A program made the translations under genes and the position numbers. From Desulfovibrio sp. DV (GTDB lineage: Bacteria > Desulfobacterota > Desulfovibrionia > Desulfovibrionales > Desulfovibrionaceae), in assembly GCF_001936595.1 (NCBI RefSeq), contig NZ_MLBG01000029.1, positions 1 through 41,254 of the forward strand: DNA of 41,254 bases, written 5' to 3'. A model generated the notes under the pieces. It saw nothing but the letters and a program-made list of their open reading frames with translations. It ran no database searches and was not told the DNA's origin. Below, piece after piece: positions 1 through 41,254 of this stretch; positions within the stretch are counted from its first letter, which is position 1; every line of letters begins with the position of its first letter.

Positions 1-746
1 TTCTGCAGCAGGCGCTCCTGGGTGGCCCGGTCAAAATAGATCATGACGTTGCGGCAGAAAATGGTGTCGAGAGGTTCCGGGAAAGCGAACGAATCCATGA
101 AGTTGAGACGGCGAAAATCAATGATGCTGCGGATGTCCGGGGCCACGCGCACCAGTCGCTTGGCCTTGTCCTTGCTGCGCAGAAAATAGCGGCGCTTGAG
201 ATCCATGGACATCTTGGCCAGCCGTTCTTCGGGATAAACAGCGTTTTTGGCCATGGACAGCACCCGGGTGGAGATATCGGTGGCCATGACGCTGAAGCGG
301 AACCCCGGCGAGCGGGCAGCGAACTCCGACAATACAATGCAAAGGGTATAGGGCTCCTCGCCGGTGGAACAGCCGGCGCTCCACAGCCGGAAGGGGCGTC
401 CCGGGCCGTTCTGGCTGCGCCAAAGCGGCAGCGTCTGCTCGGTCATGATTTCGAAGTGGCGCGGTTCCCGGAAAAACTCCGTCGTATTGGTGGTGATGAC
501 GTCAATAAGGTGGACAAGTTCCTCTTCCAGTCCTTCGGGACTAAACAGGTACTCGTAATAGTCGCGATACCCGGCCTTGCCGAGCACTCGCAGACGTTTC
601 TGCAACCGCGCTTCGACCATGACCTTTTTCGAGGACGGCAGTTTGATGCCGACCTCGGTATGAATAAATTCACTTAACCGCTTGAATTCCTTGTCGCTCA
701 TGGCGACGAGCCCGGACGTCCGGCCGGCAGTGACAGTCGCCGTCAT
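1..746 (-). CDS. cheR: CheR chemotaxis methyltransferase (3' end cut by window)
   Basis: S-adenosylmethionine-dependent methyltransferase that methylates glutamates on chemoreceptors for adaptation. Translating the minus strand gives the CheR N-terminal helical domain, then NTTEFFREP, the SAM-binding WSAGCSTGEEPYTL, ATDIS, and CRNVMIYF, all family hallmarks in the expected order. The frame is open to the window edge, so the C-terminus is missing. I chose ATG at 746, five bases after the cheW stop; ATG at 701 (MSDKEF) is an alternative that would begin nearer the conserved domain. It is the last visible gene of a minus-strand operon after the MCP-like gene, cheA and cheW. Identity is firm; the start is less so. 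Confidence 0.93.
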   Translation of the reverse strand, partial: MTATVTAGRTSGLVAMSDKEFKRLSEFIHTEVGIKLPSSKKVMVEARLQKRLRVLGKAGYRDYYEYLFSPEGLEEELVHLIDVITTNTTEFFREPRHFEIMTEQTLPLWRSQNGPGRPFRLWSAGCSTGEEPYTLCIVLSEFAARSPGFRFSVMATDISTRVLSMAKNAVYPEERLAKMSMDLKRRYFLRSKDKAKRLVRVAPDIRSIIDFRRLNFMDSFAFPEPLDTIFCRNVMIYFDRATQERLLQ

Positions 747-751
747 GGAAC

Positions 752-1264
752 TCAAGCCTCCCCGACATCCGGGCCGGCCTCTCCCAGGGCCTGGGCCAGG
801 CCGGCCAGTTCCATGGAGGTAAAGACCTTGCCGATGTCCAGAATGATGATGAACTGTTCGCCGGACTGGCCCATGCCCCGGATGAACTCGGACCGGATGG
901 GTGTTCCCATGCGCGGCGGCGGCTCGATCTGGCCGGTCTCCATCTCGTAGACTTCCTGTACCGAATCGGCCAGGGCTCCCAGCACCGTGTCTTCGCCGTC
1001 CAGGGCCACCTCGACGATGATGATGCAGGTGTCGACGGTGCGCTGGGTGGCCCCCAGGCCGAACTTCATCTTGAGGTCCACCACCGGCACGGCCCGCCCG
1101 CGCAGGTTGATCACGCCGCGGATGTAATCCGGGGTGCGGGGGACCCGGGTGATGTTGACGAGTTCGAGGACTTCACGCACCGAGGCGATATCCAGGGCGA
1201 ACAGTTCGCGTTCCAGGGTGAAGGTCAGGTACTGGTTGTCGTTGGTGGTTGCGGCCTCGGCCAT
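752..1264 (-). CDS. cheW: CheW chemotaxis coupling protein
   Basis: Scaffold that links chemoreceptors to the CheA kinase in the cytoplasm. The 170-residue protein is a single CheW domain: a start such as YLTFTLERELFALDIASVREVLEL, then RVPRTPDYIRGVINLRGRAVPVVDL, is the typical CheW beta-barrel sequence. Length matches the family. I chose ATG at 1264 (MAEAATTN) because a GGGAGGAAG ribosome-binding site lies just upstream; an upstream in-frame ATG at 1324 would add 20 untypical residues. Its stop is five bases before the chosen cheR start, so translation of the two is probably coupled. It lies about 345 bases downstream of cheA, with two palindromic repeats in between. Confidence 0.95.
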   Translation of the reverse strand: MAEAATTNDNQYLTFTLERELFALDIASVREVLELVNITRVPRTPDYIRGVINLRGRAVPVVDLKMKFGLGATQRTVDTCIIIVEVALDGEDTVLGALADSVQEVYEMETGQIEPPPRMGTPIRSEFIRGMGQSGEQFIIILDIGKVFTSMELAGLAQALGEAGPDVGEA

Positions 1265-1380
1265 ATCTTCCTCCCGCCCTCGCGGTGTTGCCCAAATTAG
1301 CGGACGCGATTGCGTCCGTTTCATGCAGTTTCGCCTGCTCTGCCAGCGAACCCAAACAACCCGTCAAAAATTTTCCCTTT

Positions 1381-1420
1381 GTGGGTTTCCAAAGGGCGAT
1401 CTTTCCCTTTGGCCGCCGGA
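1381..1420. repeat. Dispersed palindromic repeat, copy 1
   Basis: Stem CCAAAGGG (about 1389-1396) and CCCTTTGG (about 1405-1412) with an 8-base loop, preceded by GTGGGTTT and followed by GGCCGCCGGAG. It shares flanks and core with copy 2 about 125 bases away. It lies in the cheA-cheW gap. Confidence 0.75.
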
Positions 1421-1504
1421 GCACCGGTGGTTCCCGTCAAGATCAAAAAGCAACTTTTGCGTCTCAACTTGGTAACGCACCCGGTCCAATCAAACGAACC
1501 CCAG

Positions 1505-1548
1505 GTGGGTTTCCAAAGGGCACTGCCCTTTGGCCGCCGGAGGCACTC
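1505..1548. repeat. Dispersed palindromic repeat, copy 2
   Basis: Perfect stem CCAAAGGGC / GCCCTTTGG with a 3-base loop (about 1513-1533), with the same GTGGGTTT and GGCCGCCGGAGG flanks as copy 1. The rest of 1265-1610 holds no convincing gene. These elements could trim or attenuate the cheA-cheW message, or be REP-like mobile repeats. Confidence 0.78.
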
Positions 1549-1610
1549 TTTCTCTTTTCTAACTCCAGTCCGGCCGTCGGAGGCATCTCCCGTCTCCCCA
1601 TTCTCCCCTG

Positions 1611-3725
1611 CTAGCGCAGGCCGTCGGTTTCGGCGACCCGCCGCACCAGGGCGGGCACGTCCACGATCAGGGCCATGGTGCCGTCGCCCCGGATGGTGGC
1701 CCCGGAAAATTCCTCGACATCGCGGTACAACCTGCCCAGGCTTTTGATCACGGTCTGGTGTTCACCCACCACCCGGTCCACGGCGATGCCGATGCGTTCG
1801 CCATCGACCTTGGCCACCACAATGGGTTCGATGGCCGGGGCGTCGCCGCCAAGGCCGAAGACGTCGCGCAACCGCATCACCGGCACCACTTCGCCGCGCA
1901 TATTGACTATGCGCCGCTCGGCACCGTCGGCCTGCCGGGCCATTTCCACGCATTCCTCGACCAAACCCAGCGGGACGACATAGTATTCCCCGGCCACCTG
2001 CACCTGCAGGCCGTCGATGATGGCCAGGGTCAGGGGCAGACGGACGGTGATGGCCGTCCCCTGGCCGGGGTCGGAGTCGATTTCCACGCTGCCGCGCAGG
2101 GCGTCGATGGCCCGTTTGACCACGTCCATGCCGACGCCCCGGCCGGAAATGCTGGTGACGGCCTTGGCAGTGGAGAATCCGGGCTGAAAAATGAGATGGT
2201 ACAGTTCCTTGGCGGTCAGGTCCGCTCCTGGCGCGATGAGCCCGCGCTGTTCGGCCTTGGTGCGGATGCCGGCCGCGTCGAGGCCGCCGCCGTCGTCGGC
2301 AACGGTAATGAGCACCTCTCCGCCGGCGTGGGCGGCGGAGAGGCTGATACGACCGATGGGGGGCTTGCCGGCGGCCTGTCGAACCTCTGGGTTCTCGATG
2401 CCGTGATCAATGCTGTTGCGCAGCAGATGGACAAGGGGATCGCCCAACCGCTCGATGACGGTTTTGTCGAGTTCGGTCTCCTCGCCGCTGGTGACAAGCT
2501 CGATCTCCTTGCCGAGTTCGCCGGAAAGATCGCGGACCAGACGGCGGAATTTGGTGAAGGTGGCCCCGATGGGCAACATGCGGATGGACAGGGTGGAATC
2601 GCGCAGGCTGTCGCTTAAGCGTTCCAGGTGCTCGGCCAGGCTGCGCAAAGCCGGGTCGCCCCGCTCGTCCACGGCCTGCCGGATCTGGGCCTGGACAATG
2701 ACCAGTTCGCCCACGAGGTCGACGAGAAAATCGAGCTTGTCGGCGGGCACCCGGATGCTGGAGGTCTTTTCCAGGCGTTCAGGTTGCGCCTTCTGGCCAA
2801 GAGTGCGCACAGCGGACTGCTCGGCCAGGGCCGAAGCCACCTGGGTCGGATGCACCAGTCCCTGGTCGGTTAAAATATCGCCCAGCCGTTTCTGGGAAGA
2901 CAGGGCCGCCTCAAGATCCTCAGGCGTAATGTCGCCGCGTTCGACCAGGATCTGGCCCAGGAGCTTGTGGGCCTGCTCCCCGTCTTCGGCGCAGCTGTCG
3001 TCGAGAATGTCGATGATCAGTTCACAGTCGTCCTCGGCAAAGACGAAGACGTCGGAAACCTCCTGGCGGCTGGCAGTGGTTCGCAGCACGCAGTCCCACC
3101 ACACGGGGCAGGATTCCGGATCCAGGACGTCGAGGGCCGGCAGGGCTTCGGTGTGGAGGAAAAGCCGGCAATCACCCAGGGCGCAGAGATCCTCAAGCAG
3201 ATGCAGGGGATTGTTGCCTGTGGCCAGCATGTCGGCATGGGGCTTGATGCGCAGCCGGTAGATCAGCGGCTGGCAGCCCCTGCGTTCCTCGGGCGGGTGG
3301 CCTTCCCGGGGGGCTTCGGGAAGCGAAGGGGCCGCGTCCTCCCCGGCAAACTGGTGGAAACCATCAAGGATGGTGCGCCCTTGGGTCGCCAGGATGGCAT
3401 CCTGGTCCAGGCCGGGTTCGAGCAAGGCCCGGATGTGGTCGCAGGCATGAAAGGAAAGATCGAGCAATTGGCGGTTGACGCCGAGCTGGCCGTTTCTCAC
3501 CCGGTCAAAGACGGTCTCGACATCGTGGGTAAACGCCGCGATATCGTCGAAACCGAACATGGCCCCGGACCCTTTGATGGTGTGCATGGCCCGGAAAATC
3601 TTGTGCAGCAGATCGGTGTCGTCAGGGGTTGTTTCCAACTCCAAAAGCGAGGCCTCAAGGTCGGCCAAAAGCTCCCGGGCCTCTTCCAGATAGGCCAGGC
3701 GGTGGGCGTCGTCCTGGGACATCAT
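1611..3725 (-). CDS. cheA: CheA chemotaxis histidine kinase with MshE-N-like insert
   Basis: Histidine kinase that phosphorylates CheY in response to receptor state. Order of parts in 704 residues: HPt (P1) domain with the phosphorylated His48 in AMHTIKGSG; a less conserved region to about 250; a duplicated LGxxL...GxxxxxxLxxAL segment at about 255-303; dimerisation helices (KLDFLVDLVGELVIVQAQI) from about 330; the ATPase domain with N-box LVHLLRNSIDHGIE and GRGVGMDVVK; and a C-terminal CheW-like P5 domain. All catalytic elements are present. The gene follows the MCP-like gene by 39 bases. The 255-303 segment resembles the GspE/MshE N-terminal domain, some members of which bind cyclic di-GMP; whether this copy binds it is unknown. 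Confidence 0.96.
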   Translation of the reverse strand: MMSQDDAHRLAYLEEARELLADLEASLLELETTPDDTDLLHKIFRAMHTIKGSGAMFGFDDIAAFTHDVETVFDRVRNGQLGVNRQLLDLSFHACDHIRALLEPGLDQDAILATQGRTILDGFHQFAGEDAAPSLPEAPREGHPPEERRGCQPLIYRLRIKPHADMLATGNNPLHLLEDLCALGDCRLFLHTEALPALDVLDPESCPVWWDCVLRTTASRQEVSDVFVFAEDDCELIIDILDDSCAEDGEQAHKLLGQILVERGDITPEDLEAALSSQKRLGDILTDQGLVHPTQVASALAEQSAVRTLGQKAQPERLEKTSSIRVPADKLDFLVDLVGELVIVQAQIRQAVDERGDPALRSLAEHLERLSDSLRDSTLSIRMLPIGATFTKFRRLVRDLSGELGKEIELVTSGEETELDKTVIERLGDPLVHLLRNSIDHGIENPEVRQAAGKPPIGRISLSAAHAGGEVLITVADDGGGLDAAGIRTKAEQRGLIAPGADLTAKELYHLIFQPGFSTAKAVTSISGRGVGMDVVKRAIDALRGSVEIDSDPGQGTAITVRLPLTLAIIDGLQVQVAGEYYVVPLGLVEECVEMARQADGAERRIVNMRGEVVPVMRLRDVFGLGGDAPAIEPIVVAKVDGERIGIAVDRVVGEHQTVIKSLGRLYRDVEEFSGATIRGDGTMALIVDVPALVRRVAETDGLR

Positions 3726-3764
3726 CGTGTGTCTGGCTCCTGTGCACCCTGCGGCGCCATGGCC

Positions 3765-5564
3765 CTAAAACAGCTCCACGTTGTCACCGAATTCGGTTGG
3801 TTCCTGGGCAATGGCCTTGGTCTTGGACGGTGCGGTCAGTTTCGCCCGGGATTGGCCAAAGGCCGCCTCGTGCACATTCCGCTCGGCTTCCATGGTATAG
3901 CGGTCATAGAGCTGGCGCAGCCGGCTGCTTCGCCCCTTGCCGCCGCTTGGCACAAGCTTTCGGGCCGCTGCGATCTGTTCGTCCAGGGACCGGCGGATAC
4001 CCGAAAGACTGCGGCTGATCTCCCGGTCAAAGTTGATGCTGCGGGCCAGTTCATCGGCCCGAGCGCCCCAGGTGCGGCTTGAGCTGCTCAGGGACGCGAA
4101 CAACTCCTGGCATTGCTTGACGGCCCCGCTGGTGTCGGCCAGAACCGTATCGAGCTCCCCGACGATCCGCCACGCTTCGGATTGATCGTTATACCGGCCG
4201 GCATTATCCTGCAACCCCTTTGAAGCACTGGCAATGTCTCCAAGGATGCGGGCAACGGCATCGGTCTGGCGGCGGGCATCACCCGACAGACGCTGGATGG
4301 CCAGGGCCAAAACGCCCAAGGCTGCCCCGGCCTCGCCGGTGTGCGCGGCCTTGATGCTGGCATTGATGGCAATGAGTTCGATTTCCGTCCCCACTTCCTC
4401 AATGGCTTCGATGGCCCCGCCCATACCGGCAATGGTGTCGGCCACGGAGTCCATGATATTGCCCAGGGCCTCGCCTTCGGCTGCGAAATCGCCAAGCTCG
4501 GATTTTACCGTGACCACGCCGGCCTCAAGCCTGGCCAGAGGCGTATCGGAGGAGCCCACGCCGGCAATGCCGCCAATGGCTTCGCCGATGCCGCGGATGC
4601 GTCCGGCAAGAGAGGCCAGGGAGTTGCGCAGGGTATCGGCGGCCTCGATGAAATGGTCGTCCGCACTGCCGATTTGGGAGGTCTGCAGGGTGAGCACGTC
4701 GGCCACGAAGGCCACCAGTTCAAGCAGTGCCGCAACATCGGCTTCGTCGGTGGCCTCGGCATCGAGCATTGCGGCCGTCTCGGCCAGGGCATGCTCGGCA
4801 TGTTCGATCTGCTGGCGGACGATGTCATGGGACTGCATCGAGCGTACGGCTTGTCCGATGTCCACGGCGATGTCTTCGGCGCTGCGGGACAGTTCCAGGG
4901 AAACCCCGCTGGAACAGGAGGCCATATCGCCAAGGGCCACGATATTGGCTGCAAGCTGGCGGATAATGACCTCGTGGCATTGCTCCTGGGTATCGAGAAT
5001 CGCCAGGTTGCGCTCTCTGGCCGACTGGACATGGCCGCGCAAGGTCTCAATGCGCCCGGCGATGCCGGCGCAGTGTTCGACGATCTGATGGGCCAGCTTT
5101 TCCACATCGTCGGCCAGGGTGGTAAATCCCCGGCCGTCATTGCCGAGACGGGCGCTTTCGATGCGGGTGGCGATCCCGAGAATGCTCAAATATTTGACGA
5201 TTTTCGAGAAGGCCGAAAGAATGTCGGAGAGTTCATCCACGATCCGGACCACGCCGTCGATTTCCTTGAGGCTCTGACGGCCAGCGGCCCTGGCTGTTTC
5301 GTCCGTAAGCGCTTCGAGCTCTTCCGAAAGGGCGCTGAGGGTGGTGTGCATGGCCTGGCCCGAGGTGCAGGTCACCAGGGACTGGGCAGTGCGGGAGATG
5401 TCCTCGCAACTGTTCTGCAAGGCGTAGAGATCTTCGCCCAGGGATAAAAAATCCTGTTCACGGGCTTTGATGACCCCGGTCAGGCCGTTTTCACTGCCGC
5501 CAAGGGCCCTGCGGCATTGCCGCAACAGGTCGCGGGCGAAGGCTAACTGGGTCGAATCGGCCAT
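3765..5564 (-). CDS. Soluble double-tip MCP-like protein with CheZ-like DxxxQ motif
   Basis: 599-residue, mainly helical protein with no membrane segment or signal peptide, first gene of the cheA-cheW-cheR operon. Two stretches resemble MCP signalling tips: around 130-158 (LGIATRIESARLGNDGRGF followed by ADDVEKLA) and around 398-428 (IAINASIKAAHTGEAG). Neither is a perfect match to the canonical [16 protein letters not shown] tip. Between them, HDIVRQQIEHA (D247, Q251) has the DxxxQ spacing of the CheZ phosphatase active site. The C-terminus EFGDNVELF is a short acidic/hydrophobic tail of the kind that can dock CheY. Start ATG at 5564 follows GAGG; an in-frame ATG at 5582 is possible. A role as cytoplasmic receptor or CheY phosphatase is inference; being chemotaxis-related is well supported by context. 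Confidence 0.75.
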   Translation of the reverse strand: MADSTQLAFARDLLRQCRRALGGSENGLTGVIKAREQDFLSLGEDLYALQNSCEDISRTAQSLVTCTSGQAMHTTLSALSEELEALTDETARAAGRQSLKEIDGVVRIVDELSDILSAFSKIVKYLSILGIATRIESARLGNDGRGFTTLADDVEKLAHQIVEHCAGIAGRIETLRGHVQSARERNLAILDTQEQCHEVIIRQLAANIVALGDMASCSSGVSLELSRSAEDIAVDIGQAVRSMQSHDIVRQQIEHAEHALAETAAMLDAEATDEADVAALLELVAFVADVLTLQTSQIGSADDHFIEAADTLRNSLASLAGRIRGIGEAIGGIAGVGSSDTPLARLEAGVVTVKSELGDFAAEGEALGNIMDSVADTIAGMGGAIEAIEEVGTEIELIAINASIKAAHTGEAGAALGVLALAIQRLSGDARRQTDAVARILGDIASASKGLQDNAGRYNDQSEAWRIVGELDTVLADTSGAVKQCQELFASLSSSSRTWGARADELARSINFDREISRSLSGIRRSLDEQIAAARKLVPSGGKGRSSRLRQLYDRYTMEAERNVHEAAFGQSRAKLTAPSKTKAIAQEPTEFGDNVELF

Positions 5565-5800
5565 TGTCCTCACCCCCGCCATTTATTCTTCGACAACGCA
5601 TTGCCAAGCGCCCGGACAGTGGCGCATTTTATGGACATCGTACGGCCCGGGTATCTGAGCCATGGGCCAAATTACATGTTTTCCTGAAAAGATCAAAGCG
5701 TTCCTGCCCCTACAAAAGCTGCCAGCCAGGAGATCACGTTCAAAGCAGCCGTGTCGCGTTTGGAACAAACACGCGGCCTTGGCAACGCCCCTGCAGGGGG

Positions 5801-5843
5801 CATGCCTCGGGAAGGCAAAGGGCAGCGGCTTTTGGAAACGCAC
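5801..5843 (+). repeat. Dispersed palindromic repeat, degenerate copy 3
   Basis: GGCAAAGGGCAGCGGCTTTTGG plus the flanks GCCTCGGGA and AAACGCAC align with the reverse complement of copies 1 and 2 with several mismatches. The surrounding 5565-6046 gap contains no convincing gene. A near-palindromic AAAAAGG/CC-type run at about 5963-5981 could terminate dedA transcription on the minus strand, but the evidence is weak. Confidence 0.5.
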
Positions 5844-6046
5844 TTTTATTTCGAGTGTTGCGGGCGAACGAGGGGTGGTGGGCCATGGCTTCGCGCGCGA
5901 GGCGGGACCAGAAAAATCCGTATTTTTGCAAAAGCCCCACACGAGTCGTATGTCGTCTGTTCTAAAAAGGGCCTTTTTTAGGAATAACATTATGATTCTA
6001 GGATATTATCTTTGCTGTCCGCATGAACAATTTTGAGAGCGCGGCA

Positions 6047-6628
6047 CTAGCGGGAGCGGCGCATGGCCTTTCGCAGCCACAGGCCCAGGGCCACCAGGGC
6101 CGCCAGACCGAGAATGGCCAGTTCGACATGGTGCACATTATCAATAAGTTTGGTCAGGACGTTTTCCAGCAGACTGCCGAAGCCGTAGCCGATAAGGGTA
6201 AAGGCCACGGCCCAGATGCCGGCACCAATAGCGTTTAAAACGAAGAACTTGAGTATGGAGATATCAGCCGTGCCCAAAACAAAGGGCGTGAGATTGCGCA
6301 GGCCGTAAAAAAATCGAAAACTCAGGATCAGGACCTCATGGTATTTCTTGAGCATGGCGTGGACCCGGTCGGCCCGGTTGCGCCATTTCTCGCTGCGGGC
6401 CACGAGCCTGCGGCCGTAATGGCGGCCGATGAAAAAGGCCGTCTGATCCCCGGCCAGGCTGCCGCAGAAGGCCACCAGGATGACCAGGCGCACATCAAGG
6501 TTAAAGGCCGGAGACTGGGCCGCAAACCCGGCCAGCAGCAAAATGGTCTCGCCTTCCAGGAACGTGCCGATGAAAAGCGCCAGATAGCCGTACTGGGCGA
6601 TAAGTTCCTTCATGAATTCAATGGACAT
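6047..6628 (-). CDS. DedA/SNARE-associated family membrane protein
   Basis: Integral inner-membrane protein of the DedA (SNARE-assoc/VTT) family. Members affect membrane lipid balance, and some flip undecaprenyl phosphate or phosphatidylethanolamine; which substrate applies here cannot be told. Hallmarks: FIGTFLEGETILLLAGF near the N-terminus, GSLAGDQTAFFIGRHYGRR, and FFYGLRNLTPFVLG followed by FFVLNAIGAGIWAV. About 193 residues with several hydrophobic segments and a basic tail (LRKAMRRSR), normal for the family. I chose ATG at 6628 (MSIEFMKEL); the in-frame start at 6676 adds a basic, unlike-family leader. It stands alone and is divergent from the histidine kinase. Confidence 0.9.
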   Translation of the reverse strand: MSIEFMKELIAQYGYLALFIGTFLEGETILLLAGFAAQSPAFNLDVRLVILVAFCGSLAGDQTAFFIGRHYGRRLVARSEKWRNRADRVHAMLKKYHEVLILSFRFFYGLRNLTPFVLGTADISILKFFVLNAIGAGIWAVAFTLIGYGFGSLLENVLTKLIDNVHHVELAILGLAALVALGLWLRKAMRRSR

Positions 6629-6786
6629 ATACCCTGCCCTCATCCAGGCTCCACAGCTTCGGGAGCGTCGTTTCAATCCGGCGAGAAGTATGCGGTTCCC
6701 AGGCGTCTGTCCACAGGCTTCTTAAAAATTCGTCAACCTGGCCACAGGACACCCGGCGCGTCTTGAAAAGCACCTGCGACTCTGTC

Positions 6787-7977
6787 ATGTATGCCCATCA
6801 CCATGCACCGAAGTCGATCATGACCCACATAAGCGACCTGATCGCTCAAAACGTCGTCGAAAGTCTGCCGGTGGGCTTGCTCATCGTGGACCATACCGGC
6901 GCTTTTGCCACGGTCAATCCGGCGGCCGCCGCCATCCTGGGCTATCCCCGGGAACAGTTGCTTGGCCGGGGATGGGGCGAACTGTTTTTCGAAAACGACG
7001 CCAATGCCCGGTTCAATCAGATCGTCATGGACGTGATTCAAAACGAACTCGTCGGGCTTTGCCGGGTGGTGCCCTATGCCGCACCGAGTGGTGCACTCTT
7101 TGAATTGTCCATCACCAGTTCCTATCTGTCCGGCGACAGCAACTCCGCCGGGGTCGTGGTCATTTTGCACGACATCACCGAACTGTCCCGGATGCAGCGC
7201 CGCGAGACGGAAATCCTCAAGGAAATAAACAATATTCAACGGGAAAAGATCAGGGGCCTCAACAAGCTCGCCGCTTCGGTGGCCCACCAGATCCGCAATC
7301 CCGCCTTTGCCATCGGCGGCTTCGCCACCCGCCTGTCGCGCCAGATCGAAAGCCTGGGCATCGCCTCGCAGTATCCCGGCATCATTCTCGATGAAGCCAG
7401 ACGTCTGGAAACCATTGTGCGCACCGTGGCCCGATTTGCCTCGCTTGGCCCCTTGCGCCTGGAGCCGACCACCCTGCCCGTAGTCGCTGCCGATGCCCGC
7501 AGCCGGGTGCAAGCCACGGCCACGGCCCTGGGGCGCGGCGTCACCTGGCATCTCGACGCCGTCCCCGACGTGCCTCTGGTGGCCGATGGCAGCCTGCTGG
7601 CCGCCGCCCTGGCCGAACTGTTTCGCAACAGTCTGGAGTTTGCCGCTCGCGACTCCCTGGTCATAGGCCTGAGTGCCGCCGTGGTCGGGGAACGCCTGGA
7701 AATTGCCGTCACCGACGACGGTCCCGGCATCGCCCCGGCTGACGCCCCGCACATTTTCGATCCGTTTTATTCCTCGCGCTCCGACGGCTGCGGCGTGGGC
7801 CTGACGCTGGCCCAGGAAATCCTGCTGGAGCACAACGGCCAGATCGCCCTGGACCGGGCCTACGCTCCCGGGGCCCGGTTCACCCTGTCCCTGCCCCGCT
7901 TCCCGAGCCATCTCATGTCCCGGCTTGAGGACACACCCGCCCGGCAGCCCGCGCCGGCTGTGCTCGGGGTGGGATGA
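6787..7977 (+). CDS. PAS-domain sensor histidine kinase, soluble
   Basis: Two-component sensor kinase. With the ATG at 6787 it has 396 residues: a PAS domain at about 20-135 (SLPVGLLIVDHTGAFATVNPA ... VVILHDITELSR), a short coiled linker, a HisKA-type region with the phosphorylated His167 in ASVAHQIRNPAF, and an ATPase domain with LFRNSLEFA (N-box), DDGPGIAP (G1) and GCGVGLTLAQEIL (G2). No membrane segment is evident, so it should sense an internal signal. No response regulator is adjacent; the next genes are cheD and an HDOD gene, suggesting a signalling link. The start is uncertain: TTG 6763 and ATG 6820 are in frame and no clear ribosome-binding site decides. Confidence 0.88.
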   Translation: MYAHHHAPKSIMTHISDLIAQNVVESLPVGLLIVDHTGAFATVNPAAAAILGYPREQLLGRGWGELFFENDANARFNQIVMDVIQNELVGLCRVVPYAAPSGALFELSITSSYLSGDSNSAGVVVILHDITELSRMQRRETEILKEINNIQREKIRGLNKLAASVAHQIRNPAFAIGGFATRLSRQIESLGIASQYPGIILDEARRLETIVRTVARFASLGPLRLEPTTLPVVAADARSRVQATATALGRGVTWHLDAVPDVPLVADGSLLAAALAELFRNSLEFAARDSLVIGLSAAVVGERLEIAVTDDGPGIAPADAPHIFDPFYSSRSDGCGVGLTLAQEILLEHNGQIALDRAYAPGARFTLSLPRFPSHLMSRLEDTPARQPAPAVLGVG

Positions 7978-8118
7978 GGCGCTGCCCGGGGCCCGGGGAG
8001 TAAGCTGTCGGCGCCCTGGCCCCGCCCTTGTCCTTCGCCGCGTTTCCGGCTACCGTCTTTGCTCGCCAGCACCCGGCAAACCTCTTTTTTCCCAAGGATC
8101 AGCCGCAAGACACAGCCT

Positions 8119-8592
8119 ATGGAGATCGTTGTCAGCATCTCCGATATGAAGGTCACCAACCGCGCCAAGGATGTGCTCGTCACGCACGCCCTCGGTTCGT
8201 GCCTGGGCCTTGCCGCCTACGACCCCGTTGCCGGGGTGGCGGGGCTTATCCATTGCCTGCTGCCCCTGGCCAGGGAAATCAAGTCGCCCCAGAAAAATCC
8301 CTTCATGTACGTCAACGTCGGCGTTCCCCAAATGATGCGCGCCATGTTCGGGCGCGGAGCCACCCGGGAAAACCTCGTGCTCAAAGCTGCCGGTTGCGGT
8401 CGGATGATGCATATTTCCAATCAATTCGACACCGGGGCCAACAATTTTGCGGCGCTTAAAAAGTTGTTGCAGGTCAACGAGATGCGCCTTTCGGCCGAGG
8501 ATGTGGGTGGCACCATTCCGCGAACCATGCGCCTTTACGCGGACACGGGCCGAGTCGTGATCTCATCGTGCGGGAGGTCGTGGGAATTATGA
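8119..8592 (+). CDS. cheD: CheD receptor glutamine deamidase
   Basis: Deamidates glutamines on chemoreceptors and, in some species, binds CheC. The 157-residue product carries the CheD signature HALGSCLGLAAYDP with catalytic Cys28, and GLIHCLLP with catalytic His45, followed by GGCGRMM-like sequence (KAAGCGRMM) and a C-terminal NTG-type region. I chose ATG at 8119 (MEIVVSISDMKV) because the upstream extension to 8059 has no family match. Its last bases overlap the HDOD gene as ATGA, implying translational coupling. It is about 7 kb from the cheA operon, on the opposite strand. Confidence 0.92.
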   Translation: MEIVVSISDMKVTNRAKDVLVTHALGSCLGLAAYDPVAGVAGLIHCLLPLAREIKSPQKNPFMYVNVGVPQMMRAMFGRGATRENLVLKAAGCGRMMHISNQFDTGANNFAALKKLLQVNEMRLSAEDVGGTIPRTMRLYADTGRVVISSCGRSWEL

Positions 8593-9443
8593 GCCGACGC
8601 GAAGACATCATCCAAAAAGCCACCGCCATACCGCATATGCCCATGCCGGTGCAAAAGGTGCTGGCCTACATCGGCAATCCCGAGGCCGACCTGCGCCAGT
8701 TGGCGAAAATCATCGAATTTGATCCGGGGCTGACCGTCAATGTCTTGCGCATGGCCAATTCCTCATTTTTCGGGGGCGTCGGCAAGGTGTCCACGGTCAA
8801 GGAAGCCCTCATGCGCCTGGGGCTTAACCGGATCTACCAGCTCGTCATCGCCTCGGGCGTGGCCCCGTTTACCCGTTACGAGATCAAGGGCTACGGCCTT
8901 CGCCCGGGCGAACTGCTCGAACATTCCGTGGCCGTGGCCACGGCCTCGGAGACCCTGGCCCGGGAACTTGAGATCGCCGCCCCGCCCCACACCTTCACGG
9001 CCGGGCTTCTGGTCAATATCGGCAAGACAGTCATGGGATCGTTTCTCGAAGTCGACGCCGCCCCCATCCTGACCCTGGCCCACGAACGCCATATCCCGTT
9101 CGAGCAGGCCGAGGAAATGGTTCTCGGCATCAACCATGCCGAACTCGGGGCCGTGCTCCTGGAGCGTTGGGGCATCCCGACCCCCATTGTCAATGTGGTC
9201 CGCTACCGCCTGCGCCCCGACGATTGCCCCGAACCCGACGTGGCCCTGGACCTTGTCCACGTCGGCGACGTCATTGCCAAGATGACCGGCATCGGCATGG
9301 GTATCGACGGGATGCAGTACGCCCCGTCCGAGGCCGTGTTCACCCGTCTGGACATCACCCCGCTTCAGATGGAAAACGTCATGGCCGCCATCATGGAGCA
9401 GATCGCCGAAGTCCGCGACATCCTGATGGATAACGCGCTTTAA
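8589..9443 (+). CDS. HDOD-domain signalling protein
   Basis: 284 residues, nearly all one HDOD domain, a catalytically inactive relative of HD phosphohydrolases found in signalling proteins. Visible features: IPHMPMPVQKVLAYI at the start, LAKIIEFDPGLTVNVLRMANS (the classic HDOD helix), VKEALMRLGLNRIYQLVIAS, and LEHSVAVATASETLARELE, where the HD pair is not present in full. The ATG at 8589 overlaps the cheD stop by four bases, so the two are probably co-translated. The pairing with cheD suggests a role in chemotaxis or motility control. The exact function is unknown. Confidence 0.9.
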   Translation: MSRREDIIQKATAIPHMPMPVQKVLAYIGNPEADLRQLAKIIEFDPGLTVNVLRMANSSFFGGVGKVSTVKEALMRLGLNRIYQLVIASGVAPFTRYEIKGYGLRPGELLEHSVAVATASETLARELEIAAPPHTFTAGLLVNIGKTVMGSFLEVDAAPILTLAHERHIPFEQAEEMVLGINHAELGAVLLERWGIPTPIVNVVRYRLRPDDCPEPDVALDLVHVGDVIAKMTGIGMGIDGMQYAPSEAVFTRLDITPLQMENVMAAIMEQIAEVRDILMDNAL

Positions 9444-9453
9444 AGGTTTTTTG

Positions 9454-10251
9454 ATGACCCGATCCCCCCATCCCCTGCGCGCCCGGGACCTGAGCTATGC
9501 CCAGCGGGTCTGCGTGGCCAAGGCCGGCAAGCTCATGATGCACACCGGCCAGCTTTCCCCCCGGGCCAGAGTCGGGCTGGCCGTGTCCGGCGGTGTGGAC
9601 AGCCTGGTCATGCTGGCCGTCATGGCCATCCGACGCCGGATCGTGCCCTTTCCCGTGGAGCTCATGCTGCTCCACTTGAATCCCGGCTTTGACCCGCACA
9701 ACCATGCCCCCCTCGTCCCGCTGTGCGCCGGCCTCGGCATCCCGGCCCATATCGAGGTCACGGATTTTGGCCCAAGAGCCTTTTCCGAGGAAAACAAGAA
9801 AAATTCCGCTTGCTTCTACTGCGCCTGGCTGCGGCGCAAACGCCTCTTCGACCTGTGCGCCCAATACGGCCTGACCCATCTGGCCTTTGGCCACAACGCC
9901 GACGACCTGTCGGCCACCTTTTTCCTCAATCTCTTCCAGAACGGCCGGGTGGACGGCCTGTCCAGCCGGGAGTCCTTCTTCAAGGGCCGCCTCACCGTCA
10001 TCCGCCCCTTGCTCCTGATTGACAAGCCGACCATTCTCCGGGCGGCCAAGGCCTGGGAACTGCCGGTCTTTTCCAATCCCTGCCCCATGGCCGGCAAATC
10101 CATGCGCCACGAGGCAGAGACCTGGGTCCGGACCATCTGCGAGGGCGGCAAGAAACGAAACATCACCCTCCAGCACGCTCTCGGCCGCTGGCAGCTGGAC
10201 CGGGACGCCTTGGCCGGCGGGCCGCTGCCCGGGGACGCAGACGATGTTTAA
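9454..10251 (+). CDS. TtcA-like tRNA sulfur-transfer ATPase (PP-loop)
   Basis: Adenylates a tRNA base before sulfur insertion, as in 2-thiocytidine synthesis by TtcA and relatives. 265 residues: PP-loop SGGVDS at 45-50, the pair Cys120/Cys123 in ACFYCAWLRR, GHNADD at 147-152, and a third cysteine Cys210 in NPCP. These three cysteines are those that hold an iron-sulfur cluster in the TtcA/TtuA family. ATG at 9454 is preferred to the in-frame TTG just before it. It follows the HDOD gene by 10 bases and its end overlaps the M23 peptidase start by eight bases. Whether the product is s2C32 or another thiolated base is not decided by sequence. Confidence 0.85.
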   Translation: MTRSPHPLRARDLSYAQRVCVAKAGKLMMHTGQLSPRARVGLAVSGGVDSLVMLAVMAIRRRIVPFPVELMLLHLNPGFDPHNHAPLVPLCAGLGIPAHIEVTDFGPRAFSEENKKNSACFYCAWLRRKRLFDLCAQYGLTHLAFGHNADDLSATFFLNLFQNGRVDGLSSRESFFKGRLTVIRPLLLIDKPTILRAAKAWELPVFSNPCPMAGKSMRHEAETWVRTICEGGKKRNITLQHALGRWQLDRDALAGGPLPGDADDV

Positions 10252-11137
10252 AAACTACCAGCTCGTCATCTTTCGGGACCACCACGGGGCCTATCGCAAG
10301 TTGCGCTTCCGCGGCTGGTTGTTTGCCCTGATGCTCGTCGCCCTGGCCGCATTGGTGGCCGGCAACGTCTCTCTCGTCAAATATTATTATAATTATAAAC
10401 GGATGGAACAGGAGTTGGCCCAGTGGGAGGCCAAGGCCCAGGACCAGAACGCCCAGCTTTTGAGCCTTTCGGACAAGATCAAGGGCCTGGAAACCGATCT
10501 CGTCCGCATCCGGGGGTTTGACGCCAAGCTGCGCCAGATGGTCAACATCGACCAGGACCCCCGCGAGGTCACACCCGGCGGCGAGGACAAGGACTTCGAC
10601 AAAAAGTACCTGCCGCTGTACCGTCAGGAAATGCTCACCCGCAAACTCCACCAGTTCCTGACCGAACTGCGCGACCAGGCCGCCCTGGAGCGGGTGCGCC
10701 AGCAGGAGCTGGTCTCCATGCTCGACGCCACCAAGACGCATCTGGCCGCACTGCCCACCACATGGCCCGTGGCCGGCTGGATCGCCTCCCCGTTCGGGGA
10801 GCGCACCTCGCCGTTTACCGGCAAAAAGGAGTTCCACAAGGGCCTGGATATCGCCGCTCCCATCGGTGCCCCGGTGGTGGCCCCGGGAGAAGGCGTCGTG
10901 ACCTTTGCCGGCGAAACCGAAGGCGGCGGCTTTGGTCTGGTCATCGACCACCAGGGGGGGCTGGTCACCACCTACGGCCACCTGCGCGATGTGCTCGTGT
11001 CCAAGGGCCAGACCGTGGCCCGGGGACAGACCATCGGCCATGTGGGGGACTCCGGCCAAACGAGCGGTCCCCATCTCCACTACGAAACGCGCCTTGGCGG
11101 AGTTCCCGTCAACCCGATGCGCTACATCCTGGAGTAG
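10244..11137 (+). CDS. M23-family (LytM) cell-wall metallopeptidase
   Basis: Membrane-anchored peptidoglycan hydrolase or hydrolase activator. 297 residues: a cytoplasmic basic start (MFKNYQLVIFRDHHGAYRKL), one membrane segment at about 22-44, a coiled-coil stretch (about 45-95, rich in K/E/Q/L), and a C-terminal peptidase M23 domain with HKGLDIAAPIGAPV and the zinc/catalytic GPHLHYE near the end. The His-x-His and upstream HxxxD metal ligands are all present, so it should be active rather than an EnvC-type pseudo-enzyme. The start overlaps the TtcA-like stop by eight bases. A hairpin ends the transcript region at about 11137-11164. Confidence 0.9.
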   Translation: MFKNYQLVIFRDHHGAYRKLRFRGWLFALMLVALAALVAGNVSLVKYYYNYKRMEQELAQWEAKAQDQNAQLLSLSDKIKGLETDLVRIRGFDAKLRQMVNIDQDPREVTPGGEDKDFDKKYLPLYRQEMLTRKLHQFLTELRDQAALERVRQQELVSMLDATKTHLAALPTTWPVAGWIASPFGERTSPFTGKKEFHKGLDIAAPIGAPVVAPGEGVVTFAGETEGGGFGLVIDHQGGLVTTYGHLRDVLVSKGQTVARGQTIGHVGDSGQTSGPHLHYETRLGGVPVNPMRYILE

Positions 11138-11164
11138 CGGGCCGGCCCCTGGCCCGGCTTTTGC
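11137..11164 (+). terminator. Possible terminator after M23 gene
   Basis: CGGGCC (11138-11143) and GGCCCG (11151-11156) pair around a short loop, followed by GCTTTTG. The T-run is short, so termination may be partial and fliR may be read through. Confidence 0.45.
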
Positions 11165-11176
11165 TTCCCCCCTGCC

Positions 11177-11956
11177 ATGGACTTGTTCCACATCAATCCG
11201 GCGGTCATCTTCAGCTTTTTGTTGACGTTTATGCGTTTAAGCGTCGTCTTGTTCATGCTGCCCTTTTACGGGGCCAATCTGATTCCCAATACCATCAAGG
11301 CCGCCCTGTGCTTCATCCTCGCCCTGGCGCTGTGGCCCAAACTGTCTTTTCCCGGCACGGTCATGCCCGCCAACACCTGGACCATCGCGCTCATGTTTCT
11401 GGGCGAGATCATCATCGGCCTTTTGCTCGACATCCTGGTGCGCCTGCTTTTTTCCGCCGCCCAAAGCGCCGGGGCCATCATGGGCTTTTCCATGGGCTTT
11501 TCGCTCATGAACAGCATCGATCCCATGACCGGCGCTTCGGAATCAGGCCTGGGGCATCTGATGAGCCAGGTCACCACCATGCTCTTTTTGTGCCTAAACG
11601 GGCACTTGCTGCTGCTGTCCAGCATGGCCCAGAGCTTCGAGCTCGTGCCGCCTGGGGGGCTTTTGATCAATGCCGCCCTGGGAGAACACCTCATTGCCTT
11701 TACCAGCCAGATGTTTGTCATGGCCCTTAAAATCGCCGCTCCCATCATGGCCTCGATTTTCCTGGTCGATCTGGCCCTGGCCCTCATTGCCCGGGCCGCG
11801 CCGCAGATGAACGTCCTTTTCATCGGTTTTCCCCTGAAAATCACCGTGGGCTTTCTCTTTATGACCATGGTCTTTGCGGCGCTGGCCATCACCATCGAGC
11901 AATTCCTGATGGAGCTTGAACCGATGTTCCGCCTGGTGCTCAAGGCCTCAAGCTGA
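11177..11956 (+). CDS. fliR: FliR flagellar export apparatus protein
   Basis: Inner-membrane component of the flagellar type III export gate, with FliP and FliQ. 259 residues with about six hydrophobic segments; MRLSVVLFMLPFYGANLIPNTIKAAL at the N-terminus, FLGEIIIGLLLDILVRLLFSAAQSAGAIMGFSMGF in the middle and MNVLFIGFPLKITVGFLF near the C-terminus are diagnostic for FliR/YscT/SpaR, and the export gene neighbours exclude virulence homologues. Start ATG at 11177 is 39 bases after the M23 gene stop. fliP and fliQ are not in the window. The next gene, flhB, is 134 bases on. Confidence 0.95.
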   Translation: MDLFHINPAVIFSFLLTFMRLSVVLFMLPFYGANLIPNTIKAALCFILALALWPKLSFPGTVMPANTWTIALMFLGEIIIGLLLDILVRLLFSAAQSAGAIMGFSMGFSLMNSIDPMTGASESGLGHLMSQVTTMLFLCLNGHLLLLSSMAQSFELVPPGGLLINAALGEHLIAFTSQMFVMALKIAAPIMASIFLVDLALALIARAAPQMNVLFIGFPLKITVGFLFMTMVFAALAITIEQFLMELEPMFRLVLKASS

Positions 11957-12090
11957 TGTCGCGTTCTCAATCCGTCACATCTCCTTTTTGAGAATATAAA
12001 CAAGGAATTGACGCTAGAGCTTGGCACCACCCCTAAGCGGCGCGCCAGACCGGCAAAACCGGTTTCACCCCTGTACCGGGATATCGCGAC

Positions 12091-13164
12091 ATGGCCAAAG
12101 ATCCGAGTAAAACAGAAAAAGCCACCCCGAAACGACGCGATAAAACGCGTGAAAAGGGGTCGGTGCCGCGAAGCCAGGAGTTGCCCAAGCTCACCGTGCT
12201 CATGGCCGGTCTTTTCGCCATCCGCTACACCCTTGAGGACATTTCCACCGAGATGCGGGATATTTTCCGGACATTTCTGGGACAACGGCTGAATTTTCAA
12301 GCCACCACCGACGACGTGACCGCGCTCATGTGGTCGCTGTCCGCCAAATTGGCCATCATGCTCCTGCCCATCCTGCTGGTCATGGCGGTCGTGGCCTACA
12401 TCACCCAGCGCCTCCAGGTGGGAGCGCTTTGGCGACCGAAGATCTTCGAACCGGATTTCAGCAATATTATCAACCCGATGGCCGGGTTGCAAAAACTCCT
12501 CATCAGTCCCCGCACCTTCATCCAACTGGCCAAGCAGGTGGTCATGGCTGTGGCCATTTCCCTGGTCCCCTATCTCATCTTAAAAAATAAATTCAACGAA
12601 TTTCTGCCGCTCTTTTACCAGACCACTGAAACATTTGCGGTCTTCTTGCTGAGCAACGGCTACGACATGGTCCTCTACACCCTGGGACCGCTCTTGATCA
12701 TCGCCATCCTGGACGTCTGGTACACGCGCTGGGACTATGAAGAAAACATGAAAATGTCCAAGGATGAAGTCAAGGACGAGCAGAAGCAGTCCTTCGGCGA
12801 CCAGGAGATCAAGCAGAAACAGAAACAAAAGATGATGGAAGTGATGAATCGCCGGATGCTTAAGGACGTTCCCAAGGCCGATGTGGTCATTACCAACCCG
12901 ACGCACATCGCCTGTGCCCTGAGCTACAATCCAACTGTATCGCCGGCCCCCATGTTGCTGGCCAAGGGAGGCGATTTCATGGCCGAAAGAATCAAGGACA
13001 TCGCCCGGGAGCACAATGTCCCCATCCGGGAGAACAAGCCCCTGGCACAGGCCTTGTATAAGAACGTGGAGATTGGCCAGGTGATTCCCGAGGATCTCTA
13101 CCAGGCAGTAGCCTCGATCCTGGCCCAACTCGACAAGTTCCGGCGTTTTTCCCGTCCGCGCTAG
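12091..13164 (+). CDS. flhB: FlhB flagellar export switch protein
   Basis: Controls the switch from rod/hook to filament substrate export by cleaving itself. 357 residues: hydrophilic N-terminus KTEKATPKRRDKTREKGSVPRSQE, four membrane segments between about 30 and 210, a basic linker, and a C-terminal cytoplasmic domain with the autocleavage site NPTH (Asn269-Pro270) in VITNPTHIACALSY. The cleavage motif is intact. Length is normal. The 134 bases before it contain no clear promoter match that I would defend. It is 33 bases ahead of flhA and very probably co-transcribed with it. Confidence 0.96.
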   Translation: MAKDPSKTEKATPKRRDKTREKGSVPRSQELPKLTVLMAGLFAIRYTLEDISTEMRDIFRTFLGQRLNFQATTDDVTALMWSLSAKLAIMLLPILLVMAVVAYITQRLQVGALWRPKIFEPDFSNIINPMAGLQKLLISPRTFIQLAKQVVMAVAISLVPYLILKNKFNEFLPLFYQTTETFAVFLLSNGYDMVLYTLGPLLIIAILDVWYTRWDYEENMKMSKDEVKDEQKQSFGDQEIKQKQKQKMMEVMNRRMLKDVPKADVVITNPTHIACALSYNPTVSPAPMLLAKGGDFMAERIKDIAREHNVPIRENKPLAQALYKNVEIGQVIPEDLYQAVASILAQLDKFRRFSRPR

Positions 13165-13197
13165 GCCGGCCGGATTACCGAAAAGGGTGTCAAAATC

Positions 13198-15304
13198 ATG
13201 GCGAAGACAGCCAACGAAACGGTCCAGTTCAACTACGAACGGTTCACCCGTCAGGGCGACCTCATGCTGGCCGCCGGTGTGGTGGTCATCCTGTTCGTCA
13301 TGCTGGTCCCGGTGCCTTCGGCCTTTATCGACCTCATGCTCACCTTCTCCATCTCGATCAGTCTGGTGATCCTGGTGACGAGCATGTTCATGGGGTCGCC
13401 CCTGGAATTCTCCATCTATCCGACCTTGCTCCTGGTCACCACCCTGCTTCGCCTGTCCATGAACGTGGCTTCCACCCGTCTGATCCTGCTCCACGGCGAC
13501 GAGGGCCCTTCGGCCGCGGGGCACGTCATTCAGGCCTTTGGCCAGTTCGTGGTCGGCGGCAACTACGTTGTCGGCTGCGTCATCTTTCTGGTGCTTTTCG
13601 TCATCAACAAAAAGGTCATCGTCGCCGGCACCACCCGTATCGCCGAAGTGGCCGCCCGCTTCACCCTGGACGCCATGCCGGGCAAGCAGATGGCCATTGA
13701 AGCCGACCTGAACGCCGGCCTCATAAACGAACAGCAGGCCACGAACCGGCGCAACATCATCCGTAAGGAAGCCGATTTTTACGGCGCCATGGACGGTGCC
13801 GGCAAGTTCGTCTCCGGAGACGTCACCGCCACCATCATCATCACCGCCATCAACATGTTCGGCGGGTTTTTCATCGGCGTGCTGCAAAAGGGCATGAACT
13901 GGAAGGACGCGGCCCAGACCTACACCCTTTTGACCATCGGTGACGGCCTCGTTTCCATCATTCCTTCCATCATCATTTCCACGTCGGCCGGCCTGATCGT
14001 GTCCCGGGCCGCAGCCGAGGCCAAGATGGGCGAGGAATTCCTGGCCCAGCTGACCTTCCATCCCAAGGCCCTTCGCCTCGTCTCCGCCATGCTGCTCCTG
14101 TTCGCCATCGTTCCCGGCCTGCCCACCATCCCCTTCCTGGTCATGTCGGCCCTGCTCTTCTTCGTGGCCAGACTCTCGGGGCAGCAGCAGGATATGCTCA
14201 AGACCAGCGCCGTCGAGCAGGAGAAAAAGCCGGCCCCGGAACTGGAAACCCCGGAAGAAGTCCAGGCCCTGCTGCCGCTGGACGCCCTGGAACTGGAAGT
14301 CGGGTACGGACTGATCCCGCTGGTGGACGAGGAGCAAAACGGCAATCTGCTCGCCCGCATCCGCTCCATCCGTCGCCAGTTCGCCCTGGACATGGGCGTG
14401 GTCATCCCCTCGCTGCATCTGCGCGACAATCTTCAGCTTCGCCCCGGACAGTACGTGGTCCTTATAAAGGGCAACGAAGTGGCCTCGGCCGAGATCCTCA
14501 TCGACCACTATCTGGCCATGGACCCGGGCGACGCCAAGCACCGCATCCAGGGTGTGGAAACCCGCGAGCCGGCCTTCAATCTGCCGGCCCTGTGGGTGCC
14601 GGAACTGCAAAAGGACGAGGCCATGCTGGCCGGCTACACCGTGGTCGATCCGGCCACGGTCATCGCCACCCATCTGACCGAAGTCTTCAAGCGCCACCTG
14701 CACGAATTCCTCGGCCGCCAGGAAGTGCAGACCCTGCTCGAACATCTCTCCAAGCGCGCCCCCAAGGCCAGTGGAAGAGCTCGTGCCCGGGGCCATGAAC
14801 CTCGGCGGCGTCCAGAAGGTGCTCCAGAACCTCGTGCGTGAAGGCGTGTCCATCCGCGACCTCCTGACCGTGGCCGAAACCATGGCCGACTACTCCTCCT
14901 CGGTCAAAGACCCGGACCAGTTGACGGAATACGTGCGCTCCCGCATGGGCCGCACCATTGTGAAGCCCTATCTGACCGGCGACGGAGCCCTGCCCATCCT
15001 GACCCTGGCCCCCAAGGTCGAAGGCGCCATCCAGGAAAGCGTACGCCAGACCGACCACGGGGCCTATCTGGCCATGGAACCCGGACTGGCCCAGCGCATC
15101 ATCCAGTCCATTCAAAAGGCCATGGACAAGGCCATGCTCGGCGAAGGCCAGCCCGTGCTTTTGACCTCGCCGCTGGTGCGGCCCCATCTGGCCCAGCTCC
15201 TGTCCCGGTTCATCCCCAATTTGCCGGTGATTTCCCAGGCCGAGATTCCGGCCGAAATCAAACTGCAATCCCTTGCCAACATAGGACTGACCAATGCGGG
15301 TTAA
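13198..15304 (+). CDS. flhA: FlhA flagellar export gate protein, with apparent +1 frameshift
   Basis: Forms the nonameric export gate ring. The first frame runs from 13198 to about 14769 and contains seven to eight membrane segments, the FHIPEP signature LLRLSMNVASTRLILL, and the cytoplasmic domain through HLSKRAPKA. Then the frame breaks: one extra A at about 14770 (GCC-A-GTG-GAA-GAG) sends translation to an abnormal tail ending at 14841. The +1 frame resumes exactly as family members do, with VEELVPGAMNLGGVQKVLQNLV and REGVSIRDLLTVAE, and ends at 15304. Removing that one base gives about 701 residues, the normal length. FlhA is essential for flagella, so an error in the sequence is the first explanation; a true mutation is the second. 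The end overlaps flhF. Confidence 0.9.
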
Positions 15305-16448
15305 GACCTTTCGCGGCGAGAACATGGCCGCCGCACTCTCGCAAATCCGCCAGGAACTCGGCAAGGAAGCCGTGATCCTCGGCAGCCAGACCGTTCGCGA
15401 GGACGGCCGCAGCCTGTGCGAGGTCATGGCCGCCCTGGAGCACCCCGGCCAGTCGCTGGTTGCCCCGGCCACTGCCGGCCCGGCCTGCCCGACCCGGCCG
15501 GGCAACGGCAACGGGAACGGCAAACCGGCCCCGGCCTCGGGACGCCCGCCCCAGCCGGGCAAGGCCGGACAGGCCGACTGGAACCGGGAATGGTGCGAGA
15601 TCAAGGGCCATCTGCTGGCCCTCATGCGCCCGCGCATGGACCTGTCCGCCTTGAGTCCGCGCCAACGTCTGGCCCTGGAATACCTGGAACGCGAGGGCGT
15701 CAACGAAGCCTCGATCCTGGCCATTTACCGCTCCATCATCGAGCGCTGCGAGGAAGCCGTCATCCCGGCCCTGTCCCGGATCGTCGCCGTCAAACCCCTG
15801 ACGCCCCAAGCCTGGCCGAACACGGCCCACATGTTTCTCGGCCCAAGCGGCGTGGGCAAGACCACCATTTTGCTGCGTCTGGCCCTGGAGGCCAGACGCC
15901 GTCTCCCGCAAAACCGGGTGGTGGTGGTCAATGCCGATACCGGCCGGGGCAAGGGACGCCTGCTCCTTCGCCACTACGCCGAACTATCCGGCCTGACTTA
16001 TGCCGAGGTCGACAGCCCGGAAGATTTCGGCCGCATCCTGAACGGCGCAGCAGCCGGGGATGCGGTCTTCGTGGACACGCCAAGCCTGGCCCGCGAAGGG
16101 GCCTTGGCCGCCTGGCATAGCGAGATGGGACTGTCCGGCCGCGCCGGCCTGGCTGCCCATCTGGTCCTGTCGCCGCTTTTTTCCGACGCCCAGGCCGACC
16201 ATTACCTGCGCGCCGGGCGCTGCGAGCACGTAAGCAGCCTCATCTGGACGAAGCTCGATGAAGCCTGTAACTATGGCAGCCTTGTCAACATGGCGCACGC
16301 CTCCTCCCTGCCTGTTTCGGCCCTGACCTTCGGCCCGGAACTCACCGGCAACATGGCGGCGGCCTCAGGCAAGGCGGTGTGGAAACTTCTTTTCAAACAC
16401 CAGCTGCCCGGCGAATACCCGGATGCCGACGCCGCAGCCGAAGGATGA
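15294..16448 (+). CDS. flhF: FlhF flagellar placement GTPase (divergent G motifs)
   Basis: SRP-type GTPase that fixes flagellum number and pole. 384 residues: an N-terminal MRVKTFRGENMAAAL segment typical of FlhF, a Gly/Pro/Asn-rich linker at about 55-95, a helical N domain, then the G domain with P-loop GPSGVGKTT (183-191) and TKLDE (319-323). Two other motifs differ from the family: the usual DTYRIGA reads DTGRGKG (215-221) and the usual DTAGR reads DTPSL (261-265). The overall alignment, including RHYAELSGL, is otherwise FlhF-like. It overlaps flhA by 11 bases and is followed by flhG after 3 bases. Confidence 0.92.
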   Translation: MRVKTFRGENMAAALSQIRQELGKEAVILGSQTVREDGRSLCEVMAALEHPGQSLVAPATAGPACPTRPGNGNGNGKPAPASGRPPQPGKAGQADWNREWCEIKGHLLALMRPRMDLSALSPRQRLALEYLEREGVNEASILAIYRSIIERCEEAVIPALSRIVAVKPLTPQAWPNTAHMFLGPSGVGKTTILLRLALEARRRLPQNRVVVVNADTGRGKGRLLLRHYAELSGLTYAEVDSPEDFGRILNGAAAGDAVFVDTPSLAREGALAAWHSEMGLSGRAGLAAHLVLSPLFSDAQADHYLRAGRCEHVSSLIWTKLDEACNYGSLVNMAHASSLPVSALTFGPELTGNMAAASGKAVWKLLFKHQLPGEYPDADAAAEG

Positions 16449-16451
16449 CGC

Positions 16452-17321
16452 ATGTCAAGCCGTCTCACCGATACGCCGCGCCCAAGCGCCGGACCCGGTC
16501 CGGAACTGCCCATGGTCCTGTCCGTGACCTCGGGCAAGGGGGGCGTGGGAAAGACCAACCTCTCGGTCAACCTCGCCTACTGCCTGTCGCGCATGGGCCG
16601 CAAGGTGGTGCTGCTCGATGCCGACCTTGGCCTGGCCAACGTGGACATCATGCTGGGGCTGGCCCCCACGATGAACCTGTTCCACCTCTTTCACGAAGGG
16701 GTGGAACTGCGCCATATCCTGCTCGAAACGCCCTTTGGCTTTTCCATTTTGCCGGCCTCCTCGGGCATAAGCGACATGCTGGCCCTGTCCACCGGGCAAA
16801 AGCTCGACCTGCTCGAGGCCATGGATTACCTTGAGGGCAAGATCAACTATTTGATAGTGGACACTGGCGCAGGAATTAATGATAATGTAATATATTTCAA
16901 CTTGGCCGCCCGGGAGCGCCTGCTCGTCCTGACGACCGAGCCGACCTCGCTGACCGACGCCTACGCCCTGGTCAAGGTCATGCACTTAAACCATGACGTC
17001 CACCGCTTCCGGGTCGTGGTGAACATGGCCCAAAGCGCCAAGGCCGCCAAGGCGGTGTTTGAAAAACTCTATGCGGCCTGCGACCATTTTCTGTCGGGTA
17101 TTTCCCTGGATTTCACGGGATATGTGCCGACCGACCCGGCCGTACGAAATGCGGTGATCCGGCAAAAACCGTTTTGCCATCTCACGCCTGATTCTCCGGC
17201 GGCCAAAAAACTTGTGGATCTGGCGCACGTGATCGACTCCTGGGAAGTGGATGCCAAGCTCGATGGAAACATCAAATTCTTCTGGAAAAAGCTCCTCTTC
17301 CAAGAACAGCCCCTGGCTTAA
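16452..17321 (+). CDS. flhG: FlhG/FleN MinD-like ATPase
   Basis: MinD-type ATPase that limits flagellar number, acting with FlhF. 289 residues: deviant Walker A SGKGGVGKTNLSVNLA, switch region DADLGLANVDIMLGL, and the second Asp in YLIVDTGAGINDNVIYF, as in the family. The C-terminal helix ends ...FFWKKLLFQEQPLA and could serve as the membrane-targeting segment. Three bases separate it from flhF and about 16 from fliA, so all three are likely one transcript. Confidence 0.95.
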   Translation: MSSRLTDTPRPSAGPGPELPMVLSVTSGKGGVGKTNLSVNLAYCLSRMGRKVVLLDADLGLANVDIMLGLAPTMNLFHLFHEGVELRHILLETPFGFSILPASSGISDMLALSTGQKLDLLEAMDYLEGKINYLIVDTGAGINDNVIYFNLAARERLLVLTTEPTSLTDAYALVKVMHLNHDVHRFRVVVNMAQSAKAAKAVFEKLYAACDHFLSGISLDFTGYVPTDPAVRNAVIRQKPFCHLTPDSPAAKKLVDLAHVIDSWEVDAKLDGNIKFFWKKLLFQEQPLA

Positions 17322-17337
17322 TCTCGAGTCCGGGGCA

Positions 17338-18057
17338 ATGTTGTGGAAAGATTTCGATGCGCGCGATCGCCAGGAGATCGTGCGCCATTACTCGCCCAAA
17401 ATCAAAATCGTGGCCAGCCGGCTCAAGGCCAAGCTGCCGCCGTCGGTGGAGATGGGCGAGCTGTTAAGCGCCGGGGCCATGGGCCTGCTCGAGGCCCTGG
17501 GCCGGTTCAAGGCCGCCCTTGGCATCAAGTTCGAGACCTATGCCGAATCGCGGATCAAGGGCGCCATGCTCGACGATCTGCGGCGCATGGACTGGTTCTC
17601 CCGGGGCCAGCGCCAGCGGGTGCGCACGCTGGAGGAAGCCACCCGGCGCATTGAAAACGATTCCGGCGGTCCGCCGACACTGGGGCAGTTGGCCGAGGCC
17701 ACCGGGCTCTCGGAACGCGAGGTCTCCATGGGCCTTGAGGCGCTCCAGAACCAGCTGTGCCTGAGCCTTGACGCGATCACTGAGAACATCTCCTCCTACC
17801 AACAGAACCAGCTGGACAACGAGCCGTATAAGTCTGCGGAATTCAAGGAGCTCGTCGACAAGCTGGCTTCCCTGATCGATGATTTGACTCCCAGGGAAAA
17901 GCTGGTATTGTCGCTCTATTACGGTGAGGAACTCAACATGCGCGAGACCTCCGAAGTCATGGGCATCACCGAAGGTCGCGTTTCGCAGCTGCACTCCCAG
18001 GCCCTGGCCCGACTGCGGCAGAAGTTCAAGTCTCAATACAATATCGAGCAGCACTGA
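17338..18057 (+). CDS. fliA: FliA sigma-28 factor for flagellar genes
   Basis: RNA polymerase sigma factor for late flagellar and chemotaxis genes. 239 residues: region 2 with LSAGAMGLLEALGRFKAALGIKFETYAESRIKGAMLDDLRRMDW, region 3 with TLGQLAEATGLSEREV, and region 4 with LTPREKLVLSLYYGEELNMRETSEVMGITEGRVSQLHSQ; the last is the DNA-binding helix-turn-helix for the -35 element. I chose ATG at 17338 (MLWKDFDARDRQ); an ATG at 17251 lies inside flhG and is unlikely. It follows flhG by 16 bases and is followed by cheY after about 106 bases. Confidence 0.95.
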   Translation: MLWKDFDARDRQEIVRHYSPKIKIVASRLKAKLPPSVEMGELLSAGAMGLLEALGRFKAALGIKFETYAESRIKGAMLDDLRRMDWFSRGQRQRVRTLEEATRRIENDSGGPPTLGQLAEATGLSEREVSMGLEALQNQLCLSLDAITENISSYQQNQLDNEPYKSAEFKELVDKLASLIDDLTPREKLVLSLYYGEELNMRETSEVMGITEGRVSQLHSQALARLRQKFKSQYNIEQH

Positions 18058-18163
18058 GTACAACGCAGCAAACGCCAAGGCGGATGCATCACCCGGCCTG
18101 ATCATCGGCCCTCTGGGATGCTCCAAGGCGACTTGAGAAGTAGCACTATTAAGGAGACGAGCC

Positions 18164-18547
18164 ATGGCCTACAATAAGGAAATGCGCATTCTTGTCGTTG
18201 ACGACTTCTCCACCATGCGCAGAATCATCAAAAATATCCTTCGCCAATTGGGTTTCAACAACATCATTGAGGCCGACGACGGCAGCACTGCCTGGGAAAC
18301 CCTCAATAAAGACAAAATTGACTTCATCATCTCCGACTGGAATATGCCCAAAATGCCGGGCATCGAACTGCTTCGCAAAGTCCGCACCAGCGAGGAATTC
18401 GCCAATCTGCCCTTCCTCATGGTCACGGCTGAAGCCCAGCAGGAAAATATCATCGAAGCCGTTCAGGCCAAGGTCTCCAACTACATCGTCAAGCCCTTCA
18501 CCGCTGAAACGCTTGGCCAGAAAATCGACAAGATTTTCGATAAGTAA
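18164..18547 (+). CDS. cheY: CheY response regulator
   Basis: Single-domain response regulator, phosphorylated by CheA, which binds the flagellar motor switch. 127 residues, all receiver domain. It has the acidic pair in LVVDDFSTMRRI (Asp13/Asp14), the phosphoacceptor in FIISDWNMPKMPGIELL, the conserved Thr in LMVTAEA and Lys in NYIVKPF. Start is well fixed by AAGGAGACGAGCC-ATG. It sits between fliA and fliL, so is likely a motility CheY. A strong hairpin follows the gene. Confidence 0.97.
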   Translation: MAYNKEMRILVVDDFSTMRRIIKNILRQLGFNNIIEADDGSTAWETLNKDKIDFIISDWNMPKMPGIELLRKVRTSEEFANLPFLMVTAEAQQENIIEAVQAKVSNYIVKPFTAETLGQKIDKIFDK

Positions 18548-18558
18548 TCCGCCCGAAA

Positions 18559-18596
18559 GGGCCGGCAGGCCGGGGGTAATGCCCGGCTGCCGGCCC
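18559..18596 (+). terminator. Hairpin after cheY
   Basis: GGGCCGGCAGGCCGGG pairs with CCCGGCTGCCGGCCC across a 7-base loop with one bulged base. There is no T-run, so it may be an attenuator, an mRNA stabiliser or a weak terminator before fliL. Confidence 0.55.
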
Positions 18597-18702
18597 GAAG
18601 CATCAGGATTTTCCGCGCCACGACGCACCGCAGCCCCCCTGGCGGACGGTCACTTCCCCGAATGTTGCGGCCGGTGCGCCGCCCTGCCAACGAGGCCCGA
18701 GC

Positions 18703-19407
18703 ATGGTTGACGAAAGCAGCCTCGATGCCCCGGTCAAGGCCAAGCTTGACGACTCGGAACTCTCCGACGATCTGCCCAAGGCGTTGCAAAAGGTCGATCT
18801 CGATCTTGACGACGCACCCTTTCTCGAAGACGAACCCGAAGAAGCCCCCCCTGCCCCGGAAACGCCCACCACAGGCGAAGAGCAGGCTGCGGTCGATGCG
18901 GCCGCCAAACCCTCCCGCAAAAAAAAGTTCCTCATCCTGGGCCTGGCCGTGCTGCTGCTTTTGGGCGGGGGCGCTGCCGCCTACTTCCTCTTTTTGAAAA
19001 AGCCCGCCGCTCCGCCGCCACCAGTGGAAACGCCGCATGAGGAGCCGGCCCCGCCGCCAGTCATGCCGCCGCCGCCGCCACCCGAGCCGCCCGCGCCCAA
19101 GCCGGAAATCGTCCTGACCATGGACCCTTTTCTCATCGAACTGACGGACCCCAAGGGACGGAGCCGGTTTCTGACCATCCGCTTCTCGGCGGCCACCACC
19201 GAGCACAGCGCCGAGTTGGAATTCAAGCGCAATACTATTGTCGTGCGCGATGCGGTGTATTATTATCTCAAAAACAAGAGCCTGGAATTTCTGACGGACA
19301 AGGGCAATGCGGATGCACTGAAAAAGGACGTCCTCTCGGTTATCAACCAGTTCATCGGGAGCCAACCCTTGGATAACCTGATTATCGAGGATTACCTGGT
19401 GAAATAA
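18703..19407 (+). CDS. fliL: FliL-family flagellar basal-body protein
   Basis: Inner-membrane protein around the stator. 234 residues: an acidic N-terminal cytoplasmic tail of about 70 residues (with PEEAPPAPETP), one membrane segment at about 76-98 preceded by SRKKKF, a proline-rich periplasmic linker at 101-135, and a FliL-type periplasmic domain (VLTMDPFLIELTDPKGRSRFLTIRF ... VINQFIGSQPLDNLIIEDYLVK). Length is greater than that of E. coli FliL because of the acidic and proline-rich parts. The acidic tail is unusual. The next gene begins one base after its stop. Confidence 0.88.
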   Translation: MVDESSLDAPVKAKLDDSELSDDLPKALQKVDLDLDDAPFLEDEPEEAPPAPETPTTGEEQAAVDAAAKPSRKKKFLILGLAVLLLLGGGAAAYFLFLKKPAAPPPPVETPHEEPAPPPVMPPPPPPEPPAPKPEIVLTMDPFLIELTDPKGRSRFLTIRFSAATTEHSAELEFKRNTIVVRDAVYYYLKNKSLEFLTDKGNADALKKDVLSVINQFIGSQPLDNLIIEDYLVK

Positions 19408-19408
19408 G

Positions 19409-19723
19409 ATGCCAATCGACCTGACCACCGTGTTCCAGGCCGTGCCCTACGTCCAAAACGTGGCCCACGCCGAGTTGGTCAATCCCCAAGCCCAGTTGAT
19501 GGCCTCCCAGACCCTGGCCCAGCAGGCTCTGGCCGAGCAGAACAAACAGACCCAGCGCATCGAGCAGCAGGAGGCCACGGATGCCGTGCGCGACGAGGAA
19601 AAAAGGGACCGCTCCGGCCAACGCCGTTCCCGGCGCGAGAAGCGCGCGGCAGCCGAGGCGGAAGAAACCCAGGCCAGCAACTCCACGCCCTTTGCCGGCC
19701 ACATCATTAACATGAAGATCTGA
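19409..19723 (+). CDS. Small hydrophilic protein of the flagellar operon
   Basis: 104-residue protein of unknown function. It is highly charged and Gln/Ala/Glu-rich with coiled-coil character (LAQQALAEQNKQTQRIEQQEATDAVRDEEK), then a basic segment (SGQRRSRREKRAAAEAE) and a short hydrophobic tail FAGHIINMKI. No signal peptide or membrane segment. The ATG is one base after the fliL stop, so co-translation with fliL is likely, placing it in the flagellar transcript. The function is not recognised; a role as a motor or export accessory would be guesswork. Length and frame are clean and codon use matches the neighbours. Confidence 0.75.
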   Translation: MPIDLTTVFQAVPYVQNVAHAELVNPQAQLMASQTLAQQALAEQNKQTQRIEQQEATDAVRDEEKRDRSGQRRSRREKRAAAEAEETQASNSTPFAGHIINMKI

Positions 19724-19758
19724 CCCCGGTGCGCTGCCCTTTTTCCCCTCTTCCCTGC

Positions 19759-19784
19759 CCCGGGTGCCAAGCAGGACACCCGGG
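19759..19784 (+). terminator. Hairpin between the 104-residue gene and the DUF2802-like gene
   Basis: CCCGGGTG (19759-19766) and CACCCGGG (19777-19784) pair around a 10-base loop. No T-run follows, so it may only attenuate transcription. Confidence 0.4.
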
Positions 19785-19859
19785 AACTTCCCTGTGCCAC
19801 CCCTTCGTCGTTTGCCGCACCGCGCCAATCCTCAACGCCTTGCCATTGGACCGCACCCC

Positions 19860-20276
19860 ATGAACGGCTATTCCACGCTTATCATCTTTTTAACCGTCAG
19901 CGAGTTGGCCTTGCTGCTCCTGGTGGTCCTTTTTTTCTCGCGGCTGCGCCGTTCCGAAGAGCTTTTGTCCAAGCTCCAAAAAAACCAGGACGCGTTGCTG
20001 AAAAAGCTCGATTTCAATGCCAGGCTCGAGCAGGAACTGGTCGGCAGTTTCCAGCGCCGGCAGACCGAACTGGCCATCCTGGATCAGAAGCTTGAAGAGC
20101 GCAGCACCCAGCTGGAGAAGCTGGTGCGCAAGGCCGAAGAAATCAGCCGTTCGCCGGAATTTCTGCGCCAGATCATCGTAAACGGCACCCGCCGCGGCCA
20201 GTCGCCCCAGACCCTGGCCAAGGCCACCGGACTGTCGCTCGATGAAGTGCAGCTTATTTTGGCGCAAAAGGGGTGA
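19860..20276 (+). CDS. DUF2802-like membrane-anchored protein
   Basis: 138-residue protein: N-terminal membrane helix (about 3-25: YSTLIIFLTVSELALLLLVVLFF), a coiled-coil of charged residues, and a C-terminal short helix-turn-helix-like part, RRGQSPQTLAKATGLSLDEVQLILAQKG, which matches the pattern of DUF2802. Members of that family occur beside flagellar and chemotaxis genes; their role is not established. I chose ATG at 19860 (MNGYSTL); the in-frame ATG at 19764 would add 32 residues of non-hydrophobic leader and is unlikely. The gene ends convergently with lolA, 21 bases away. A CCCGGGTG/CACCCGGG hairpin lies upstream at 19759-19784. Confidence 0.72.
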   Translation: MNGYSTLIIFLTVSELALLLLVVLFFSRLRRSEELLSKLQKNQDALLKKLDFNARLEQELVGSFQRRQTELAILDQKLEERSTQLEKLVRKAEEISRSPEFLRQIIVNGTRRGQSPQTLAKATGLSLDEVQLILAQKG

Positions 20277-20297
20277 GCCCCAGGCCCACCCCCGCTT

Positions 20298-20978
20298 CTA
20301 CTGTTTGAGCTCGCGCCCCTTGACCGGGGCGTTGTCGTGGACCTTGGCGTCCTTGGGCGGGGTGAAGGCGAACAGGGTGTCGGCCAGCTTGGGATTGGTG
20401 ACCACGCCTTTAAGCGTCAGGTCGTTGGTGTTGGCGTAAAAGTCCTGGATGTAGATGCGGGCAATCATGTCCGTGGCCAGATCGATCCAGACCTTGGCCA
20501 TGACCAGTCCCGGCTCGGGATCCCGGGGGGCGAGCTGGAGCACCGCCTGTCCCGGTCCGGCCTCGCCGTCCTTACCGGCAACCACCAGGAAATCTTCCGT
20601 CAGATTGGCCTTGCCGGTCAGAAACCGCAGCATCGTCTTGGAGTTGATGATCTCCTCCACGGAATAGCGGTAGGCTTCCTTGTCTTCCTCGAAATAGTCC
20701 CACACCGCGTCCTTGCCGACGATGAGCAGTTCCTTCTCGGGCTTGACCGTTTCCCAGCGCACCAGCGTCGGCTTTTTAAAGACAAACGAGCCGGAGCGCT
20801 GCTCCACATCGCCGCTGGCCGCATTGCGGATGGCCTGGGTGAACTCGGCGGAAAAGGCGCTGATCGAGGCGTATTTCTTCTGGATGCGCCCGGCCAGCTC
20901 GGCCGGATCGGCAGCCAACGCCGGAACGGCCAGGGCCAGGGCAAACAGTACGAGCAAGGCAACAACACGACATTTCAT
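20298..20978 (-). CDS. lolA: LolA outer-membrane lipoprotein carrier
   Basis: Periplasmic chaperone that carries lipoproteins to the outer membrane. 226 residues: signal peptide MKCRVVALLVLFALALAVPALA, then the LolA barrel with IQKKYASISAFSAEFTQAIRN, RSGSFVFKKPTLVRWET, and GKDAVWDYFEEDKEA. Length and order fit the family. Last gene of the minus-strand group aroQ-efp-ftsK-lolA, 87 bases after the ftsK end. No lolB is in the window, and Desulfovibrio-type bacteria often lack a recognisable one. Confidence 0.92.
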   Translation of the reverse strand: MKCRVVALLVLFALALAVPALAADPAELAGRIQKKYASISAFSAEFTQAIRNAASGDVEQRSGSFVFKKPTLVRWETVKPEKELLIVGKDAVWDYFEEDKEAYRYSVEEIINSKTMLRFLTGKANLTEDFLVVAGKDGEAGPGQAVLQLAPRDPEPGLVMAKVWIDLATDMIARIYIQDFYANTNDLTLKGVVTNPKLADTLFAFTPPKDAKVHDNAPVKGRELKQ

Positions 20979-21065
20979 GGGATTTCTCGCTTTGCGGCAG
21001 CATTCTTGCCGCCAAAGGCCAGGCAGGAGGCGGCGGCCGGCCGATTGGCCGGACGACCGCCCGCC

Positions 21066-23432
21066 TTATTCTTTGTTTCTGATGACCGAACGCGGCTTAC
21101 TGCCTTCCTGGGGACCAAGCAGGCCGTCGCGTTCCATTTGTTCAATGAACCGGGCCGCCCGGTTAAAACCGATGCGGAAACGGCGCTGGATCAGGGAAAT
21201 CGAGGCCTTGCCCTGCTCCATGACAAAATCCACGGCCTGGGGATAGACCGCGTCGGAGGCGGTGTCGTCGGCCTCGCCCACAAAGTCGCTGCCGCCGCCC
21301 TCGCCGCCCTTCTGCCATTCGCTAAAATCGAGCTTGTAGCTCGGCGCAGCCCGGCTCTTCCAGAATTCCACAACCGCGGCCGTTTCCTCGTCTGAAACAA
21401 AGGCCCCGTGCATGCGCACGGTCTTGCCGCCGCTTGGCTTATAGAGCATGTCGCCGCGCCCGAGCAGGTATTCCGCACCGACCGCGTCGAGGATGGTGCG
21501 CGAATCGTGCTTGCTCGTCACCTGGAAGGAGATGCGGGTGGGGAAGTTGGCCTTAATCAGTCCGGTGACAACGTCGACACTGGGCCGCTGGGTGGCCAGG
21601 ATCAGATGGATGCCGCCGGCCCGGGCCAGCTGGGCCAGGCGCACAATGCTCACTTCCACTTCCTTGGCCGCGGTCATCATGAGGTCGGCCAACTCGTCGA
21701 TGACGATGACCAGGTAGGGCAGGGGCTCCAGTTCGGCCAGCTCGGGGTCGCGGTTATCGCCAAGCTTTTCAAGCTTCTCGTTGTAGCCGGCGATGTTTCG
21801 CACCCCTAAAAGAGCCATGGCCTCGTAGCGGCGGTCCATCTCGGCCACGGCCCAATCCAGGGCGGACTTGGCCATGGCGGTCTCGGTCACCACCGGATGC
21901 ACCAAATGGGGCAGGTCGTTGTAGACCGATAGCTCGATGCGCTTGGGGTCGACGAGCAGGAGTTTCACCTGATCGGGGGTGGCCTTGTAGAGGATCGAGA
22001 GCAGGATGCCGTTGATGCACACGCTCTTGCCGCTGCCGGTGGCGCCGGCCACGAGCAGGTGGGGCATCCGGGCCAGATCGGCCACGTGGGGCCGGCCCTG
22101 GATGTCCTTGCCGATGGCCAGGGTCAGGTGGGAGGATGAAGAGCGAAAAACCTCGGCGTCGAGAATCTCGCGAAAATAGACAGTCTGGCGCTTGGCATTG
22201 GGGATCTCGACGCCGACCGTATCCTTGCCCGGGATGGGGTCGATACGAACAGCGAGCGCCTTCATGGACAGGGCCAGATCCACGGACAGGCCGACGATAC
22301 GGCTGATCTTCACACCCGGCGCGGGCTTGACCTCGAACATGGTGACCACCGGTCCGGGCACCACCCGCATGACCTCGCCCTGGATGCCGAAGTCGTTTAG
22401 ACAGGTGATGAGGCTCTCGGCCTGGATGCGGCAGATTTCCGGATCGGCCGGAAGCAGTTCCGCCGCCGGCGGCACGGAGAGCAGATCCAGCGGCGGCAGG
22501 GTCATATCGCCGGACGCGGCAGCGGCCCGGCCGGCTTTGATCGCCTGCTTGGCGGTCATGACGGGCGCAGGCGCGGGCGTGGGGACAAGGACCGGCTCGT
22601 CGTTCTCTTTGCCCTTGGCTCCAGGCTTTATCACTGCCTTGGGGCCGTTTACCTGCTCCACCACGGCATCGAGGAAGCGGTCCACCGCTTCCGACGGCCC
22701 GGCATCGGCCTCGACGGCATCCGGACCGGCCGCAGGCGCGGCCGGCTCGGGCTTTTTAAGGCGCGGGGCACGGGCCGGTTTCGGGGCGGCCGCGACGGCG
22801 CCGCCGTCGGTCTCCCGGGCCGCAGCCCGGTTTGCGCGCCAGGCGCGTATCGTGTCGCCCGCCCGCCAGAACTGTTCGTTGACCACCCCGGCCAGCGGCC
22901 GCCAGAAATTGTCCAGGGTCAGGCCAAAGGTGAGTTGGACCGCGGCAATGAAGCCGAACAGAAGCAGAGAGGCGGCTCCGAAAATGCTCAGGTAGCGGTT
23001 GAGGAATTCAAACAGGAAGTGCCCGGTCTGCCCGCCGCCGCGCACCTGCCCGATGGTCAGCTCACCCCAGGGGGAGCCCAGGAAGACGAGCAGCACCGCA
23101 GCAAAAAGGACCACCCCGGCCGTGCGACGCACCGGCAAAACCAGGCGCGGGGCCAGAAAACGCAGCCCGCGCCAGGCAATGAGCCCAGGCACGAGATAGC
23201 CCCATACGCCCAGCAGTTCAGCGAGAAGCCCGCCCCAATACGCCCCGACCAGCCCGGCTTTGTTGGCCACGGCGTGTCGGGCCGAAACGGCCTGATTGAA
23301 GCCCGGATCGGCCGCGCTGTAGGTGTACAGGGCGACGCAGGTGAAGGCAGCCAGGAACAGCGCCCCCAGCCCGACCAGTTCCCTGGTCAGGCGGAAGCTG
23401 CCGTCCCCGACAGGTGCGCTATTCCCGGCCAA
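21066..23432 (-). CDS. ftsK: FtsK/SpoIIIE DNA translocase
   Basis: Cell-division DNA pump that resolves chromosomes at the septum. 788 residues: four membrane segments in the first 180 or so residues, an Ala/Pro-rich variable linker (about 200-330), and the motor domain with alpha/beta parts. Walker A is GATGSGKSV near 463-471, the Walker B-like [15 protein letters not shown] follows, and the C-terminal gamma winged helix ([32 protein letters not shown]) for KOPS recognition is present. The start overlaps the efp stop by 14 bases, so the two genes are probably coupled. Confidence 0.96.
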
Positions 23433-23976
23433 TGTAGTCGCCCGAGCGGGTATCTACTTTGATCTTGTCGCCGATATTGACAAACAGGGGCACGTTGACG
23501 GTGATGCCGGATTCGAGCACCGCCTGCTTGCTGGCACCGCTGACCGTGTCGCCCTTGACTCCGGGCTCGGTCTCGGTGACTTCGAGCACCACCGAGGCCG
23601 GCAGGTCGATGTCCAGGGGCTGGCCCTTGTAAAGCAGCATCTTAAGCTCCATGCCGTCCTTGAGATAGCCGCCCTTCTCGCCAATCTGGGCCACGCTGGC
23701 GTGCATCTGCTCGTAACTCTCCATGTCCATGAAGACGAACTCTTCGGCCTCGCGGTACAGGTACTGCATGTCTTTGGATTCCAGATCGGGCTTGACCATC
23801 TTTTCGCCGGAACGGAAGGTGTTTTCCACCACCCGGCCATTGATCATGTTCTTAAGCTTGGTCCGAATGAACGCGCCGCCCTTGCCGGGCTTGACGTGGA
23901 GAAACTCCACGATTTCATAAGGCACACCATCCATTTCGATCTTGAGGCCGCGACGGAAGTCGGTCGTGGAAAGCAT
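23419..23976 (-). CDS. efp: Elongation factor P
   Basis: Translation factor that rescues ribosomes stalled at polyproline. 185 residues in three beta-barrel domains. The modified residue is Lys32 in [15 protein letters not shown], so post-translational modification by an EpmA-like or related enzyme is possible, but no such gene is in the window. C-terminal [25 protein letters not shown] is the usual EF-P ending. Nine bases separate it from aroQ; an AAGGAGAT ribosome-binding site precedes the ATG. Confidence 0.97.
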
Positions 23977-23985
23977 TGTATCTCC

Positions 23986-24459
23986 TTAGATGTAATTGGG
24001 ATTTTCAGTGATTTGCTGCCACAGGGCCATGACGGCCAGGGCATAGCTGGTGACGCCGAAACCGGCAATGCAGCCGATGCAGTTCTTGCCGATAAGACTT
24101 TTATGGCGCAGCGGCTCGTCGGTGCGGGCAAAAATATTGGATATATGCACCTCGACGCAGGGAATGCCGATCCAGGCCAGGCAGTCGGCCAGGGCCAGGC
24201 TCGTATGGGTGTAGGCTCCGGCATTGAGCACAATGCCGTCAAGGCCGTCCTTCCAGGCCTGCTCCAGCCGGTCGATGCATTGCCCCTCGCTATTGGCCTG
24301 ATGAAACTGCAGTTCCAGACGCTCGGCCTGGGGGCCAAGCATGTCGACCACCATCTCGGGCAGGTCCTCGATGGTGCGGCTGCCGTATATTTCAGGCTGG
24401 CGCACCCCGATGAAACCGAGGTTGGGGCCGTTTAAGACAAGCATTCTGACCTTGCGCAT
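23986..24459 (-). CDS. aroQ: Type II 3-dehydroquinate dehydratase
   Basis: Third step of the shikimate pathway, dehydrating 3-dehydroquinate. 157 residues. Motifs: MLVLNGPNLGFIGVRQPEIYGSRT (catalytic Arg and Tyr region), FHQANSEGQCIDRLEQA, VLNAGAYTHTSLALAD and CVEVHISNIFARTDEPLRHKSL. The catalytic Tyr and His are in place. Ordinary length. The ATG at 24459 fits MRKVRMLVL; MLVLNG at a downstream ATG is an alternative. First gene of the minus-strand operon with efp, ftsK and lolA; divergent from engB with 70 bases between. Confidence 0.96.
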   Translation of the reverse strand: MRKVRMLVLNGPNLGFIGVRQPEIYGSRTIEDLPEMVVDMLGPQAERLELQFHQANSEGQCIDRLEQAWKDGLDGIVLNAGAYTHTSLALADCLAWIGIPCVEVHISNIFARTDEPLRHKSLIGKNCIGCIAGFGVTSYALAVMALWQQITENPNYI

Positions 24460-24529
24460 GGGGTCTTCCTTTTCTTTGCCGCCAAGACACGGCCTTGACG
24501 GATAGCTTCCCGCCGGTCACAACCCCGGC

Positions 24530-25195
24530 ATGGACGACCAAGCACGAAAACAGACGGACCTCGGATTGACCTTGCTCAGTACGGCCTATCTGGCCAACCA
24601 ACTGCCAACCCTCGACGCGCCCCAAATTGCCTTGGCCGGGCGTTCCAACGTCGGCAAATCGACCCTGGTCAACTGCCTCGCCGGGCGCAAGGCCCTGGCC
24701 AAGACCAGCGCCACCCCGGGCAAAACCAGAAGCCTCAACTTCTATATGGCCGAGAAGCATGGCTTTTGCCTGGTTGATCTGCCCGGCTACGGCTATGCCC
24801 GCTGCTCCAAGGATGAGCGCGACAAGTGGGCCAAACTCATCGAATCCTACATCAAAACGACCAAGAGCCTCTTGGCCGTGACCGCCCTTATCGACTGCCG
24901 GCTGACTCCCCAGCGCCTGGATATGGAACTGGTGGACTGGCTGCGATCCCGGCGTATCCCGGTGCTCATCGTCCTGACCAAGGCCGAAAAAGTGGCCCAG
25001 CGCGACCGGGAGGCCCGGAAAAAAGAGTGGCGGGAGCTTGCGCAACCCGCCTTCCCGCCCATTGTTTTTTCCGGCAAGACCGGGCTTGGCCGGGAGGCGC
25101 TGTGCCGGGTCCTGATCGAAACCGCGCTTAGCCCCGAGGCATCCTCACGTTCTTTGAAAAAAATTGGCGAGAAACTCGGTGTCACGGGGGCTTAG
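24530..25195 (+). CDS. engB: EngB/YihA ribosome-assembly GTPase
   Basis: Essential GTPase needed for large-subunit assembly and linked to cell division. 221 residues: G1 GRSNVGKST, G2 region TSATPGKTRSLNFY, G3 DLPGYGYA, G4 LTKAEKV in the place of TKxD, and a G5-like FSGKTG. The G4 motif TKAE differs from the canonical TKAD but is seen in this family. Start ATG at 24530 is divergent from aroQ. Its 3' end overlaps a small convergent gene remnant (25145-25314). Confidence 0.95.
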   Translation: MDDQARKQTDLGLTLLSTAYLANQLPTLDAPQIALAGRSNVGKSTLVNCLAGRKALAKTSATPGKTRSLNFYMAEKHGFCLVDLPGYGYARCSKDERDKWAKLIESYIKTTKSLLAVTALIDCRLTPQRLDMELVDWLRSRRIPVLIVLTKAEKVAQRDREARKKEWRELAQPAFPPIVFSGKTGLGREALCRVLIETALSPEASSRSLKKIGEKLGVTGA

Positions 25196-25314
25196 ATTGA
25201 ACTGCATGGCAGCTTTGTCGATAAGTTCGGGAAATGGCTTGCCCGTATCGCCCCCTCGTCGATCCATTTGACGGCGCGTCTGGTCAGTTCGCCTTGCGGC
25301 ATGATCGTGGCCAT
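25145..25314 (-). pseudogene. Small Desulfovibrio-type protein, frameshifted
   Basis: A strong ribosome-binding site AAGGAGG precedes ATG at 25314. The frame begins MATIMPQGELTRRAVKWIDEG; the run of five G (minus strand, 25255-25251) is where it breaks. Adding one G joins it to GDTGKPFPELIDKAAMQF and then NLSPRDTEFLANFF, ending at TGA 25145. The joined product of about 56 residues resembles small conserved proteins that I recall in Desulfovibrio. Without the extra G, translation ends after another 20 or so unrelated residues. The end overlaps engB by 51 bases convergently. Function unknown. Confidence 0.6.
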
Positions 25315-25424
25315 AAAGCCTCCTTGCTCGGCCTCAAGGCATACACGAGGCCGGGCCGGGTTGCAACTTGCCCGGCCATTGGGTAGACCCGCCTCGAAAT
25401 CCCGCCGCAGGAGACCGCTTTCCC

Positions 25425-26222
25425 ATGACTGAATCCCTCGCCGCCGTCGTCCTTGGCCTCGTGGAAGGTGTGACCGAATTCCTTCCCGTCTCCTCCACAG
25501 GCCATCTCATTTTGGTCGGCCATCTCATCGGTTTTACTGGTGAAAAAGCCGACAGCTTCGACATCATCATCCAGCTCGGTGCCATCCTGGCCGTGGTGTG
25601 TCTGTATTGGCAACGCTTCTGGTGGCTTGTCTCGCCAAAGCCCCTGCACGCCTTTTCCGGGCTGCGCGGCCTGTGGATGCTGTTTCTGACCTCGCTCCCG
25701 GCCGGCATCGTCGGCCTGCTCGCCCGAAAGACCATCAAGGCCCATTTGTTTGGCCCGACCAGCGTGGCCCTGGCCCTGGCCGTCGGTGCCCTCATGATCT
25801 TCTGGGTGGAACGGCGCAAGGTGCGCGACCGCTTCTACACCCTGGACGAAATGACGCCCGGGCTGGCCCTTGGCATCGGCTGCTTCCAGTGCCTGTCGCT
25901 GTGGCCCGGCTTTTCGCGCTCGGCAGCCACGATCATGGGCGGCATGCTCCTTGGGGCCAAACGGGGGCTGGCGGCGGAATATTCGTTCATTGCCGCGGTC
26001 CCGCTCATGTTTGCAGCCACACTGTACGATTTTTACAAGAGCGCTGATCTGTTTTCAGCCGACGACCTGGGCGTGTTGGCCATCGGATTCGTCGTGTCCT
26101 TTGTGGCGGCCCTGGCTGCGGTCAAAGGCTTCATCGTGCTGGTCAAACGGGTGTCGCTGCGGCCCTTTGCCTGGTACCGGCTGGTCCTGGCCGGGGCAGT
26201 GTTTCTTTTCTGGCCGAAATAG
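25425..26222 (+). CDS. uppP: Undecaprenyl-diphosphatase UppP/BacA
   Basis: Recycles the C55 carrier lipid for cell-wall synthesis and gives bacitracin resistance when abundant. 265 residues, multi-pass. The two family motifs are present: EGVTEFLPVSSTGHLIL near residue 14 with the catalytic Glu, and PGFSRSAATIMGGMLLG in the second half with the catalytic Arg/Ser. I chose ATG at 25425 (MTESLAAVV); an in-frame start at 25368 only adds a non-hydrophobic leader. Ends 72 bases before tRNA-Met. Confidence 0.96.
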   Translation: MTESLAAVVLGLVEGVTEFLPVSSTGHLILVGHLIGFTGEKADSFDIIIQLGAILAVVCLYWQRFWWLVSPKPLHAFSGLRGLWMLFLTSLPAGIVGLLARKTIKAHLFGPTSVALALAVGALMIFWVERRKVRDRFYTLDEMTPGLALGIGCFQCLSLWPGFSRSAATIMGGMLLGAKRGLAAEYSFIAAVPLMFAATLYDFYKSADLFSADDLGVLAIGFVVSFVAALAAVKGFIVLVKRVSLRPFAWYRLVLAGAVFLFWPK

Positions 26223-26239
26223 CTGGTCAAAAAAAATGC

Positions 26240-26266
26240 TTGCCAAGCCCGGACGGATTATATAAG
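26240..26266 (+). promoter_or_regulatory. Sigma-70-type promoter for tRNA-Met
   Basis: TTGCCA at 26240-26245 and TATAAG at 26261-26266 with a 15-base spacer; transcription would start about 20 bases before the tRNA. The spacer is short, but both boxes are good. Confidence 0.55.
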
Positions 26267-26294
26267 TACCCGCTTCTGCACAGCATGACGGTTT

Positions 26295-26371
26295 GGCGAG
26301 GTAGCTCAGTTGGTTAGAGCATGCGGCTCATATCCGCAGTGTCGGGGGTTCAATTCCCTCCCTCGCTACCA
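26295..26371 (+). tRNA. tRNA with CAU anticodon, likely elongator Met
   Basis: 77 bases. Acceptor GGCGAGG pairs with CCTCGCT (one G-U pair), D-arm TAGCTCAGTTGGTTAGAGCA, anticodon stem TGCGG/CCGCA with loop CTCATAT (anticodon 26329-26331), T-arm GGGGGTTCAATTCCCTC, and encoded CCA. CAU can also be read by tRNA-Ile2, and modification cannot be seen here; the body looks more like elongator Met. No initiator-type C1-A72 mismatch. Confidence 0.93.
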
Positions 26372-26406
26372 CATAGTTTAGCGGAGACAGCAGTCTCCGG
26401 AAGGCA

Positions 26407-26440
26407 AAAGCCGGACTCGCAACAGTCCGGCTTTTTCTTT
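26407..26440 (+). terminator. Rho-independent terminator after tRNA
   Basis: AAAGCCGGACT pairs with AGTCCGGCTTT around a 6-base loop, followed by TTTCTTT. A strong, classical terminator ending the tRNA transcript. Confidence 0.88.
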
Positions 26441-26561
26441 AGGAAAGTCCGGCCCGGACCGGGTGGCGAAGCGAACTCCCGCCGTCGTCGGCATGGCGTT
26501 TGGGCCAAAGCGCCCACCGCTCCGGCAGTTCCACCCCCAACCACGGGAGCAGTAACACGTG

Positions 26562-28625
26562 ATGGACAACCGCCTGCCCCGCCAAGCGCCCTGGTGGATC
26601 GGTCTATGCGCCGGGCTGGCCACGGTTTTGTTTCTTCCGCAGCTTTTTGCCGGCTCATTCCCGGCCCTCTACGGCACCGTCACCGGCCTGCTCCTCCTGG
26701 CTGTCTGGAAGTTTCCGGGTAACCGCCGGATCGCTTGCGGGCTTGCAGCCATGCTCGCCACCCTGGCCGCCCTGTCGCTTTGTCCGGCGGTCCTGGCCGA
26801 GGGCAGGGCTGCCCTGGCCGCCCTGCTGGCCAACAGCGTCCCCGCCTTGATAGACGGCCGCGAAACGGTCAAGATCTGGCTTGTGGCCCAGGGGCGCAGC
26901 CTCTACCCGGACATGGCCGGCTATCCCTATCTGGTGACCCTGTACACGCCGATCTACCATTCCCTGGCCGCTCTCGTCGCCCTGGCCGCCACGGCGGGCG
27001 ATGTCATTACAGCCGGTCATGTGGTCAGTTACGCCGGGTGGCTGGGACTGGCCTGCGTCATGGCCTGGATCATCCGCCGCCAATCGGCCAGTCGCGTCAT
27101 GGCTGCCATCGTGCCGTTGGCCTTTCTCACCGGTCCCTATCTGGCCGGCTATATGCTGCATATCCGCCCGGACCTCCTGGCCTGGTGTCTGGCCTTCGGG
27201 GCCGTGGGCCTCTTTGCCGCCAAGGCCGAGGCCGGCCCGTCGCGGGACTGGCCGGTGGCGGCCGCCCTGGCCATGACCGCTGCCCTTTTGACCAAACAGC
27301 AGACCCTGGCCGTGGCCTGCGGCCTCATCACGGTATGCCTGGTGCAACGCACCCATTTCGGGCTGTGCCTGCGCTTTGCCGGACTGGTCGGCGGCCTCGG
27401 GCTGGCGGCGGCGGCGGCCCTGTATTGGCTGACCGACGGAACCTTCCTGCTCCATACCGCCTGGTATCCGGCCCGTCTGGCGGCCGATCCGTCCATCACC
27501 AACCTGGACAACGCCTGGCCCAGGCTGGCTGCGTTTTGCCGCGTCTATTGGGGGCTTTTGGCCCTGTTTGCCCTGGCCCTGGTCCATGACCTGCGGCGAA
27601 GGACTCTCCCTCTGCTGGACTGGCTGGTCCTTATTCATGGGCCGTTTCTGGTCAAACTGGTCAGCACCTGGGGTGCGGACGAGAATTACTTCATCGGGCT
27701 TATCGGCCTTATGACCCTGCGCGTCGGCGTCTTTCTCGGCACTCTCGCTGCCAGCGGCCCGCGGCAGGCCGCCCTGGCCCTGGCGCTTCTTGTGCTGCTG
27801 TTGCCGACAAAGCCCCTGTCCTGGTCCGGCCCGGCAGCCGGGCAGGAGGGAATGGCTGTTTGGGAACAGGAGGCGCTGCGCCAGGCCGCGGGCAACCAGG
27901 ACACGCTGATCAACGCCGAAGGCGCTGCCCCGCTGCTGGCGGCCAACGGTTCCAGGCTCTTTTTCTTCGATGCCACGGAAACCCAGTTTTTCGAGAAAGT
28001 CGGCCTGTGGTCGTTTCGCGATTCGCAAATGGCCAAGGATATTGCCAGACGCCGATTTCCGGTCATCATCCTCAACCCGACCTTTCTCGATCCGCAACTG
28101 CTTCGCGCCGTGCAAAACACGTATGCCTTGGCTCGGCAATTGCCGGGCTACGCCATCTATGCCCCCAAAACCGGCGTCGTCCAGGTCCTGGCCGATGTCC
28201 TGGCCTCCTCGGACGACGGGCAGTCCGTGCGTCTGCTGCGGGCCGAAAACCTGGAAACCGGGACCGGTTTTGGCGCCCGCTTCACCGGACGTCGTCCGGA
28301 CGGCGCAACCGGCCCCGGCGAAGCCGTCTACGCAGTATCCGCCCCTTTTGTGGTCCAAAAGGCCGGGTTGACGCTTTTCCCCAAGGTGGCCGTCCTTGGC
28401 CCGGACAGTTTCATCGAAGCCGCCTGGTCTGCCGACGGGGTCACCTACCACCCGTTTCTGCGCTATGACGGCTCTGCCGCCGACAATGCCACAAACCTGT
28501 TTGAACCACGGCTCGAAGCCGCTTTCAGCCCGAACACGGCCTCGTTTTTCATCCGGCTCACCCTGTCCGGTGCCGCCAAGGTGTGGACCGGCGACAGCGC
28601 CCCCCTGCTCGTGACCCTGCAATGA
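26562..28625 (+). CDS. Large GT-C-like multi-pass membrane protein
   Basis: 687-residue protein with about ten hydrophobic helices in the first 420 residues and a soluble periplasmic-like domain after about 440. The sequence between helices, YPDMAGYPYLVTLYTPIYHSL and HIRPDLLAWCLAFGAVGLF, resembles the GT-C fold of polyprenyl-phosphate-sugar-dependent glycosyltransferases (the ArnT/GT39/GT87 type). I cannot name the acceptor or sugar. The C-terminal part has VAVLGPDSFIEAAWS and a beta-rich pattern. ATG at 26562 is preferred to the GTG just before it. It follows the tRNA terminator by about 120 bases and precedes a convergent YCII gene, with a hairpin in between. Confidence 0.7.
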   Translation: MDNRLPRQAPWWIGLCAGLATVLFLPQLFAGSFPALYGTVTGLLLLAVWKFPGNRRIACGLAAMLATLAALSLCPAVLAEGRAALAALLANSVPALIDGRETVKIWLVAQGRSLYPDMAGYPYLVTLYTPIYHSLAALVALAATAGDVITAGHVVSYAGWLGLACVMAWIIRRQSASRVMAAIVPLAFLTGPYLAGYMLHIRPDLLAWCLAFGAVGLFAAKAEAGPSRDWPVAAALAMTAALLTKQQTLAVACGLITVCLVQRTHFGLCLRFAGLVGGLGLAAAAALYWLTDGTFLLHTAWYPARLAADPSITNLDNAWPRLAAFCRVYWGLLALFALALVHDLRRRTLPLLDWLVLIHGPFLVKLVSTWGADENYFIGLIGLMTLRVGVFLGTLAASGPRQAALALALLVLLLPTKPLSWSGPAAGQEGMAVWEQEALRQAAGNQDTLINAEGAAPLLAANGSRLFFFDATETQFFEKVGLWSFRDSQMAKDIARRRFPVIILNPTFLDPQLLRAVQNTYALARQLPGYAIYAPKTGVVQVLADVLASSDDGQSVRLLRAENLETGTGFGARFTGRRPDGATGPGEAVYAVSAPFVVQKAGLTLFPKVAVLGPDSFIEAAWSADGVTYHPFLRYDGSAADNATNLFEPRLEAAFSPNTASFFIRLTLSGAAKVWTGDSAPLLVTLQ

Positions 28626-28661
28626 GCCGGGCCAAGGCCGTCATTTCCCCCAGAGCAGTAC

Positions 28662-28696
28662 AAAGGGCCGGGACACCATGCGTGCCCCGGCCCTTT
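28662..28696. terminator. Hairpin between convergent genes
   Basis: AAAGGGCCGGG (28662-28672) and CCCGGCCCTTT (28686-28696) form an 11-bp stem with a 13-base loop. The A/T ends could provide weak terminators for both strands. Confidence 0.65.
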
Positions 28697-28757
28697 GGCT
28701 ATTGGCGGGTCTGCCTTACACCATGCCGACAGATACCGGCAGTGGCGGCAAAGCGGA

Positions 28758-29045
28758 CTATTCAAGCATGGCCGACAGGTGTGGCGCAACCTTGCCCGGT
28801 ATGAATTCAATAATCTCGTAGCTGGCCGCACCTTCCCGGGCAAAGGGGTCCTCGGCCAAAGCCGTTTCCAGGACGGACCGGCTCCCGGCCCGGGCCAGGA
28901 TCACGCCGCCGGTGCGCGGCTCGCGCCGTCCCGAAGCCAGGAAAAGCCCGCGGGCGTAATTCTCGTCAAGATACCGGACATGGGCTTCAAGCAATGCATC
29001 AATCACTTCCAAAGGCTTTTGGTAAGTCAAAATCACGATGAACAC
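28758..29045 (-). CDS. YCII-family small protein
   Basis: 95 residues. Fold and pattern of the YciI/YCII family (ferredoxin-like): LTYQKPLEVIDALLEAHVRYLDENYARGLFLASGRREPRTGGVILA, then DPFAREGAASYEIIEFIPGKV. The conserved His in EAHVRYL and the Asp in the DPF segment are present. The function of most members is unknown; some act as small lyases or dehalogenases in aromatic metabolism. The start is GTG at 29045, supported by an AGGAGG at a 6-base spacing. It stands alone. Confidence 0.88.
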   Translation of the reverse strand: MFIVILTYQKPLEVIDALLEAHVRYLDENYARGLFLASGRREPRTGGVILARAGSRSVLETALAEDPFAREGAASYEIIEFIPGKVAPHLSAMLE

Positions 29046-29144
29046 GGCCGGCCTCCTTTTCCTTCAAAGAAGACTCGTATAACAAATCCGGGACGTAGGC
29101 GGCAACAAGGCTCCTGCCCAGAATCCACCCGGGAGAATCGGCCC

Positions 29145-29612
29145 ATGGAAAAAAGCGACCTCGACGACATCACCACCCTGCTCGACAGTCTCAAACTGGG
29201 CGCAGCCCTTGGCTGGGAAGAGGTGCGCAATATCGCCGGGTACATGCAGGTCAAAAGCTTCCCGGCCGGCACCACCATCATCCAGGAAGGCCGCAAGGCC
29301 ACCTCCCTGGCCTTTATCGAATCGGGCGTGGTCACCATCCAGAAAGAGGAAGCCGGGGGCTCGGAACGCCATATCATCGACCTCAGCCGGGACGCGGTCA
29401 TCGGTGAGGTGGCCTTCTTCGACAGCGAGCCGCGTTCGGCCACGGTGGTGGCCAGAACCGACGTCCGCCTGCTCATCCTCACCCGGGAGCGCTTTGACGA
29501 GCTGGCCGAGGTCAACCCGGCCCTGGCCATCAAAACCCTTTTCTATATCGGCCGGGTCCTCAGCCGCCGGTTGCGCCAGGTGACGGGCCGCTTTGTCGGC
29601 CTGCTGGCCTGA
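29145..29612 (+). CDS. Cyclic-nucleotide-binding-domain protein without HTH
   Basis: 155 residues, one cNMP-binding (CRP-like) domain: SFPAGTTIIQEGRKATSLAFIESGVVTIQKEE, GEVAFFDSEPRSATVVARTDVRLLILTRERF. The stretch GEVAFFDSEPRSATV is the phosphate-binding cassette, with GE and R-S-A intact, so a cyclic nucleotide could bind. No DNA-binding helix-turn-helix follows, so it is not a Crp transcription factor; it may regulate a partner protein. I chose ATG at 29145 (MEKSDLDD) because the upstream frame to 28695 overlaps the opposite-strand YCII gene. Function unknown. Confidence 0.82.
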   Translation: MEKSDLDDITTLLDSLKLGAALGWEEVRNIAGYMQVKSFPAGTTIIQEGRKATSLAFIESGVVTIQKEEAGGSERHIIDLSRDAVIGEVAFFDSEPRSATVVARTDVRLLILTRERFDELAEVNPALAIKTLFYIGRVLSRRLRQVTGRFVGLLA

Positions 29613-29711
29613 GTACGTCCTTTGCCGCCCCGGTCCCGCCCGGCCAGAGGCCGGGGCTGTCCGCGGCATTGCATCCCCTGGCTCTGGCGACGCACAGCCG
29701 CTCCACGAAAA

Positions 29712-29757
29712 AACGCCCGCTTCGCGCCTTGCTGCGGCAAGACGGGAAGCGGGCGTT
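29712..29757 (-). terminator. Rho-independent terminator after MCP
   Basis: Read on the minus strand, AACGCCCGCTTC pairs with GAAGCGGGCGTT around a 22-base loop and continues into TTTTTTCG (29713-29708). It ends the MCP transcript 18 bases past the stop. Confidence 0.82.
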
Positions 29758-29774
29758 CGGCAACAGGGGCGGTG

Positions 29775-31805
29775 TCAGGCCGGCAGGGCTGTCTGACCGA
29801 CCTCCAGGCCGGAAATCACGCTTTCAAGATCACGGGCCTGCCCGGCCAAGGCAGTCACCGCCCGGGACGACACGGCCATGGCTTCGGAAGTCTGGTTGGA
29901 AATGCGGCTTATTTCTTCGGCGGATTGGCGGATCTGTTCGGTGGTCGCCGATTGTTCCTCGGCGGCTGCGGCCATGGAACGGATCTGGTCCGAGGTGCGC
30001 GAGACGATGCCCACGATTTCCTGAAGCATGACTCCGGAGGCATTGGCCTTGTCGGTGCCGGCGGCAATGGCCCGGCTGGTCTCGTCGGTCTTGGCGCTGT
30101 TTTTGCGTACGCTTTGTTGCATGGTGGTGATAAATCCGGCCACATCCTTGGTGGCGGCCATGGTTTTTTCAGCCAGCTTGCGCACCTCGTCGGCCACCAC
30201 GGCAAAACCACGTCCCGCCTCCCCGGCCCGGGCGGCTTCGATGGCGGCATTGAGGGCCAGCAGATTGGTCTGATCGGCAATATCGGCAATGACGCCCATG
30301 ATCTTGCCAATGCCGTCAGCCTGGCCGCCCAGGTCGTCCATATCCCGGCGCAGTTCCTCGGCCAGTTGATTGACATTGCGGATGGACTGCACCACCTCGG
30401 AGACCATTGCCGCTCCAGCCGTGGCCTTGCCCCGGGCGTCATCAGCCAGGGAAGCGGCGGCCGAGGCGTTTTTGGCCACTTCCATGACTGCGGCGTTCAT
30501 GGCGTCCATGGCCAGGGCTGTCTCGCCGATACGTTCCTTCTGGGCCGAGGTGCCCTGCTCCACGCTGTCCACTTGGCGCGACAGGGCTTCGGTCTCCTGG
30601 GCCAGGGTATCGGCGATGGATTTGGCCTCCTGGGCCGTCTCCAGCATCCGGCCGGTCTGCTCGCGCATGACGGCCTCGCTGCGGCGCAGTTCGGTAAAAT
30701 CGGAATAGACGCACAGCGCTCCCATAAGCTTGCCGTTGATGGCATTGTAAAGGACCGTGGCATCGATCAGGACATTCCGCTTGCTTCCTTTGTGGGAAAT
30801 AAGCTCAACTTCTTTGCGTATTGGCCGATTTTCGGCCATGGCCTGCCCAAGTACGGTCTTGCGGCCCGCCTCGCCGTAAAAGAACTCCGCCACATTGCGT
30901 CCGTAATAGGCTTCAGGGCGTCCCGCCTGCTCAAGGAGCTGCATGAGGGTGTCGTTGGTCAGGCGCAGATTCTCGACGGTGTCCACCACTACAAAGGGTG
31001 TGGCCATGCCGGCTACGATCCCCTGGTAGTAGCCCAGGGAATCTTCGAGGTTGCGCACCATGCTCTGCAACGAACCGCTTATGGCTTCGAATTCGCGCGG
31101 CAACCCGGTCCTCGGGCTTGAGGTGAAGTCCCCGGTGGCGATGGTGCGGGCATAGGTGATAAGCGCCTCGGCACCGCCCGACACGCCACGAATGAGCCAG
31201 GTGATCAAGGCCACCAGCACAAGCACGGACAACAGGGCGAAGATCAGAAACATCCGAAAGACCGACTTTTCTCCCTCCTGGATGGCGTCAAGATTGGCCT
31301 TGGACACCTTCTGCTGCACGGCAATGGCCTCCAGAACGGTTTTTTTGACGGCGCGCCACAGCGGTGTTTCGTCGGAATTGAGCAACTGCACTGCTTTGAC
31401 CGTTTCTCCGGCAGTGGCCATGTCCATGAGCTTGCGTTTCAGCACATGGCTGGCATCCCAATTCGGCAACATGCCCTTCAGCGTCGCGGCCATGTCACCC
31501 GTAGCCAGGGCTGACGCCGCGGCCAGGGCCTCCCGGAACTGTTTGTCGGCCTGGGTGTAATTATCACGCGCCTTCTGGTCAGTGGAGTTGAGTATGACGT
31601 TTCGGGTCGCCTGTTCAGTCTGCAGGCCTTGAGCATAGACATCCTGAAGATGGTAGAGTAATGGCCCGTCAATGGCACTGACATTTTCCAGATAGCCAAG
31701 CATTCTGTTCTGCTGTATATACAATAGAGCAAGAGTCAGTGTTGCTCCAACAACACTTGCAATGCCAAGCGTCATCAAAAGTGATTTCAAGCTTAATCGG
31801 TTCAT
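29775..31805 (-). CDS. Transmembrane methyl-accepting chemotaxis protein with PAS
   Basis: Chemoreceptor of 676 residues. Membrane segment at about 9-30, periplasmic four-helix-type domain to about 183, second segment at about 184-206, HAMP at 207-255, a PAS domain at about 260-375 ([32 protein letters not shown]), and the MCP signalling domain with the canonical tip [34 protein letters not shown] at about 516-549. No C-terminal pentapeptide tether is seen. ATG at 31805 (MNRLSLKSL) has GGAGGAAGGA just before it, so I use it rather than the longer frame to 31910. The PAS domain could add a redox or ligand sensor. Confidence 0.95.
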
Positions 31806-31931
31806 TCCTTCCTCCTGGCTGGCCTCGGGGACAGCAAATGACGCAGGCAACGCTCTCGCGCGCCGAACTTGCACAGCTTGCCGGAGAAAACGGCAAACAT
31901 GTTTCATCAATGTATTTTACGACATAATTTA

Positions 31932-31949
31932 TTGCCAATTTATTGGCAA
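31932..31949. promoter_or_regulatory. Palindrome upstream of the MCP
   Basis: TTGCCAA TTTA TTGGCAA, a perfect 7-bp inverted repeat about 130 bases before the MCP start, in AT-rich DNA. It could be an operator; the role is inferred. Confidence 0.35.
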
Positions 31950-32304
31950 CAGGCAAGATTACTTGGGAAAATCATCACAATTCGCCCCGTTGCATTTTTT
32001 CTGATTGCACAAGATCTTGTGACATTATGAACAATCATCAAAAACAGCAGGTTCCGGCTTGACCAAGAGCAGAACGAAATAACCTCGCAGTCTCGAGTTG
32101 TACTGCTGTTGCGAACGCCATTCATTGCGAAATGTATGTGCCATAGTGAAAAACAGAATTATTTAGCAAAATTTTTTTGTGTTAAATACATACAGGACAA
32201 ATATCAGGAAGAAGTAACTGTAATAACTACGTTTAGCATCCATCTATCGCTTCTTTCGGCAGATCACCCCTCTATTGATCGAGCCTCTGTCCGCTACTTT
32301 CCGT

Positions 32305-32564
32305 CTATTGGTCTCCAAAACGAGACTTAATCTCCCAGTCTAAGCGCTCACTGCCGCAGCTTGCCTTCTCGAAAATATACAACGACCGGCCTGTCGCCAG
32401 CCATTTTGACCGCTTGAGAACAATCAGGGTATCGGTCTCGGCCACAGCCTCGGGAACTCTTTCGTAACATCAAACATAACCCCCATGGAGGCCGAAAATA
32501 GCATTGGACAGTGTCTGTTCAGAGCGGCTCCAGCCTTTTGCATAACCCAAAATTTCAGGCCATC
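32305..32564 (-). pseudogene. Decayed gene fragment in AT-richer region
   Basis: Minus-strand reading gives coding-like pieces in two frames. WPEILGYAKGWSRSEQTLS and NAIFGLHGG in the first, then FDVTKEFP in another, then EAVAETDTLIVLKRSKWLA and TGRSLYIFEKASCGSERL with DWEIKSRFGDQ and a stop at 32305. The frame shifts out and back within about 30 bases, and a stop precedes the first piece. It looks like the C-terminal part of a real gene that has decayed. I do not recognise the family. The region 31911-32600 is visibly richer in A/T than the rest of the window and otherwise holds nothing I can support. Confidence 0.5.
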
Positions 32565-32620
32565 AGACATCATATAGTCACGATTCCAGAAAAATAATGA
32601 CCGCACGGGCTACAAGCATC

Positions 32621-32643
32621 GCGCGGGTGGATTGCACCCGCGC
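32621..32643. repeat. Perfect hairpin in intergenic region
   Basis: GCGCGGGTG (32621-32629) and CACCCGCGC (32635-32643) with the loop GATTG. No T-run on either strand. Bases 32644-32944 hold no other recognisable feature before the lipoprotein gene. Confidence 0.55.
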
Positions 32644-32944
32644 AACCAACAAACAAGTGAGCCAGGGCGCGGGGATACGAGTTGTTTTTACTCTGGAGCG
32701 TTTCTTGGCAAACACCGGCCACGCCTTTGGCGGGGTCCACCGAATCGTGTTCGCGGAATGCCTTTTTGCGCCTGGACCGGGATTTTATCTGCAAAAAATG
32801 CTTTCCGGACCGGGTTGCAAACGGTAAGGAAGAAGAAAGATTGTCCGGATATGATCGGCAATCTTCGACATGGCCTGCCCCATTTTTTTTGCGCACACCC
32901 AGTCGCCGGCCTGGCCGGCCAAGGCGATGCAAGGAGTTTTGCCC

Positions 32945-33190
32945 ATGCGCCGATTCATCCCCCTGCTGCTTTTGGCCGTGGCCCTGGCCACCGGTTGCAC
33001 CCGTCCGCCCTATGCCAAACCCGGCGCGGAACTCTCTGCCGTGGAAGACGACTACACGGACTGCTACAGCCAGGCTTCGCTTGCGGTGAACACGCCGCCG
33101 TTTCCTGACCGGCCCTTGTCCGTGGTTGACAGCGATGCCGATGCCTGCATGAAGGAACGGGGTTACGCGTCCAAAATCCGGATGTTTTAG
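32945..33190 (+). CDS. Small putative lipoprotein
   Basis: 81 residues: basic start MRRF, hydrophobic core LLLLAVALA, and lipobox LATGC with Cys18 as the lipid-attached residue. The mature part is small, with three further cysteines (DCYSQ and DACMKERGY regions), and ends MKERGYASKIRMF. AAGGAG ahead of the ATG fixes the start. The function is unknown; it lies 51 bases upstream of tmRNA. The sequence between them carries the tmRNA promoter and a weak hairpin TCCCCC/GGGGGA. Confidence 0.72.
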   Translation: MRRFIPLLLLAVALATGCTRPPYAKPGAELSAVEDDYTDCYSQASLAVNTPPFPDRPLSVVDSDADACMKERGYASKIRMF

Positions 33191-33202
33191 GGATTCTCCC
33201 CC

Positions 33203-33230
33203 TTGCGCTTCGGGGGAAAAGCGTTACATT
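33203..33230 (+). promoter_or_regulatory. Sigma-70-type promoter for tmRNA
   Basis: TTGCGC (33203-33208), a 16-base spacer, TACATT (33225-33230), with the RNA start expected a few bases later at about 33237-33242. Confidence 0.55.
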
Positions 33231-33241
33231 GTCCTTTCGAC

Positions 33242-33599
33242 GGGGGTGCCCTGGTTTCGACGGGGATAGTGAAGCCCTGGTTGCAGGCCGAGGTGCCGCG
33301 AGGCCTCGTAAAACACGCGGCAACTGGTTAACTGCCAACGACTACGACTACGCTCTGGCTGCTTAATTGACAGTCAGCGTTCCATCAGCTGACGCCTGAT
33401 ACGCTGGACCGGAACGCCAAACCCCATCAGGCTGGCGCGAACCCTCGTCCGTTGGGGTAAGCTCGAGACAATAGACGGACTGGCCGGAGGCGGCCCGGCC
33501 GAAAGGCCTGCCCGAGGCGAGATTGTTTTTCGGTCTAAGCCTGTAGACGCCTGGAGTGGAGCATTCTCGGACGGGGGTTCGATTCCCCCACCTCCACCA
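33242..33599 (+). ncRNA. ssrA: Transfer-messenger RNA
   Basis: Rescues stalled ribosomes and tags the nascent protein for degradation. The 5' end GGGGGTG pairs with the 3' CACCTCC, and the 3' end is the tRNA-like GGGGGTTCGATTCCCCCACCTCCACCA. The tag coding region is GCC (33334) to TAA (33364-33366), giving ANDYDYALAA, with the usual YALAA end. About 358 bases including CCA. A terminator follows. Confidence 0.96.
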
Positions 33600-33649
33600 A
33601 CCCCGCATGTAACGTAACGAGATAACGTCCAGAAGACCAAGAATTTCAA

Positions 33650-33689
33650 GGAAAAGCCGGTACCGCAAGGTTCCGGCTTTTCCGTTTTT
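33650..33689 (+). terminator. Rho-independent terminator after tmRNA
   Basis: GGAAAAGCCGG pairs with CCGGCTTTTCC, extended by TACC/GGTT around GCAA, and GTTTTT follows. Confidence 0.88.
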
Positions 33690-33710
33690 GCCCGGGGACA
33701 GCCGACACAC

Positions 33711-33756
33711 CCGGGCAACCGGGCGGGAACTGGAATGCGGCGCGAAGGTTGCCCGG
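33711..33756. repeat. Inverted repeat in the 3' flank of tmRNA
   Basis: CCGGGCAACC (33711-33720) and GGTTGCCCGG (33747-33756) are perfect 10-bp arms about 26 bases apart. Position between tmRNA and the next gene; no integrase is seen, so I do not call an attachment site. Confidence 0.5.
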
Positions 33757-33885
33757 AAGTTCATGGCCACGCAAAACCAGGGACAAAAAGCCGCCTGCCG
33801 CTTCCCCTTTTCCTACCCGCCTTCGTCACGTCCCAAAGAGACTGCGCGTGCGGCCGGATACTTTCCCACATTTTCCCAAAAGGCC

Positions 33886-33915
33886 TTGATAAAATACGAC
33901 AGCAGGACGTATGTT
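33886..33915 (+). promoter_or_regulatory. Possible promoter for the secreted protein gene
   Basis: TTGATA (33886-33891), an 18-base spacer and TATGTT (33910-33915), about 50 bases before the start codon at 33964. Confidence 0.45.
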
Positions 33916-33963
33916 CCCGGCATAGTTCTCACCACGTAACTCGCAAGCCAAGTAGGTCCCATC

Positions 33964-34476
33964 ATGCGTACCGCCCGTTTTCACCCAACCCTGCCATCGG
34001 TCCGCAAGCTGTCGCTTGTCGTGTGTTTGTCGCTTCTCCTGGCCTGCGCCTTCTGCCTGGTCCCGGGCCAGGCACAGGCTGACGAACTCGGAAAACCGGT
34101 CGGACGGGTGACCATGGAATTTGGCCAGGGAGGGTTCGTGCTCAGCGCCTCAGGCGGCAAGGGGACATTGACTTTCAAAGGCCGCAAGTACGCCTTCAAG
34201 GTCGGCGGCGTGGGCCTGGGAGGGCTTGGCGTATCGAAGATTAACGCTTCTGGCGAAGTCTATGGCCTCAAACGCATTGAAGACTTCCCCGGTGGTTTTA
34301 TCCAGGCTCACGCCGGCTACGCTGCGGTCGAGGGCAAGGGCGTCTTGTGGCTTGAAAATACCAACGGCGTTGTCATGAAGCTGCGCTCCACCAGCAAGGG
34401 ATTGTCGCTCAATCTGGGCGCTGAAGGGCTCAAGATTGAAATGGGCCACATCACGAAGAGCAAGCCCAGAGGGTAA
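33964..34476 (+). CDS. Secreted Gly-rich protein of unknown function
   Basis: 170 residues with a cleavable signal peptide (MRTARF... LSLVVCLSLLLACAFCLVPGQAQA). The mature part is beta-rich: EFGQGGFVLSASGGKGTLTFKGRKYAFKVGGVGLGGLGVSKINASGEVYGL, FPGGFIQAHAGYAAVEGKGVLWLENTNGVVMKLRSTSKGLSLNLGAEGLKIEM. I recall similar short secreted sequences from proteobacteria but cannot assign a named family. The stretch GVGLGGLGVSKI suggests a repetitive beta-sheet. It is the only gene in its transcript direction here. A role in the periplasm or outer membrane is likely from the signal peptide, nothing more. Confidence 0.75.
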   Translation: MRTARFHPTLPSVRKLSLVVCLSLLLACAFCLVPGQAQADELGKPVGRVTMEFGQGGFVLSASGGKGTLTFKGRKYAFKVGGVGLGGLGVSKINASGEVYGLKRIEDFPGGFIQAHAGYAAVEGKGVLWLENTNGVVMKLRSTSKGLSLNLGAEGLKIEMGHITKSKPRG

Positions 34477-34494
34477 CCGCTCCCCCTGTCAGGA

Positions 34495-35730
34495 TCAGCT
34501 CGGCCTGTCGGCATAGCGGGCCAGCCGAGGGCCATCGGGCGGACGGCGTCCGTCAAACTGGCCGCAGGCGGCAAAATAGCGCACGTCGCTGAGCCACAGG
34601 CCGAGCTGGCTGACATCTCCACGGGCAAGCGACAGCCAGCCGGCCGGGCCGGCGGCCAGATCACCGAGCGGGCCGAGCAGTTCGCTCGGGTCACGGAAGC
34701 ACTCCCAATCGCAGGCCCGGCAGTGGGCTTTGCCGTCCAACCCATCTTCGCCAAGATCCCAAAACGGCCCCAGGTTCTCTGACCCGCGATAGCCGCAGGG
34801 AAAACTGTTGCCGAAGCGGTCGACATAGAAAAAGCTCACGCCGCCCAGGCAGGGCCGCCCGCCTGCCCCGTCCCCGGAGTAGTGCCGCACCAGGGACGAA
34901 ACGGCGCAGCGGGGCGTAAAGATGCGCAACTGGCCGCGATGGCGGGGAACAGTGTCGAGCACGGCCCGGAAAAGCGCCCGTTTTTCCCAGTCGGCAAAGG
35001 TCACCCGGGCATCGGCCGCCGTGGCCGCATACACGGCCTGGGTCCCCTTTTCCTGGTCGGCGTCGCTCATGGGATAGCAGCAATTGGCCATGGTGAAGCC
35101 AAGATCGGCTGTTGTCTGAAAAAAGACCGACAGCCCATGGCAGGCCTTCTCGTAAAACTGCGCCTCGCTCGCCGCTTCAAGGGCCGTCTCACCGGTCAGA
35201 AGCCGGGTCAGGGCCAGATTGGCCGTGGGATAGAGGCCGTGGGCGTGAAAAATCGGCAGGGCTTGGCGTATTCCCTCCACCATGCCCGGGAACCCGCGAT
35301 TGGCTTCATGGACGCCGGCATCGGCCGAATCAAGGCTGATCCAGAAATTACGCACCGGCGTGTTGGCCAGCCTCTCGGCCAGACCGGTCACCCGGTCACG
35401 AAAATCCGGGGCCTCGGGATGGGCAAAGCGGTAGCCGTTGGTCCCGGTGCGCAGGTATTTAATCCCGGCCCGGCCGGCATAGGCCAACAGTTCATAGAGC
35501 AGCGGACCGGTCAAAAACGGTTCGCCGCCGGTAAAGGACAGGGCACTGACTCCCAGACGGGCGCAGTGGTCGATGATCCGTTTGGCCGTATCGCCGTCCA
35601 TGTCGCCGCGCGGGCCGACATTTGCCACATTCATGCCGCATTGGACACAACGGGCATTACAGCGGTCGGTCAGCTGCAACACCACTTGCCGGGGCCGGCC
35701 CCGACGGCGCAGGATTTTGAGGATGGGCAT
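34495..35730 (-). CDS. Radical SAM protein with SPASM-like C-terminus
   Basis: 411 residues. The radical SAM cluster motif is CNARCVQC (Cys24, Cys28, Cys31; CxxxCxxC), followed by SFTGGEPFLTGPLL (the SAM-binding GGE) and DSADAGVHEANRGFPG. The C-terminal half has further cysteines in CLGG, CGYRG and CRACDWECF, the SPASM/twitch pattern that holds extra iron-sulfur clusters. Such enzymes often modify peptides or cofactors. I see no peptide substrate next to it. An AAGGACTGCC sits before ATG 35730. It is divergent from parA, 146 bases away. The substrate is unknown. Confidence 0.85.
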   Translation of the reverse strand: MPILKILRRRGRPRQVVLQLTDRCNARCVQCGMNVANVGPRGDMDGDTAKRIIDHCARLGVSALSFTGGEPFLTGPLLYELLAYAGRAGIKYLRTGTNGYRFAHPEAPDFRDRVTGLAERLANTPVRNFWISLDSADAGVHEANRGFPGMVEGIRQALPIFHAHGLYPTANLALTRLLTGETALEAASEAQFYEKACHGLSVFFQTTADLGFTMANCCYPMSDADQEKGTQAVYAATAADARVTFADWEKRALFRAVLDTVPRHRGQLRIFTPRCAVSSLVRHYSGDGAGGRPCLGGVSFFYVDRFGNSFPCGYRGSENLGPFWDLGEDGLDGKAHCRACDWECFRDPSELLGPLGDLAAGPAGWLSLARGDVSQLGLWLSDVRYFAACGQFDGRRPPDGPRLARYADRPS

Positions 35731-35876
35731 GGCAGTCCTTGAAACGGGTTTGTAGCCTGCCTCCTAGACACTCCCCCAACGCGGCTCCATGACTGCCCGG
35801 TGACGTTGCTGCGTCGGCCGGGCCATCGCCTTTGGCGCGTCGTCAAATTGTAACGACGCCTGGGCATGGTGCGCCC

Positions 35877-36680
35877 ATGGACGCCACACCTCCGCCAATG
35901 CCCTGCATCGCCTGCCTCAACCACAAAGGCGGCGTCGGCAAGACAACCTGCTCCGTCAATCTGGCGGCCGGACTGGCCCGGCTTGGCTGGCGCATCCTGG
36001 CTGTGGACGCCGATCCCCAAGCCCACTTAAGCGCCTCCCTGGGGCTGGCCGCCCCGGACGGCGGCGGACTGGCCGGAGTCCTTGACGGTCGCATCAGCCT
36101 CTCTGCGGCCAAGCTGTCGGCAGGTCCGTGCACGGTTGTGCCCGGCTCGGCCGCCCTGGCAGCAACCGAATCCGCCCTGGCAACCGGGAATCCCGGCCAC
36201 GACCGGTTGCGTCAGGCCCTGGCCGGCATCACCGGCTTTGATCTGGCCATCATCGATTGCCCGCCTCATCTCGGCCCGCTGACCCGGCAGGCGCTGACAG
36301 CGGCAAGTGGCGTCATCGTCCCCATGACCCCGGACTACTTGGCCATGCAAAGCCTGGCCTGGCTGATGGACACTCTGGCCGGACTGTCGGCCGAGCATTT
36401 GGCTCCGACCGTGGTCGGCATCGTGCTCAACCGGTTTTCCGGCCAAAAGCGCCTGCACCGCGAGGTCCAGGCCGCTGTGGCCGAGCATTTCCCCGGCGTG
36501 GCCTTTGCCAATGTCATTCGCGAAAACATCAGCCTGGCCGAAGCGCCAAGCTTTGGCCAAGACATTTTCCAGTATGCGCCGCGCAGCGCCGGAGCCTCGG
36601 ATTTCGCTGCGGTGTGCCGGGAAACGGCGGCCCGGCTCGGTCTTACCCCCCTATCCGGGGCAAGCGGCAACGCCAGATAA
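35877..36680 (+). CDS. ParA/MinD-type ATPase (orphan, cargo-positioning?)
   Basis: 267 residues. Deviant Walker A HKGGVGKTTCSVNLAAGL, switch I DADPQAHLSASLGL, and IIDCPPHLGPLTRQAL, all as in ParA. No parB or parS pattern is next to it, and no partitioning locus is evident. It is followed by a disordered-plus-domain protein after 12 bases, so the two probably work as an ATPase/adaptor pair like ParA/ParB, McdA/McdB or ParC/ParP. Start ATG at 35877 (MDATPPPMP); the frame is open to 35832. The cargo is unknown. Codon use is like the neighbours. Confidence 0.88.
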   Translation: MDATPPPMPCIACLNHKGGVGKTTCSVNLAAGLARLGWRILAVDADPQAHLSASLGLAAPDGGGLAGVLDGRISLSAAKLSAGPCTVVPGSAALAATESALATGNPGHDRLRQALAGITGFDLAIIDCPPHLGPLTRQALTAASGVIVPMTPDYLAMQSLAWLMDTLAGLSAEHLAPTVVGIVLNRFSGQKRLHREVQAAVAEHFPGVAFANVIRENISLAEAPSFGQDIFQYAPRSAGASDFAAVCRETAARLGLTPLSGASGNAR

Positions 36681-36692
36681 GGACCTTCCACC

Positions 36693-37814
36693 ATGGCTAC
36701 CCGTTCCCGACTTGGCCGCGATCCGTTGCAAGGCGCAGCCAAACCGGCTGCCAAACAGCCGACCCGGCAACAACGCAAGTCCCCGGCCCGGGCCAAAGCC
36801 GCCCCACAGCCAAGCGCCGTCGACCAGAACGCGCCGCCGGCTGCCGAGGCAACTGATTTGCCCCAGCTACCGATGTCAGCCGTCCCGGACAGCGTCCAAC
36901 CGGCTGGGACGGCCAAACCTGCCAAACCCGCGAAGGGTGACGCGCTGTCCGCGTCCGGTGGGGATGGAACTCCGACAATTGTGGCCCTGGCCCAAGCGCC
37001 GTTTGCACCCGATGGGCCCGCGGCAGACTCACTGCCCGACCGGGCGGCACTGTCCGGCCTGGAGGCTGCGCCAACGGCGCCATCCGCGGCCCCCCGGTCC
37101 GAGACGGCTGCCCTGCCGCCTGATGCCGCCGGCCCCGGGATGTCGGCCGCAACCGATTCGGTCCGGCCCGACCCGGCCGGGACGCGGCTGGAAGATGCTC
37201 TTTTCGGTGAGGCCGCCTTGGCGAAGGGCACGACCGCGCTCGTTGCGCCAAGGGCTGAAGGCGGGGGGTGCGAATGCGCCAACGCCACCCCCGAGGCTCC
37301 GTTTGTCGAGCCTGTCGCCCCTCCCGTGCAGAGAGTCGCCTGCGCCGCCGAAGCCCCCTCCCCGGCCCGGCCCACGCCCGTTGCGCTGGAGCAGGGCGCG
37401 CATCCGGTGGAAGTCTTTTTGCGAGGCGTCCTTGAAGGCTTGCTCCCCGAGGGAGAGGCCGTCTTGCGGGTGGAAGTCGATCCAGAGACATTTGCCTTGC
37501 CCGTGGAAAAACTCTTCTATTTCAGCCATGCCCTGCAACGCATCGTGACCCCCCTGGAACACCTGAATGGAGTGGATTGGCGGCCGGGCGAGCTTGCCGG
37601 CCCCCTGCCCGTGCTCACGGTCCGGCTGCGGGCCCACAGCGCCAACCGCCATGTCCTGAGCCTTACCGACAACGGGTTGTTTTTTCGCAGCCGCCTGCCG
37701 GAATTACGCCTGGGCATGGAAGCCTTAAAACCGCTTGTGGCCTTTGTCGTCAAACGCCAAGGGTCTGTCCGTCTGGCCCAGGGACGTTCGATCACTTTTG
37801 AAATCATCGGCTGA
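36693..37814 (+). CDS. Low-complexity ParA partner candidate
   Basis: 373 residues. Residues 1 to about 225 are Ala/Pro/Gln/Asp-rich and lack hydrophobic core, so are probably disordered; they begin with a basic segment, ATRSRLGRDPLQG and RQQRKSPARAKA, of the kind by which ParA-stimulating proteins contact their ATPase. From about 232 a folded domain starts: VEVFLRGVLEGLLPEGEAVLRVEVD, LFYFSHALQRIVTPLEHL, LTVRLRAHSANRHVLSLTDNGLFFRSRLPELRLGM, and ends VRLAQGRSITFEIIG. No family recognised. The gene begins 12 bases after the ParA stop, preceded by AAGGAC. The partner role is inferred from position and from the basic N-terminus. Confidence 0.65.
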   Translation: MATRSRLGRDPLQGAAKPAAKQPTRQQRKSPARAKAAPQPSAVDQNAPPAAEATDLPQLPMSAVPDSVQPAGTAKPAKPAKGDALSASGGDGTPTIVALAQAPFAPDGPAADSLPDRAALSGLEAAPTAPSAAPRSETAALPPDAAGPGMSAATDSVRPDPAGTRLEDALFGEAALAKGTTALVAPRAEGGGCECANATPEAPFVEPVAPPVQRVACAAEAPSPARPTPVALEQGAHPVEVFLRGVLEGLLPEGEAVLRVEVDPETFALPVEKLFYFSHALQRIVTPLEHLNGVDWRPGELAGPLPVLTVRLRAHSANRHVLSLTDNGLFFRSRLPELRLGMEALKPLVAFVVKRQGSVRLAQGRSITFEIIG

Positions 37815-37839
37815 CGTCGCACAGCCAAAGGAGCCGCCC

Positions 37840-38103
37840 ATGGAAAAGGACAAGAGCAAGATCAAGGTCGAAGGGGTGATGCAGATCACGGAAGTGATCG
37901 CCAACCTGGAAAAGCTGGTGACCGACATGAAGGCCGGGCTGGTCACCATCGCTGCCGGTGAGGAGTCCCTGACCCTGCACCCGTCGGTACTGGTCAATGT
38001 GGACATGAAGGCCTCGCAGAAAAAGGACAAAGAGAAGTTCACCCTGGAAATCTCCTGGAAAAAGCACAAGGAGATGGAGGGCTTTACAGAAATGGGCGAG
38101 TAG
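37840..38103 (+). CDS. Small amphi-Trp-domain-like protein
   Basis: 87 residues: KIKVEGVMQITEVIANLEKLVTDMKAGLVTIAAGEESLTLHPS, then VNVDMKASQKKDKEKFTLEISWKKH. The pattern, with the alternating hydrophobic beta-strands and the ending LEISW, fits the amphi-Trp domain family. Its role is unknown. It follows the ParA-partner gene by 25 bases with AAAGGAG before the ATG, so it is likely on the same transcript. A long perfect inverted repeat follows. Confidence 0.72.
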   Translation: MEKDKSKIKVEGVMQITEVIANLEKLVTDMKAGLVTIAAGEESLTLHPSVLVNVDMKASQKKDKEKFTLEISWKKHKEMEGFTEMGE

Positions 38104-38118
38104 TCTTTGCGCTGCCGC

Positions 38119-38167
38119 CACGAATGCCGCCAGGGTCCTATCCCATCGGACCCTGGCGGCATTCGTG
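38119..38167. repeat. Perfect 20-bp inverted repeat
   Basis: Arms 38119-38138 and 38148-38167 are a perfect 20-bp inverted repeat (starting CACGAATGCC, ending GGCATTCGTG) with the 9-base loop TATCCCATC. It lies between convergent genes and has no T-run; it may act as a bidirectional terminator or be the trace of a small mobile repeat. Confidence 0.8.
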
Positions 38168-38202
38168 CATCCGGAAAGTGGCAGACGAAAAGCCGTCCGG
38201 AA

Positions 38203-38949
38203 TCAGGGTTGTTCCTCGAAAAACCGGATGGCGTTTCGCAGTTCGCCGAAGCGGTAGATGTTGTAGTGGGCGGCAACGCCGTCCATCTGCTGCTGGCCCT
38301 GGCCGGTGGCGAAAAAGACGGTCCGCATTCCGGCCTGCTTGGCCCCGTAGATGTCGCGGTACATGTCGTTGCCGACAAAGACCACTTCCTCCGGTTGCAG
38401 ATGCATCCGCCGCAGGGTCAGGGCATAGATGCGCGGATCGGGCTTGCGATAGCCAAGGTCGCCTGAAACGACAATCGGAAAGAAATACTCGGCAAGGCCG
38501 ACCATGCGCATCTCCGGCACGGCCCAGGCCGTCTGGGCATCGGACAGGGCGGCCAGACGATAGTGCTGGCGCAGCTCGTCCAGGACCTCGCGCACGTCGG
38601 GATAGAGTTCCAGGCGATTGAGCGAAATTCCCCGGTAGAGTTCGGCCAGGAAATGCGGCAGTTGGGCCAGCTTGTTTTTGGGGAGTTCTGCCCCGCTGCG
38701 GGCCAGCCGGCTGGTGAGAAACTCCCGCCACACGGCCACGGCATCGTATTCCGGAAACGGCTCCCCGCCCGCCCGACGCTGCTCCTTGAGGATCTGAAAA
38801 TAACCCTCGCGCACATCACCCCGGCTGGTGCGGATGCCGTAGTATTTGAGCAGATGGCTGATGGAGCGGTAAATCTGCTCGTTGCCCTCGTCGGTGTTGA
38901 TGTCAATGAGCGTGCCGTTCACATCGCAGATGATTCCCCGAACGATCAT
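38203..38949 (-). CDS. HAD-superfamily hydrolase, variant motif
   Basis: 248 residues, class IA haloacid-dehalogenase fold with a helical cap. Motif I is CDVNGTL: the nucleophile Asp9 is present but the second position, normally Asp, is Asn11. Motif II is the Ser in LAALSDAQ, motif III the Lys in YRKPDPRIY, motif IV GNDMYRDIYGAK. Phosphatases in the family generally use the second Asp as acid/base, whereas dehalogenases lack it, so the activity may be unusual. ATG at 38949 overlaps the stop of the upstream APH gene as ATGA, a strong sign of a shared function. Substrate unknown. Confidence 0.88.
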   Translation of the reverse strand: MIVRGIICDVNGTLIDINTDEGNEQIYRSISHLLKYYGIRTSRGDVREGYFQILKEQRRAGGEPFPEYDAVAVWREFLTSRLARSGAELPKNKLAQLPHFLAELYRGISLNRLELYPDVREVLDELRQHYRLAALSDAQTAWAVPEMRMVGLAEYFFPIVVSGDLGYRKPDPRIYALTLRRMHLQPEEVVFVGNDMYRDIYGAKQAGMRTVFFATGQGQQQMDGVAAHYNIYRFGELRNAIRFFEEQP

Positions 38950-39959
38950 AGGAGCCCCCCGAGCAGAATGACTTTGGCCTCATGGACAAGGCGATTGCGG
39001 TATCCGTCCTCCAGCCAGCTGTTACGGGCGATACGCAGGAGGGTGAGGCCGAGATGAAACGGCAGCCGGGCGGTCAGGGCCGCAAAGGTCTGCTCGCGGT
39101 CCGGGAAATGGCCGGCATACTCCCACAGAAAGTGGCCGACAAAGGGCTCGGCCCGGTCGATATTTCCGGTCATCTGCAAAAAGCAGTGCTTGAGTTCGCC
39201 ACAAAGCCGGCCCACGTCGTAGACCCGGTCGTCACGGTGCATCCGCTCCAGATCGATGGCGTACACGTCCTGGCCCCGCCCGAACAGGAAATTGGACGGC
39301 GTGGCGTCGCCGTGCACCGCCACCTGCACGTCCTGCCACATGGCAGCCCGGTTGGCGTAGCCATGGCCCAGTTCCCGCAGCCGGTTGATCCGGCGGGCGG
39401 AGATGCCGGCATGGGCGGCCAGGTAGCCGACCACGCGGTCGTAGTAGCCTTGCGTTCTGGCGAAATCGACCAGTTCCGGGCCGGCTGTGGCGTTGTGCAG
39501 GCGGGCGAAAAACCGGGCCAGACCGGAGAGCTTGCGAAACAGCCGCTCGTCCCGGCCGTTGCCGGCCGCCGCTTCGATGACGCTATCGAGCTGTTCGCCG
39601 GCGATATGTTCGATGACGAGCAGATCGCCCAGCCCCGGGTTGACGCCCAGGGGACGGACCACATAGTCCGGCAGGCTATCGAGGCCGAGGCTTCGGGCAA
39701 AGTCCAGGTTGCGCCGCTCGTTCTCGGCGGTCTGGGGGGCGTTGCTGCCGTTTAACCCCCTGGAATGGGCGTAAAATTTCCCCACCACGTGGGCTTGCGT
39801 CCACTTGTCTTCATAGAGATAGACGTCGCTTGCCGGCGAGACGCGGTACACCCGCCACCGGGGCTCGCGGTCACTGACCACCAACTGGGGCAGGATGGCG
39901 TCGCGCAGATAGCTGTGCAAAGGATCGGAGGCGGCGAGATGGCCGAGGTATTGGCGCAT
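38946..39959 (-). CDS. Aminoglycoside-phosphotransferase-like kinase
   Basis: 337 residues with the APH/choline-kinase fold. Visible: the N-lobe YLYEDKWTQAHVVGKFY, LLVIEHIAGEQLDSV, and the catalytic loop VHGDATPSNFLFGRG (HGDxxxxN), then IDLERMHRDDRVYDVGRLCGELKHC with the metal-binding Asp. All catalytic residues are in place, so a small-molecule kinase is likely. It is coupled to the HAD gene by a 4-base overlap, so they may phosphorylate and dephosphorylate related compounds. I chose ATG at 39959 (MRQYLGHLAAS); the frame is open upstream to 40103 but would overlap the divergent CULT gene. No resistance function is implied. Confidence 0.82.
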   Translation of the reverse strand: MRQYLGHLAASDPLHSYLRDAILPQLVVSDREPRWRVYRVSPASDVYLYEDKWTQAHVVGKFYAHSRGLNGSNAPQTAENERRNLDFARSLGLDSLPDYVVRPLGVNPGLGDLLVIEHIAGEQLDSVIEAAAGNGRDERLFRKLSGLARFFARLHNATAGPELVDFARTQGYYDRVVGYLAAHAGISARRINRLRELGHGYANRAAMWQDVQVAVHGDATPSNFLFGRGQDVYAIDLERMHRDDRVYDVGRLCGELKHCFLQMTGNIDRAEPFVGHFLWEYAGHFPDREQTFAALTARLPFHLGLTLLRIARNSWLEDGYRNRLVHEAKVILLGGLL

Positions 39960-40046
39960 GGCGACAACTTTGAAGCCGGTTGCGACAATTTTGTGCCGTA
40001 AACCGGGTTGACGATTTCTTCCAACTGTATAACCAGCCTCTGGTAT

Positions 40047-40502
40047 ATGCAAATCCTTCCGACATTCCAACCGGCCTGTCCCGCTGCCCTGGTGCTGCGG
40101 CACCCCCCGGACGGGCCACTACCTGTCGCCCGACCGGCCGATGCGGCCGCGCCTGCCCTTGCCCAGGATGGCACGACGCCGCAACTCGTATGCGCCGCCT
40201 GTGCCCATCCGATCACGACCGACGCCTGGCGCATCCCGGTGGCCGGTTCCCACCACCACGTTTTTGCCAATCCTTACGGCCACGTGTTCACTCTCGAGTG
40301 TTTTGCCGCTGCCCCGGGCTGTGTCGCGCTGGGACCGCCTTCGGCGGATTTTTCCTGGTTCGCCGGCACGAGCTGGCAGCTGGCAATCTGTGCGGCTTGC
40401 AGTCAGCATCTGGGCTGGCGCTACGAGCGGGACAGCGGCGGCGGCGGCTTTTTCGGACTCATTCCCCAACGCCTGCAGCGCAGCGCTGACGGTTTGGCCT
40501 GA
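40047..40502 (+). CDS. CULT-domain (cereblon-like) protein, copy 1
   Basis: 151 residues. After a variable 45-residue leader, residues about 48-143 match the CULT domain (the thalidomide-binding domain of cereblon, beta-tent fold). Zinc-binding pairs are Cys49/Cys52 (VCAACAHPI) and Cys115/Cys118 (ICAACSQ). The aromatic cage has Trp104 (FSWF), Trp110 (TSWQ) and Trp124 (HLGW), with the 6 and 14-residue spacings of human cereblon W380/W386/W400. The segment GSHHHVFANPYG and FFGLIPQRL match the family. The leader has no clear signal peptide. Start ATG 40047 has a poor ribosome-binding site, so it is a best guess. The natural ligand is unknown. Confidence 0.82.
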   Translation: MQILPTFQPACPAALVLRHPPDGPLPVARPADAAAPALAQDGTTPQLVCAACAHPITTDAWRIPVAGSHHHVFANPYGHVFTLECFAAAPGCVALGPPSADFSWFAGTSWQLAICAACSQHLGWRYERDSGGGGFFGLIPQRLQRSADGLA

Positions 40503-40543
40503 TTTCTGCATTGAAACATTTCGAATAGGGTTGCCCGGACGAC

Positions 40544-40571
40544 TTGTCAGGGTCCGATGGGTGGCTATATT
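40544..40571 (+). promoter_or_regulatory. Sigma-70-type promoter for CULT copy 2
   Basis: TTGTCA (40544-40549), 16-base spacer, TATATT (40566-40571). Lies in the 162-base gap between the two CULT genes, so the second gene can be transcribed on its own. Confidence 0.6.
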
Positions 40572-40664
40572 AAACTTGACCGTACACGTAGGGATTGCCC
40601 CGAGACCGCAATGCCAAAACGGTTGCGCCGTCAGAATACGACGACCACCCGGGAGGGTGCAGAC

Positions 40665-41120
40665 ATGAATAAACACCTGACGCTTATTACCACAACGCCG
40701 CCCATCAGCCTCTCCTGGGAGGAGGATGCCAGCGGCCCGGAAACGCCCATGAAACCCATTTTCGATAATCCGTCCCTGGCCAAGGCCGACCGCATGGTTT
40801 GCGCCCATTGCGGCGAAGACATCACCCGGTCGAGCCTGCGTATCGCCGTCCACGGCTCCCATCGGCACACCGTGCCCACCGAGCACGGCATCGACCAGGA
40901 AATCGGCTGTTTTTCCCTGGCTCCGGGTTGCCTGTCCGCCGGCCATTTCGCCCTGGATTTCGGCCAGCAGGCAGAAGGCTACTGGCAGATGGCCTTGTGC
41001 GCCAGTTGCGGCAACCATCTGGGCTGGCACCATCAGACGGACAGCGACATGGGCTTTTACGGGCTGATCCTCGATCATCTGGCCGCCGGCCCCGATGACA
41101 ACCAGGAAAAGGCCGCCTAG
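40665..41120 (+). CDS. CULT-domain (cereblon-like) protein, copy 2
   Basis: 151 residues, a paralogue of copy 1 with the same length. Zinc pairs Cys46/Cys49 (VCAHCGED) and Cys112/Cys115 (LCASCGN). GSHRHTVP, GCFSLAPGC, YWQMALCASC, NHLGW and FYGLILDHLA align with copy 1. Of the three cage tryptophans, Trp107 and Trp121 are present, but the first (expected at 101) is Gln in DFGQQAEGYW, so ligand binding may differ. ATG at 40665 (MNKHLTL) follows GGGAGGGTGCAG; the frame is open to 40557 but the upstream part is unlike the family. Function unknown; duplication within a CULT pair is inferred from the alignment. Confidence 0.85.
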   Translation: MNKHLTLITTTPPISLSWEEDASGPETPMKPIFDNPSLAKADRMVCAHCGEDITRSSLRIAVHGSHRHTVPTEHGIDQEIGCFSLAPGCLSAGHFALDFGQQAEGYWQMALCASCGNHLGWHHQTDSDMGFYGLILDHLAAGPDDNQEKAA

Positions 41121-41168
41121 TCTGTTTGCCGCAAGGACCGCTTCTTCCACAAATCATGTTCCCGCTGC

Positions 41169-41192
41169 GAAAGCCTCCAGCCGGAGGCTTTC
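41169..41192. terminator. Hairpin after CULT copy 2
   Basis: GAAAGCCTCC (41169-41178) and GGAGGCTTTC (41183-41192), loop AGCC. A 10-bp stem with no T-run right after; it could end the CULT transcript on the plus strand or serve both strands. The last 60 bases of the window hold nothing else. Confidence 0.6.
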
Positions 41193-41254
41193 GACCCCGG
41201 GGAGACGCCTCCCCCTTCCCCCCCACCACGCCCGGACCATAAAAAAGCCGGGAG

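Follow-up and report, generated by a model that had tools for sequence, protein, structure and literature searches.

A double-tip chemoreceptor-like protein of Desulfovibrio sp. DV with a conserved candidate CheZ-like site

Analysis of a 41,254-nucleotide stretch of Desulfovibrio sp. DV DNA (hereafter the window, meaning the whole stretch) suggests that the gene at positions 3765–5564 on the minus strand encodes a soluble, double-tip chemoreceptor-like protein of 599 aa, which would act as a receptor or adaptor with a built-in, CheZ-like site for removing the phosphoryl group of CheY-P. Judging from the sequence comparisons described below, we assign this reading a probability of about one half. 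CheZ is the enzyme that switches off the CheY signal; in its catalysis a Gln positions the water for phosphoryl removal while an Asp orients CheY. The textbook scheme of chemotaxis assigns the driving of the kinase to receptors and the ending of the signal to another protein. Here a CheZ-like site is located on a receptor, and therefore one protein may both help to start the signal and help to end it; if this is true, a receptor with a termination site would couple the two events in one molecule. The receptor module is well conserved and new to the literature that we searched (neither this receptor family nor any MCP bearing a CheZ-like site was recognised in the open-licence PMC full-text literature), and termination of CheY-P signalling in the manner of CheZ appears to be its most likely role, at roughly even odds.

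The open frame anticipated at these positions is borne out by our analysis, with 599 aa on the minus strand, and its product is recognized by Pfam, although an alternative start, 18 bases further out at 5582, is possible. Its position ahead of cheA, cheW and cheR also holds, as all four genes are on the minus strand with the receptor-like gene first. The gap between this gene and cheA (1611–3725, minus strand; Pfam families Hpt, H-kinase_dim, HATPase_c and CheW) is only ~40 bases. The cheW gene (752–1324, minus strand) encodes a protein of 190 aa with a single CheW domain by Pfam, and cheR (3–755, minus strand) is incomplete and runs off the edge of the window. Six named loci which are 62–76% identical to the window gene are located on contigs of Solidesulfovibrio or Desulfovibrio, and a tblastn search of the window protein against plasmids matched nothing.

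Pfam identifies MCPsignal (PF00015) in two stretches of the window protein (E 2.9e-15, 57 bits against a cut-off of 34.6), and this is the only family that scores above its cut-off. The two tip-like stretches of the original prediction (about 130–158 and 398–428) were found at residues about 127–159 and 394–427. Tip 1 (residues 127–159, SILGIATRIESARLGNDGRGFTTLADDVEKLAH; 5088–5186, minus strand), marked by many invariant alignment columns and by Pfam, belongs to hairpin 1 (residues 2–270; 4755–5561, minus strand), whereas tip 2 (residues 394–427, EIELIAINASIKAAHTGEAGAALGVLALAIQRLS; 4284–4385, minus strand), located from alignments, belongs to hairpin 2 (residues 277–537; 3954–4736, minus strand), which is assigned from Pfam and the AlphaFold2 model. 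A comparison by eye with the single-tip relatives described below, whose tips are canonical, shows that tip 1 keeps the canonical E and R but not the Asn, while tip 2 keeps the Asn and has K/R and mostly H in place of the canonical E and R. The AlphaFold2 model, built with 32 orthologues, is almost entirely helical (mean pLDDT 78.8, pTM 0.53), and the tail from residue 571 on has a pLDDT below 50. Residues 34–247 of the model can be superposed on the soluble receptor 3g67 with 212 of 213 residues aligned (rmsd 2.1, Z 9.5), and therefore hairpin 1 is considered to be an MCP-type hairpin with the fold of the MCP cytoplasmic domain. Since helical models reach a Z of ~9.5 easily, this assignment rests mainly on the sequence match. 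A fold search with the whole model is dominated by unrelated long-helix proteins, and CheZ (1kmi) is absent among the matches listed, which excludes nothing. In agreement with the claim that the protein is free of membrane segments, no membrane helix is apparent in it; the highest 19-residue Kyte-Doolittle mean is 1.9, for residues 275–293, which adjoin the loop between the hairpins.

The candidate CheZ-like site, H246-D-I-V-R-Q-Q252 with D247 and Q251 (4809–4829, minus strand), is singled out by its conservation, its register with CheZ and the helix face that it occupies. The HDIVRQQ stretch with Asp-x-x-x-Gln spacing was indeed found between the two tips, at residues 246–252. We rejected the spacing alone as evidence because its count is at chance level: D-x-x-x-Q occurs four times in the window protein against 1.9 times in shuffles, and 86% of the shuffles contain at least one. 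Every one of the 32 aligned rows has both D247 and Q251, whereas the other three DxxxQ spacings are kept in 5, 1 and 12 of the 32. In this alignment, which holds 32 of 34 distinct sequences (L024 and L050 were omitted because they nearly duplicate L023), only 3 of the 40 Asp and 6 of the 28 Gln residues of the window protein are invariant. Across the phylum, DxxRQ is present in all 63 family rows; these represent 61 genes, as L085 and L086 are second entries for L031 and L030, two exact duplicates (L051 and L052) having been dropped earlier. The conservation of D247 and Q251, on which the original prediction had made its proposal depend, thus extends to every family row examined. Alignment of 35 diverse modules (29 from double-tip proteins, namely 27 distant ones, the window gene and L029, and six from single-tip proteins picked by the motif) leaves only four invariant columns, equivalent to Q244, D247, R250 and Q251. 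Unlike the D and the Q, H246 and Q252 vary in distant family members, and the window protein has a Ser at position 245, where most relatives have Phe.

Profile comparison brings this site into register with that of CheZ. The CheZ of this genome, of which 1kmi is a solved relative, contains LSFQDLTGQRIKRI and has VDDLLAQLGLD at its C-terminal end. Our CheZ alignment contains 21 of 30 CheZ sequences of relatives, near copies being left out. With the 32 close orthologues the match to CheZ is weak (P 0.018, 2.6%), although the two sites are exactly in register; the C-terminal arm of hairpin 1 alone reaches P 0.003 (10.5%, score 25.5), against a score of 18.0 for the C-terminal arm of hairpin 2. 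When the 35 diverse modules are aligned by hhalign with the 21 CheZ sequences, the match improves to P 1e-6 (91%) over 49 columns, with D placed on D and Q on Q. Removal of the six motif-chosen single-tip rows changes this to P 8.2e-5; masking of the D and Q columns likewise gives P 8.2e-5 with the register unchanged, and masking of the whole motif gives P 0.0016 in a different register. The score of the real module (44.1) can be compared with 60 column shuffles (mean 12.6, maximum 19.8), the reversed module (18.5), the module cut ahead of the motif (19.5) and the N-terminal arms (19.4 and 17.4). Only the C-terminal arm of hairpin 2 comes near, with 38.6, because the six single-tip rows bring their own motif into the hairpin-2 region; its score is 21.7 without them.

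With an ungapped CheZ matrix, the highest-ranking position coincides with the motif in 61 of 63 family rows (script count) and in each of the six single-tip proteins, together 67 of 69. L110 is counted as a miss, its top site being its own QTQDATRQ, and so is the window protein itself, in which residue 372 ranks first and residue 247 second. The best matrix score among 18 ordinary MCPs of this genome, 7.5, is exceeded by only 26 of the 63 family rows. The family as a whole therefore resembles CheZ clearly, and the window protein only faintly. By the Pfam gathering score the window protein is outside the CheZ family, with no match to PF04344 at E up to 1. Among 30 full-length relatives (24 double-tip and six single-tip, L111–L113 being left out), Pfam CheZ matches ten at E up to 1, the best at 9.1e-5, which makes it the third commonest of 177 families; generic coiled-coil families likewise match many of the 30. 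Wherever scores were printed, the matches located at the family motif are all below the cut-off, and of three single-tip proteins compared with PF04344, two score 19.6 and 17.8 bits against a cut-off of 30.7 and one has no match. The same search also gives sub-cut-off matches in B. subtilis, Caulobacter and T. maritima (E up to 0.1). A search of PDB sequences with the module profile returned, besides MCPs, mostly coiled coils and designed bundles, with CheZ absent among the best 60 of 126. From the register and conservation of the site, we infer that the window protein may work like CheZ.

The orientation of the site on its helix is also comparable to that in CheZ. Measured from the hydrophobic core, D247 lies at 101–126 degrees and Q251 at 144–166 degrees, the corresponding values for CheZ being 89–116 and 140–156 degrees with the same sign; D, Q and six conserved neighbours were excluded from the direction, and several window sizes and two periods were used. 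By hydrophobic periodicity, as distinct from model coordinates, D247 and Q251 thus share a side of the helix that faces away from the core, in answer to the check suggested with the original prediction. These angles bear on the possibility that the conserved segment is purely structural, for example as the surface through which the base of hairpin 1 packs against hairpin 2 or against the other subunit of the dimer. The site does lie close to where hairpin 1 ends, with about 20 residues between it and the inter-hairpin loop. However, the invariant D247, Q251 and E254 point away from the hydrophobic core by the same periodicity, and single-tip receptors, which have no second hairpin, carry the same motif, so that we regard a purely structural role as unlikely.

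It might also be argued that the site is a remodelled methylation helix in which Q251 and Q252 form a deamidation/methylation pair for CheR/CheB. The operon contains cheR, and phmmer alignments to Tsr chains put RQQ at VEE/VEQ, where the C-terminal methylation helix of Tsr has its E-E pair, a methylation site. However, relatives have Q, K or R as the second member of the pair whereas D247 and R250 are invariant, and the strict methylation consensus is absent from the window protein, where two loose matches are located elsewhere. A standard methylation site was rejected because of this missing consensus and variable second residue, and a remodelled one seems to us quite unlikely.

The other parts of the module are towards the C-terminal end. 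The tail GDNVELF (residues 593–599; 3768–3788, minus strand), located in the part of the model with a pLDDT below 50, had been described as acidic and similar to a CheY-docking peptide. Its presence and strong conservation stand, the last five residues being NVELF in 49, NVDLF in 6, NIELF in 3, NVEFF in 3 and DVELF in 2 of the 63 rows. The tail does, however, differ from the VDDLLxQLG of CheZ: a C-terminal helix of the CheZ type (VDDLLxxLG) is found in 0 of 63 rows, all of which end in NVELF or a close variant. A DNA pattern for DNVELF followed by a stop occurs 15 times in 13 of 247 genomes, and the reversed control gave none; all six of these loci that were tested with the profile match the family, including L122, which is the single-tip gene of L154, and the other nine coincide with coordinates of family genes. 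Ahead of the tail there is an almost invariant element, Y556-T-M-E-A-E-R562 (3879–3899, minus strand; YTMxxER in 61 of 63 rows), which has a counterpart in six single-tip relatives; the linker from this element to the last five residues is 23 to 124 residues long (median 32, 63 rows). Because the tail is unlike the CheY-binding tail of CheZ, we infer docking only from the analogous position in CheZ, by which GDNVELF may dock CheY.

The tail could alternatively be an NWETF-like pentapeptide that binds CheR/CheB, in which case the protein would be a plain adaptation-competent receptor. NVELF and NWETF share their N, E and F, and a cheR is present in the operon. However, the C-terminal pentapeptide criterion xZxxZ, with Z being F, W or Y, as given in passages of PMC7390727, is found in none of the 63 rows. 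Passages of PMC2577667 name six residues with which CheR contacts the peptide; the CheR of the operon keeps R187 and R197 and has Q182, G188, G190 and G194 replaced (by alignment, with numbering by our own counting). GDNVELF as a CheR pentapeptide was rejected on these two grounds, xZxxZ and the four altered contacts out of six, and we consider the corresponding reading of the protein very improbable.

The gene neighbourhood in relatives is that of a chemotaxis cluster. In 15 of 18 fetched regions the family gene is followed by cheA, and in 14 of 18 a CheY-like gene is seen by eye beside the family gene. For the latter count the downstream space was inspected in 15 regions, of which L132 is the exception; L138, L145 and L146 were left out because their gap to cheA is only 3 to 64 bases, similar to that in the window. 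Unlike most of the relatives' clusters, the window cluster has no neighbouring cheY. The nearest relative in this genome of the CheY of a relative's cluster is 87% identical and is on contig C22. This contig (G000:C22, L182, about 2014–7748) carries a second che set consisting, by eye, of cheW, an MCP gene, cheA, a STAS-like gene and cheY. Small STAS-like genes also adjoin cheY in many of the relatives' clusters (L129–L144), recalling rhizobial CheS; when two such neighbours were compared with Pfam STAS_2, one was over the cut-off and one under.

The lack of a cheZ gene in the window had been taken to support a phosphatase role. This argument fails and was rejected, as the genome has a cheZ on DNA outside the window (PF04344, 50.7 bits); there are also four CheX matches elsewhere in this genome, three of them over the cut-off. 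CheZ scores over the cut-off in 42 of 59 relatives. In the survey of the phylum, which covered 34 genomes, CheZ is over the cut-off in 14; of the family-bearing genomes tested, 12 of 29 have CheZ over the cut-off and 17 of 29 do not. The family is thus no simple replacement of CheZ; for lineages without CheZ, such as those of the 17 genomes, it would offer a candidate CheY phosphatase. Four genomes contain CheZ frames of 507–562 aa (L178, G318:C5:100266-101579; L179, G380:C221; L180, G405:C125; L181, G445:C97), in which an insert of some 210–250 residues separates the two parts of the Pfam match. This insert was considered as an MCP tip and rejected, since no tip can be seen by eye.

The true CheZ in this genome and in 12 of the 29 family-bearing genomes is in keeping with a different role, in which the site and the tail would bind CheY-P, CheA or CheR without catalysis and the protein would be a scaffold, sink or localiser. 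The tail unlike that of CheZ fits such binding, as does Arg250, which stands where CheZ has a Gly before the Gln, and dual roles do exist, as CheT is described in passages of PMC12654446 as acting on CheY and binding CheR. However, the D and the Q are invariant at both catalytic positions while H246 and Q252 vary in distant members, and we give non-catalytic binding a low but real probability. The proposal of a combined receptor/adaptor with a CheZ-like function is thus strengthened by conservation, register, helix face and operon context, and is left without the likeness of the tail and the argument from an absent cheZ.

At E 1e-20, matches to the receptor family are present in 46 of the 149 genomes examined from the same taxonomic family; across the phylum, at 1e-40, the count is 32 of 297 genomes. 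Both counts include the genome of the window. The DNA pattern QF[HQ]DIxRQ has 16 matches in 13 of 118 genomes, and none in the reversed control. Frames at 14 of these 16 loci (all except L148 and L158) comprise seven double-tip proteins, six single-tip MCPs and one short frame unlike the family. All six single-tip MCPs (L147, L149, L151, L153, L154 and L160) carry, after a canonical tip, a three-part module of QFQDIxRQ, Y[TV]M..[EQ]R and a tail of the IELF, NVVLF or NVELF type. Unlike the window protein they have one hairpin only; N-terminal hydrophobic segments are clear in L151, L153 and L154 and marginal in the other three. When they are aligned to the double-tip proteins, the single-tip motif is placed within hairpin 2. 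The corresponding stretch of most double-tip proteins is degenerate (xxVH- or xxFH-like) and lacks D...Q. In the window protein this counterpart, located by the single-tip alignment, is at residues 509–524 (SINFDREISRSLSGIR; 3993–4040, minus strand), also without D...Q. A tandem duplication of a single-tip receptor with the same module, followed by a division of labour, is the probable origin of the double-tip form; hairpin 1 would have retained the D/Q site and hairpin 2 the tip that is nearer to canonical at the Asn. It is possible, though we hold it to be somewhat less than an even chance, that single- and double-tip proteins form a class of receptor-phosphatases in which a CheZ-like centre replaces the C-terminal methylation helix and is combined with a docking tail. 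The state of the receptor could then directly control termination of the signal, and CheZ might be a tip-less descendant or cousin. Such a class would provide a testable link between the helical hairpins of MCPs and of CheZ.

For the receptor/adaptor with a CheZ-like phosphatase site, the following mechanism can be envisaged. The chain, with its two MCP hairpins and flexible tail, would be a cytoplasmic receptor or adaptor, which one or both tips may hold in the CheA-CheW array. In each subunit, D247, Q251 and the invariant Arg250 would be displayed at the hairpin-1 base on the outside of the helical bundle, and the tethered tail would recruit a partner, most likely CheY-P. As in CheZ, Q251 could position the water for phosphoryl removal while D247 orients CheY, and the signal would be ended at the same array that makes it.

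Among known systems, DosM is the double-signalling-domain receptor of F9 arrays, and F9 clusters carry a triple CheW, as described in passages of PMC7534058 and PMC9321776. DosM and the window protein are alike in having two signalling domains per chain; the passages of these two papers make no mention of a DxxxQ site in DosM. In contrast to the triple CheW of F9, the cheW of the window cluster, which was read as far as cheR at the window edge, is single-domain (190 aa), and membership of the DosM/F9 group was rejected because of this one CheW domain.

CheT of Sinorhizobium and Agrobacterium, according to passages of PMC12654446, contains DXXXQ, has a CheZ-like predicted fold, dephosphorylates one CheY and also binds CheR, and its rhizobial che cluster encodes the STAS-only protein CheS. 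In those passages CheT is not described as a receptor and MCP tips are not mentioned; its comparison with the window family is by description only. The STAS-like and cheY neighbours in the relatives' clusters are a suggestive parallel to this CheS/CheT arrangement.

CheZ itself is made of a four-helix bundle, a linker and a C-terminal helix, as described in passages of PMC7750401. The window family differs from it in having full MCP tips and two hairpins per chain and in scoring below the Pfam cut-off. The two are the same in having DxxxQ on a long helical hairpin, with F[QH]D[LI]xxQ in register and on the same helix face, and in both the site is followed by a linker and then a conserved C-terminal segment.
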